From a virus: a stretch of DNA of 35,461 bases. Below, piece by piece: positions 1-35,461 of the stretch. The position numbers and the translations under genes were made by a program. Where the stretch lies: positions 1 through 35,461 of the IMG/VR virus record IMGVR_UViG_3300032315_001112; one strand, 5' to 3'. Under the pieces are notes generated by a model. That model was given only the letters and a program-made list of their open reading frames with translations. It did not search any database and was not told the origin of the DNA. How positions within the stretch are numbered: the first letter of the stretch is position 1; each line of letters opens with the position of its first letter.

Positions 1-3000
1 GACATGCACCACATCGGGGAGGCGGCGGCCGGCGGCGCGGTCATGGGCGTGCCCATCGCCGGCATGCACGCGCTGGGCGGCGCCCGGGGCCAGATCGACG
101 CAGCAGCCGGCGCCGTGGGCGACGCGACCAAGAGCGCGGCGCAGTTCGTGGGTGACAAGGCCAAGGGTGTCGCCAAGGTGACGGGCGACGCCGCCACCAA
201 GGCCGGCGATGCGGCTGGAAGCGCCGCAGACGCCGCCGGCAAGAAGGTGGCGGGCATGGAGCTGCCCGACAGCCTGGAGGCGCTGTACGACGCCGGCAAG
301 ACCCGCACCAAGGACGTGCTGGACAAGATCGCCAAGAGCGACGACGTGATCGGCGACATCACGAAGTTCGCCGGCCTGCAAGGCGAGAAGCTGAAGCAGG
401 CGCTGGCCGGCGACGATGGCGAGCGGCTTCAGGCAGTGCGCGACTACGCGAAGGAGCTGGGCGACCAGCACCCGGCGGTGCGCGACTGGATGCAGGACGC
501 GGGCAACCGCACCAAGCAGGCTGCGGTGGCCGCTGCCAAGCAGGCCGAGGACGCCTACAGGACCGTGCAGGACCGCATCAACCGCTTCGGTGATGCGGTC
601 GACGAGCGTCTGAACGAGCGCAAGTTCAAGCGCGCCGACGGCGACAAGTACGAGGGCGGCACGGTGGTGGACGCCGACGGCACCGTGCTGGACGACGGCG
701 TCGTCAACACGACCGCCCGCGCAGAGGTGCCGCCCAGCCGGCGCATCAAGCGCTCCGAGGACGAGAGCGGCATCCGCGAGGCGCTGCAAGCCAAGCTGGT
801 GCCCGAGCTGCTGAAGATCGACCCGAACCTCGCCCGAGCCGTCAAAGACAAGAAGACCGCCAGCAAGCTGCACCGCGGGCTGAGCGGCCTGATCGAAGAG
901 CTGGCCAGCGGCCGGCAGCCGTCCGAGAAAGCCATGGCCCGGCTGATCGACCTGGCCGGCCCGGCGGCTGACCGCCTGCTGGAGGTGGCGCACTCCGTCG
1001 TGAGCGACAGCGCCGACAAGGCCAAGACCGCGACGTTCTTCAAGGGGCTGAACGAGTTCACCAAGATCCGCGACAGTGCCGACACGCTGGCCCAAGCTCA
1101 GCACAAGCTGCTGCGCCCCGAGCTTCAGCGCAGCACCAGCAACCACGACTTGCGGGAAGAGGCCCGGCTGCTGATGAAGTGGCTGGATGACAAGCGACCG
1201 ACTGAAGACCACTACCAGGAACAGGACGACGGTTCGCGCAAGCTAATGCAGCCGGCTGACCCCGAAGCGGTGCGGCTGAAGTACCGCATGGAGAAGTACC
1301 TGGAGACCCGCTACGGCGAGAACTCCAAGAAGCTGCTGACAGCGCTGGAGAAGGCGCGGCCGAAGGAAGAGAACCAGATCGAGCGCGCCCGCGTCAAGTA
1401 CGACGAGGACGGCCAGCCCATCGACAGCGGCGTGGACGACGGCTTCAGCGAGAGCGGGTCGCCGGGCAGGCGCATGCAGTTCTTCGGCGGCGGGCGCAAG
1501 GGCATGGACCTGATGCCCCACCCCGAGGACGACCCGGGTAAGGGCGGCTACCCGGGCATTGCCTCGCAGAAGCTGAACAAAGTGAAGGCGCTGCACCCCG
1601 ACTCGACTCCGCGCTTCATCACCGCGACCGAGATGGGCCTGGACCACCCGTGGGTCAAGGAGAAGTACAAGACCCTGGTGAAGATGGGCGAAGAATCGGG
1701 CGTGGACGGTGAGCGGTTTGCACGCGAGCAGCTCGACCGCTACGGCGTGATCGCCACCGAGCGGGCGCTTCAGGACACACAGCTCAGCTTCGATGAGCTG
1801 GACGCCATGAAGTTGGACCGCAAGCGCTACGCGGACAGCAAGTCGCGCATCGACACCGGAGACGACGGTCCGGTGCTGGACGCGGTCAAGGTCGTCAAGT
1901 CCATGGCCGAGCGTTTCGAGGGCGAGTACAGCGCCGGGGACGACGCGAGCCGTGTGGCCCGTTTGGGCCGCATGTTCGTCGAGGGCATCGCCGCCGTGCA
2001 GGACCACCTGGGCAAGGCGTTCGACATCCCCGACAGCACGGTGCTGGGGCGGCTGGACAAGCGCGAAGTGACGTGGGGCCAGGTCAAGAAGCTGGACACG
2101 CGCACGACCAAGGACAAGGTCGACGACAGCGTGTCCAAGCAGCTCGTGGCGCTGCGCAAGCAGTTCAAGGCCACCGAGGACAAGGCCCTGCGTGCCGAGA
2201 TTGCCAAGGAAGCCGCCGAGATTGACGCGCCGCGACAGGCTGCCAAGAACCGTGAGCTGGGTCGCGAGGACAGCCGCATGCAGCAGGACGACGCCCTGGA
2301 CTTCGAGGGCGACGTGGAGCGCGGCATCAACATGGACAAGCGCTCGCTGCGCGAGCAGGTCCGCGGTGTGCAGAAGCAGATCGAAGAGGTCGGCAAGCTG
2401 CTCGACGGCGAGGCGCAGTTCGGCCTGGGCGGCGAAGAAGTCAAGCTGCGCCAGCAGCTCGCCCGGTTGAACCAGCAGCTCGACGGCCTGCGCGCCCGTC
2501 AGGAGCGGGCTACGCCGGGCGAGAGCCTGGGCAGCGGCCAGCGCGAAATTGACCCGTTCGGCCAAATCCATCAGGCTGCGGGCTACGACGCACGCAAGGA
2601 GCCGGCGCCCATCAACCGCGACCGCACCGAACAGGCGCCGTCGCTGCTGGGGCCGCGGCGCGAGAAGCCAGCCGCCGAGAAGCCAGCGCCGCCCGACGAC
2701 GGCCCGCCGCTGAGCGCCTACGACGACGCGCCTTATCGCGACGGCAGCGCTGAACAGGTCAGCCAGGACACGGTGGACCGCGTCGCCGAACAGCGTCAAG
2801 CGTGGATCGCCGACGCGCTGAAGGAGGACGTCGCCACGTTCAAGGCGCGGGCAACCAAGCTCGACGCTGAGCGGCTGGGCCGGCTGGTCGAGTCCATGGA
2901 AACGATGGACCGCCCAGCGGGCATCCCCCCGGGACGCTGGCGAACTGCGCTCGACCACGCCCGCACGCAGCTTGAGCAAGGAGACCCCACCGGCCCAAAA

Positions 3001-6000
3001 GCCGTGGCCGCCAAGAAGGCGGCCTTCCTGGAGCGGGCACGTTCTGGCGATGAGACCCTGATCAAGGAGATTGCGCAGCACACCGACGCGGTGGGCTTGC
3101 AGAACGCTGTCATCCATCTGGCGCGCAGTGGCGACGTGACTGAGCCGAACACGGCCCGCACCATCGACGCCCTGAACGCTCGCATCGGCGAGCTGGTCAA
3201 GAGCGAGCCGCAGCAGGCGTACGACATGCTGCGCACTGACCGCAGCGGCGGCAAGAAATACAGCCTGGAGCAGATGAAGCGCAAGCCCATCACCCAGGAC
3301 AAGGAAGCCCTGGACCTGATGGCCAAGATGGGCTGGCAGTTCGACGAACTCAGCCTGGAGCGCTTCAGCACGCGCTCGCGTGAGACTGCGTGGCGCGCCA
3401 TGCTGAATGAAGCGCTGACCATCAAGGACGTGCGTGATGCGTCGCGCCTCAATGACGGCACCTGGGGCGGCAAAGGCAAAGCGCTCAGCCACTTGAACGG
3501 CATCCTGGCCGACCGCTACGGCAGCGTGACCGAGGAACTCGGCCGGCGCATGAAGGACATGCCGACGGAAATGGATCTGGCCGCTGCGCACTTCGGCCCG
3601 ATGGAGGACACGCGCTCAGCCGGCGAGAAGGCCCGCGACCGGATGGCAGACCGCACGCGCACGTTGCAGATCGCTTCACGCACGGACGAGGCTCTGGAGG
3701 GCATGGCGCACAGCCGCGCAGAAGGTGAACTCTGGCAAGACCAAGCCGAAGCCGACATGGAAGGCGTGGCCTACGACGAGGCAAACGCCGAACGAGACCG
3801 CGCCCGCCACTTCGCCCGCGAGCTGAAAAAGCTGCAAGCCGAGCGCGAGCGAGCACGGAAAGAAGCGCCGGGTTGGGAGCAGCACGCTTCCAGTTACGAC
3901 GAAGGAGAAGACTACAGCTTCAGCATGGAGCAAGTCACCCCCGGCGCCACCGGCCCGGTCAACCGCAAGGAGGTCTACGACCACATCCACAAGACGCTGG
4001 GCAACTCCGTGCGCGTGGCCTGGGCAAACCTGCTGCACGCTGGCGAGTTCGAGCGCGTAAACCTGCCGCGTGGTGGCGTGGAGGACGTGATCCGGCTGAG
4101 CATCCACTCGATGAACCCGCTGTCCACGGCGTACCACGAGAGCCTGCACGCGTTCATGCAGAAGCTGAGCGACATGAAGCAGGGTCAGGTCATGGACGTG
4201 CTGCTGAAGGCCGGCGAGAGCGCGCACGTGCTCGACCAGCTCCGCACCTGGATGAAGGACCGCGGCATGGGCGACGCTGCGCTGGCGCAGCTCCGCGACC
4301 CGGAAGAGCGCGCTGCCTACATGTACCAAGCGTGGGCTGAGGGCAAGCTGAAGATCACCGGCCAGCCCAAGACCGTGCTGGGCAAGATCGCCGACTTCAT
4401 CCGCTCCGTGCTGGGCACGTGGTCCAACGACGAGCGCGCCCTGCACATCCTCGATTACTTCCACAGCGGCGAGTTCGCCAGGAACATGGGCGACCGCGAC
4501 AAGGTGCGGGCGGACCTGATGGACGTCCACCGCAACAAGGCCATCGAGACGGCGCGCAAGATGACGCAGCCGATCCTCAACCTGGGCGAGAACCTCGCGG
4601 TGGCTGGCCACCAGCGGCTGCGCGACACGGGCATCCCGGCGCTGCGCGAGCTGGCCGACGCCATGAAGCTGCACACCGTGGCCGAGGGCGACGACCCGGG
4701 CTTCCTGCCGGCGGCGCGCACCGAGCGCACGCGAGTGATGAACCGGCTGGCGGCGGACCTGAAGGGCTTCAGCCCCGAGTCGATCCAGGCGGCGCTGGAG
4801 AGCTTGCAGCGCAAGAGCAATGCGCCCATCGCGGCCATGGCCGCCGGCGCCGACCGGGGCAACGCGCACACGGCCAAGATCGTCGTGCGCAAGCTGCTGG
4901 ACAACATGTACGACTACATGACCGACGCGGGCGTGAAGGTCAACGACATGGGCGTGGGCAAGGACTACTTCCCCCGCGTCTACGACACCAGCTACATCAG
5001 CAGCCACCAGCAGGAGTTCAAGAACGTCCTGGCCCGCCACGGCGTGAAGAACACCGACAAGGTGCTGGCCAAGATCATGGTGACTGAGGGCGCCGAGTTC
5101 AACGCTGAGGTGGACAAGCCCGGCATGCAGCACCTGAAGCCGCGTGACCTCGCGCACATCCCCGAAGCCGAGCTGGCTCCGTTCATGCGCAAGAACCTGA
5201 ACGAGATCCTCAACGGCTACGTGACCCAGGCCACGCGCCGGGCGGAGTGGGCGCGGCGGTTCGGCGACAAGGGTGAGGTCATCACGAAGCTGCTGGAGCA
5301 GGCCAAGCAGGAGGGCGCCACGCCTGAAGACCTGGACAGCGCGCAGAAGTTCGTGCGTGCTGTGGACGGTACGCTGGGCGACACGATCAACCCGGAAGCC
5401 CGCCGGCTGTTCGGCAACCTGATCGTCTACCAGAACGTGCGGCTGCTGCCGCTGATGATCTTCAGCTCGCTAGTGGACCCGATGGGCATCGCGGTCCGCG
5501 GCGGTACTACGGGCGAGGCGTTCAACGCGTTCAAGCGAGGCATCAGCGAAATCCCGAAGAACTTCAAGAAGAACCCGACGGACGACGCGGCCACGAAATT
5601 CGCCGCCAGCATCGGCACCATCGACGATGCGTCGCTGGTGCACACGCTGGGCGCGCTGTACTCGCAGGGCATGGTGGGCGACACGGGCCGGAAGATCAAC
5701 GACACGCTGTTCCGCTACAACCTCGCCGAGCAGTTCAACACCAGCATGCGGGTGAGCGCCACCGAGGCGGCGATGGGCTTCCTGGCACGGCACGCTGACG
5801 GCACGGCCAGCCGCCACAGCGCACGCTGGCTCAACGAGCTGGGCCTGAACCCGGGCGACATCCAGCTCGACGCCAGCGGCCGGCCCAAGGTGTTCCAGCA
5901 CGAAGGGCTGACGCTGGAACAGAGCGCCAAGATGAAGGCGGCGATCAACCGCTGGGTGGACGGCGCGGTGCTGCGGCCCGATGCGGCCGACAAGCCGATC

Positions 6001-6489
6001 TGGATGAGCGACCCGCACTTCTCGCTGATCGCGCACCTGAAGCAGTTCACCTACAGCTTCCACGAGACCATCCTCAAGCGCGTGGCGCACGAGTACCAGA
6101 ACGGCAACTACACGCCGGCCATGGCCCTGGCCAGCTACGTGCCGATGATGATCGCGGCGGACATGGCCAAGGGGATGATCCAGGGCGGCGGCTCGCAGCC
6201 GAGCTGGAAGGACGACTGGGGCATGGGCGACTACATCGCCTCCGGCATCGAACGTGCCGGGCTGCTGGGTGTCGGCCAATTCGGTGTGGACATGCTGCGC
6301 GACGCAGCGCGTGGCGGCACGGGCGTTGGCGCCCTGGTCGGGCCGACCATCGAACAGCTTGCCGACGCTGCACGGGTGATGGGTGGACGCGAGGCGTTCG
6401 GCTCGTTCGCCCTGAAGAGCATGCCCGCGAATGCGCTCTATGCCGGCGCACTGGGCGGCGAAGGGACTGACCCCAAGTTTGTCGACTGA
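1..6489 (+). CDS. Giant virion-associated (polyvalent/ejection-type) protein, 5' partial
   Basis: The frame is open from base 1, so the gene almost certainly begins upstream; at least 2,161 residues are visible. Numbering from the ATG at 4, the N-terminal ~80 residues are Ala/Lys/Asp-rich repeats predicted as amphipathic helix. Charged helical, coiled-coil-like segments follow (about 700-900 and 1250-1300). An HESLH (HExxH zincin) motif lies near residues 1378-1382. A hydrophobic stretch lies near 1805-1840 (around VRLLPLMIFSSLVDPMGI), and the C-terminal 200 residues carry glycine-rich hydrophobic segments. Size, composition and position next to the lysis genes match the very large internal virion or DNA-ejection proteins of podovirus-like phages. 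Peptidase activity is suggested only by the HExxH motif. Long minus-strand open frames opposite this gene are GC-codon shadows. The sequence does not name the exact family. Confidence 0.8.
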   Translation, partial: DMHHIGEAAAGGAVMGVPIAGMHALGGARGQIDAAAGAVGDATKSAAQFVGDKAKGVAKVTGDAATKAGDAAGSAADAAGKKVAGMELPDSLEALYDAGKTRTKDVLDKIAKSDDVIGDITKFAGLQGEKLKQALAGDDGERLQAVRDYAKELGDQHPAVRDWMQDAGNRTKQAAVAAAKQAEDAYRTVQDRINRFGDAVDERLNERKFKRADGDKYEGGTVVDADGTVLDDGVVNTTARAEVPPSRRIKRSEDESGIREALQAKLVPELLKIDPNLARAVKDKKTASKLHRGLSGLIEELASGRQPSEKAMARLIDLAGPAADRLLEVAHSVVSDSADKAKTATFFKGLNEFTKIRDSADTLAQAQHKLLRPELQRSTSNHDLREEARLLMKWLDDKRPTEDHYQEQDDGSRKLMQPADPEAVRLKYRMEKYLETRYGENSKKLLTALEKARPKEENQIERARVKYDEDGQPIDSGVDDGFSESGSPGRRMQFFGGGRKGMDLMPHPEDDPGKGGYPGIASQKLNKVKALHPDSTPRFITATEMGLDHPWVKEKYKTLVKMGEESGVDGERFAREQLDRYGVIATERALQDTQLSFDELDAMKLDRKRYADSKSRIDTGDDGPVLDAVKVVKSMAERFEGEYSAGDDASRVARLGRMFVEGIAAVQDHLGKAFDIPDSTVLGRLDKREVTWGQVKKLDTRTTKDKVDDSVSKQLVALRKQFKATEDKALRAEIAKEAAEIDAPRQAAKNRELGREDSRMQQDDALDFEGDVERGINMDKRSLREQVRGVQKQIEEVGKLLDGEAQFGLGGEEVKLRQQLARLNQQLDGLRARQERATPGESLGSGQREIDPFGQIHQAAGYDARKEPAPINRDRTEQAPSLLGPRREKPAAEKPAPPDDGPPLSAYDDAPYRDGSAEQVSQDTVDRVAEQRQAWIADALKEDVATFKARATKLDAERLGRLVESMETMDRPAGIPPGRWRTALDHARTQLEQGDPTGPKAVAAKKAAFLERARSGDETLIKEIAQHTDAVGLQNAVIHLARSGDVTEPNTARTIDALNARIGELVKSEPQQAYDMLRTDRSGGKKYSLEQMKRKPITQDKEALDLMAKMGWQFDELSLERFSTRSRETAWRAMLNEALTIKDVRDASRLNDGTWGGKGKALSHLNGILADRYGSVTEELGRRMKDMPTEMDLAAAHFGPMEDTRSAGEKARDRMADRTRTLQIASRTDEALEGMAHSRAEGELWQDQAEADMEGVAYDEANAERDRARHFARELKKLQAERERARKEAPGWEQHASSYDEGEDYSFSMEQVTPGATGPVNRKEVYDHIHKTLGNSVRVAWANLLHAGEFERVNLPRGGVEDVIRLSIHSMNPLSTAYHESLHAFMQKLSDMKQGQVMDVLLKAGESAHVLDQLRTWMKDRGMGDAALAQLRDPEERAAYMYQAWAEGKLKITGQPKTVLGKIADFIRSVLGTWSNDERALHILDYFHSGEFARNMGDRDKVRADLMDVHRNKAIETARKMTQPILNLGENLAVAGHQRLRDTGIPALRELADAMKLHTVAEGDDPGFLPAARTERTRVMNRLAADLKGFSPESIQAALESLQRKSNAPIAAMAAGADRGNAHTAKIVVRKLLDNMYDYMTDAGVKVNDMGVGKDYFPRVYDTSYISSHQQEFKNVLARHGVKNTDKVLAKIMVTEGAEFNAEVDKPGMQHLKPRDLAHIPEAELAPFMRKNLNEILNGYVTQATRRAEWARRFGDKGEVITKLLEQAKQEGATPEDLDSAQKFVRAVDGTLGDTINPEARRLFGNLIVYQNVRLLPLMIFSSLVDPMGIAVRGGTTGEAFNAFKRGISEIPKNFKKNPTDDAATKFAASIGTIDDASLVHTLGALYSQGMVGDTGRKINDTLFRYNLAEQFNTSMRVSATEAAMGFLARHADGTASRHSARWLNELGLNPGDIQLDASGRPKVFQHEGLTLEQSAKMKAAINRWVDGAVLRPDAADKPIWMSDPHFSLIAHLKQFTYSFHETILKRVAHEYQNGNYTPAMALASYVPMMIAADMAKGMIQGGGSQPSWKDDWGMGDYIASGIERAGLLGVGQFGVDMLRDAARGGTGVGALVGPTIEQLADAARVMGGREAFGSFALKSMPANALYAGALGGEGTDPKFVD

Positions 6490-6505
6490 AGCAGCGAGGT
6501 AAAAC

Positions 6506-6964
6506 ATGACGCCGCATTTCAACTTGGCCGAGTTCACGCGCAGCGACGTGGCTACGCGCAGGGGCATCGACAACAGTCTGCCTGCCGAGCTGGTGCCGGC
6601 TGCCCGGCAGACCCTGGAGATGCTGGAGCGCATCCGGCGACGGCTGTCGGATCTGGCACAACGCGACGTGCCAATCATCGTGAGCAGTGGCTACCGCTGC
6701 CCGGCGCTGAACACCGTGATCGGGAGCAGCAGCACCAGCGACCACATCAAGGCATGCGCGGCGGACTGGTCGGCGCCATCGTTTGGCAAGCCAGTGGATG
6801 TCTGCCGGGCGCTGGCGCCAATGGTCGGCATCCTGGGCATCGGGCAGTTGATCCACGAGTTTGGCCAGTGGGTGCATACCAGCACCCTCGTACCGCAGCG
6901 TGTGTCCAACCGCATCATCACCATCAGCAAAGCCGGCGTAGTAACTGGCATCGTGGAGGTTTAA
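6506..6964 (+). CDS. Endolysin, M15-family peptidase
   Basis: The 152-aa product matches zinc D-Ala-D-Ala carboxypeptidase/endopeptidase (M15) endolysins, which cut peptide cross-links of peptidoglycan. Visible signatures are SSGYRCPALN (60-69), SDHIKACAAD (78-87) with zinc ligands H80 and D87, and IHEFGQWVHTS (116-126) supplying the catalytic E118 and third ligand H124. There is no signal peptide or membrane segment, so export would depend on the holin encoded directly downstream. The ATG at 6506 has GAGGT five bases upstream. It follows the giant virion gene after 16 bases, so both are probably on one late transcript. Length is typical for single-domain phage M15 enzymes, with no cell-wall-binding domain. 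Confidence 0.9.
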   Translation: MTPHFNLAEFTRSDVATRRGIDNSLPAELVPAARQTLEMLERIRRRLSDLAQRDVPIIVSSGYRCPALNTVIGSSSTSDHIKACAADWSAPSFGKPVDVCRALAPMVGILGIGQLIHEFGQWVHTSTLVPQRVSNRIITISKAGVVTGIVEV

Positions 6965-7354
6965 GTGGCAGACCCTATCAGCGCAGCGCTCACCATCGGC
7001 GGCCAGCTCATTGACAGGCTCTGGCCGGACCCGGAGAAAAAGGCTCAGGCCCAGATCGCGCTACTGGAGCTTGCCCAGCGCGGCGAGCTTGCTGAACTGA
7101 CCTCGCGTGCTCAGATCGTGCAGGCTGAGGCGGCGAGTGACCACTGGCTGGCCGCGAACTGGCGACCGTTGCTGATGCTGACGTTCGGCGCCTTGATCGT
7201 TGCGCGGTGGTTTGGCTGGGCTGCGCCGAACTTGTCTGAGGCCGAATACTTGAAGCTGTGGAGCATCGTGGAGTTCGGCATCGGCGGGTACGTTGTCGGC
7301 CGCAGCGCCGAGAAAATTGTGCCCGCTGTCGCCGCGGCGATTAAGTCTAGGTGA
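6965..7354 (+). CDS. Holin (Holin_3TM / GTA-holin-like)
   Basis: The 129-aa protein resembles the 3-TM holin family found beside M15 or muramidase endolysins and in gene transfer agents. The N-terminal ~60 residues are an Ala/Glu/Gln-rich helix (PDPEKKAQAQIALLELAQ). They are followed by WRPLLMLTFGALIVARWFG (about 69-88) and a second hydrophobic segment around IVEFGIGGYVVGRSA. The gene uses a GTG start placed directly after the endolysin TAA with no intergenic base. The GGAGGT in the last endolysin codons serves as ribosome-binding site, so the two are translationally coupled. Role: timed permeabilisation of the inner membrane. No spanin gene is recognisable downstream on this strand. Confidence 0.85.
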   Translation: MADPISAALTIGGQLIDRLWPDPEKKAQAQIALLELAQRGELAELTSRAQIVQAEAASDHWLAANWRPLLMLTFGALIVARWFGWAAPNLSEAEYLKLWSIVEFGIGGYVVGRSAEKIVPAVAAAIKSR

Positions 7355-7382
7355 CGACGTCGGCCGTAGTCCCTAAGTTCGT

Positions 7383-7490
7383 AGGTAAAACGGCGCTCCG
7401 TTCTCTCTACCTCTATAGGTACTTATACTCTTATACTTATACTTCTCTATCTTCTAGAAAAATAAGAATAGATAGGTAGAGAGGGTATAA
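7383..7490. terminator. AT-rich inverted-repeat island between convergent gene blocks
   Basis: The last plus-strand gene ends at 7354 and the minus-strand block starts to the right, so transcription converges here. CTCTCTACCT (7403-7412) is matched perfectly by AGGTAGAGAG (7474-7483), and the stem continues with CTAT/ATAG after a 2-nt bulge. A smaller stem, AACGG-CGCT-CCGTT, lies at 7389-7402. The sequence between is about two-thirds A+T, including three TTATAC copies (7423, 7431, 7437) that can also pair with GTATAA at 7485. A bidirectional terminator is the simplest reading, but no canonical GC-stem plus U-tract is present, so this is inference. Confidence 0.45.
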
Positions 7491-7667
7491 ATGGAAAAGG
7501 TTTTCGGGCTCAAAAGTCAAAGCCATAAGCGCACGCTCACGTGACGTGATGGGCACCCGGCGACCGACCTGACGCGGCCGGACCTTGAAAGCGGCGAGAA
7601 ACGTAGTTGTGACGAGCCGGCAGACTTCGGGGCTATTCGCTGCGACGAAGATTCTTCCCGGTCGCAC
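7437..7667 (-). CDS. Possible small hypothetical protein (doubtful)
   Basis: This is a 76-codon frame with a GTG start at 7667 preceded by GAGGG at five bases, lying 23 nt downstream of the membrane-protein gene that ends at 7691. The product is basic with a hydrophobic tail (PLYLSILIFLED) and resembles nothing I recognise. Its last third runs through the AT-rich inverted repeat, which argues against it because a convergent terminator would overlap the coding region. If it is not coding, 7355-7690 holds only the inverted-repeat island and unremarkable GC-rich sequence. Confidence 0.25.
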   Translation of the reverse strand: MRPGRIFVAANSPEVCRLVTTTFLAAFKVRPRQVGRRVPITSRERALMALTFEPENLFHLYPLYLSILIFLEDREV

Positions 7668-7690
7668 GACGGCCCTCGGTCTGACTCCCG

Positions 7691-7921
7691 TCAGTCCTGG
7701 GCCTTCTTGAAGCCTTGCCTGAAGCCCGCGGCGAATCGACGCGCCGCCCCGTCAACCTTGCCTGCAACGACTCCGGTGGTCGATGCGACGTTGTCGATGG
7801 AGACGCCCGTGATGCGCCGCCACAGCGAGCGCAGTGCGCGAACGATCAGCCCCAGGCAGTAGACAAAGAGCAGAAAGATGACGCCCTTGAAGGCGGCGTC
7901 CATGATGGCGTAGGTGTCCAT
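7691..7921 (-). CDS. Small single-TM protein with cationic C-terminus
   Basis: A 76-aa product from the ATG at 7921. One transmembrane helix (about residues 12-28, FKGVIFLLFVYCLGLIVRAL) is followed by a basic region (RSLWRRI, then ARRFAAGFRQGFKKAQD). No family is recognised. A GTG seven codons upstream (7942) would extend the frame but has no ribosome-binding site. The ATG has GGAG six bases upstream, so I chose it. That GGAG lies inside a stable hairpin (7923-7942). The gene is the last well-supported one of the minus-strand block, separated from its upstream neighbour (stop at 7952) mainly by the hairpin. A lysis accessory or membrane-exclusion function is possible but unsupported. Confidence 0.65.
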   Translation of the reverse strand: MDTYAIMDAAFKGVIFLLFVYCLGLIVRALRSLWRRITGVSIDNVASTTGVVAGKVDGAARRFAAGFRQGFKKAQD

Positions 7922-7922
7922 G

Positions 7923-7942
7923 GTGCGCTCCGAAGAGCGCAC
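7923..7942 (-). promoter_or_regulatory. cUUCGg hairpin occluding a ribosome-binding site
   Basis: In the minus-strand RNA, GUGCGCUC-UUCG-GAGCGCAC forms an 8-bp perfect stem closed by a cUUCGg tetraloop, an unusually stable fold. The 3' arm contains the GGAG that would serve the ATG at 7921. The hairpin lies 9 nt after the stop codon of the preceding gene (7952). It could repress translation until opened by ribosomes, or protect the 3' end of the upstream message. Confidence 0.7.
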
Positions 7943-7951
7943 AGTGTAGAA

Positions 7952-8602
7952 CTACCAGCGCCGTCCGTTCACCGTGGCGGTGAACTCACAAGCCTCGATG
8001 TCAGCCGTGATGATGACCGTGTCCCCTTCGACAAGGTCATCCGATCTGGCCAGCTTCTGAGAAAACTCATCGAGCTTGGGAAAGACGTAGTCACCGAGCG
8101 TGAACAGGTCGGTTCTGCACCGCCCGTACCGCCGGTAGGCTGCGCGCACACCGGCGCGCAGCCAGGAGACGCAGACAAGCTGAAGTGTGTTCGGGTAGTA
8201 AGGCTCACCATCGAAGTTCCGCGCATGCGCGTTGAACGCCTTGGGCACAGCCAGCCCGATGACCTTCTCGGCCCAGTCGTAGTCGCGCAGCGGACGGGAC
8301 GGCAGCGGGCGTGGATCTTCGAGCCCGTCCATCCAGTCGTTCATGGCGCCCTCCATCACCTGTGCCAAGTTCTGCTCGGCAGAGATGTAGCGGTTGCGAG
8401 CGCTGTCGATGCGGATCACCAGCATCGCGCCCAGCGCCATCAGCTCGGCCTCGGCCGCGTTGCACTGCGGCACCAGGAAGTGCTCCAGCATGTCGTGCCC
8501 AACGCGCCGGAACGGGTCTGCGCCCTTGATCCAGGTCGGCAGGAAGCCCAGTTCGCCGCTGTCCTCATGCTGAGCGAACTCGAAACGGCGGGCGATGCGC
8601 AT
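7952..8602 (-). CDS. Conserved-looking phage hypothetical protein
   Basis: A 216-aa soluble protein. The ATG at 8602 sits two bases after the TGA of the preceding gene and is chosen over upstream in-frame codons, which would overlap that gene by ~70 bases. Visible features are a helical N-terminal half rich in Ala/Glu (AEAELMALGAMLVIRIDSA), an aromatic, proline-containing middle (GLEDPRPLPSRPLRDYDWAEK), and a beta-like C-terminus (GDTVIITADIEACEFTATVNG). There is no motif that I can assign to an enzyme family and no membrane segment. It lies in a cluster of small accessory genes next to attP. Confidence 0.75.
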   Translation of the reverse strand: MRIARRFEFAQHEDSGELGFLPTWIKGADPFRRVGHDMLEHFLVPQCNAAEAELMALGAMLVIRIDSARNRYISAEQNLAQVMEGAMNDWMDGLEDPRPLPSRPLRDYDWAEKVIGLAVPKAFNAHARNFDGEPYYPNTLQLVCVSWLRAGVRAAYRRYGRCRTDLFTLGDYVFPKLDEFSQKLARSDDLVEGDTVIITADIEACEFTATVNGRRW

Positions 8603-8604
8603 GA

Positions 8605-8895
8605 TCAGCTCGACGCCCAGCCGAAGAACAGCCACTCGTTGTCGCTGACGCGCAGGCAGCCGGCCGGACCCCACTTGTCGTCGATGCGCGAATCGTCGCG
8701 GTCGATGAGCTTCTGCGCGTACTCCGACGGCTTCTCACCGACGGGCAACTGGATGATCGTGAACTCGGTCTTCTCGGCGATGGTGCCGGTGTAGCCGCTG
8801 TGGCCATGATCGTAGACAGCTTGTTCACGCGCAGCCTTGAAGGCGTCCGCCGCGGTCTTGCCCTTGGCGGTCTGGAAGAAGGTCTCGGCACCCAT
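8605..8895 (-). CDS. Small phage hypothetical protein
   Basis: A 96-aa product from ATG 8895 (a codon for Met six residues further upstream has less support). It contains AYDHGHSGYTGTIAEK-type sequence (VYDHGHSGYTGTIAEKTEF) followed by an acidic/basic helix (IDRDDSRIDDKWGPAG) and an aromatic C-terminus. I have an impression of similar short proteins in other phages, but no functional name. It is the first gene downstream of attP on the minus strand; 224 nt of non-coding DNA (8896-9119) separate it from the next gene. Confidence 0.7.
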   Translation of the reverse strand: MGAETFFQTAKGKTAADAFKAAREQAVYDHGHSGYTGTIAEKTEFTIIQLPVGEKPSEYAQKLIDRDDSRIDDKWGPAGCLRVSDNEWLFFGWASS

Positions 8896-8974
8896 GTCGA
8901 ATCTCGAAGTCACACCGGCGCGGCACAGCCAGCGCCAAGTGCTTGGTAGTAAACAACGAACGGACTCGGCGACT

Positions 8975-9023
8975 CACCTTGACATGGTGGGGGTCGTTGG
9001 TTCGAGTCCAATCGCGCCTACCA
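8975..9023 (+). other. attP core: 3' half of a tRNA-Val(GAC) gene
   Basis: This stretch reads as the 3' part of a tRNA: anticodon stem CACC/GGTG around loop TTGACAT (8979-8985, anticodon GAC), variable loop GGGTC, T-arm GTTGG-TTCGAGT-CCAAT (8996-9012), acceptor strand CGCGCCT, discriminator A and CCA (9021-9023). No matching D-arm or AGGCGCG-like 5' acceptor strand lies at the proper distance upstream, so it is not a complete tRNA. From memory, the arm sequences are those of bacterial tRNA-Val(GAC). A 3' tRNA fragment near a tyrosine integrase gene is the classic attP arrangement, in which integration rebuilds the host tRNA gene. Confidence 0.85.
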
Positions 9024-9061
9024 TCTACGCCCGGTGAGCTGGACTCACCGGGCACCGTAGA
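9024..9061. repeat. Long hairpin abutting attP
   Basis: GCCCGGTGAG (9029-9038) pairs with CTCACCGGGC (9044-9053) over ten perfect base pairs with a 5-nt loop. TCTACG (9024-9029) can also pair with CGTAGA (9056-9061) below a small bulge. It starts at the base after the tRNA CCA. It could be a tRNA terminator carried with the att site, or a recombination-directing structure. There is no U-tract on either strand. Confidence 0.6.
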
Positions 9062-9072
9062 TGGATCTGAGA

Positions 9073-9101
9073 ACAGCCTGAGAACGTCACGCGCAGGCTG
9101 T
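9073..9101 (-). terminator. Terminator-like hairpin after the 9120-9323 gene
   Basis: ACAGCCTG (9073-9080) and CAGGCTGT (9094-9101) form an 8-bp perfect inverted repeat with a 13-nt loop, 19 nt past the stop of the minus-strand gene ending at 9120. The following minus-strand bases (TCTCAGATCC) are not a clean U-tract, so intrinsic termination is uncertain. Its placement would insulate attP from the integrase/ligase transcript. Confidence 0.45.
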
Positions 9102-9119
9102 CGAAGTCACATCGAAGCG

Positions 9120-9323
9120 TCACAGCCCTCCGGCCTTCATGATCTTGTCGATCACGTGCCCAGCTTCGACGTTGACGTGGAAGAGGTAGTAGCCTTCGGG
9201 CTCCGGCTCGCAGTAGAAGCTCACCGACGCGCAGACCAGCGCTTTGGCCAGCCACGCAGCTTCGAGTTCGGTGACGCAGCGACGGGATGTCGTCGGCGTC
9301 GTGTTCGTGTTGATGACGAGCAT
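9120..9323 (-). CDS. Small hypothetical protein
   Basis: A 67-aa product starting at ATG 9323, which overlaps the TGA of the upstream gene (ATGA). AAGGAG lies eight bases upstream. An alternating hydrophobic pattern (LEAAWLAKALVCASVSFY, then GYYLFHVNVEAGHVIDKIM) suggests a small alpha/beta fold. No family recognised. It is the last gene of the Xis-like-integrase-ligase operon before attP. Confidence 0.65.
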   Translation of the reverse strand: MLVINTNTTPTTSRRCVTELEAAWLAKALVCASVSFYCEPEPEGYYLFHVNVEAGHVIDKIMKAGGL

Positions 9324-9514
9324 CACGCAGGCTCCTTGTCCACCACGGTCGGGTAGACCTTCCGATCACGCGGAGTTGCTGTGCGGATGCGCACCCAGCC
9401 GATGCCGACCCACTCCATCAGGTTGATGCCATCGACCACGCGGTCGTACTTCTTCTCGTTGCCCGCGGCCATGCGCAGGTTGCCGAGTTCGCGGCGAAGG
9501 ACAGTCGTGGTCAC
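9323..9514 (-). CDS. Small basic hypothetical protein
   Basis: A 63-aa product. The GTG start at 9514 overlaps the ligase stop region by sequence TGATGTGA and is preceded by GGGAG at six bases. The N-terminal third is basic and helical (LRRELGNLRMAAGNEKK); the rest is beta-like (MEWVGIGWVRIRTATPRDRK). No recognisable family. Tight coupling on both sides supports it being a real gene. Confidence 0.65.
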   Translation of the reverse strand: MTTTVLRRELGNLRMAAGNEKKYDRVVDGINLMEWVGIGWVRIRTATPRDRKVYPTVVDKEPA

Positions 9515-9515
9515 A

Positions 9516-10391
9516 TCACGCTCCCGCAGGCCGTAAGCCCAGGTACACCGGGTGGCGCGGCTTGTCTTTCACGCCGACGGGGAAGGACTTGTACTTGATG
9601 GTCGAGCCAATGCAGCCGTCCTGCTTCCAAAAGTAGTGCCGGTCTTCGGCAGTGAACCCGGTGCCGATGTTGAACTCGACGCCGGTCTTCACGTCGCGCA
9701 CGACAAGCGCGCCCATCGTGCCCTTGCCGACCAGTCCGGCCTTGGCCGTGCTGCGCTTCGTGCGGCCCAGCTCGTTGGTCTGCGCCTCGTTGCCGTTGAA
9801 CATCTCTTCTTCGATGCCGATGACCACAGCCTCGCTATCCTCGAAACGCTTGACCTTGAGCAGCTCACCGCCCTTGGTCGTAGCGCGGCCGAACTTGTAC
9901 TGGGCGTTCGGATCGGCCAGCATGACGCCCTCGTAGCCGAGGTTGACTTGCTGCGCCTCGTAGGCGTCCAGCTCGTCGCGGCTGCGCAGCAGTGTGTGGC
10001 CGATGTAGCGAATATCGGCAAACGGCTGAACTGCGGATGACACCCAGGTGATCCGTTCTGCGAACGGCCCAGGCCGGTCCCACTGGTCGAACACGTAGTA
10101 GGTGGCCCGGGGCTCGCCTTCGTGGCCCATCACGCCGGACACGGTGTTGCGGTACACGTCGTGATCAGTGGGCTCGCCGACGATCAGCTCGCCGTCCAGG
10201 CCCTCCAGCATCGCCACGCTGAGCTTGTTGAACAGGTAGCGGTTCGGCACCTCCTTGAGCGTGCGCGTCAGCAGCTTGTTGCCGACCACGCTGGCGCGGA
10301 TGCCGTCGAGCTTGGGCGAGCCGTAGATGGGGAAGCGGACGTTGTCCAGGTCAGCCGGCGATGCCAGCATGGGCTTGAAGGTCTTGCTCAC
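9516..10391 (-). CDS. ATP-dependent DNA ligase
   Basis: A 291-aa protein with the nucleotidyltransferase motifs of ATP-dependent ligases: motif I KLDG at 27-30 (K27 is the predicted adenylated lysine in SPKLDGIRA), motif III DGELIVG, motif IV EGVMLADP and motif V LLKVKRF. An OB-fold-like C-terminal region follows (GALVVRDVKTGVEFNIGTGF). The short, minimal architecture matches T7-type phage ligases that seal nicks during replication and recombination. The GTG start at 10391 overlaps the upstream stop (GTGA). It is encoded in the same run as the integrase. Confidence 0.93.
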   Translation of the reverse strand: MSKTFKPMLASPADLDNVRFPIYGSPKLDGIRASVVGNKLLTRTLKEVPNRYLFNKLSVAMLEGLDGELIVGEPTDHDVYRNTVSGVMGHEGEPRATYYVFDQWDRPGPFAERITWVSSAVQPFADIRYIGHTLLRSRDELDAYEAQQVNLGYEGVMLADPNAQYKFGRATTKGGELLKVKRFEDSEAVVIGIEEEMFNGNEAQTNELGRTKRSTAKAGLVGKGTMGALVVRDVKTGVEFNIGTGFTAEDRHYFWKQDGCIGSTIKYKSFPVGVKDKPRHPVYLGLRPAGA

Positions 10392-10672
10392 GGCGTGAAG
10401 TCCAGGCTGAACGAGCCGTTGTTGATGATCCCGCGCACCTTGCTTTCCAGATCGTCGTCATCCGAGCGGTCCTTCAGTTCGTCCTCGATGTGATCGACGA
10501 CGGTGGACGGGTTGTTGGCGATGACTTCGAGCACACGGTCCTCGAAGCCGTTGACCTCTTCGAGCTTCTTCTCCAGCTCGGCGATGCGGGCTTCGAGAGG
10601 TGCGCTGATCTGGATGGCGAACTGATGGACGAACGCCTCGAACATGACGAGAGCGGGTGTGGGATCACTCAT
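10388..10672 (-). CDS. Coiled-coil acidic protein between integrase and ligase
   Basis: A 94-aa product. ATG 10672 overlaps the integrase stop (ATGA) and is chosen over upstream in-frame codons that would lie inside the integrase gene. It contains a clear heptad-type coiled coil (APLEARIAELEKKLEEVNG) and then an acidic segment (DELKDRSDDDDLESK). No family name recognised. The acidic coiled-coil composition would suit a protein-interaction or DNA-mimic role, but this is inference. It is translationally coupled on both sides. Confidence 0.75.
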   Translation of the reverse strand: MSDPTPALVMFEAFVHQFAIQISAPLEARIAELEKKLEEVNGFEDRVLEVIANNPSTVVDHIEDELKDRSDDDDLESKVRGIINNGSFSLDFTP

Positions 10673-11658
10673 GGTTTCTTTCTGCTGTTGTCTGCGAACC
10701 CAGCCAGATGGCTGGGAGCGTGGTGGGCGTAGTTCATGACCATGCGAAGGTCTGACCACGCCCCGAGCTTCTGCAACACGTCCAGCGGCGTGCCGTTCTG
10801 GACGTGCCAGGTGGCCCACGTGTGGCGCAAGCCGTGCCACGTGAAGCCGACGTAGCTGCCGTCCTCGTAGCGGCCCAGGCCGGCTCGGATACAGGCCGCC
10901 ATGAACGCCGTCTTGACCGAGACGATGGGTTGGCCCCGGTAGAGGAACACCGCGCCCTCGCGGTGCGGCAGCGGCGTCAGTAGATTGACCGCGTCTATCG
11001 ACAGCGGCACGCTGATAGCCTCAGCGCCCTTGGCGTCTTCGGCCTCGATCCAGACTAGCCGGCGGTCGAGGTCGACCCGGTCCCAGGTCAGGCCCAGCAC
11101 GTTGGCCCTGCGCAGCCCCGTAGCGAGCGCAAACGCTGCCGGGGCACGGAGGTGGCTGGGCAGCTCCAGATAGAGCTTCTGCCACTGCTCCAGGGTCAAC
11201 CAGTCACGGGGCTTGGCGGCCTTCTTGACACGCCACACGTGCAGCTTGGGCGCCTCGCGCAGCCAGCCACGGCCGACGGCCAGCGCCAGGATGGCAGCCA
11301 GCATCGTGCGGTAGCGGGTGTAGGTGCCTGGAGTGCGGCAGAACGCACGCAGTCGAGCGTCGATGGCGTCTGCCGTCAAATCCGTCAGCTTGCGGTCAGG
11401 AAAGCCGCGGCCGAACTTGGCCAAGCTCAGCAGCTCTGACTCAGATCGAAGTTCGACATCGCACCACGCGGCTACGGCCTTGCCCCAGGTCAGCCCGGCG
11501 ATCTTGGGCTGCGCCTTCCAGAGGTCGGCCTTGACTTCGTCGTGGATGCGCTGCGCCGCGACGCGATCAGTCTCTCCAGATGACCGACGTACCCGCTGGC
11601 CGGCATGAGCGATGTTGATCCACCAGAACTCACTGCCGGGGCGCTTGTAGAGTGACAT
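10669..11658 (-). CDS. int: Tyrosine integrase
   Basis: A 329-aa site-specific tyrosine recombinase. The catalytic set is complete: R183 in ATGLRRANVLGL, K210 in EDAKGAE, HxxR at 275-278 (HGLRHTW), W301 in the His/Trp position (KLGAWSD) and nucleophile Y310 (VMNYAHH). An N-terminal arm-binding region (YKRPGSEFWWINI) and a SAM-like core-binding domain (about 55-130) precede it. It would recombine the attP at 8975-9023 with a host tRNA-Val gene. It lies about 1.6 kb from attP with only the coiled-coil protein, ligase and two small genes between. The ATG at 11658 lies inside the 3' end of the upstream Xis-like frame. Confidence 0.95.
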   Translation of the reverse strand: MSLYKRPGSEFWWINIAHAGQRVRRSSGETDRVAAQRIHDEVKADLWKAQPKIAGLTWGKAVAAWCDVELRSESELLSLAKFGRGFPDRKLTDLTADAIDARLRAFCRTPGTYTRYRTMLAAILALAVGRGWLREAPKLHVWRVKKAAKPRDWLTLEQWQKLYLELPSHLRAPAAFALATGLRRANVLGLTWDRVDLDRRLVWIEAEDAKGAEAISVPLSIDAVNLLTPLPHREGAVFLYRGQPIVSVKTAFMAACIRAGLGRYEDGSYVGFTWHGLRHTWATWHVQNGTPLDVLQKLGAWSDLRMVMNYAHHAPSHLAGFADNSRKKP

Positions 11659-11843
11659 GGGTCTGCCTTGTAGTGCCCACGCAAGTGAGCGATCAGGTCA
11701 ACCTCCAGGAACACCCACGCACGACCGAGCTTGGCGCCCGGTATCTGCCCGGTGCGCGCACGCTCCTGAAGTGTGTTCTTGTGGATCTTCAGCAGCGCCG
11801 CGGCCTCTTCAAGGCCGAGCGTGCTGGCAGTCGGTTTGTCCAT
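11490..11843 (-). CDS. MerR/excisionase-like HTH protein
   Basis: A 117-aa frame whose first ~55 residues form an Xis/MerR-type winged helix-turn-helix: LGLEEAAALLKIHKNTLQER, then RTGQIPGAKLGRAWVF, the canonical substrate-recognition and wing pattern. Such proteins direct excision or regulate integrase. The tail from about residue 62 overlaps the first 169 bases of the integrase gene in another frame, is Ser/Arg-rich and may carry no conserved function. The start ATG 11843 has only a weak SD-like TGAG. No CI-type repressor is visible in this window, so this may also be a lysogeny regulator. Confidence 0.8.
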   Translation of the reverse strand: MDKPTASTLGLEEAAALLKIHKNTLQERARTGQIPGAKLGRAWVFLEVDLIAHLRGHYKADPCHSTSAPAVSSGGSTSLMPASGYVGHLERLIASRRSASTTKSRPTSGRRSPRSPG

Positions 11844-11885
11844 CAACGATGACTCATTGATTGGCGCCCTCGCGCCGGTGGCGGA

Positions 11886-12110
11886 TCACTTCGCGGCGGA
11901 CTCGTGGCCGGTCAGCTTGTTGAGAAACACGATCAGCGCGCTGCGCGTCGCGTCCACCTCGACCTCGTCGGTGCTGATCTTGATCAGCCCTTCCTTCTTC
12001 AGCCGGGTGCGGGCCTTCGAAGCGTCGCTGGCGCTGGAAGCGAACTCGTGGAACACGCGGTCGTCGGCATCAGGCGACACAAGCGTCGCGGTGGTCTGGT
12101 AGAGCTTCAT
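11886..12110 (-). CDS. Small hypothetical protein with helix-turn-helix-like segment
   Basis: A 74-aa product from ATG 12110. The sequence SSASDASKARTRLKKEGL followed by IKISTDEVEVDATRSALIVF resembles a small winged-helix or alpha/beta fold, but I cannot assign a family. It begins within the 3' end of the upstream gene (12070-12351) in another frame and ends 42 bases before the Xis-like gene start. No good ribosome-binding site is visible, so coupling is likely. Confidence 0.65.
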   Translation of the reverse strand: MKLYQTTATLVSPDADDRVFHEFASSASDASKARTRLKKEGLIKISTDEVEVDATRSALIVFLNKLTGHESAAK

Positions 12111-12351
12111 GGGTGTCGGGGGTCCAGGTTCGGTTGATGTAGCGACCAGGAGGGAAGCCCTTCATGGCCGCGAGGGGGAGGGTGCTCAGGTTGCTGCTGG
12201 AGTCAAGCCGCACGACGGCGCCGTCGAATGGGCCGCCCGTCAGGTGGACTTTCAGCCGCTTGTAGGCGCGGTTGATTGGCTTCTTGCGGATGGGCATCTT
12301 CGCGCCCACCTTGCCCGTGTAGATGCAGCTCGTGTTTCGTTGTCTCTTCAT
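12070..12351 (-). CDS. Small GGPFDG-type phage hypothetical protein
   Basis: A 93-aa product from ATG 12351 (SD-like AGGAC at five bases); an internal ATG at 12297 with AAGGTGG upstream is an alternative start. The core KVHLTGGPFDGAVVRLD is a pattern I associate with short beta-rich phage and actinobacterial proteins of unknown function; GRYINRTWTPD near the C-terminus is similar. It overlaps the preceding gene (12203-12568) in a different frame by up to 149 bases and the following one by 41 bases. Confidence 0.65.
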   Translation of the reverse strand: MKRQRNTSCIYTGKVGAKMPIRKKPINRAYKRLKVHLTGGPFDGAVVRLDSSSNLSTLPLAAMKGFPPGRYINRTWTPDTHEALPDHRDACVA

Positions 12352-12568
12352 GCGCTGTCCTGAAGCGACGAATCTCGTCGAGTGCGTGCTTGACGCTGTG
12401 CTCGTAGCTGGCCGGCGAAGATGGCAGCGACAAGCGTTGATGAATGCCGTTGCCGTGATCCACCGTCGCGTACAGGTGACCGGGCGGCTTGGTCTCGATG
12501 GCCGTGATGACGTAGCCGGCGAGCTTGGCTTTGCGTCTGAACTCACGGACCAACTTGGGGGTGCTCAT
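12203..12568 (-). CDS. HicA-like/small alpha-beta hypothetical protein
   Basis: A 121-aa frame starting at ATG 12568 (ATGA overlap with the upstream stop). The first ~75 residues look like a real domain: KLVREFRRKAKLAGYVITAI, HLYATVDHGNGIHQRLSLPS and SYEHSVKHALDEIRRF, an arrangement similar to short phage proteins with a HicA-like alpha/beta fold. The remaining Arg/His/Gln-rich tail overlaps the next gene in another frame and is probably unconstrained. Toxin function is not supported by context; no HicB-like partner is next to it. Confidence 0.6.
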   Translation of the reverse strand: MSTPKLVREFRRKAKLAGYVITAIETKPPGHLYATVDHGNGIHQRLSLPSSPASYEHSVKHALDEIRRFRTAHEETTKHELHLHGQGGREDAHPQEANQPRLQAAESPPDGRPIRRRRRAA

Positions 12569-12819
12569 GGCTTGCGTTTCCGAGTCGGCCGCAGCCGACT
12601 CATCATCGTCAGCTTCAGCGCTTGATGGTGGAGGGACGAGCCGCTACGGGCGCGATCAACGACGAACGCTGTGGCCTGCTGAGTGTTCTTGAACCGGCTG
12701 CCGAGAGAACCAGCGCCCATGATCAGTTGGTAGACATGCGTCTGGCCGTTGTCGATGACATCCACCAACTGCCAGCCTTCGGCACGGGCTTGCGCTTCCG
12801 CAGCTTCGGTCCAAGTCAT
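12565..12819 (-). CDS. Small hypothetical protein
   Basis: An 84-aa product starting at ATG 12819. A TTG five codons upstream is possible but lies inside the conserved 17-bp element. The N-terminal MTWTEAAEAQARAEGWQLVD resembles the start of short phage proteins that adapt a standard alpha/beta layout; the C-terminus is basic (RSGSSLHHQALKLTMMSRLR). No Shine-Dalgarno is visible, but the 17-bp recurrent element abuts the start codon. It is the first gene after a palindromic hairpin and may begin a transcription unit. Confidence 0.65.
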   Translation of the reverse strand: MTWTEAAEAQARAEGWQLVDVIDNGQTHVYQLIMGAGSLGSRFKNTQQATAFVVDRARSGSSLHHQALKLTMMSRLRPTRKRKP

Positions 12820-12835
12820 TGGGTCTAGGTTCAAT
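12819..12835 (-). promoter_or_regulatory. Recurrent 17-bp element, copy a
   Basis: The plus-strand reads TTGGGTCTAGGTTCAAT, matching the pattern TTGGRTCKARNTTNRAT shared with copies at 16636, 22956, 29292 and 30826. It directly abuts the start codon of the 12565-12819 gene. In transcription direction the AT-rich TACTCTATTTT lies just upstream. Promoter or operator function is inferred from recurrence and placement. Confidence 0.45.
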
Positions 12836-12855
12836 CGAAAATAGAGTAACGGTCA

Positions 12856-12870
12856 GGCCGAACTTCGGCC
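12856..12870 (-). terminator. Perfect palindrome GGCCGAACTTCGGCC
   Basis: A 15-nt perfect odd palindrome six bases beyond the stop of the 12876-13274 gene. It can fold as GGCCG/CGGCC with a 5-nt loop. The minus-strand continuation contains TATTTT about 13 nt later, not immediately adjacent. This may be a weak terminator before the 17-bp element, or an operator. Confidence 0.4.
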
Positions 12871-12875
12871 GCAGG

Positions 12876-13274
12876 TCAATGCTTCTTGATCGTGATCGTG
12901 AAGGTCGGCAGCGTGATGACCACGCTGTCGCCCTCTTCCGTGATTTCGATGTTGGGCCGGCTCAGCAGCTTGTTGACGCTGGCCTGCTCAGCTTTCACCA
13001 GCGCGTCAGCGAGAGTCGGTTTGGGCGGCGGGGTCTGAGGCTTCCACACGTACATCCAGCGCGCCCGCGTGTTGTCGTCCTTCGGAGCAGGTAGGCGCAG
13101 CACCTTGCCCTTGCGCCACAAGTGTCCGAGATAGTCTGACACGCGGTTGACGCTGGTTGCGTGGGCTCTGATTGAGGCGCGCTCAAACAACGTCGCACAA
13201 TCGAGAGGCTCCTTGGCCTTCTTCAGCTCGGCCTCTAGAGCGCCGAACAGTCCGTCTTCGCCTCGTGCTGGCAT
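12876..13274 (-). CDS. Putative winged-helix hypothetical protein
   Basis: A 132-aa product with an excellent ribosome-binding site (AGGAGGTG, five to six bases before ATG 13274). Residues ~20-60 (PLDCATLFERASIRAHATSV, then SDYLGHLWRKGKVLRLP) look like a winged helix-turn-helix of the type that controls small phage operons. The middle is proline-rich (KPQTPPPKPTL). The C-terminus (NIEITEEGDSVVITLPTFTI) alternates charged and hydrophobic residues as in a beta-hairpin. DNA binding is inferred only from the fold pattern. Confidence 0.75.
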   Translation of the reverse strand: MPARGEDGLFGALEAELKKAKEPLDCATLFERASIRAHATSVNRVSDYLGHLWRKGKVLRLPAPKDDNTRARWMYVWKPQTPPPKPTLADALVKAEQASVNKLLSRPNIEITEEGDSVVITLPTFTITIKKH

Positions 13275-13300
13275 AGGGCACCTCCTGGGCTGAAGTGTAT

Positions 13301-13465
13301 TCAGCCGTCGCGCATGTCGCGAGCACCGAGGCGACGGTCGATGCGACTGACCGTCTGACCTCGGCGCACGCGGCGTGCAAGGTAGATCAGCAGCAGTGTG
13401 GTGCTGGTGATCCGGTAGATCGCTGTGATGACCCTGGCGGTAGTGAAGAGAGGTTGGAGGTTCAT
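13301..13465 (-). CDS. Very short membrane protein (54 aa)
   Basis: ATG 13465 overlaps the TGA of the VRR-NUC-like gene (ATGA), and the TGA stop is at 13301-13303. The product has one hydrophobic helix (VITAIYRITSTTLLLIYLA, about 12-30) followed by a strongly basic tail (RRVRRGQTVSRIDRRLGARD), a typical Nin-Cout single-span layout. There is no homologue I can name. It fills what would otherwise be a 187-nt gap in a genome that leaves almost none, which supports translation. Confidence 0.6.
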   Translation of the reverse strand: MNLQPLFTTARVITAIYRITSTTLLLIYLARRVRRGQTVSRIDRRLGARDMRDG

Positions 13466-13899
13466 GTGAGGACGTGGTCCTTGATGCGGTCGGCGATCTG
13501 CTTGCGGGTCAACAAGCTGTCACGGAATTCACCGGCGGTGATCTTTGCTTTCCACTCCAACGGGTTCGTGAAGATCACGCCGCCGTCCTTGCAGCCGACG
13601 ACCACCCACACGTCGCGTCCGTTGAAGTACCGCCGGCGCCCCCAGTCCTGCTGAAGCGCGCTCAGCGGCGACTCCATCTTCTTGCCGCGAGGCGTCACGA
13701 GGTCGATGATCGTGCCCGGCCGCTTGGGCACCTCGATGAACTTCCACTCGATCCAAAGGTCGGCTTTGGGGCCGTCGTACCAGTGGTCGAACGTGCCGCC
13801 TCGGTACGGGTTGGCCATCTTCTCGCGGTGCAGCACCGACTCAGGCGGGAGGTGCTTGTGGACGCTGGTGTAAAACGTGGTCTCAGGCTTGCTTGCCAC
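13462..13899 (-). CDS. VRR-NUC-like endonuclease
   Basis: A 145-aa protein with the PD-(D/E)xK arrangement of VRR-NUC/Holliday-junction-resolvase-like nucleases: GPKADLWIEWKFIE supplies D and ExK, then LSALQQDWGRRRYFNGRDVW matches the conserved Q/W helix, then VVVGCKDGGVIF. Such enzymes in phage replication clusters cut branched or flap DNA. The GTG start at 13899 overlaps the DUF3310 gene by 17 bases, and there is no strong SD, so coupling is likely. Substrate structure cannot be told from sequence. Confidence 0.75.
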   Translation of the reverse strand: MASKPETTFYTSVHKHLPPESVLHREKMANPYRGGTFDHWYDGPKADLWIEWKFIEVPKRPGTIIDLVTPRGKKMESPLSALQQDWGRRRYFNGRDVWVVVGCKDGGVIFTNPLEWKAKITAGEFRDSLLTRKQIADRIKDHVLT

Positions 13900-14278
13900 G
13901 GCGTTCCAGCTCGATCAACAGATCGACCTCGTGCTTGATCTTCTCCAGGTCTTGCACTCCGTCTTTGGCCCGCCAGCGGCAGATGCGCTTGACGATGCAG
14001 CCTTCGAGAAAGCCGAGCTTGTTGGCGTGGATGAACTCGACCGGCTGGATCTTCATGTCCTTGTAGTGGCCGCCGGCCACCTGGACATCGAGCGCGCTGC
14101 TCGGCGCTGCTTCCTTCAGCGGCCAGCCGCCACGAAAGCCGTCGCAAGCAAGGTAAGTGCGGGTGTGGGAAGTGCAGCACTTGGCGCAATACGCCATCTC
14201 GTCGCGGTTGAACTCGTCGCCTGGGCGAGTGACAAACCCGTGTATCGGCGTGAAGCCGCTCGTGTCGACTTGGAGCAT
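13883..14278 (-). CDS. DUF3310-domain protein with zinc-finger-like N-terminus
   Basis: A 131-aa product. The C-terminal half is a DUF3310 domain: VAGGHYKDMKIQPVEFIHAN, GFLEGCIVKRICRWRAKDG and DLEKIKHEVDLLIEL. DUF3310 is widespread in phages and also occurs in T7 gp1.7, which has nucleotide-kinase activity. The canonical KYxxR position here reads KRICR. The N-terminal half has YCAKCCTSHTRTYLACDGF, a possible small metal site. ATG 14278 shares its A with the upstream TGA (TGATG). Likely role: nucleotide metabolism during replication (inference). Confidence 0.8.
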   Translation of the reverse strand: MLQVDTSGFTPIHGFVTRPGDEFNRDEMAYCAKCCTSHTRTYLACDGFRGGWPLKEAAPSSALDVQVAGGHYKDMKIQPVEFIHANKLGFLEGCIVKRICRWRAKDGVQDLEKIKHEVDLLIELERRGKQA

Positions 14279-14805
14279 CACGCCGCCACCTTCATCGCCG
14301 CATGGACGGCCTGCACATACTTCGCTTGGTTGATGGCGTCGCGCAGGGCGTGGTGGTCGTTGGCCGGCTTCGGCACACGGTCAGCACACGGCAGCGAGCG
14401 GTAGGTCCGCACGCAGCGGCTGTTGTAGAACTCCCACGGGGCGTCCCAGCCGAACTTGCTGTACGCGTGCTCCATCATCGGGATGTCGAACGACGCGCCG
14501 TTGCTCCACACGTACCGCTTGTTGTGCCCGAACCAGTCGCTGAGACTGGCGAGCGCCGCTTCCAGCGACTGCTTGGGCTCATGGAAGACCTGCTGTGCGT
14601 CCTTCGACTGCTTGAGCCACCACAGCAGCGTGGCTTCGCTGATGGTGCGCCCCGCGTCGAGGTTGCTGTCGATGGACACGCTGGCGTAGAACCCGGCGTC
14701 GTCGATCTTGTCGCTGTCCAGGTCGAACTTGACGGCTCCGACGGACAAGATCACCGCGTCTGCGGTAATGCCCAGCGTTTCCAGATCGATCATCACATGC
14801 TTCAT
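14278..14805 (-). CDS. DnaQ-like 3'-5' exonuclease
   Basis: A 175-aa DEDDh exonuclease: ExoI MIDLETLG (D and E near residues 6-8), ExoII within FDIPMMEHAY (D) and ExoIII HHALRDAINQAKY (HxAxxD). The length and the wide spacing between motifs resemble the Rv2179c-like / Exo VIII-type family often found in phages. ATG 14805 gives MKHVMIDLETLG; an upstream GTG (14862) would place the start in the terminator-like hairpin, so I did not use it. Processing of recombination ends or RNA is plausible. Confidence 0.88.
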   Translation of the reverse strand: MKHVMIDLETLGITADAVILSVGAVKFDLDSDKIDDAGFYASVSIDSNLDAGRTISEATLLWWLKQSKDAQQVFHEPKQSLEAALASLSDWFGHNKRYVWSNGASFDIPMMEHAYSKFGWDAPWEFYNSRCVRTYRSLPCADRVPKPANDHHALRDAINQAKYVQAVHAAMKVAA

Positions 14806-14837
14806 GTACGTTGTGCAAGAGAGGGTAGAAGAGGCGC

Positions 14838-14865
14838 CCCGTGGGCGCTTGGTGGTGCCCACGGG
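14838..14865 (-). terminator. Terminator-like hairpin before the exonuclease gene
   Basis: CCCGTGGGC (14838-14846) and GCCCACGGG (14857-14865) form a perfect 9-bp stem with a 10-nt loop, 11 bases past the stop of the Ala/Lys-rich protein gene (14876). The minus-strand sequence after it (GCGCCTCTTCTACCCTCTCTT) is pyrimidine-rich, not U-rich. It probably attenuates or processes the transcript between the highly expressed-looking upstream gene and the exonuclease. Confidence 0.55.
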
Positions 14866-14875
14866 ACGCAGCCGA

Positions 14876-15202
14876 TCAGGCTTCGGCGGTGTCGAGCGCA
14901 GCCAGCTCGGCCTCGGCCTTGGTGCCGGCCTTGGCGGCGGCGGCCTTGGCCTTCTCGGCGCCCTTCTTGATGCCGTCCAGCACCTTGCCGGCGGCCTTCA
15001 CCGCGGCGTCGTGCGCCTTCTGGGCGTCGGCCAGCACCTTCGCAGCGGCCTTGACGGCCTTGGCGTGCTCGGCCTCGGCCGCCTTCAGCGCCTTGTCGGC
15101 GTCCTTGACGGCGCCGAGGTGACCGGCGATGTCCTTCTTCAGGGCGGCCTTGGCGGTGCGCAGCTCACCGGCGCTCATGATCTTGCTTTGGGGACGTGCC
15201 AT
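14876..15202 (-). CDS. Ala/Lys-rich helical (histone H1-like) protein
   Basis: A 108-aa, highly charged Ala/Lys protein, essentially one long helix (DADKALKAAEAEHAKAVKAA and repeats of AKA/KAA up to the acidic LAALDTAEA tail). It resembles H1-like or coiled-coil DNA-binding proteins by composition only; no globular domain is visible. ATG 15202 has AAGGAG eight bases upstream, one of the strongest ribosome sites here. It is flanked downstream by a stem-loop, consistent with a separately tuned, abundant product. DNA condensation is inference. Confidence 0.8.
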   Translation of the reverse strand: MARPQSKIMSAGELRTAKAALKKDIAGHLGAVKDADKALKAAEAEHAKAVKAAAKVLADAQKAHDAAVKAAGKVLDGIKKGAEKAKAAAAKAGTKAEAELAALDTAEA

Positions 15203-15413
15203 GGAATTTCTCCTTGAGTTGGCGGGTGTAGCGCAGCTCGTTGAATCGAGCTGCTCGGGAAATCAGCCGGTTGATCACCGACCGACGGCGAAGGCTGCCT
15301 GCCTCGACAGTGAGGCAGTGCAGCACCTCTTCTTCAGTCAGCTCGGGCAGCACGTCCATGAGCGTGCGGAACGACCCGAGCGCCTGCGAGACGTGCCACT
15401 GGCGAACCGACAT
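15165..15413 (-). CDS. Small basic hypothetical protein
   Basis: An 82-aa product: ATG 15413 lies three bases after the stop of the Cys-rich protein gene. It is mostly helical with VLPELTEEEVLHCLTVEAGS and a basic Arg-rich second half (SLRRRSVINRLISRAARFNE, LRYTRQLKEKFHG). Its last 38 bases overlap the start of the Ala/Lys-rich gene in another frame. No family is recognised; nucleic-acid binding is possible from charge. Confidence 0.7.
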   Translation of the reverse strand: MSVRQWHVSQALGSFRTLMDVLPELTEEEVLHCLTVEAGSLRRRSVINRLISRAARFNELRYTRQLKEKFHGTSPKQDHERR

Positions 15414-15416
15414 GGG

Positions 15417-16211
15417 TCAGCGACGGGCCTGCTTCTTGGCCGGCCGGGTGGCCGGGGCCTGGTAGTTCGACACGTCGGGCTCGACCATCAGCAGGTCGCG
15501 TGCCTCGCCCTGGCGGTTGTAGGCCACCTCCAGGTTCTCGTTGGGCGTCGCGTTCGAGAACTGGAACTGCGGGAAGTCCACGGCCTCGTTCAACTCGACC
15601 GTGGTGACGACGCCGACCGGCGGGACACCAAAAGTGCGGGCCACCGACGCCACGTAGCCGTCGAAGTTCTTCAGGGCCGTGGGCGACACGTTCAGGGTCC
15701 ACATGTCGGTGTTCTCGTTGGCGTCGGGCGGCAGCACCGCCAGCCTGCGGCCGTTCTTGCACGCCTTGCCCTTGCCGTCGCTGCCGAACTGGTTCATCGG
15801 GCAGGACTGGCAGTCCTTGGCCTGCGGGTTCGGCGAGTTCGGCGACGGCACCATGTTCTTCGGGTCGGTGCCGATGGCGAAGCAGTCGGGCGGGACGATG
15901 TTGTCCTTGTCGAAGCGGCCGGCGTAGAAGCTGTGCGTGGTCACGAAGTCCACGACCACGAGGTTCAGCGCGCCTTCGACCTTGGTGCCGTCGGGCAGGC
16001 TGATCTTCTTGTCCTGGCTGACCCGGATGGTGTTGCCGGTGGCCGGGGCGATGCGGCCGGCGAGACCGGCGACCTGGGCCTTGAGGGCTTCCTGGATCGA
16101 CACGATGTTGCCGGCCGGCTTCTTGACGGCGACGGCGGTGGAGGCTGCGGTGGGCGTCTTCTTGAGCGCCGCGGTCTTGGCAGGGGCTTTGGTGGCCATG
16201 GTTGCTTTCAT
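15417..16211 (-). CDS. Cys-rich putative ssDNA-binding protein
   Basis: A 264-aa product. After a low-complexity Ala/Lys/Thr N-terminus (to about residue 35), a central domain contains PPDCFAIG, DCQSCPMNQFGS and GKACKNGRR, a four-Cys metal-site pattern I recognise from conserved phage proteins next to DNA polymerase and helicase genes. The C-terminus is basic (RPAKKQARR). Position between the replication enzymes and composition suggest single-stranded DNA binding, but no biochemical family name is certain. ATG 16211 overlaps the upstream stop (ATGA); ATG 16199 (MATKAP) is an alternative. Confidence 0.7.
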   Translation of the reverse strand: MKATMATKAPAKTAALKKTPTAASTAVAVKKPAGNIVSIQEALKAQVAGLAGRIAPATGNTIRVSQDKKISLPDGTKVEGALNLVVVDFVTTHSFYAGRFDKDNIVPPDCFAIGTDPKNMVPSPNSPNPQAKDCQSCPMNQFGSDGKGKACKNGRRLAVLPPDANENTDMWTLNVSPTALKNFDGYVASVARTFGVPPVGVVTTVELNEAVDFPQFQFSNATPNENLEVAYNRQGEARDLLMVEPDVSNYQAPATRPAKKQARR

Positions 16212-16621
16212 GCGCCCGAGAGGACGCGGAGGTTGAGGCGGACCTTGTCGAACGTGGTCACGCCGGGGATGGACCCTTTGGACGCCATGAGTTCCCGGAT
16301 GGCCGGGTCACTCAGGCGCCGCTGCATGAGGTGGAAGTAGCCGGTCTTCTTGACGTACGCGAAGAACTTGTCCGCGTCGACCAGATTGCCGACCGTCGTG
16401 GTGCTGACGGACACCGAGGCGCGCTTCCCAGCGCCCTTGTCGGTGCCCTCGGCCTTCAGCTTGGCCAGCAGGGCGTCTTCGATTTCGCTGTACTCGGACT
16501 CGATGTCCTTGATCTGCTTCTCCAGCTCCTGCTTACGCTGGCGCAGGGTGAACAGGTCGTCGATGGCAGGACCGATGCCCTTGATCTTGCGCAGCGGTTT
16601 GGCTGCTTCGGTCGTCGTCAC
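16208..16621 (-). CDS. Coiled-coil conserved phage protein
   Basis: A 137-aa product from GTG 16621, chosen because the conserved-looking sequence begins there and the recurrent 17-bp element lies 15 bases upstream; an upstream in-frame extension would overlap other genes. Residues ~20-55 are a coiled coil (RQRKQELEKQIKDIESEYSE). The C-terminal FAYVKKTGYFHLMQRRLSDP and IPGVTTFDKVRLNLRVL follow a pattern I have seen in many phage proteins of unknown function near replication genes. No enzyme motif. Confidence 0.75.
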   Translation of the reverse strand: MTTTEAAKPLRKIKGIGPAIDDLFTLRQRKQELEKQIKDIESEYSEIEDALLAKLKAEGTDKGAGKRASVSVSTTTVGNLVDADKFFAYVKKTGYFHLMQRRLSDPAIRELMASKGSIPGVTTFDKVRLNLRVLSGA

Positions 16622-16635
16622 AGTGGTTGACCTAC

Positions 16636-16652
16636 TTGGATCGAAGTTGGAT
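16636..16652 (-). promoter_or_regulatory. Recurrent 17-bp element, copy b
   Basis: The plus strand reads TTGGATCGAAGTTGGAT, with a second TTGGATCG half (16647-16654) making it a tandem. It is 15 bases upstream of the GTG of the 16208-16621 gene. In transcription direction TACGAT sits just before it and could be a -10-like hexamer; no convincing -35 is seen at 17 bases. Confidence 0.5.
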
Positions 16653-16689
16653 CGTACTACGAAACATGCACAAAGCATTGCACTAAGTG

Positions 16690-17004
16690 CTACGTGTGCA
16701 CGCTCCACCCGTGGCCGGACTCGGTGCCGATCCCGACGGTGAACGCCGGCCCAGAGCCGTCGAGCGCCTGACCGGGACCGGAGTAGATGAGTCCGCCGTT
16801 GAACCAGAACTGCGCGCCGTGGCGCTTCATGGCGAACGCGAAGCTGTGCGGTGCATGGTCCTGGTACAGATGACAGGTGGTCGCCTGATCGCTGTAGTGG
16901 CCCAGGTAGTCCAGGCGTTCCATCAGCTTGTCGTAGCACTTGTTCGCCACAGCGAACTCGACCACACGAGCGAAGTGCTCGGGGTCTTCGATCTTGAGAG
17001 CCAT
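16690..17004 (-). CDS. Hypothetical protein
   Basis: A 104-aa product. ATG 17004 shares its A with the upstream stop (TGATG) and has AGGAG five bases upstream. N-terminal helices (EDPEHFARVVEFAVANKCYD) are followed by a His/aromatic-rich middle (LGHYSDQATTCHLYQDHAPH) and a C-terminal beta-like part (AQFWFNGGLIYSGPGQ). No known family. It ends 68 bases before the next gene, where a palindromic GCACTAAGTGC overlaps its stop codon (16680-16690). Confidence 0.7.
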   Translation of the reverse strand: MALKIEDPEHFARVVEFAVANKCYDKLMERLDYLGHYSDQATTCHLYQDHAPHSFAFAMKRHGAQFWFNGGLIYSGPGQALDGSGPAFTVGIGTESGHGWSVHT

Positions 17005-17222
17005 CACATCTCCTGAAGGGAAAGTGAAACAAGGTAAACCAGCGCCGCGTCAAGCGCCACTTCGGGGGTAGGGCCGTAGGTCCAGACAGGCTGGCGCCAG
17101 AAAGTGCCGCCAGTGCGCTTCATTTCGAGCTTCACACCCCAGCGGTCAGGGTTGCGTTCGAGGTGCCGCAGCATGACGAACTGAGGTTGCGCTCGAACCG
17201 GATGGTCAGGACATTCAGTCAC
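17004..17222 (-). CDS. Small hypothetical protein
   Basis: A 72-aa product with GTG start at 17222 overlapping the upstream gene by eight bases; AAGG nine bases before. It contains DRWGVKLEMKRTGGTFWRQP and a C-terminal helix (PEVALDAALVYLVSLSLQEM). No family recognised. Tight coupling on both sides is the main support. Confidence 0.65.
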   Translation of the reverse strand: MTECPDHPVRAQPQFVMLRHLERNPDRWGVKLEMKRTGGTFWRQPVWTYGPTPEVALDAALVYLVSLSLQEM

Positions 17223-17433
17223 TGATCAGCGCCTTGTGGAACTTGTCCACTTCGATCAGCTCGCGCTTGATCTTGAGCGCGTGTTGAAAAGCCGAAGCGA
17301 AGTTGGCGTGCAAGTCATCGACTTCAAAGCTCTGCGAATACTCGTTCTTGTCGCCATGCACCACCGTGATCCGTGAGCAGCCCATGTGAACCATGGTTGT
17401 GATGTGCAGCCACGGGCACAGCGCGCCGAACAT
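17215..17433 (-). CDS. Small hypothetical protein after DNA polymerase
   Basis: A 72-aa product from ATG 17433, four bases after the polymerase stop; an upstream Met would overlap the polymerase gene. Beta-like N-terminus (WLHITTMVHMGCSRITVVHG) and helical C-terminus (NFASAFQHALKIKRELIEVD). No family recognised. Confidence 0.65.
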   Translation of the reverse strand: MFGALCPWLHITTMVHMGCSRITVVHGDKNEYSQSFEVDDLHANFASAFQHALKIKRELIEVDKFHKALISD

Positions 17434-17437
17434 CAAA

Positions 17438-19600
17438 TCACTTGCTGTAGCAGACATCGAAGTCACCTTCAGCGTTCAGCGGAATGTCGTGGCACCACTC
17501 CAGCGGCGTCTTCATCACCTTGAGCATGAATGCCGTCGCGGCCGGGCCGAGCTTGGCCTTGACGTGCGCGCCGACCTCGTCATGCGTGGTCAGCACGACG
17601 CGGTGCTTCTGGTCGATCATGAGCATCTGCTTGGCGACGATGATCCGCGCCAGCGCCTGCACGATGTTCTCGCACAGCAGACCGCCATAGATCTTCTTGG
17701 TCTGGTCGCCGGACTGGTACGTCCACTCGTCCCAGCCTTTGTCGTTGAGGCGCTTCTTGAGGTTCGGGTACTTCAGCGCCATGCCGTTGGGCAGCCAGAT
17801 CGTGTTGGCCTCCCAACTGATCGGGCCGTGGCTACCGGTGCGACCGAACGCCATGTCTTCAATGATGCCCTTGCAGATTTCCCAGCCCGCAGCGATGCGG
17901 TGGTTCTTGCGGCGGTACGCATTGATGATGCGTTGGCACTGGTCCAGCGTGAAGAACACTGGCGGGCCGCCGAGCGCGCCCTTGGCCAGCGTGATCTGGA
18001 GCTTGGCTGCGCCCATCTGGAAACCCAGGCCCAGAACGCAGACCTTGCCAACGAAGCGCTCGGTCTTGTCCTCGGTCGTGATTTCGCGCCCATAGACCAG
18101 ATCGCCGAACTTGCAGTAGGCGTCGCGGTCGTTGCCGCGTGCGACGCCCTTGGACTTGTCCCAGGTGTCGGACGCACGGAACGCATCCATGAGGTCGTCC
18201 TGGCCCCAGAGCCAGCCGTTGACACGGGCCTCAATCTGGCCGGAGTCAACGACGCAGATGACGTGCGCCGCCTGGGCGATGATCGACTTGCGCAGCTCCC
18301 CACCACGAGTGAGGTTCTGCATGTTCATCTTGTTGTTGCCGCCCCAGCGCCCCGTGTGCGCCCGGTAGTAGGCGTAGCCCACAGGCAGGCGCATGCCGTT
18401 GGCGCCGGCGACCAGGAAACGCTGGGCGCGTGTGACGTTGGTCGTGGACTTGACAGCGAGCCGCGTATCCACCAGGGCGCGCAGTCGGGCTTGACGCTGA
18501 GCGAGCCGCTTCACGTCGGCCTTCTTGTTCAGGTTCAGGCCGGTGGACAGCTTCTCGACATCGTCAGGCAGGTTGATGAACTCGGCGTCGTCCTTGGCGA
18601 ACGCATACGCCCACTTGCCTTCGTCGGTGCGCTCAGCGCTGGGCTTCTTCATCCAGGCTGGGCTGATCTTGATGGGCGGCTCAACGCCCTCGTGCCGCAG
18701 CAGATCAGCGAACTTCTCGCTGCTGCCCACCACCTTCTTGGTGATTAGGATCGTGCGGGCTTCGCTGCCCTCGGGCGCCGCCAGCTTCTCGGCCTTGGTC
18801 AGTTTGACATCAGCCTCGTAGAGCGGTGCGTCGATCAGCGTGGTCAGCAGCCCGCGGCGGTGCTCCAGCTCGCGAGCCAGCTCAGCCTGCACACGCGGGA
18901 TGTCCACGCCCAGCACCGGGTCGCAGAACACGCGGCACGTGAGGTGAATCAAGTCCATCTCGTCACGCGGCATCTCGTCGACCATGAGCTTGAAGACCTC
19001 GTGCATCTCGTCCACGTCAACGCCGCAATACTCGGCGCCGGTCTCATAGATGCCCTCCTTGACCAGATCGACGTAGTGCTTGCCCTTCATGGCTTCGAGC
19101 GCGCCTTTGAGCTTGCCGCCGCGCCCATAGTGGACAGAGACCTCTTCCAGGCCGGCGCCAATCTCGTTGCTGTGCAGGCCGCGGGCCATGGACAGCGAGC
19201 AGTAGTAGCGCTTGGGCACCACGCCGTAGTGGTGGCTCAGGATGAAGCCGTCGAACTGCGTGTTGTGGCACAGCAGCGTGTGGGCCTTCCAGTCAATCGT
19301 CTTGAGGAATGCCTTGATCTTCGGGCCGGGGATCACCTTGCGCTTGCCGCGGCCGACCTTGACGCCCATCATCAGCGCCTCGAAGCGGGCGTCGCGGATG
19401 TACTCGCTGGTGCTGAGCTTGGTGAGCGTGTAGTCGTTGTCGTAGAACGTCTCGAAGTCGATGGACACGAGACGTGCCCAGTCGACAGCTTCGCGCTCGA
19501 ATGCCGGCCGGCCGGTGAACGCTGGCTTCGGTTGGGTGACAGGCGTCGGCGCGAGCTTCCTCGCTGCTGGCTTGGTGGCGTATGCAGATGCCCAGCTCAC
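17438..19600 (-). CDS. Family A DNA polymerase with 3'-5' exonuclease
   Basis: A 720-aa replicative polymerase. The proofreading domain is intact: ExoI VSIDFETF (D48, E50), ExoII CHNTQFD and ExoIII YCGVDVD. In the polymerase domain, motif A is VVDSGQIEARV, motif B is R515-x3-K519-x3-L523-G-x2-F527, and motif C is TTHDEVGA. L523 stands where Klenow has F762 and F527 where it has Y766. GTG 19600 overlaps the upstream stop (GTGA) and has GAGG seven bases before; the longer upstream reading would run through another gene. It is flanked by SNF2 helicase and ssDNA-binding-type genes, and is clearly the phage replicase. Confidence 0.95.
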   Translation of the reverse strand: MSWASAYATKPAARKLAPTPVTQPKPAFTGRPAFEREAVDWARLVSIDFETFYDNDYTLTKLSTSEYIRDARFEALMMGVKVGRGKRKVIPGPKIKAFLKTIDWKAHTLLCHNTQFDGFILSHHYGVVPKRYYCSLSMARGLHSNEIGAGLEEVSVHYGRGGKLKGALEAMKGKHYVDLVKEGIYETGAEYCGVDVDEMHEVFKLMVDEMPRDEMDLIHLTCRVFCDPVLGVDIPRVQAELARELEHRRGLLTTLIDAPLYEADVKLTKAEKLAAPEGSEARTILITKKVVGSSEKFADLLRHEGVEPPIKISPAWMKKPSAERTDEGKWAYAFAKDDAEFINLPDDVEKLSTGLNLNKKADVKRLAQRQARLRALVDTRLAVKSTTNVTRAQRFLVAGANGMRLPVGYAYYRAHTGRWGGNNKMNMQNLTRGGELRKSIIAQAAHVICVVDSGQIEARVNGWLWGQDDLMDAFRASDTWDKSKGVARGNDRDAYCKFGDLVYGREITTEDKTERFVGKVCVLGLGFQMGAAKLQITLAKGALGGPPVFFTLDQCQRIINAYRRKNHRIAAGWEICKGIIEDMAFGRTGSHGPISWEANTIWLPNGMALKYPNLKKRLNDKGWDEWTYQSGDQTKKIYGGLLCENIVQALARIIVAKQMLMIDQKHRVVLTTHDEVGAHVKAKLGPAATAFMLKVMKTPLEWCHDIPLNAEGDFDVCYSK

Positions 19601-19836
19601 GGACGAACCTCGACGACGGTAGGGGTCATGGGAACGATGACGAAGCGGCCGGTGGGCTTCATCAGCACGGCGCGGGGGTACTTGCTCGGTCGCTGCTGTT
19701 CGGCGTAGTGCTTGTCGCCAGGGGACAACCCGTAGTAAGTCGTCATGCACTGCTCATCGACGGGCTTGTTGGCGGCGAGGATCGTCACCAGCATGCCTTC
19801 GGTGATCCACCCGACACGGTAGTTGGCGAGCTTCAT
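19597..19836 (-). CDS. Small hypothetical protein upstream of polymerase
   Basis: A 79-aa product. ATG 19836 overlaps the upstream stop (ATGA) and its own TGA overlaps the polymerase GTG (GTGA). Sequence features: YRVGWITEGMLVTILAANKP and RPSKYPRAVLMKPTGRFVIV, both beta-rich, suggesting a small beta-barrel. No family recognised. Confidence 0.65.
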   Translation of the reverse strand: MKLANYRVGWITEGMLVTILAANKPVDEQCMTTYYGLSPGDKHYAEQQRPSKYPRAVLMKPTGRFVIVPMTPTVVEVRP

Positions 19837-20078
19837 GAGTTGAGCGCCCAGGTGAAACGCCGCGTGGCAATTTCTTCGGCCTTATCCAGCGCGAACGCAG
19901 CTTGTCCGGGGGACAAGACCACGGGCGTCTTCAGGTCGCCAGACCAGCACTGCGGGGCGAGCTTCTGAAAGTCTTGGGCGGAGACACAACGGCGAAGCAG
20001 ATCAGCTTCGACCGTGACTCCTTTATTCCCGCTGGCCTGGATCAGGGCGCGCAGCGTCTCGAAGTGGTGGTCGTTCAT
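19833..20078 (-). CDS. Small hypothetical protein
   Basis: An 81-aa, mostly helical product (ETLRALIQASGNKGVTVEAD, then SPGQAAFALDKAEEIATRRF) with ATGA overlaps at both ends. No known family. It belongs to a run of three short coupled genes between the SNF2 helicase and the polymerase. Confidence 0.65.
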   Translation of the reverse strand: MNDHHFETLRALIQASGNKGVTVEADLLRRCVSAQDFQKLAPQCWSGDLKTPVVLSPGQAAFALDKAEEIATRRFTWALNS

Positions 20079-20314
20079 TGATTCAACGCCCGGCAGAATT
20101 CGTTGATGAAGTTCTCTTCCATACGACTGAGAAGCTCACGGGCACTCGACAGCGGAATGGCAACAGCACCTTCCCCGGCACGCCGTTCGGAGAACTGGTA
20201 CCAACTTGCTGCAAGAGCGACGTCCGCTAAGAACTCCGGACTGGCGATGAACATGACCCCAGCACCGTCAAGGCGTTGCCGCATCTCTTCGATGAGCTTT
20301 GGGTCGACGTTCAC
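20075..20314 (-). CDS. Small helical hypothetical protein
   Basis: A 79-aa product; GTG 20314 overlaps the helicase stop (GTGA), which is why the longer reading inside the helicase gene is rejected. It is amphipathic helical throughout (PKLIEEMRQRLDGAGVMFIA, ARELLSRMEENFINEFCRAL). No family recognised. Encoded directly after the SNF2-type helicase. Confidence 0.65.
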   Translation of the reverse strand: MNVDPKLIEEMRQRLDGAGVMFIASPEFLADVALAASWYQFSERRAGEGAVAIPLSSARELLSRMEENFINEFCRALNQ

Positions 20315-21705
20315 TTCCAGTTCCCAAACAGGTCCAGCAGGTTGCCCATGCGTGCATCCTTGGCCATCAGGATGTCGTGGTACACGCGCTCTTCGATGCT
20401 GTCCTTGGCGAGGCACACGATGATTTCGGTCTTGCTCTTCTGGCCAATGCGGGCCTGCCGCCGGTTGCCCTGCTTGAACCACGACAGGTCGTAGGTCGGG
20501 CCGGTCCAGATGATTGAGTTGCCGGCCGTGAGCGTCAGGCCGTGGGCCGCGCTCTTGGGGTGTGCAAACAGCACGTCGTACACGCCGCGCTGGTACGCGT
20601 TGACGACGGTGATGCGCTCGGTGTCGGACGACTCGCCGTCGATGACGGCGTAGGTCATGCCGCGCTTCTCGGCTTCAGCAATCAGCGCGTCACGCTGGTG
20701 CTGCCAGAAGAAGAACACGAGCGGATGCTTGCGCTCAGCGGCCATGTCGATGATGGCCTCGTACCGCGCACTGTCAATGAGCTGGTACTTGCCGCCCTCG
20801 GTGTAGACCGCACCGCTGCAAATCTGGAGCAGCTTGGTTGCCACCGCGGCGGCGTTGACCGCAGTGAGCGACAGGTTCTTGCCCTGGAGCAACGGTAAGA
20901 GCTGAGTCAGCTCCATCGTCTCGTAGAGCTTGCGCTGCTTGGGCGTCAGCTCGTAGTCCACCGTGTACTGATGGGTGGCCGGGATGTCCACGCAGTCCTC
21001 GAACTTGTGACGCACCACGATGTCGCTGATCAGGCCGAACACGGCTTCCTCGGCACCGGGCTTGTCGTGCCACTTGACCGCATGCGCATTGGCGCCGACT
21101 TGCTCGGGCGTGCAGACGGTGCTGCGGAAGTTGAAGAACAGCGGGCCGAGCCGCTGGCCGCCGTCGAGCAACAGCACGAGGTGCCAGATGTCGCAGATGC
21201 CGTTGCTGGTCGGTGTGGCCGTCAGCACGGACTTGCGCTTGATGTGCTTGAGGCGCGACAGCCTGAGCGCCGCCCTGGCGCGCTGGCTGGTGTGGTGCTT
21301 GAACGCCTCGGCTTCATCGACGCACAGCTCGCTGAACTTGGCGAGCTGTGCCGGCTTGAGCGTCGTCAGCCACTTCACCGCGTCGTGGTTGGTGATGTAG
21401 ACGTCGGCGTCTTCGGCGAACGCAGCAGCGCGGTTGTCGGCCGTGGCCACTGAGACCTTCATGCCCGGGGCAAACTTGGCGAAGTCGTTGGCCCAGGCCG
21501 CGCGTAGCAGCGAGCGGGGCGCCAGCACCAGCAGGCAGCCGCCACCCTTGCGGCGGCGCTCGGCCCAGGCCCAGATGCGCACCGCTGTCTTGCCGGTGCC
21601 GGGGTCCGACATGTCGAACACGATGGGTGTGGTCTTGTCGTGCGCCAGACTGAGTGTCTGGTGCTTCATCGGCTTGATCGCCGCACGAGCGCGAGACTTG
21701 ATCAT
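20311..21705 (-). CDS. SNF2-family (SF2) DNA helicase/translocase
   Basis: A 464-aa two-lobe SF2 ATPase: Walker A DPGTGKT (34-40), motif Ia APRSLLRAAW, motif II VDEAEAF (DEAE), motif III LTATPTSN, motif V HGLTLTAGN and motif VI QGNRRQARIGQ. The RxxRxGQ arginine-finger pattern and lack of HTH or nuclease domains match the short SNF2-like proteins common in phage replication modules, thought to remodel or unwind DNA during replication and recombination. ATG 21705 overlaps the stop of a 54-aa gene (ATGA). No coding anomaly. Confidence 0.92.
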   Translation of the reverse strand: MIKSRARAAIKPMKHQTLSLAHDKTTPIVFDMSDPGTGKTAVRIWAWAERRRKGGGCLLVLAPRSLLRAAWANDFAKFAPGMKVSVATADNRAAAFAEDADVYITNHDAVKWLTTLKPAQLAKFSELCVDEAEAFKHHTSQRARAALRLSRLKHIKRKSVLTATPTSNGICDIWHLVLLLDGGQRLGPLFFNFRSTVCTPEQVGANAHAVKWHDKPGAEEAVFGLISDIVVRHKFEDCVDIPATHQYTVDYELTPKQRKLYETMELTQLLPLLQGKNLSLTAVNAAAVATKLLQICSGAVYTEGGKYQLIDSARYEAIIDMAAERKHPLVFFFWQHQRDALIAEAEKRGMTYAVIDGESSDTERITVVNAYQRGVYDVLFAHPKSAAHGLTLTAGNSIIWTGPTYDLSWFKQGNRRQARIGQKSKTEIIVCLAKDSIEERVYHDILMAKDARMGNLLDLFGNWK

Positions 21706-21866
21706 TGCTTGCTGTGCTTGAAGAAACGATTGGCTGCCTTGATCAGCTTGAGGCCGAGGTACGTGAGCACTGCGCCAGCGATGGCCGCCATGACCATGAA
21801 GGGGAGGGCGACGGCAGTTGCCACCATGAAGAACCCACGCCAGAACTTCTTCTCAGTGGTGCTCAT
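21702..21866 (-). CDS. Very short membrane protein (54 aa)
   Basis: ATG 21866 lies 14 bases inside the preceding gene and the TGA (21702-21704) overlaps the SNF2 helicase ATG. The product begins MSTTEKKFWRGFF, then has a strongly hydrophobic Ala/Val/Met helix (about 14-38, MVATAVALPFMVMAAIAGAV) and a basic end (KAANRFFKHSKQ). No family recognised. The double overlap is strong structural evidence that it is translated. Confidence 0.65.
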   Translation of the reverse strand: MSTTEKKFWRGFFMVATAVALPFMVMAAIAGAVLTYLGLKLIKAANRFFKHSKQ

Positions 21867-22116
21867 GGGCTTCGTGGGCATGAATCCGGTCCTCGCATTG
21901 CTTGATGAGCTTCATGAGCCCGCCGTTGGTGTTGATGTCCGCGTGCGTGTGGAAGCTGACGAAGAAACCCAGCACGAGGACGGCAGGGTCTTGGATGGGT
22001 TCGATGCCGGCGTCTAGCAGCGCCTTCACGTATTCCGTCAGGACTTCGAGGATGTCGACGAGAGGCGGCGGATCGGCAGTAGACGAGATGGCGACGACGA
22101 ACTCATCGACGGTCAC
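21853..22116 (-). CDS. Hypothetical protein with His-rich C-terminus
   Basis: An 87-aa product from GTG 22116 (GTGA overlap with the nuclease stop; AAGGTGG four bases upstream). The middle is a hydrophobic helix (VLTEYVKALLDAG, then DPAVLVLGFFVSFHTHADIN) and the end is HAHEAHEHH, a possible metal-binding tail. No family recognised. Longer readings would lie within the upstream nuclease gene. Confidence 0.65.
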   Translation of the reverse strand: MTVDEFVVAISSTADPPPLVDILEVLTEYVKALLDAGIEPIQDPAVLVLGFFVSFHTHADINTNGGLMKLIKQCEDRIHAHEAHEHH

Positions 22117-22940
22117 ACGCCCACCTTGCAATCGCCGCTGCTGCCCGGCTTGGTGCCGTAGCGGCACCACTGGCACGAGAACTTGTTCGGGTTCGGCTTG
22201 AAGTCGGTGCAGTCCGTGACGGCGGAGCCGCGGATGTCGAACGAGCGCTTGAAGCGCAGGCCCTGGTCACGGGTGAACGTCTTCTGTGTCAGCTCGTCCA
22301 CGTCGAGATACCACAGCTCGGTGTGGACCAGCTCCAGCTCGGGGTAGCGCAAGAACGTGCAGAGCTGGTACATCTGGAGCTGCTCGCCGTGCTTGATTTC
22401 GTTGCCCCACTTCTTGCCGGTCTTGTAGTCGATGACGACTGCCTCGGTCGGGCTGAGGTGGACGAGCGCGTCGAGCTTCAGACGCAGCCAGACGGGCAGC
22501 CAGTAGTACATGGTCTTGCCGACCTTGACGAGGTCGCCGGGGCGGCCACGTTCCGGCAGCTTCTTGGCGCTGACGAACGGCAGGCCCAAGTGCTCGGGGC
22601 CTTCGGCGACGCGCCACTCGCCATTCCAACTGCACGGGTTCCAGCCACGGTCCATGCCCCACTCGCCTTCGAGCGAGACAGCGCCGGCCTCGTAGAGGTC
22701 GCGCAGTTTGGCGGTCTCGGCGGCGAACTTCGCAGCTTCGGCCGGCATCGGCCCGTCGCCCTTCACATACAGCTCCATCTCGTTGTGGATGCGGCTGCCG
22801 CGGTCGTTCGCGTGCTCCGTTTTGCCGGGCGGCAGAGGCCGCTCGGGCTCGGGCACGCGCCGGTCGTGCTTGAGGTGCGCGTAAAACTTGCACTTCTCGA
22901 AGTCGACGAGGCGACTGGGGGACCAGGTGATGATGGCCAT
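22113..22940 (-). CDS. Cas4/RecB-like PD-(D/E)xK nuclease with Fe-S cysteines
   Basis: A 275-aa nuclease of the PD-(D/E)xK RecB/Cas4 group. SPSRLVDFEKCKF gives the N-terminal Cys (about residue 17); GSRIHNEME is motif I; LRLKLDALVHLSP supplies the motif II Asp; AVVIDYKTGKKW is the motif III D-x-K; EQLQMYQL is the QxxxY motif. The C-terminus has CQWCRYG and SGDC. Four Cys in this layout predict a 4Fe-4S cluster holding the fold together, as in Cas4 and AddB-type nucleases. A role in 5'-end resection for recombination is likely. A copy of the recurrent 17-bp element lies 16 bases upstream of ATG 22940. Confidence 0.88.
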   Translation of the reverse strand: MAIITWSPSRLVDFEKCKFYAHLKHDRRVPEPERPLPPGKTEHANDRGSRIHNEMELYVKGDGPMPAEAAKFAAETAKLRDLYEAGAVSLEGEWGMDRGWNPCSWNGEWRVAEGPEHLGLPFVSAKKLPERGRPGDLVKVGKTMYYWLPVWLRLKLDALVHLSPTEAVVIDYKTGKKWGNEIKHGEQLQMYQLCTFLRYPELELVHTELWYLDVDELTQKTFTRDQGLRFKRSFDIRGSAVTDCTDFKPNPNKFSCQWCRYGTKPGSSGDCKVGV

Positions 22941-22955
22941 GGCTGAGCTTCAAAG

Positions 22956-22972
22956 TTGGATCGAACTTAGAT
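22956..22972 (-). promoter_or_regulatory. Recurrent 17-bp element, copy c
   Basis: The plus strand reads TTGGATCGAACTTAGAT. It overlaps the TAA stop (22967-22969) of the preceding gene and stands 16 bases before the ATG of the Cas4-like gene. AAGTT/AACTT flank its core as a short inverted repeat, and in transcription direction TATTAT is immediately upstream, resembling a -10 box. Confidence 0.5.
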
Positions 22973-23605
22973 AATATCGCCGTCTTCGTCGAACTTGGTC
23001 TCGCCGTCGCGGAACTGCTCGGTGAGGGATTCGTCGCTGGTGAGGTACTCGTGTTCGGCTTCGAGCTGCTTGTAGATCCAGTTAGCAAACTCGCGCATGC
23101 AGGCGGTCAGCTCTTCCTCACCGACGAGAGCACAGTCCATGTACTGCCCGTCAGGCGCGGCGACCTGAACGTCAAGGCTCATCGTGCCGGAATGGCTGTA
23201 GCGCCCCAACGTGGTGATCGTGGCAGACACCGAGCCAATCTCTTCGTCCAGCGCCCAGCCCACGTTCAACACGGTCAGCCGTCGGGCGAGGTCGTGCAGG
23301 GTCTGGTCGCTGTCGCCGATGTGCGCGACAAGCGCGTCGTATGTGTCAGCACGTGGCCGGTACGTGCCCTCGAAGCTAGCGCCATCGCCTTGACTCCAGA
23401 ACCCGCTGAAGTGGATAGCCGGGCCGTGCTTGCCTTTCCTGTCGATGCTGATGCCAAGCAGCTCGGCTATGTGGACAGCGTCTTCGTAGACGTTGCTCCA
23501 CCAGTCGTCTTGCACCCACCAGTTGCGGTAGCGCTCTAGCGCATGCTCCTTCGCCTTCGGGTCGAGGTCGTCGAAGGTAAAACACTCAGCGACCGCGGCC
23601 GGCAT
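22967..23605 (-). CDS. Conserved phage hypothetical protein
   Basis: A 212-aa acidic protein beginning MPAAVAECFTFDDLD (ATG 23605; a TTG four codons upstream is the alternative). It matches a pattern I recognise in many tailed-phage genomes: FDDLDPKAKEHALERYRNWW, a DDWWSNVYEDA segment, then FSGFWSQGDGASFEG. Database entries often call this family an antitoxin of a stability system, but no toxin gene or toxin fold is seen nearby, so I do not use that name. Function unknown. Confidence 0.75.
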   Translation of the reverse strand: MPAAVAECFTFDDLDPKAKEHALERYRNWWVQDDWWSNVYEDAVHIAELLGISIDRKGKHGPAIHFSGFWSQGDGASFEGTYRPRADTYDALVAHIGDSDQTLHDLARRLTVLNVGWALDEEIGSVSATITTLGRYSHSGTMSLDVQVAAPDGQYMDCALVGEEELTACMREFANWIYKQLEAEHEYLTSDESLTEQFRDGETKFDEDGDII

Positions 23606-23609
23606 GGCG

Positions 23610-24008
23610 TCAGCCAAACGCAGCGGCGATGCGCTCCAGCGCGGCTTTGCCGTCCGGCGCCATGATCAAGTCGTCCAGCGCGCTTTGGTAGATGCGGTCG
23701 GCCTCGGCACGGATGATGTCGGCCTGCGCTTCCCAGGCGGCGTGCGCCGCTTCGGCGGCGATCATGGCCTCGGACTTCGGGAAGTCGAAAAGGTTGCCCA
23801 CTTCGGTGTAGGTGTGGGTGTCGGCGACGTACTTCGACTTCAGCTTCGCCTCGCCCGAGCGAATCATGGCGGTCTTCTGTTCGTCGGTGTACTCGGGCGC
23901 CTTGGGCTCTTCGCCGAGCAGCGCCATCATGCGCTGCACGTACTTGGCACGGTGCTGTTCCAGACGCATCGTCGCGTGTTCGACTTGGGCTTTGCTGAGT
24001 GCGGGCAT
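23610..24008 (-). CDS. Helical hypothetical protein
   Basis: A 132-aa, Ala/Glu-rich helical protein (MRLEQHRAKYVQRMMALLGE, AAEAAHAAWEAQADIIRAEA). ATG 24008 follows the VWA-peptidase stop by one base. There is a His/Thr stretch (YVADTHTYTEVGNLF) in the middle. No family recognised; it sits at the end of the MoxR/VWA run and may belong to it. Confidence 0.65.
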   Translation of the reverse strand: MPALSKAQVEHATMRLEQHRAKYVQRMMALLGEEPKAPEYTDEQKTAMIRSGEAKLKSKYVADTHTYTEVGNLFDFPKSEAMIAAEAAHAAWEAQADIIRAEADRIYQSALDDLIMAPDGKAALERIAAAFG

Positions 24009-24009
24009 G

Positions 24010-25128
24010 TCAGACTTCCACTTTCACGGTCTCGCCCCACGGGGCGATCTTGTTGTTGATGGTGCACCACAGGACCGGGTAATCCGGCGGCGCGGCGGGA
24101 AACGGACCTTCGAGGTCCGTCAGGTACACAAGGCACGAGGGCGTGATGCCCTGCTCTTCGAGCCACGCGAACGGCGGCCGGAAGTCCGTGCCGCCGCCGC
24201 CATGACACTTGACCTTGAACGGGTCATCAGGCCCGAGTTCATCGACGTGGTTGACCCGTGCGTCGCACGAGATGACCCAGGTCGTCTCAGGCGTGGCTGC
24301 GTCACGTGCGGCTGCGGTCTCGGCGCTGAATGCGTTGAGCACGCGCTGGCTGATGGAGCCGGAGTCGTCGGTGACGACCACCAGGGTCTGCATGCACTGG
24401 CTGTAGCGGCCGGGCAAGTAGATGCCCATCGCCGCGAACCGCTTGTTGGGCTTCATCCAGTCGAAGCCCTCGCGCGAGCGCTCGGTGATGAAGCGGCGCA
24501 GCAGCGTGCGCCAGTCCGCCTTGTTGTCGAGCAAATGCTCGACGAAGCGGGTCAGCGAGCCGGGCAGCTTGCCAGCCTTGGCGGCGCTGTTGGCAGCCTG
24601 GACGATGGCGACGGCCCACTCGCGGGCCTTGGCGGTCTGGGCGGCTTCGGTGCCCCCGCCGGGTGGAGGCGGCAGCATGGCGTCGAAGCTGCCTTTGCCG
24701 CCGGCACCGGCGCCATCCTCGGGCAGCAGCTCGTACACCTGATCGGCGTACATGCCAGCGTACTTCCCGTCGATGAGCCAACTGTCCGGCACGGTGAAGC
24801 CGGAGTCGCGCAGCAGCCAGTTGATGACGTAGTCGCAGGCGTGATTCCAGCGCTTCGGCTGGCGCACGCCCAGGCGGGCCATGTGCTGAAACATGCAGTG
24901 GCCGACTTCGTGAGCGACGCCGGACTGGCGGACGTTGTCGGAGTTCGTCAGCACCCAGTGCGGGTGGTAGAACAGCGACTCGCCGTCGGTGGCGAGCGTC
25001 GGCGGGTCGAGGTCTTCGCGCTCGACGAGCGGCAGCCGTAGAGCCAGCATGCCCCAGAAGGGCTGGGCCTTGAGCATGCTGAGCCGCGCCTTCATCATGG
25101 CGCGCTCAGCCTTGTTGTTTGGATTCAT
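24010..25128 (-). CDS. VWA-domain putative metallopeptidase (DUF2201-like)
   Basis: A 372-aa protein with two parts. The N-terminal region carries HEVGH (73-77) in SGVAHEVGHCMFQH, the zinc-binding motif of the DUF2201 putative-peptidase family. The C-terminal VWA domain has a MIDAS: DDSGS (254-258, D-x-S-x-S), T314 in HGGGGTDFRP and D338 in YLTDLEG. In bacteria and plasmids this family is paired with a MoxR AAA+ ATPase, which is encoded five genes upstream here. The pair presumably acts as a chaperone or client-remodelling complex. A proline/glycine linker (PPPPGGG, 153-159) separates the halves. Confidence 0.88.
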   Translation of the reverse strand: MNPNNKAERAMMKARLSMLKAQPFWGMLALRLPLVEREDLDPPTLATDGESLFYHPHWVLTNSDNVRQSGVAHEVGHCMFQHMARLGVRQPKRWNHACDYVINWLLRDSGFTVPDSWLIDGKYAGMYADQVYELLPEDGAGAGGKGSFDAMLPPPPGGGTEAAQTAKAREWAVAIVQAANSAAKAGKLPGSLTRFVEHLLDNKADWRTLLRRFITERSREGFDWMKPNKRFAAMGIYLPGRYSQCMQTLVVVTDDSGSISQRVLNAFSAETAAARDAATPETTWVISCDARVNHVDELGPDDPFKVKCHGGGGTDFRPPFAWLEEQGITPSCLVYLTDLEGPFPAAPPDYPVLWCTINNKIAPWGETVKVEV

Positions 25129-25367
25129 GTGGTCTCCGGGTAGCCGTTCAGCTCGCAGTCAACGAGGAAGACAACGAGGCGCTCGTGATACGGCAGCGCT
25201 TCAGGTGGGAGCAGAGCAGGCTGGTCGATGAGGGCGGCCATCGATTCGTGGCCAGACCCCGGGTGAGCAAACCACGCCGTCTCGAACGCAACAGTTTCAG
25301 AATGGCCGTGGTCGGCTATCTCGTTGACCATGTGATGCACTGCTGCTCTATACGGCTTCGGGCCCAC
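25125..25367 (-). CDS. Small protein, tandem paralogue 2
   Basis: An 80-aa product. GTG 25367 has GGAG six bases upstream, two bases after the stop of its paralogue; its own TGA overlaps the VWA-peptidase ATG (ATGA). FETAWFAHPGSGHESMAALI and ALPYHERLVVFLVDCEL align with FRVAWWFHDGTSRESMVWAL and ALPYREYLIAHLVAWEL of the neighbouring gene. Unknown family; two related subunits within the MoxR/VWA operon suggest a link to that complex. Confidence 0.7.
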   Translation of the reverse strand: MGPKPYRAAVHHMVNEIADHGHSETVAFETAWFAHPGSGHESMAALIDQPALLPPEALPYHERLVVFLVDCELNGYPETT

Positions 25368-25369
25368 GT

Positions 25370-25588
25370 TCAGCTCCGACTGAGTTCCCAGGCGACAAGG
25401 TGAGCGATCAGGTACTCGCGGTAGGGCAAGGCTTCATTGCCGAGCGCCCACACCATTGATTCCCGCGATGTGCCGTCGTGGAACCACCAAGCCACCCTGA
25501 ACTTCTTGGCGGCCTCGCCGACGCCAGACGAGAACTGACGGTCGTACTCCATCTGACGCACGGCTTCATCGACCAGCTCGGGGCTCAT
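25370..25588 (-). CDS. Small protein, tandem paralogue 1
   Basis: A 72-aa product. ATG 25588 shares a base with the upstream TGA (TGATG). It shares the pattern W-F-x-H-x-G-x3-E-S-M then L-P-Y-x-E-x-L-x3-L-V-x2-E-L with the next gene (25125-25367), which has a seven-residue insertion, so the two are ancient tandem duplicates. No enzymatic motif visible. Confidence 0.7.
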   Translation of the reverse strand: MSPELVDEAVRQMEYDRQFSSGVGEAAKKFRVAWWFHDGTSRESMVWALGNEALPYREYLIAHLVAWELSRS

Positions 25589-26430
25589 CACCAGTTCATG
25601 CGCGACAGGATGTCGTCGGCCTGATCAGCCACCTTGCGACGCAGGCCCTTGTCCTTCTTGAGCCGGTCGGTGGGCACCAGCAGCGCGTCGATGTCCAGGC
25701 CGAGCTGAGCCAGCACCGGGTCGTTGTTGATGTTGAGCGCCGGCAGCAGGCTCACGAAGTCGCGGGCGTTGCCCATGAGCGACTCGTAGATCTTGCCGTC
25801 CTTGTCGTTGCAGCGCTCGGAGATGCGCTTGACGACGTCCTTGGCGCGCTCGAAGCACTCGCGCACCATGCGCTGCTGACGCTGCTCGTAGTCGGCGGCG
25901 ATCTGGCGTTTGATCTGATCGACGTGCTCGGTGCTGAGCGACACGCGGAAGTCGTCGGCCGTGGCCAGCGGCATGACGCTGATCCTGAAGTCGAACTTGT
26001 CCCGCACCACCGACGCATCGGGGTAGTCCTGCGGGTCGTACATCTTGCCCAGCTCACGGCGGGCCTGCTGCACGTAGTCCGGGTAGTTGCGCACGAAGTC
26101 GAGCACGCAAGCCTCGAAGCGATTCTCCAGCGCGTCCATCTTGGCCTTGTACGTGGGGTACAGCGACGCGGGCATGATGCGGTCGTTGTTGTCGCCCCAG
26201 CCGAGCGTCATCGTGGCGTGCAGATCGCGAGCCTCGGAGACGACGCTCACGATGCCAGCCAGCGAGTCGCGTTGGAGCAAGCTCTTGTTGAAGTTGCCGG
26301 CGCCGTGCTTGGCGTCGTTCTGCGAGACGACGGCGCTGGTCACCTTCTTGTCGCGCTTGCGCGCCTGCCACTGGCTGATGTTCAGCGAGGCCAGCAGAGC
26401 GCGCTGGTGGATGGGCTTCTCGTCGGTCAT
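25588..26430 (-). CDS. DUF3150-like protein of the MoxR/VWA module
   Basis: A 280-aa, helix-rich protein. TLGWGDNNDRIMPASLYPTY, then ENRFEACVLDFVRNYPDYVQ and KMYDPQDYPD, is a layout I associate with DUF3150-type proteins that accompany MoxR and VWA genes on plasmids and phages; that name is given with moderate certainty. The C-terminus (LKKDKGLRRKVADQADDILS) is basic helical. ATG 26430 has AAGGA six bases upstream. A client or adaptor role in the MoxR/VWA complex is inferred from context. Confidence 0.75.
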   Translation of the reverse strand: MTDEKPIHQRALLASLNISQWQARKRDKKVTSAVVSQNDAKHGAGNFNKSLLQRDSLAGIVSVVSEARDLHATMTLGWGDNNDRIMPASLYPTYKAKMDALENRFEACVLDFVRNYPDYVQQARRELGKMYDPQDYPDASVVRDKFDFRISVMPLATADDFRVSLSTEHVDQIKRQIAADYEQRQQRMVRECFERAKDVVKRISERCNDKDGKIYESLMGNARDFVSLLPALNINNDPVLAQLGLDIDALLVPTDRLKKDKGLRRKVADQADDILSRMNW

Positions 26431-26432
26431 GG

Positions 26433-26801
26433 TCAGTCCTTGGTGAGTTCAGCGAAGACCCGCTCAGCGATGTACGCCGCATAGATGCCGCGCATCAGCG
26501 GCGACTTCGCTGCGGACTCGATGAACTTGTCCTTGCGGTAATGTGAGAGATGGTTGAAGCGCTGAAGCTGCGGGCTGCGGAGCTTGCGCAACGCAGCGCG
26601 CATCTGGCGATGACTGTTCTGCTGGTCGCGTATCGACGTGAAACCGTAGTCGATGCCCCAGCGGAGCCCGTCGAGATAGTCGCCGTGCCGGCTGAAGACG
26701 TATGCGTCGAACTGCTTCGCCCAGGCGCGTGGGGCACTATCAATCAGCTTGCATGCATGCTCCATCTTGATCCGCATCTCGACGGCGGTCAGGTCTTTCA
26801 C
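26433..26801 (-). CDS. Hypothetical protein within MoxR/VWA module
   Basis: A 122-aa basic helical protein. GTG 26801 overlaps the MoxR stop (GTGA) and the gene ends two bases before the DUF3150-like start. Notable segments: KMEHACKLIDSAPRAWAKQF and HRQMRAALRKLRSPQLQRFN, then IYAAYIAERVFAELTKD. No family recognised. Confidence 0.65.
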   Translation of the reverse strand: MKDLTAVEMRIKMEHACKLIDSAPRAWAKQFDAYVFSRHGDYLDGLRWGIDYGFTSIRDQQNSHRQMRAALRKLRSPQLQRFNHLSHYRKDKFIESAAKSPLMRGIYAAYIAERVFAELTKD

Positions 26802-27805
26802 CCCAGCACCAAGTCGCGGTGCTCCATGGCGAAGTCACGGAACTCGGGGAGGAGCTTGATGCGCGAGTCGTGGTTCGATGCGTCGCGGCCAAACAGCACG
26901 GTGATTTCCGGCGTGTTCAGTCGCTTGATGTACTTGTAGGCCGCCGGGAAGGTCTTCTCGTCGACCTGCTTGTCCAGCATCGACATCACGGCGTACTTGG
27001 CGCTGAGCTTGTCGGGGACCGGGGCACGGTCCGGGCTGGAGAAGATTTCCTGCGCCGTGGGCAGGCCGACCATGTGGTCAAAGAACGCACGCAGCTCGAT
27101 GCTGACAGCCGGGCCAACCGTGCCGCTGATGAGGTCGTCCACGACGCTGATGGGCGTGCCCTTCTTGGTCGCAGCCTGGAGCAGGCGGTCGAGGTAGACC
27201 CAGGTGCGCGGTGACGGGAACGCTGGCTCCTTGGCGCGGGCATCGAACACGTGCAGCGCCAAGCCCTTCTTGAAGCGCTGGAACGCGATGATGCGCGGGT
27301 CCACGCCGACGGCACGGGCGTAGGCGATCCACTCTTCGAGGTCCGCTTCGACGGTCAAGTGGACCATGCGGTTGGCCAGCGGGCCGGCCATGCGCGTCAC
27401 GTTGGCGCGGTCCTTCTCGGTGTTGCCGGCGGCGATGATGTCCCAGCCCGGCGGCAGCTTGTAGTTGCCGACCTCGTGGGTCAGCATGAGCTGGTAACAG
27501 CTCGCCTGGACCATCTTGTCGGCGAGGTTCAGCTCGTCGAAGAAGAGGATGCCCTTGCCGGCCTTCGGCAAGAAGTCGGCGGGCAGCCAGGTCATGACCT
27601 TCTTGGCCATGTCGGGGGCGGGGAAGCCCTTGATGTCCGTCGGGTCCAGGTTGGCGAGGCGCACGTCGCGCAGCTCGACCTTGCGCTGCTTGGCGAGCGC
27701 GGCGACGCCCTCGGACTTGCCGACGCCGGCCGGGCCCCACAGCATCACCGGGAGGTGGCAGTCGAGGCAGACGTCGGTGGCTTGAATGGCTTGGCTGAGC
27801 TTCAT
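26798..27805 (-). CDS. MoxR-family AAA+ ATPase
   Basis: A 335-aa AAA+ protein: Walker A GPAGVGKS (24-31), Walker B ILFFDE (86-91), sensor 1 AAGN (126-128) and an arginine-rich region after GPLANRM. The AAA core ends near residue 220; the C-terminal part (DHMVGLPTAQEIFSSPDRAP and on) is an accessory lid plus helices. MoxR ATPases work with VWA-domain proteins to remodel or activate clients; here the VWA partner is encoded downstream in the same operon. ATG 27805 has no Shine-Dalgarno; it directly follows four ACACC repeats. A longer reading would run through the structured RNA region and is rejected. Confidence 0.9.
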   Translation of the reverse strand: MKLSQAIQATDVCLDCHLPVMLWGPAGVGKSEGVAALAKQRKVELRDVRLANLDPTDIKGFPAPDMAKKVMTWLPADFLPKAGKGILFFDELNLADKMVQASCYQLMLTHEVGNYKLPPGWDIIAAGNTEKDRANVTRMAGPLANRMVHLTVEADLEEWIAYARAVGVDPRIIAFQRFKKGLALHVFDARAKEPAFPSPRTWVYLDRLLQAATKKGTPISVVDDLISGTVGPAVSIELRAFFDHMVGLPTAQEIFSSPDRAPVPDKLSAKYAVMSMLDKQVDEKTFPAAYKYIKRLNTPEITVLFGRDASNHDSRIKLLPEFRDFAMEHRDLVLG

Positions 27806-27825
27806 GGTGTGGTGTGGTGTGGTGT
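27806..27825 (-). repeat. Four tandem ACACC units abutting the moxR start
   Basis: The plus strand is (GGTGT)x4, read as (ACACC)x4 on the transcript, ending at the base before ATG. It replaces the Shine-Dalgarno position. Pentanucleotide units change length by a non-multiple of three, so slippage would alter leader length but not reading frame of the downstream ATG. Confidence 0.8.
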
Positions 27826-27832
27826 AAAGGAA

Positions 27833-27872
27833 GGGGTCGCCGACCGTACGTGCCTGTCGTGCAGGCGACCCC
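27833..27872 (-). terminator. Terminator/attenuator-like stem-loop before moxR
   Basis: GGGGTCGCC (27833-27841) pairs with GGCGACCCC (27864-27872) over nine bases, and an inner GCCTG/CAGGC (27852-27856/27862-27866) competes. On the minus-strand RNA the 3' arm is followed by UUCCUUU. It sits between the permuted tRNA and the moxR start and could terminate or attenuate transcription into the MoxR operon. Confidence 0.6.
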
Positions 27873-27896
27873 CGGGCTACCAGTGCGTGCTGGTTG

Positions 27897-27911
27897 GATG
27901 ACGACAACGAC
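27897..27911. repeat. 15-bp direct repeat GATGACGACAACGAC, copy 1
   Basis: The plus strand GATGACGACAACGAC at 27897-27911 recurs exactly at 28092-28106. The copies bracket the permuted tRNA on its two sides, 195 bases apart, as would be left by a tandem duplication or by recombination around the tRNA unit. Confidence 0.85.
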
Positions 27912-27919
27912 AACAATGA

Positions 27920-28018
27920 CCCGGCGTCCTACCGCTGAACGAAGAGGTCACTGGGGTCAACGTCACACGTGGCGTTGACCGTGGAGACCCCTGCTGGAGT
28001 CGAACCAGCGTTACCGGG
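27920..28018 (-). tRNA. Circularly permuted tRNA gene (3' half precedes 5' half)
   Basis: Read on the minus strand. 3' half: anticodon-stem 3' strand CCCGG (28018-28014), variable TAAC, T-arm GCTGG-TTCGACT-CCAGC (28009-27993), acceptor AGGGGTC (27992-27986), U73, CCA (27984-27982). Linker of 32 nt with hairpin GGTCAACG/CGTTGACC. 5' half: acceptor GACCTCT (27949-27943), T8 C9, D-arm GTTC-AGCGGTA-GGAC (27940-27926), G26, anticodon-stem CCGGG (27924-27920). All 7 acceptor pairs (one G-U), 4 D-stem pairs (one G-U), 5 anticodon pairs and 5 T pairs form, and U8-A14, G15-C48, G18/G19-T-loop contacts are present. The 7-nt anticodon loop depends on the unknown splice point; a simple join gives TCCACAA, with C at position 33. 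Confidence 0.7.
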
Positions 28019-28091
28019 TTGTGGTCTGTAGTTACAGCACGCACTTCTCACGCAGACGCTGTCAGGCGATACGAGACTCAGTGACCCGTAC

Positions 28092-28106
28092 GATGACGAC
28101 AACGAC
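28092..28106. repeat. 15-bp direct repeat GATGACGACAACGAC, copy 2
   Basis: Exact second copy of the repeat at 27897-27911. It lies between the stop of the 28129-28887 gene and the outer helix of the structured RNA. TGACCCG occurs near both copies as well. Confidence 0.85.
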
Positions 28107-28128
28107 TACGTTGGCCTGAAACTTGGTG

Positions 28129-28887
28129 TCAGGACTCGAACGGGCGCAGCAGGAGCTGCACCAGGGCGTCGCCCAGGTTCGAGTCGCCGACGGCGGTCTG
28201 GTTGGCCCGCATGCGGGCCTGCTTGACTTCGACCAGCATCTCGTCGACGAGCTTGATGGCCTCGGCCTTCTGCACAGCGGTGGCGGCACCGCTGCGCTTG
28301 ATGAGGGTGAACTTGCCCACGGTGTTGTCGCGGGTCGACTCCTTCACCTGGGCCGGGTGCTTGTCGGTGGCCGCTGCCAGCACGACAGGCACCATGACCT
28401 TCTCGGTCTTGGTGGCGTGCTCGGGCGGCGCCACCCAGGTGCCGGTCTGCGGGTCGTGCGCCCAGGTACGGCTGGCGTCCAGCGTCGGCACGGCCAGGAA
28501 GATTTCCTTGACCTTGACGAGCCGCGCCTCCAGGCCCAGGAGCTGATCGACCGGCAGTGCGCTGGCCAGCAGCTCACCGCGGAACACCAAGTCGGCCGTC
28601 GCAGCGCGGTTGGCCTCATTCTTCTGGTGCTGGAGCGTCTCGACCTTGCCGTAGAAGCCCAGCGCGTAGTGGAGCGTATCGCGCACGTTGGTGGGCACGG
28701 CCTTGTTCTCGGCGGCCTGCGCCTCGATGGCCTCGTTCGCCGCGCTGTCTTCCAGCATCTTCAGCGACTTGGTGTGGCCCTCGAAGTAGTGGCTGTTGCA
28801 GAGCTTCTTCAGCGTCTCCTGGTGCAGGGTGTTCCAGGAGGCGTTGACCGTCTTTTCGGCGGCCAGGAGTTCGTGAATGACAGGCAT
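28129..28887 (-). CDS. DUF7873-like conserved phage protein
   Basis: A 252-aa helix-rich protein from ATG 28887, which has AAGGA five bases upstream. The pattern VPTLDASRTWAHDPQTGTWV, then KVMVPVVLAAATDKHPAQV, then a C-terminal KLVDEMLVEVKQARMRAN helix is one I recognise from widespread phage and actinobacterial proteins (DUF7873-type; name from memory). Function unknown. It follows a 460-nt structured leader and precedes the permuted tRNA. The frame upstream of ATG 28887 is open but lies in the inverted repeat and is not used. Confidence 0.8.
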   Translation of the reverse strand: MPVIHELLAAEKTVNASWNTLHQETLKKLCNSHYFEGHTKSLKMLEDSAANEAIEAQAAENKAVPTNVRDTLHYALGFYGKVETLQHQKNEANRAATADLVFRGELLASALPVDQLLGLEARLVKVKEIFLAVPTLDASRTWAHDPQTGTWVAPPEHATKTEKVMVPVVLAAATDKHPAQVKESTRDNTVGKFTLIKRSGAATAVQKAEAIKLVDEMLVEVKQARMRANQTAVGDSNLGDALVQLLLRPFES

Positions 28888-28913
28888 GGTGGTCCTTGAT
28901 GAGTTGAAGGTGA

Positions 28914-29014
28914 ACCGAACAGTGGTGCAGGCAGACTCACGTCGTGCTGACACACTCCGCTTCCCGATGTCAGTCGAGAGCGCACAGCGCTTCCTACCTG
29001 CACCACTGTTCGGT
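28914..29014. repeat. 18-bp perfect inverted repeat
   Basis: ACCGAACAGTGGTGCAGG (28914-28931) is the exact complement of CCTGCACCACTGTTCGGT (28997-29014), with 65 bases between. It lies 26 bases upstream of the ATG at 28887, inside its putative leader. No transposase or target-site duplication accompanies it. Confidence 0.9.
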
Positions 29015-29259
29015 CATTGGTCCCCGCTTCTCTCCCGGGGTGGTCACGCAGCGAGTTATGTGCTGTTCCTTGCCAGGGGACTGGCTACCCCTCGGCTCAC
29101 ACTGGCGAACTGCGTGTTGCCGTTGGTTTGAAGTTGGATCAGCCCAGCAAATCGGTGACCCAGGACGGGGTCGTGCGCCCTGACAGACGACCAAGTGTTT
29201 CGTCGTTTGCCAGAGCCCTATCTGTCCGGCTCCACCTCGTGCACAGGCAGACCCGGAGT

Positions 29260-29298
29260 GATCCAACACATGAAGCTCTAAGCCTCATGTCTTGGATC
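29260..29298. repeat. Inverted repeat containing TTGGATC
   Basis: GATCCAACACATGA (29260-29273) pairs with TCATGTCTTGGATC (29285-29298) at 13 of 14 positions around an 11-nt loop. Its right arm overlaps copy e of the 17-bp element, so the same half-site occurs in both orientations here. Confidence 0.75.
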
Positions 29299-29308
29299 GA
29301 AATTGGAT
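29292..29308 (-). promoter_or_regulatory. Recurrent 17-bp element, copy e
   Basis: The plus strand reads TTGGATCGAAATTGGAT. It is about 400 bases upstream of the next minus-strand start (28887), unlike the other copies, and would initiate or control the structured leader. AAGAAT precedes it in transcription direction. Confidence 0.45.
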
Positions 29309-29312
29309 TCTT

Positions 29313-29335
29313 GGACAAGGCTTCGAGCCTCGTCC
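29313..29335 (-). terminator. Hairpin after the DUF2591 gene
   Basis: On the minus-strand RNA GGACGAGGCU-CGA-AGCCUUGUCC forms a 10-bp stem with one G-U pair, 12 bases past the stop at 29348. No U-tract follows (AAGAAUCC). It may stabilise the 3' end of the upstream message or act with a factor-dependent terminator. Confidence 0.4.
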
Positions 29336-29347
29336 AATGGATGCTGT

Positions 29348-29758
29348 CTATCGGCTGCCTTGGTCAAATAGGACGTCGGGCACATCCACCTCGTCGCCCA
29401 GCTTGCTGGCGACGAAGCAACGCATGGCGGCGATGAGAGGCGTGGGGCCGTACGCCCACCGGCCTCCGGCGCCTTTCGCTGTGATGCTCGGAGTGGCTTC
29501 CCACTCACGCCCGCGCATGCACGGTACGTTGCGTTGGAGGCCAATCTCTTCGCGCTCGATGATCGGCCCTGCTTCAGCCCAGTCGGTGGACGGGGCGTAC
29601 TTGATGAGGCTGTACGCAGGCCACTTGTAGCCCTTCCCGAACAGCGAGCCAAACGTGCCGATGTTGAACCGCTCGGGGTTCTTCAGTTGCGGCTTGATTG
29701 CCTCCGCCACCGCCCAGTCCAGCGCGGCGCCGGTCAGCTCGCTCGCCTTGATCTTCAC
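29348..29758 (-). CDS. DUF2591-family phage protein
   Basis: A 136-aa protein typical of DUF2591: KIKASELTGAALDWAVAEAI at the start, YAPSTDWAEAGPIIEREEIG in the middle and GPTPLIAAMRCFVASKLGDE then VDVPDVL at the end. The family is common in phages of proteobacteria and has no known activity. GTG 29758 overlaps the upstream stop (GTGA) with GGGAG upstream. Downstream lies the non-coding structured region. Confidence 0.88.
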   Translation of the reverse strand: MKIKASELTGAALDWAVAEAIKPQLKNPERFNIGTFGSLFGKGYKWPAYSLIKYAPSTDWAEAGPIIEREEIGLQRNVPCMRGREWEATPSITAKGAGGRWAYGPTPLIAAMRCFVASKLGDEVDVPDVLFDQGSR

Positions 29759-30153
29759 AGCCTCTCCCACTGGGCCTCGATCACGTCAGCGATCTTGGCG
29801 AAGTCGTACTCGCCGTCGTCGTTCAGCGTGGCGAGGTGCGCCATGCCGTCCACCGGGTCGACCAATCTGCCGTCGCTGCTCATGCCGGCCCATTCCTTGA
29901 CCACGGCTGGTAAGTTGGAGTCGTACTCGCCGTACTCGCCGTACTCGTCGCCGTCCCAGAGATAACTTTCGACGCCACCGTGAGCGTGGCCCCACCTACC
30001 AGCACCTGTGTGCTTGGCGTGCAGATCGGATAGCACGCCCAGGCAGCAGAAGCTGCTCTGGCCGTCGCACTTGACGTGGAGGTAGTCTGTCGTCTGCTTG
30101 TACTCACCGCTGCGCAGAGCGGCGAGCCACAGATCCTTGACTTCGGCTTTCAT
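29755..30153 (-). CDS. Conserved phage hypothetical protein
   Basis: A 132-aa product; ATG 30153 has AGGAG five bases upstream. It starts MKAEVKDLWLAALRSGEYKQ and has SSFCCLGVLSDLHAKHTGAG, a pattern seen in many short phage proteins of unknown function. A 9-bp tandem repeat (three GTACTCGCC-like units, 29923-29949) encodes GEYGEYDS. Acidic C-terminus (LNDDGEYDFAKIADVIEA). Confidence 0.8.
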   Translation of the reverse strand: MKAEVKDLWLAALRSGEYKQTTDYLHVKCDGQSSFCCLGVLSDLHAKHTGAGRWGHAHGGVESYLWDGDEYGEYGEYDSNLPAVVKEWAGMSSDGRLVDPVDGMAHLATLNDDGEYDFAKIADVIEAQWERL

Positions 30154-30169
30154 GGTGGCTCCTGTCAGT

Positions 30170-30814
30170 TTACGAGTCGAACCCGAACACGAAGCGGATC
30201 TGGCCGTGCTCATCGGTCAGGCGCTTCACCTCGTCGAAGAAGTAGCGCAGTTCTTCGGCCAGCGACATCTCCCACTCGCAGCGCACCATCATCCAGTTCG
30301 GCGTGGCTGCCATCTCGATGGCGTTGTTGTTGACGATGATGACGTTCGCTCCCCAGGCGTTGCCGCAGTAACTCTCAGGTTCCGAGACCTTGTCCCACTT
30401 CTCGTAGACCGGACGTTCCAGCAAGCCGGTCTTGATGACCTTGGGGGCGTCCTTGAACCAGGCCAGCATCTCTTTGCCGCTCAGCCACGAGTGGCTGTGG
30501 TCGCCCATCCAGATCGTCATGGGCTCGTCGGCTTCGTGGTACTTGCGGCGGCGCGGGTCCATGTGATTCAGCGTGACGATGGGGTGGTCGTCGTTGTCGA
30601 CCAGCGTGAAGTCGGCTGGGTAGCCACGCGGGTTGGAGATGGGGTTGACGGGCTCACCCGTGCGCACGCCGGCGAAGCCCGTGCCGTTGCGTACGTCGGC
30701 CAGCACGGCGAAGAGCTGGTAGTGCCGGCCCTGTTCGTACTTGCTCTCGACGTCTTCCCAGACGTTCGTGGCGGGGTTGTGGCGCTGGAAGACGCCATGG
30801 ATGTCGGTTCCCAT
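30170..30814 (-). CDS. Conserved phage hypothetical protein (MGTDIHG type)
   Basis: A 214-aa protein beginning MGTDIHGVFQ, then YEQGRHYQLFAVLADVRNG and GFAG, IWMGDHSHSWLSGKEMLAWF. I know this pattern from many phages; no function is established to my knowledge. The many His, Trp and Asp residues could hold a metal site. ATG 30814 has AAGGA six bases upstream and a 17-bp element copy 12 bases upstream, so it likely starts a transcription unit. Confidence 0.8.
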   Translation of the reverse strand: MGTDIHGVFQRHNPATNVWEDVESKYEQGRHYQLFAVLADVRNGTGFAGVRTGEPVNPISNPRGYPADFTLVDNDDHPIVTLNHMDPRRRKYHEADEPMTIWMGDHSHSWLSGKEMLAWFKDAPKVIKTGLLERPVYEKWDKVSEPESYCGNAWGANVIIVNNNAIEMAATPNWMMVRCEWEMSLAEELRYFFDEVKRLTDEHGQIRFVFGFDS

Positions 30815-30825
30815 GTTGGTTCCTT

Positions 30826-30842
30826 GTTGGGTCTAAGTTCGA
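30826..30842 (-). promoter_or_regulatory. Recurrent 17-bp element, copy f
   Basis: The plus strand reads TTGGGTCTAAGTTCGAT, differing from copy a by only three bases. It fills most of the 35-nt gap between two genes, 12 bases before the ATG at 30814, with AAGGA between. Confidence 0.5.
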
Positions 30843-30849
30843 TGTCGGC

Positions 30850-31584
30850 TCAGGCCGTGGCGTTGCCCGTCAGGCGCAGCAGCTTGTCGCGCTGCTCGCC
30901 GCTGGCCGCGCCGAGCACCTGCTGGGCGAAGCTGCGGCGCATGTTCTCGCGCACGATCACCGCGGCCTCGGCGACGATTTCGGTGTTGCGGGCTTCGTTG
31001 GCGACGTGCGCGGCCATGTCGATCTTGGCGATCACCCACTTGTACTCGGTGTCGCAGCCCGGCTCGATCTTGGCTTCGTTGTCCATCCGGACGACGACGC
31101 CGCAGGTGTAAAACCCGCGGGTGTCGATCACCACCCAGTCATCCTTCTCCAGGGCGAGATGAGTGACGTAGGTGTACGTCTTGGTGGCGGTGCTGTCGGC
31201 GCCAACCAGCCTGACGTGCACGGTCTTGGCGTCGGAGCGGAGCAGGGCGGCGAGGTTATGGTCCATGATGCGGTTGCCTTTCTTGGCAGCGGGTTCGGGG
31301 TCGAGGGCGTACGTCAAGTAGTCGTACTTGTGCAGAGTGCAGTCGTTGGGAAGCGGGGCGATGTCGAAGTACGCGTCGAAGTACCGTCGAAGCTGTTCGG
31401 CGTCTTCGACTGTGCAGGCGTAGCCGCGGTCTCCGTAGAGAGAGAGAGAGAGCAGGCCCTGGCGGATACGTGAACGTCGGGCGCCGAGCGATGCTCTTGG
31501 TGCTACGGACGAGTACGGCCTCGTGAAGTACCCGTCTTGCTTCAAGCGGTCGCGCCACTCTGCGAGCTGTTCGAGGTGAGCCAT
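30850..31584 (-). CDS. Conserved phage hypothetical protein
   Basis: A 244-aa product; ATG 31584 shares a base with the upstream TGA (TGATG) and has AGGAG seven bases before. The N-terminal 100 residues contain FDAYFDIAPLPNDC; the middle contains KTYTYVTHLALEKDDWVVID and GFYTCGVVVRMDNE, then YKWVIAKIDMAAHV, a beta-rich domain seen in small T7-like phage proteins. The C-terminus is a helix. An AG-rich stretch (31436-31451) encodes LSLSL. Function unknown. Confidence 0.75.
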   Translation of the reverse strand: MAHLEQLAEWRDRLKQDGYFTRPYSSVAPRASLGARRSRIRQGLLSLSLYGDRGYACTVEDAEQLRRYFDAYFDIAPLPNDCTLHKYDYLTYALDPEPAAKKGNRIMDHNLAALLRSDAKTVHVRLVGADSTATKTYTYVTHLALEKDDWVVIDTRGFYTCGVVVRMDNEAKIEPGCDTEYKWVIAKIDMAAHVANEARNTEIVAEAAVIVRENMRRSFAQQVLGAASGEQRDKLLRLTGNATA

Positions 31585-32111
31585 CAGAAATCTCCTGGCG
31601 CCACCTGACAGCACAGCACGCCGTTGCGGCGCCACATCTCGACGACTTGGTTGCGGTCATCGAACACGCAGACCAGACGGGCGCGATCTTCAGGGCTCAT
31701 GGCGTTCAGCCAGCGCTCCTTGAGCACGTGGTCGATGGTGTGGTCCTTGGCCGGGCGCATGCGCAGGTTGGTGATCAGCGGCAGGATGCCTTGGTCGCCC
31801 AGCCACGCCATCGTCTCGATCTGCACCGTGGCCATCCGGCCCGACCAGACCCAGACTTCGGGGCCAGTGGTAGCGAGGTGCTTGAGCAGGCTGATCACCG
31901 GCTTGATCGGTGTATCGTCCACGCAGGCCGCGTGGAAAGCATTCCAGTTCGGTGTGAACTGGCGGCGCAGTGCAGTGCAGTGCGGGCAGCCGTCCAGCGG
32001 CTTGCGCAGCGGCTCGCACTCGTGGCACGACGGCTTCTCGACGAAGTGGCGGCGGTGGCGCAGGTCGGCGAGCGTGCCGTCCAGGTCGAAGATGAAGAGA
32101 GGTCTGGTCAC
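31584..32111 (-). CDS. HAD-family 3'-phosphatase (T4 Pnkp C-domain-like) with zinc ribbon
   Basis: A 175-aa HAD phosphatase. Motif I FDLDGTLAD (D9 nucleophile, D11), motif II VWVWSGR and motif IV FDDRNQVVEMW are present. The ending RNQVVEMWRRNGVLCCQVAP closely follows the 3'-phosphatase domain of T4 polynucleotide kinase-phosphatase as I remember it. The kinase domain is absent. An inserted zinc-ribbon-like C29xxC32-x9-C42xxC45 lies after motif I. Expected activity is removal of 3'-phosphate or 2',3'-cyclic phosphate ends in RNA or DNA end-healing. GTG 32111 overlaps the upstream stop (GTGA). Confidence 0.85.
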   Translation of the reverse strand: MTRPLFIFDLDGTLADLRHRRHFVEKPSCHECEPLRKPLDGCPHCTALRRQFTPNWNAFHAACVDDTPIKPVISLLKHLATTGPEVWVWSGRMATVQIETMAWLGDQGILPLITNLRMRPAKDHTIDHVLKERWLNAMSPEDRARLVCVFDDRNQVVEMWRRNGVLCCQVAPGDF

Positions 32112-32590
32112 GATCCGACTCCGAGGTTCTTGAGCAGGCTGCCGAGCTGCTTGAGCTTGTCGCTGTCGCCCTTGATCGACGTGATGTGCTCGTCGACTTC
32201 GAGGGCGATGTCGTCGAGCGTGCCGGCCAGCAGACGGAGCTGTGTGGCCAGCATCGTCAGCTTGTCGATGGGGTTCTGGGGCAGAGCGGGGGCAGTGGGG
32301 GGTGGGGGTGCGGGCATTTCGACGATGTCTTCGTTGCTGGCGGTTTCCGCCCGGTCCTTGACTGCTGTGCGGATGTACGAGCGCGGGCTGGACTCACGCA
32401 CCAAACCCAGCCTGACCATGTTGCACAGCGAGCCCAGCACGACGTCTTGAGAGGCTGAGTAGCCGCAGCGGCGCAGCTCGCCGATGATCTGCGTCAGGCT
32501 CCAGGGTGACTGAATGGGCGTGGCTTCGAGCACCTTGCGGGCGATGCCGTTGAGCGACTGCTCGATGCGAGTGGCTTTCGCTGGAGTCAT
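32108..32590 (-). CDS. Winged-helix plus coiled-coil hypothetical protein
   Basis: A 160-aa product from ATG 32590 (ATGA overlap). Residues ~5-75 form a winged-helix-like region (SPWSLTQIIGELRRCGYSAS, then LCNMVRLGLVRESSPRSYIR). A proline-rich linker (PAPPPPTAPALPQ) joins it to a helical C-terminus (LDDIALEVDEHITSIKGDSD). A DNA-binding regulator is possible. Same unit as the phosphatase. Confidence 0.7.
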   Translation of the reverse strand: MTPAKATRIEQSLNGIARKVLEATPIQSPWSLTQIIGELRRCGYSASQDVVLGSLCNMVRLGLVRESSPRSYIRTAVKDRAETASNEDIVEMPAPPPPTAPALPQNPIDKLTMLATQLRLLAGTLDDIALEVDEHITSIKGDSDKLKQLGSLLKNLGVGS

Positions 32591-32814
32591 GGCTGGTCTT
32601 TGGCGCAACCAGGGCACGGCGCGGCCTGCTGCGCAACAGGGGCGGCATACACCGCCAGCGTGAAGTTCCCAGCGGGCGTCTTGCGCATCGGCAGGTAGTT
32701 CCCCGCCTCGTCATCCACGTCCTTGATCTGCGGCAACTGCGCGGGGCTCAGGTAGCCAACCAGTTCGTACTTGCAGCCGAAATGGTGATCGGTGTGTGCG
32801 TTGCAACTGCTCAT
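32587..32814 (-). CDS. Small Cys-containing hypothetical protein
   Basis: A 75-aa product; ATG 32814 has AGAGGT about six bases upstream. SSCNAHTDHHFGCKYELVGY at the start and CPGCAKDQP at the end place Cys/His pairs at both ends, so it may bind zinc. No family recognised. Confidence 0.65.
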   Translation of the reverse strand: MSSCNAHTDHHFGCKYELVGYLSPAQLPQIKDVDDEAGNYLPMRKTPAGNFTLAVYAAPVAQQAAPCPGCAKDQP

Positions 32815-32838
32815 GGTTTGACCTCTGTGATTGGGTGT

Positions 32839-32958
32839 CTACGGCAGCGTCACCCAGGCGATGAACGCTTCGACCGCCAGCCAGAGCACCCAGACGCCGA
32901 TCAGCACCAGGATCAGGTCTGCGATGGCGACGCCGATGAGCAGGGCGAGGCGCTTCAT
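32839..32958 (-). CDS. Very short membrane protein (39 aa)
   Basis: ATG 32958 overlaps the upstream stop (ATGA), TAG at 32839-32841. Almost the whole product is hydrophobic: LALLIGVAIADLILVLIGVW, then VLWLAVEAFIAWV. Two basic residues follow Met. It may be one long or two short transmembrane helices. Possible holin-like or small membrane regulator; no homologue I can name. Confidence 0.6.
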   Translation of the reverse strand: MKRLALLIGVAIADLILVLIGVWVLWLAVEAFIAWVTLP

Positions 32959-33287
32959 GACTGCTGCTCCCTGAGCGCTGCGCGCATGGAGGCGTACGTC
33001 TTGTAGCCGCGCTGCTGAGCCAGCCGCTCCAGCGCCTGACCGTGCGTGAGCGGCTGGTCCTTGCTGAGCCTGCGGGCGTCACGCTTGAGCTGCTTGATGT
33101 CGGGGTGCTCGGTGCGGATCTGCACGGGCTGCTCCTTCAGTTGTGGGGCGTCGATGAACACGGCCAGCTCGATGCAGCCGGCCAGCTTGGCGGTGAGCAG
33201 GATGACGACGAGCCAGCCGACGCCCTGGACCAGCACGCAGAGCGTGCTGATGGCTGAGTAGAAGGCGCTGAAGGCGCGGTCGCTCAC
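32955..33287 (-). CDS. Membrane-anchored protein with C-terminal helical motif
   Basis: A 110-aa product from GTG 33287 (GTGA overlap with the primase-helicase stop; longer readings fall inside that gene). One transmembrane helix (about 14-40, LCVLVQGVGWLVVILLTAKL) is followed by a charged region and LTHGQALERLAQQRGYKTYA-SMRAAL. The latter resembles a motif found at the start of glyoxalase-like phage proteins (THxQALexLAxxxGyxxyxxmra). Function unknown. Confidence 0.7.
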   Translation of the reverse strand: MSDRAFSAFYSAISTLCVLVQGVGWLVVILLTAKLAGCIELAVFIDAPQLKEQPVQIRTEHPDIKQLKRDARRLSKDQPLTHGQALERLAQQRGYKTYASMRAALREQQS

Positions 33288-35461
33288 GGCGTCACCTTCT
33301 TCTTGCTGGGCCGGGGCTTGCCTGCCGTCGGTGCAACCTGCGGGTTGAGCGCTTTGTCGTAGGCAGCCCAGAACTGGAGGTCGGTCCACTTGATCTTCAG
33401 TCCGTTGACCGTCTTGGCATTCACCCAGACCGGACCGATGTGGATGCGGTGGTGCTTGAGCAGGCTCGTAAACTTGTTCGGCGTCTCGGGCATGTTGCCC
33501 ACCGTGTAGTCGAAGACGATGCGCAGCTCTTCGCGGCCCACTGAGCACGCACCGCTGGTTGGGTCGGCGCGTGCGTGCCACGCCATCAGCACCGAGCGGT
33601 AGTCCTCGACGCGGTTGAAGCTGCGGGCGTCGGCCTTGTGCTTGTCGTCGGTCGGGAGCTGCTCGATCAGAAAGCCGAAGCGCCCGTCAATGATCGCGCT
33701 GGACACGGTGTCCACAGCGTTCTCGCTGATGCTGATCATCACGGCGCGGTCGGCCGAGTCCAGCACGGCCATCGCCTTGTCCCGGTTCATCGGGTAGCTC
33801 AGCAAGTAATCGTGGAACTGCTGGAGTTCCTTGGGGATCTGGGCGATTTCCTTGTCGGTGATCGCCAGCCGGGTGGCTTGGTACTTGCCCACGTTGAAGC
33901 GGCGGTCGTTCTTGTCGATGGCCACCGGATCGGGCATGTTGCTGTTGAAGATCCAGTTGCTGTAGTTGCGCGCTTCGATGGCGTTGGCGTACATCTGCCT
34001 GATCGGGACGAACTCTTCGGTGATGAAGTTCTTGAGCTTGGCCATGACGCCACGCTCGTTGTGCAGCGCCTTGGTCTGCACCTCGTCCACGAACACCAGC
34101 AGGCTGTTGCGCATGAACTGGTTGTAGGGCTCGTTGAGTTCCTCCATGCGGCGCATGGCGGTCTGGCCAGGGCCGAAGATGGGGCGGAGGATCTCGTTGG
34201 CCAGCAGGCCCTTGCCCGTACCGGGCACGCCATGCAGCACCCAGGCTGTCTTGGTGCGGTCGCGCTCGATGAGGATGAACGCGAGCCAGTTGATGAAGTG
34301 CTCGACGATGCGTGGGTCGTCGCCCAGCGCGTGCGAGATGATCTTGAGGATCGTCTTGGGCACAGCCGTCACGGGCTTGGCCACCTGACGCATGTAGTGG
34401 CTGGGTGTGAACTGGTTGACCGTGCGGTTCACCGGGTCCACACGCACGTTGTCGCGGGGGTCGAAGGTGATGTCCCACTCGGGGATGAAATCGCCGAGCG
34501 GCGCACCGACCTGCTTGGTGAAGTCGCGGAGCTGAGTGGCGTTCTTGGCGATGTGCAGATCCAGCACGTCGTTGGTCTGGTCGTAGCTGCCGCGCCAGTA
34601 GGCACCAGTGGCACGGTCGCAGAAGGCGAGGTACATCAGCCCCTTGCTGTTGACCGCCTTGTTGATGTTGTCGTGAAGGCTGGCCCAGTAGTCGGGCAAC
34701 AGCTCCTTGGTCATGTACGCCGGCTCACCCTTGAAGTTGTAGATGTAGTCCGGGTTGCTCTCGGGGTGGTAGTAGGCCCACGAGTCGCCGCCGTTGAGGT
34801 TGAAGTAGACGAAGCCGCGCTCGGACTTGGTCTCGGTGATCGTGGCACTGTCCGGCTTGACCATCACCTCCGTCGTGCCGTGCATGCGGTAGGTGATCTT
34901 GCGCTTGGGCAGCCCGGCGTTCTCGCGGAGCTGTGCGAGGCGCTTGTCCGTCAGGTCACGGTTCTTCTCGGTGGAGTTGATGGCCGTGCCGATGGTCAGC
35001 ACGTCCTTGCCGCGCTTGACGATCTGGATGCGGGGCTGCTTGGCCAGCGGGTCACGGATGCCTTTGAGCCGCGGCGGTGCGATGTAGATCAGCTTGTCGT
35101 TCTGGCATGCGCTGATGTCCAGCGGCCAGGAGATTGCGTTGTTGGTCTTGGTCAGCTTCAGGCCCATGTTCAGCATGGGCGTGTCGTGGTTGAGCTGGAT
35201 GAGCCACTGCTTGAGCAGAGGCGCTGCGTACGGCCTGTCCAGCAGCATGAAGATGTGGCAGCGCAGCAGCTTGTTCTCGATGCCGTAGCTGGCAGACCAC
35301 TGGATGATGTGCGAGACGTCGCTCAAGCCGAGGGAGGCGAGCAGCACGTCCACCGAGGGGCAGTCCAGTCCGTCGAGGTCCAGGACGATGAACTCGGTCA
35401 TGGAGCCGGTGGTGGTGCTGCCGGCACGCGACTCCTTGACCAGGGGCTTGGCGATGCTGCC
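33284..35461 (-). CDS. Primase / D5-like SF3 helicase, 5' partial
   Basis: The frame continues beyond the window end without a stop, so the N-terminus is missing; 726 codons are visible, including the stop. Just inside the window, FIVLDLDGLD carries a DxD catalytic pattern of an archaeo-eukaryotic-type primase region, followed by CHIFMLL and PLDISACQNDKLIYIAPP. The C-terminal half is an SF3/D5-like ATPase: Walker A GVPGTGKG, Walker B LLVFVDEVQ and motif C WIFNSNMPDPVAIDKNDRRF. Such fused primase-helicases initiate phage DNA replication. It heads the minus-strand block and its stop overlaps the next gene (GTGA). Met codon 35401 is internal. Confidence 0.9.
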   Translation of the reverse strand, partial: GSIAKPLVKESRAGSTTTGSMTEFIVLDLDGLDCPSVDVLLASLGLSDVSHIIQWSASYGIENKLLRCHIFMLLDRPYAAPLLKQWLIQLNHDTPMLNMGLKLTKTNNAISWPLDISACQNDKLIYIAPPRLKGIRDPLAKQPRIQIVKRGKDVLTIGTAINSTEKNRDLTDKRLAQLRENAGLPKRKITYRMHGTTEVMVKPDSATITETKSERGFVYFNLNGGDSWAYYHPESNPDYIYNFKGEPAYMTKELLPDYWASLHDNINKAVNSKGLMYLAFCDRATGAYWRGSYDQTNDVLDLHIAKNATQLRDFTKQVGAPLGDFIPEWDITFDPRDNVRVDPVNRTVNQFTPSHYMRQVAKPVTAVPKTILKIISHALGDDPRIVEHFINWLAFILIERDRTKTAWVLHGVPGTGKGLLANEILRPIFGPGQTAMRRMEELNEPYNQFMRNSLLVFVDEVQTKALHNERGVMAKLKNFITEEFVPIRQMYANAIEARNYSNWIFNSNMPDPVAIDKNDRRFNVGKYQATRLAITDKEIAQIPKELQQFHDYLLSYPMNRDKAMAVLDSADRAVMISISENAVDTVSSAIIDGRFGFLIEQLPTDDKHKADARSFNRVEDYRSVLMAWHARADPTSGACSVGREELRIVFDYTVGNMPETPNKFTSLLKHHRIHIGPVWVNAKTVNGLKIKWTDLQFWAAYDKALNPQVAPTAGKPRPSKKKVTP

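Follow-up and report, generated by a model that had tools for sequence, protein, structure and literature searches.

What is a complete tRNA cloverleaf doing in phage DNA with its two halves in the wrong order? The question is posed by the window, by which we mean the whole 35,461-base stretch analyzed here, an IMG/VR record that is distant kin of Pseudomonas phage KPP25 by its primase. On the minus strand, from 28018 to 27920, direct reading gives a 3′ half, a 32-nt linker and then a 5′ half, which together supply every part of a cloverleaf (Table 1). All seven acceptor pairs form (one is G-U), as do five pairs of the anticodon-type stem, five of the T stem and four of the D stem, and the tRNA core is represented by U8, A14, G15-C48, G18G19, and A21. 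ARAGORN found no tRNA or tmRNA in the window as it stands and called a tRNA in every rejoined version of the element; the reversed order of the halves hides it from ordinary tRNA finders. An Rfam scan of the window returned no match above threshold. A lax scanner for permuted tRNAs detected one site in the window and two matches in 300 Markov sequences of the same size. Thus, the reversed-order cloverleaf, its pairing and its core contacts, as described in the first-pass annotation, are borne out by direct reading, by ARAGORN on the rejoined versions and by the scanner, and the claim that no ordinary tRNA can be built from these bases agrees with the ARAGORN result on the unaltered window.

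The whole structure is closed by P0, an 11-bp perfect inverted repeat (28045-28035 / 27892-27882) that brings the 5′ and 3′ parts of the RNA together as a basal stem and is reached 16 and 27 nt beyond the two halves of the anticodon-type stem. The ends of this repeat are exactly the outer limits, 27882-28045, that had been drawn for the element before. The resulting 164-nt RNA folds with z = -3.95, and none of 200 shuffles was equally stable. A 15-nt exact direct repeat (28106-28092 and 27911-27897) flanks the element, both copies corresponding to a TCGTTGTCGT/ATCGT-type motif. In 14 close relatives of the window element, ATCGT was seen 34 times compared to 2.9 in shuffles, and in the window's group a GCGTTATCGTTGTCGTT-like block opens the leader, and a TTATATCGTTAGCGT-like sequence opens the trailer. 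The loop motif of the 3′ hairpin lies 56 to 67 nt past the 5′ half in seven loci and has nine matches in total in 2.44 Mb. A simple terminator scan of the window did not flag this hairpin (27872-27833), which could be a terminator, a third domain of the RNA or both. The conserved leader, trailer, and 3′ motifs are candidate protein-binding sites.

Table 1. Features of the DUF7873 locus in the window, listed 5′ to 3′ along the minus strand
Feature	Position	Strand	Sequence or remark	Evidence
DUF7873 (PF25283) protein gene	28129..28887	-	252 aa; partner gene of the element	Pfam; 72-homologue alignment; linkage
Leader copy of conserved motif	28092..28116	-	TCGTTGTCGT / ATCGT motif; first direct-repeat copy	25-nt direct repeat, 84%; alignment block
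P0 5′ arm, outer stem	28035..28045	-	AGTGCGTGCTG	Inverted repeat; cross-locus permutation test
3′ half of tRNA-like module	27982..28018	-	Anticodon-stem 3′ strand, variable loop, T-arm, acceptor 3′ strand, UCCA	Direct reading, rejoining, scanner
Anticodon-stem 3′ strand	28018-28014	-	CCCGG, then variable loop TAAC	
T-arm	28009-27993	-	GCTGG TTCGACT CCAGC	
Acceptor 3′ strand	27992-27986	-	AGGGGTC	
Discriminator U and encoded CCA	27985-27982	-	TCCA	
Linker, CCA to 5′ half	27950..27981	-	Own 8-bp hairpin, 27980-27973 / 27962-27955	
5′ half of tRNA-like module	27920..27949	-	Acceptor 5′ strand, U8, D-arm, anticodon-stem 5′ strand	Direct reading, rejoining, scanner
Acceptor 5′ strand	27949-27943	-	GACCTCT; U8 at 27942	
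D-arm	27940-27926	-	Loop AGCGGTA	
Anticodon-stem 5′ strand	27924-27920	-	CCGGG	
Trailer copy of conserved motif	27897..27921	-	TCGTTGTCGT motif, directly after 5′ half; second direct-repeat copy	
P0 3′ arm, outer stem	27882..27892	-	CAGCACGCACT	Inverted repeat; cross-locus permutation test; fold
3′ hairpin	27833..27872	-	GGGGTCGCC ... GGCGACCCC, loop ACGACAGGCACGTACGG (27860-27844), then TTCCTTT	Loop conservation, fold

The protein encoded upstream of the element belongs to DUF7873 (Pfam, E 2.5e-61; 207.9 bits versus a cut-off of 27), and the gene order in the window is DUF7873, permuted element, MoxR-like ATPase gene. We placed the DUF7873 start at a conserved M(P/A)KLHE; the longest ORF begins at 28953. 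Using Pfam, Foldseek, structure comparison, PADLOC, NCBIfam, and PHROGs, we detected no similarity to nucleases or ligases, and PADLOC, NCBIfam, and PHROGs provided no useful name. A structural model (pLDDT 94, pTM 0.68) had no Foldseek match at E ≤ 0.001 in the PDB or among viral models. The best VIA match, 3kdq_A (a protein of unknown function; Z 9.6, rmsd 8.5), was not interpretable. Our literature search found no paper naming DUF7873 and neither a function nor an RNA partner for it. Elsewhere on the minus strand, the window encodes an ATP-dependent DNA ligase (9516-10391), an integrase (10669-11658), and a polynucleotide kinase (31584-32111).

The pairing of gene and RNA is not peculiar to the window. 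The first loci checked, in Rhizobium phage RHph_TM16, Klebsiella phage KpLz-2_45 (two elements), and Vibrio phage D517, were all positive. Using DUF7873 homology alone, we gathered 80 IMG/VR loci and 17 bacterial contigs. With a fixed scanner, a permuted element was detected just downstream of DUF7873 on the same strand in 89 of these 97 loci, and relaxed inspection, which added L112, L116, L130, L166, L170, and L181, raised the number to at least 95. On the same inspection L186 yielded no element, and L173, near a contig end, a D-arm only. A later Pfam-HMM set from Actinomycetota and Cyanobacteria contained 14 loci, two of which (L197 and L202) duplicated earlier ones; the 12 new bacterial loci were positive by scanner (nine) or by inspection (three). 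Seven of eight further cultured phages were also positive by scanner, among them FBKp24, which is very close to KpLz-2_45, and in the eighth, a Microcoleus phage, visual inspection shows a T-arm and an acceptor strand that matches. Cultured phages with the pair have Gordonia, Arthrobacter, Rhodococcus, Rhizobium, Vibrio, and Klebsiella as hosts. The pair is also present in Streptomyces and cyanobacteria themselves, and the bacterial contigs include Streptosporangium, Calothrix, and Hyalangium in addition to Streptomyces. As a control, we scanned 79 loci without DUF7873 from phages of the window's primase lineage; these gave one match in 2.6 million strand-bases, and it overlapped a YrlA match. 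Since primase relatives resembling KPP25 share the primase but mostly lack both DUF7873 and the RNA, the RNA lies outside the core of that lineage. Across dozens of unrelated phages, and in some bacteria, the gene is accompanied by the RNA. Alignments were needed to recognize the pair: single-protein pattern scans of viral_contigs for DUF7873 and the MoxR ATPase found nothing, and a DNA search of the locus among phages gave short T-arm matches only, mostly to ordinary tRNAs.

These loci differ in their surroundings. DUF7873 often lies within phage tRNA clusters; in Rhodococcus phage NiceHouse (L217 2700-3516), such a cluster also holds a gene for a band-7-like membrane protein, located after the DUF7873/RNA unit. 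In Streptomyces chattanoogensis, a Bac_thur_toxin (PF01338) protein gene (L171 3987-4613, minus strand) adjoins DUF7873 on the opposite strand. Actinobacterial phages and Streptomyces often carry two tandem elements (L213, L214, L217, L218, and the Streptomyces loci), the first of which has a long Leu-like D-loop (GTAGCCCAA..GGCAGAGGCA). In Klebsiella phage FBKp24, a suppressor tRNA annotated in GenBank overlaps the second permuted element (L220 2518-2597) and is probably a misreading of it.

Comparison of the loci revealed strong constraint on the pairing between the halves. We chose T-arm/D-arm pairs downstream of DUF7873 blind to acceptor pairing (n = 81). In 73 of these, the acceptor strands paired at 7/7 positions, compared to 1.4% of mismatched partners. 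Among 82 distinct viral elements, all four Watson-Crick types occur at each of the seven acceptor pairs. Between the window element and its nearest relative, L090, double changes are found at acceptor pairs 1, 2, and 7, at two anticodon-stem pairs and in the outer stem. For leaders and trailers, whole-region duplex energies were uninformative, but a single-helix score combined with a permutation test was informative: 0 of 2000 permutations of leader and trailer partners matched the observed P0 pairing sum across loci, a sum to which single loci contribute variably, many being individually weak. Compensatory change, which the first-pass annotation had wanted to see in homologous phages, is therefore present at every acceptor pair, and this substitution pattern indicates that acceptor pairing is under selection. 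Degenerate leftovers of a tandem tRNA duplication would yield an identical order, although, as the first-pass annotation remarked, they would not need the complementary flanks. The order is kept in about 100 loci, where compensatory changes are seen and an outer stem and a linked gene accompany it; this conservation refutes such a relic, to which we attach negligible probability.

Although the two halves form a tRNA body, a normal anticodon loop is absent. Every 7-nt anticodon-loop join in the window gives C33 rather than U33. Across loci, 39 of the 82 elements have U33, compared to 192 of the 199 ordinary tRNAs encoded in these loci (Fisher p 1e-20), and position 37 is not purine-rich. We saw no common anticodon and no joining or splice motif, no junction base being conserved across the 82 elements, and by eye no BHB junction in the window. 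The element is probably not a decoding tRNA, judging from these base frequencies, and the part of the first-pass annotation that called it a tRNA gene in the functional sense is not supported.

The linker provides a further clue. CCA is encoded in 65 of 85 viral elements, and in 31 of the 32 viral elements with short linkers. It is missing from the other 20 viral elements and from 13 of 18 bacterial ones, so a free CCA end cannot be general. Among viral elements found by the scanner, the linker ranges from 2 to 79 nt, and TAT is the consensus for the last bases of short linkers, just ahead of the 5′ half (T 26/31, A 28/31, T 23/31). Two loci have an ORF inserted between the CCA and the 5′ acceptor strand (L112 5124-5600 and L130 5019-5474). 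The L112 product is an HNH protein (HNH_3, E 3e-12); that of L130 has no Pfam match and looks HNH-like from its sequence alone. The two ORFs appear mutually unrelated. Since the linker accepts a half-kilobase insert, the working RNA probably does not include it, in keeping with cleavage into two pieces. The two-piece RNA that had been suggested for this locus is therefore plausible in view of the encoded CCA, the TAT motif, and the HNH-type linker genes, but the suggestion must be tempered by the elements that lack CCA and by the 34 of 82 viral elements in which the CCA region is able to pair with the linker, as such pairing could hinder cutting.

The closest known counterpart in layout is YrlA. 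The YrlA model (RF02553), printed against L104 and L123, runs from a basal stem through the T-arm, the acceptor with a short loop, the D-arm, and a short anticodon-type stem back to the basal stem. Like YrlA, the DUF7873-linked RNA has a basal stem, a permuted T/acceptor/D module, and tRNA core sequences, and it occurs in bacteria and phages. Unlike YrlA, it has DUF7873 instead of Ro60/TROVE as partner gene at the locus, a linker of 2-79 nt or one with an HNH-type gene, and its own ATCGT and 3′ hairpin loop motifs; most phage copies also encode CCA, whereas the YrlA acceptor is closed by a short loop without CCA. YrlA is reported to bind the Ro60 orthologue Rsr via its basal stem and PNPase via its tRNA-like domain (PMC8394870). 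Ro/TROVE genes and YrlA have been reported in phages (PMC7824862; PMC7765460). The earlier statement that no phage case was known is therefore incomplete, since YrlA has the same permuted order and had already been described in phages (PMC7765460).

Four accounts of the RNA other than our own have to be weighed. Circularly permuted tRNA genes are known from red and green algae and from Thermofilum (PMC3978253), and the window element resembles them in that the 3′ half precedes the 5′ half and the cloverleaf pairs in full. If it were a genuine gene of this kind, the transcript would be cut and ligated at the anticodon loop, its ends trimmed and the product used in decoding, with DUF7873 as splicing factor. 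The complete cloverleaf with tRNA core bases and encoded CCA, the acceptance of all joined versions by ARAGORN, the kinase and ligase encoded in the window and the frequent presence of DUF7873 in phage tRNA clusters are consistent with this idea. We nevertheless consider it quite unlikely, as C33 in all window joins, the scarcity of U33 among the elements, the lack of purines at position 37 and the lack of a joining motif common to the loci speak against decoding, P0 would hold the junction ends 16 and 27 nt apart, and DUF7873 resembles neither ligases nor nucleases. The element also differs from the algal and Thermofilum genes in having an extra outer stem, a dedicated protein gene and a distribution in bacteria and phages, and in lacking a usable anticodon loop and, by eye, a BHB junction. 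In permuted ssrA genes, the acceptor piece is likewise encoded first, followed by an intervening segment and the 5′ piece. The window element shares this order with two-piece tmRNA (RF04321), together with a linker that is probably removed. That it is a permuted tmRNA or a tmRNA-like RNA is nonetheless very unlikely: Rfam, including RF04321, is unmatched in the window (RF04321 gives 130 bits in L077, a positive control), ARAGORN finds no tmRNA, the D-stem is complete, and we noticed neither a tag region nor a conserved tag frame in the trailers. We weighed and discarded the possibility that the trailer encodes a tag peptide. The L077 contig is from a phage that is KPP25 kin by primase, and there, within 15208-15903, the permuted tmRNA is followed by a YrlA-like permuted element.

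The RNA might instead be a true Ro60-type Y RNA, a YrlA bound by host or phage Ro60/Rsr and tethering PNPase, in which case DUF7873 would be a neighbor with another job. The identical topology speaks for this, as do weak matches to the YrlA model at L104 (42.8 bits), L123 (30.7), L171 (29.0), L109 (25.0), and L090 (21.2), all below the cut-off of 69, and the presence of TROVE in six of 44 viral DUF7873 records, in four of them within about 8 kb. However, TROVE is absent from the other 38 records, the window included (records may be fragments), and the window element matches neither the YrlA model nor the YrlA end motifs (GAAUGC / ACUUGUCG). The looped, CCA-free acceptor of YrlA and the near-perfect linkage to DUF7873 likewise make membership in YrlA unlikely. 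The two systems are neighbors in L123, where 5 kb of a single phage contig (118-4941) hold the permuted RNA and DUF7873 along with a TROVE (Ro60) ORF, two YrlA-like RNAs, and a tRNA cluster. A decoy function is a different matter: the tRNA-like RNA alone would absorb host anticodon nucleases or other tRNA-targeting defenses, DUF7873 would only stabilize it, and the decoy would be uncleavable because it has no anticodon loop. Retention of the tRNA elbow without that loop is in keeping with such a role, and the bodies of the elements vary by locus as if mimicking different tRNAs; a competitive-inhibitor role has been proposed for the YrlA tRNA-like domain (PMC7790460). Since the pair is also found in bacterial contigs, which argues for a broader role, and conservation of motifs in the leader, in the trailer, and at the 3′ side points to something beyond a decoy, we regard this explanation as improbable.

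We consider it probable that the locus encodes a protein-RNA pair in which a Y-RNA-like tRNA mimic forms a ribonucleoprotein with DUF7873 and is perhaps cut into two pieces. As the topology is that of YrlA, but the model scores fall below the cut-off and TROVE is mostly absent, we propose that the RNA works in a YrlA-like manner and do not claim that it belongs to YrlA. The RNA family is well supported, and its mechanism is one that we infer. The RNA would consist of the P0 basal stem, an internal region with the repeated ATCGT-type motif, and a distal permuted tRNA elbow. It may be transcribed together with the DUF7873 mRNA and released by tRNA-processing enzymes. Since neither fold nor sequence comparison linked DUF7873 to a protein of known function, it is from the linkage that we infer binding of the protein to its own RNA. 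By analogy with Ro60 and YrlA, the tRNA-like module would dock on a host tRNA-binding factor; candidates include RNase P, PNPase, enzymes of tRNA processing, and anticodon nucleases. The linker of most phage copies is probably cleaved by enzymes that act on tRNA ends, which would leave two RNA pieces, one with its CCA end free; the acceptor stem, the anticodon-type stem, and P0 would keep the pieces together. A bolder form of this proposal is one we advance tentatively and regard as somewhat doubtful: DUF7873 would form a widespread ribonucleoprotein with a permuted tRNA in two pieces, which has a free CCA end, lacks an anticodon, and might be aminoacylated or might dock on the machinery of translation or of tRNA processing.

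That a noncoding RNA can be a permuted tRNA-like molecule was known from YrlA. The family, its partner and the CCA-bearing open form appear to be new: we found no Rfam family, no Pfam function and, in a literature search in which papers on permuted tRNAs and phages were represented by titles and abstracts, no description of the DUF7873/RNA pair. DUF7873, a family with no assigned function, is thereby provided with a likely RNA partner, and the permuted tRNA-like RNAs gain a second class in addition to the Y RNAs bound by Ro60. Should the acceptor end be freed and the CCA exposed, the element would exemplify a natural tRNA-like RNA in two pieces other than tmRNA. The finding also raises the question of how phages benefit from tRNA mimics that lack an anticodon, for example against anticodon nucleases.
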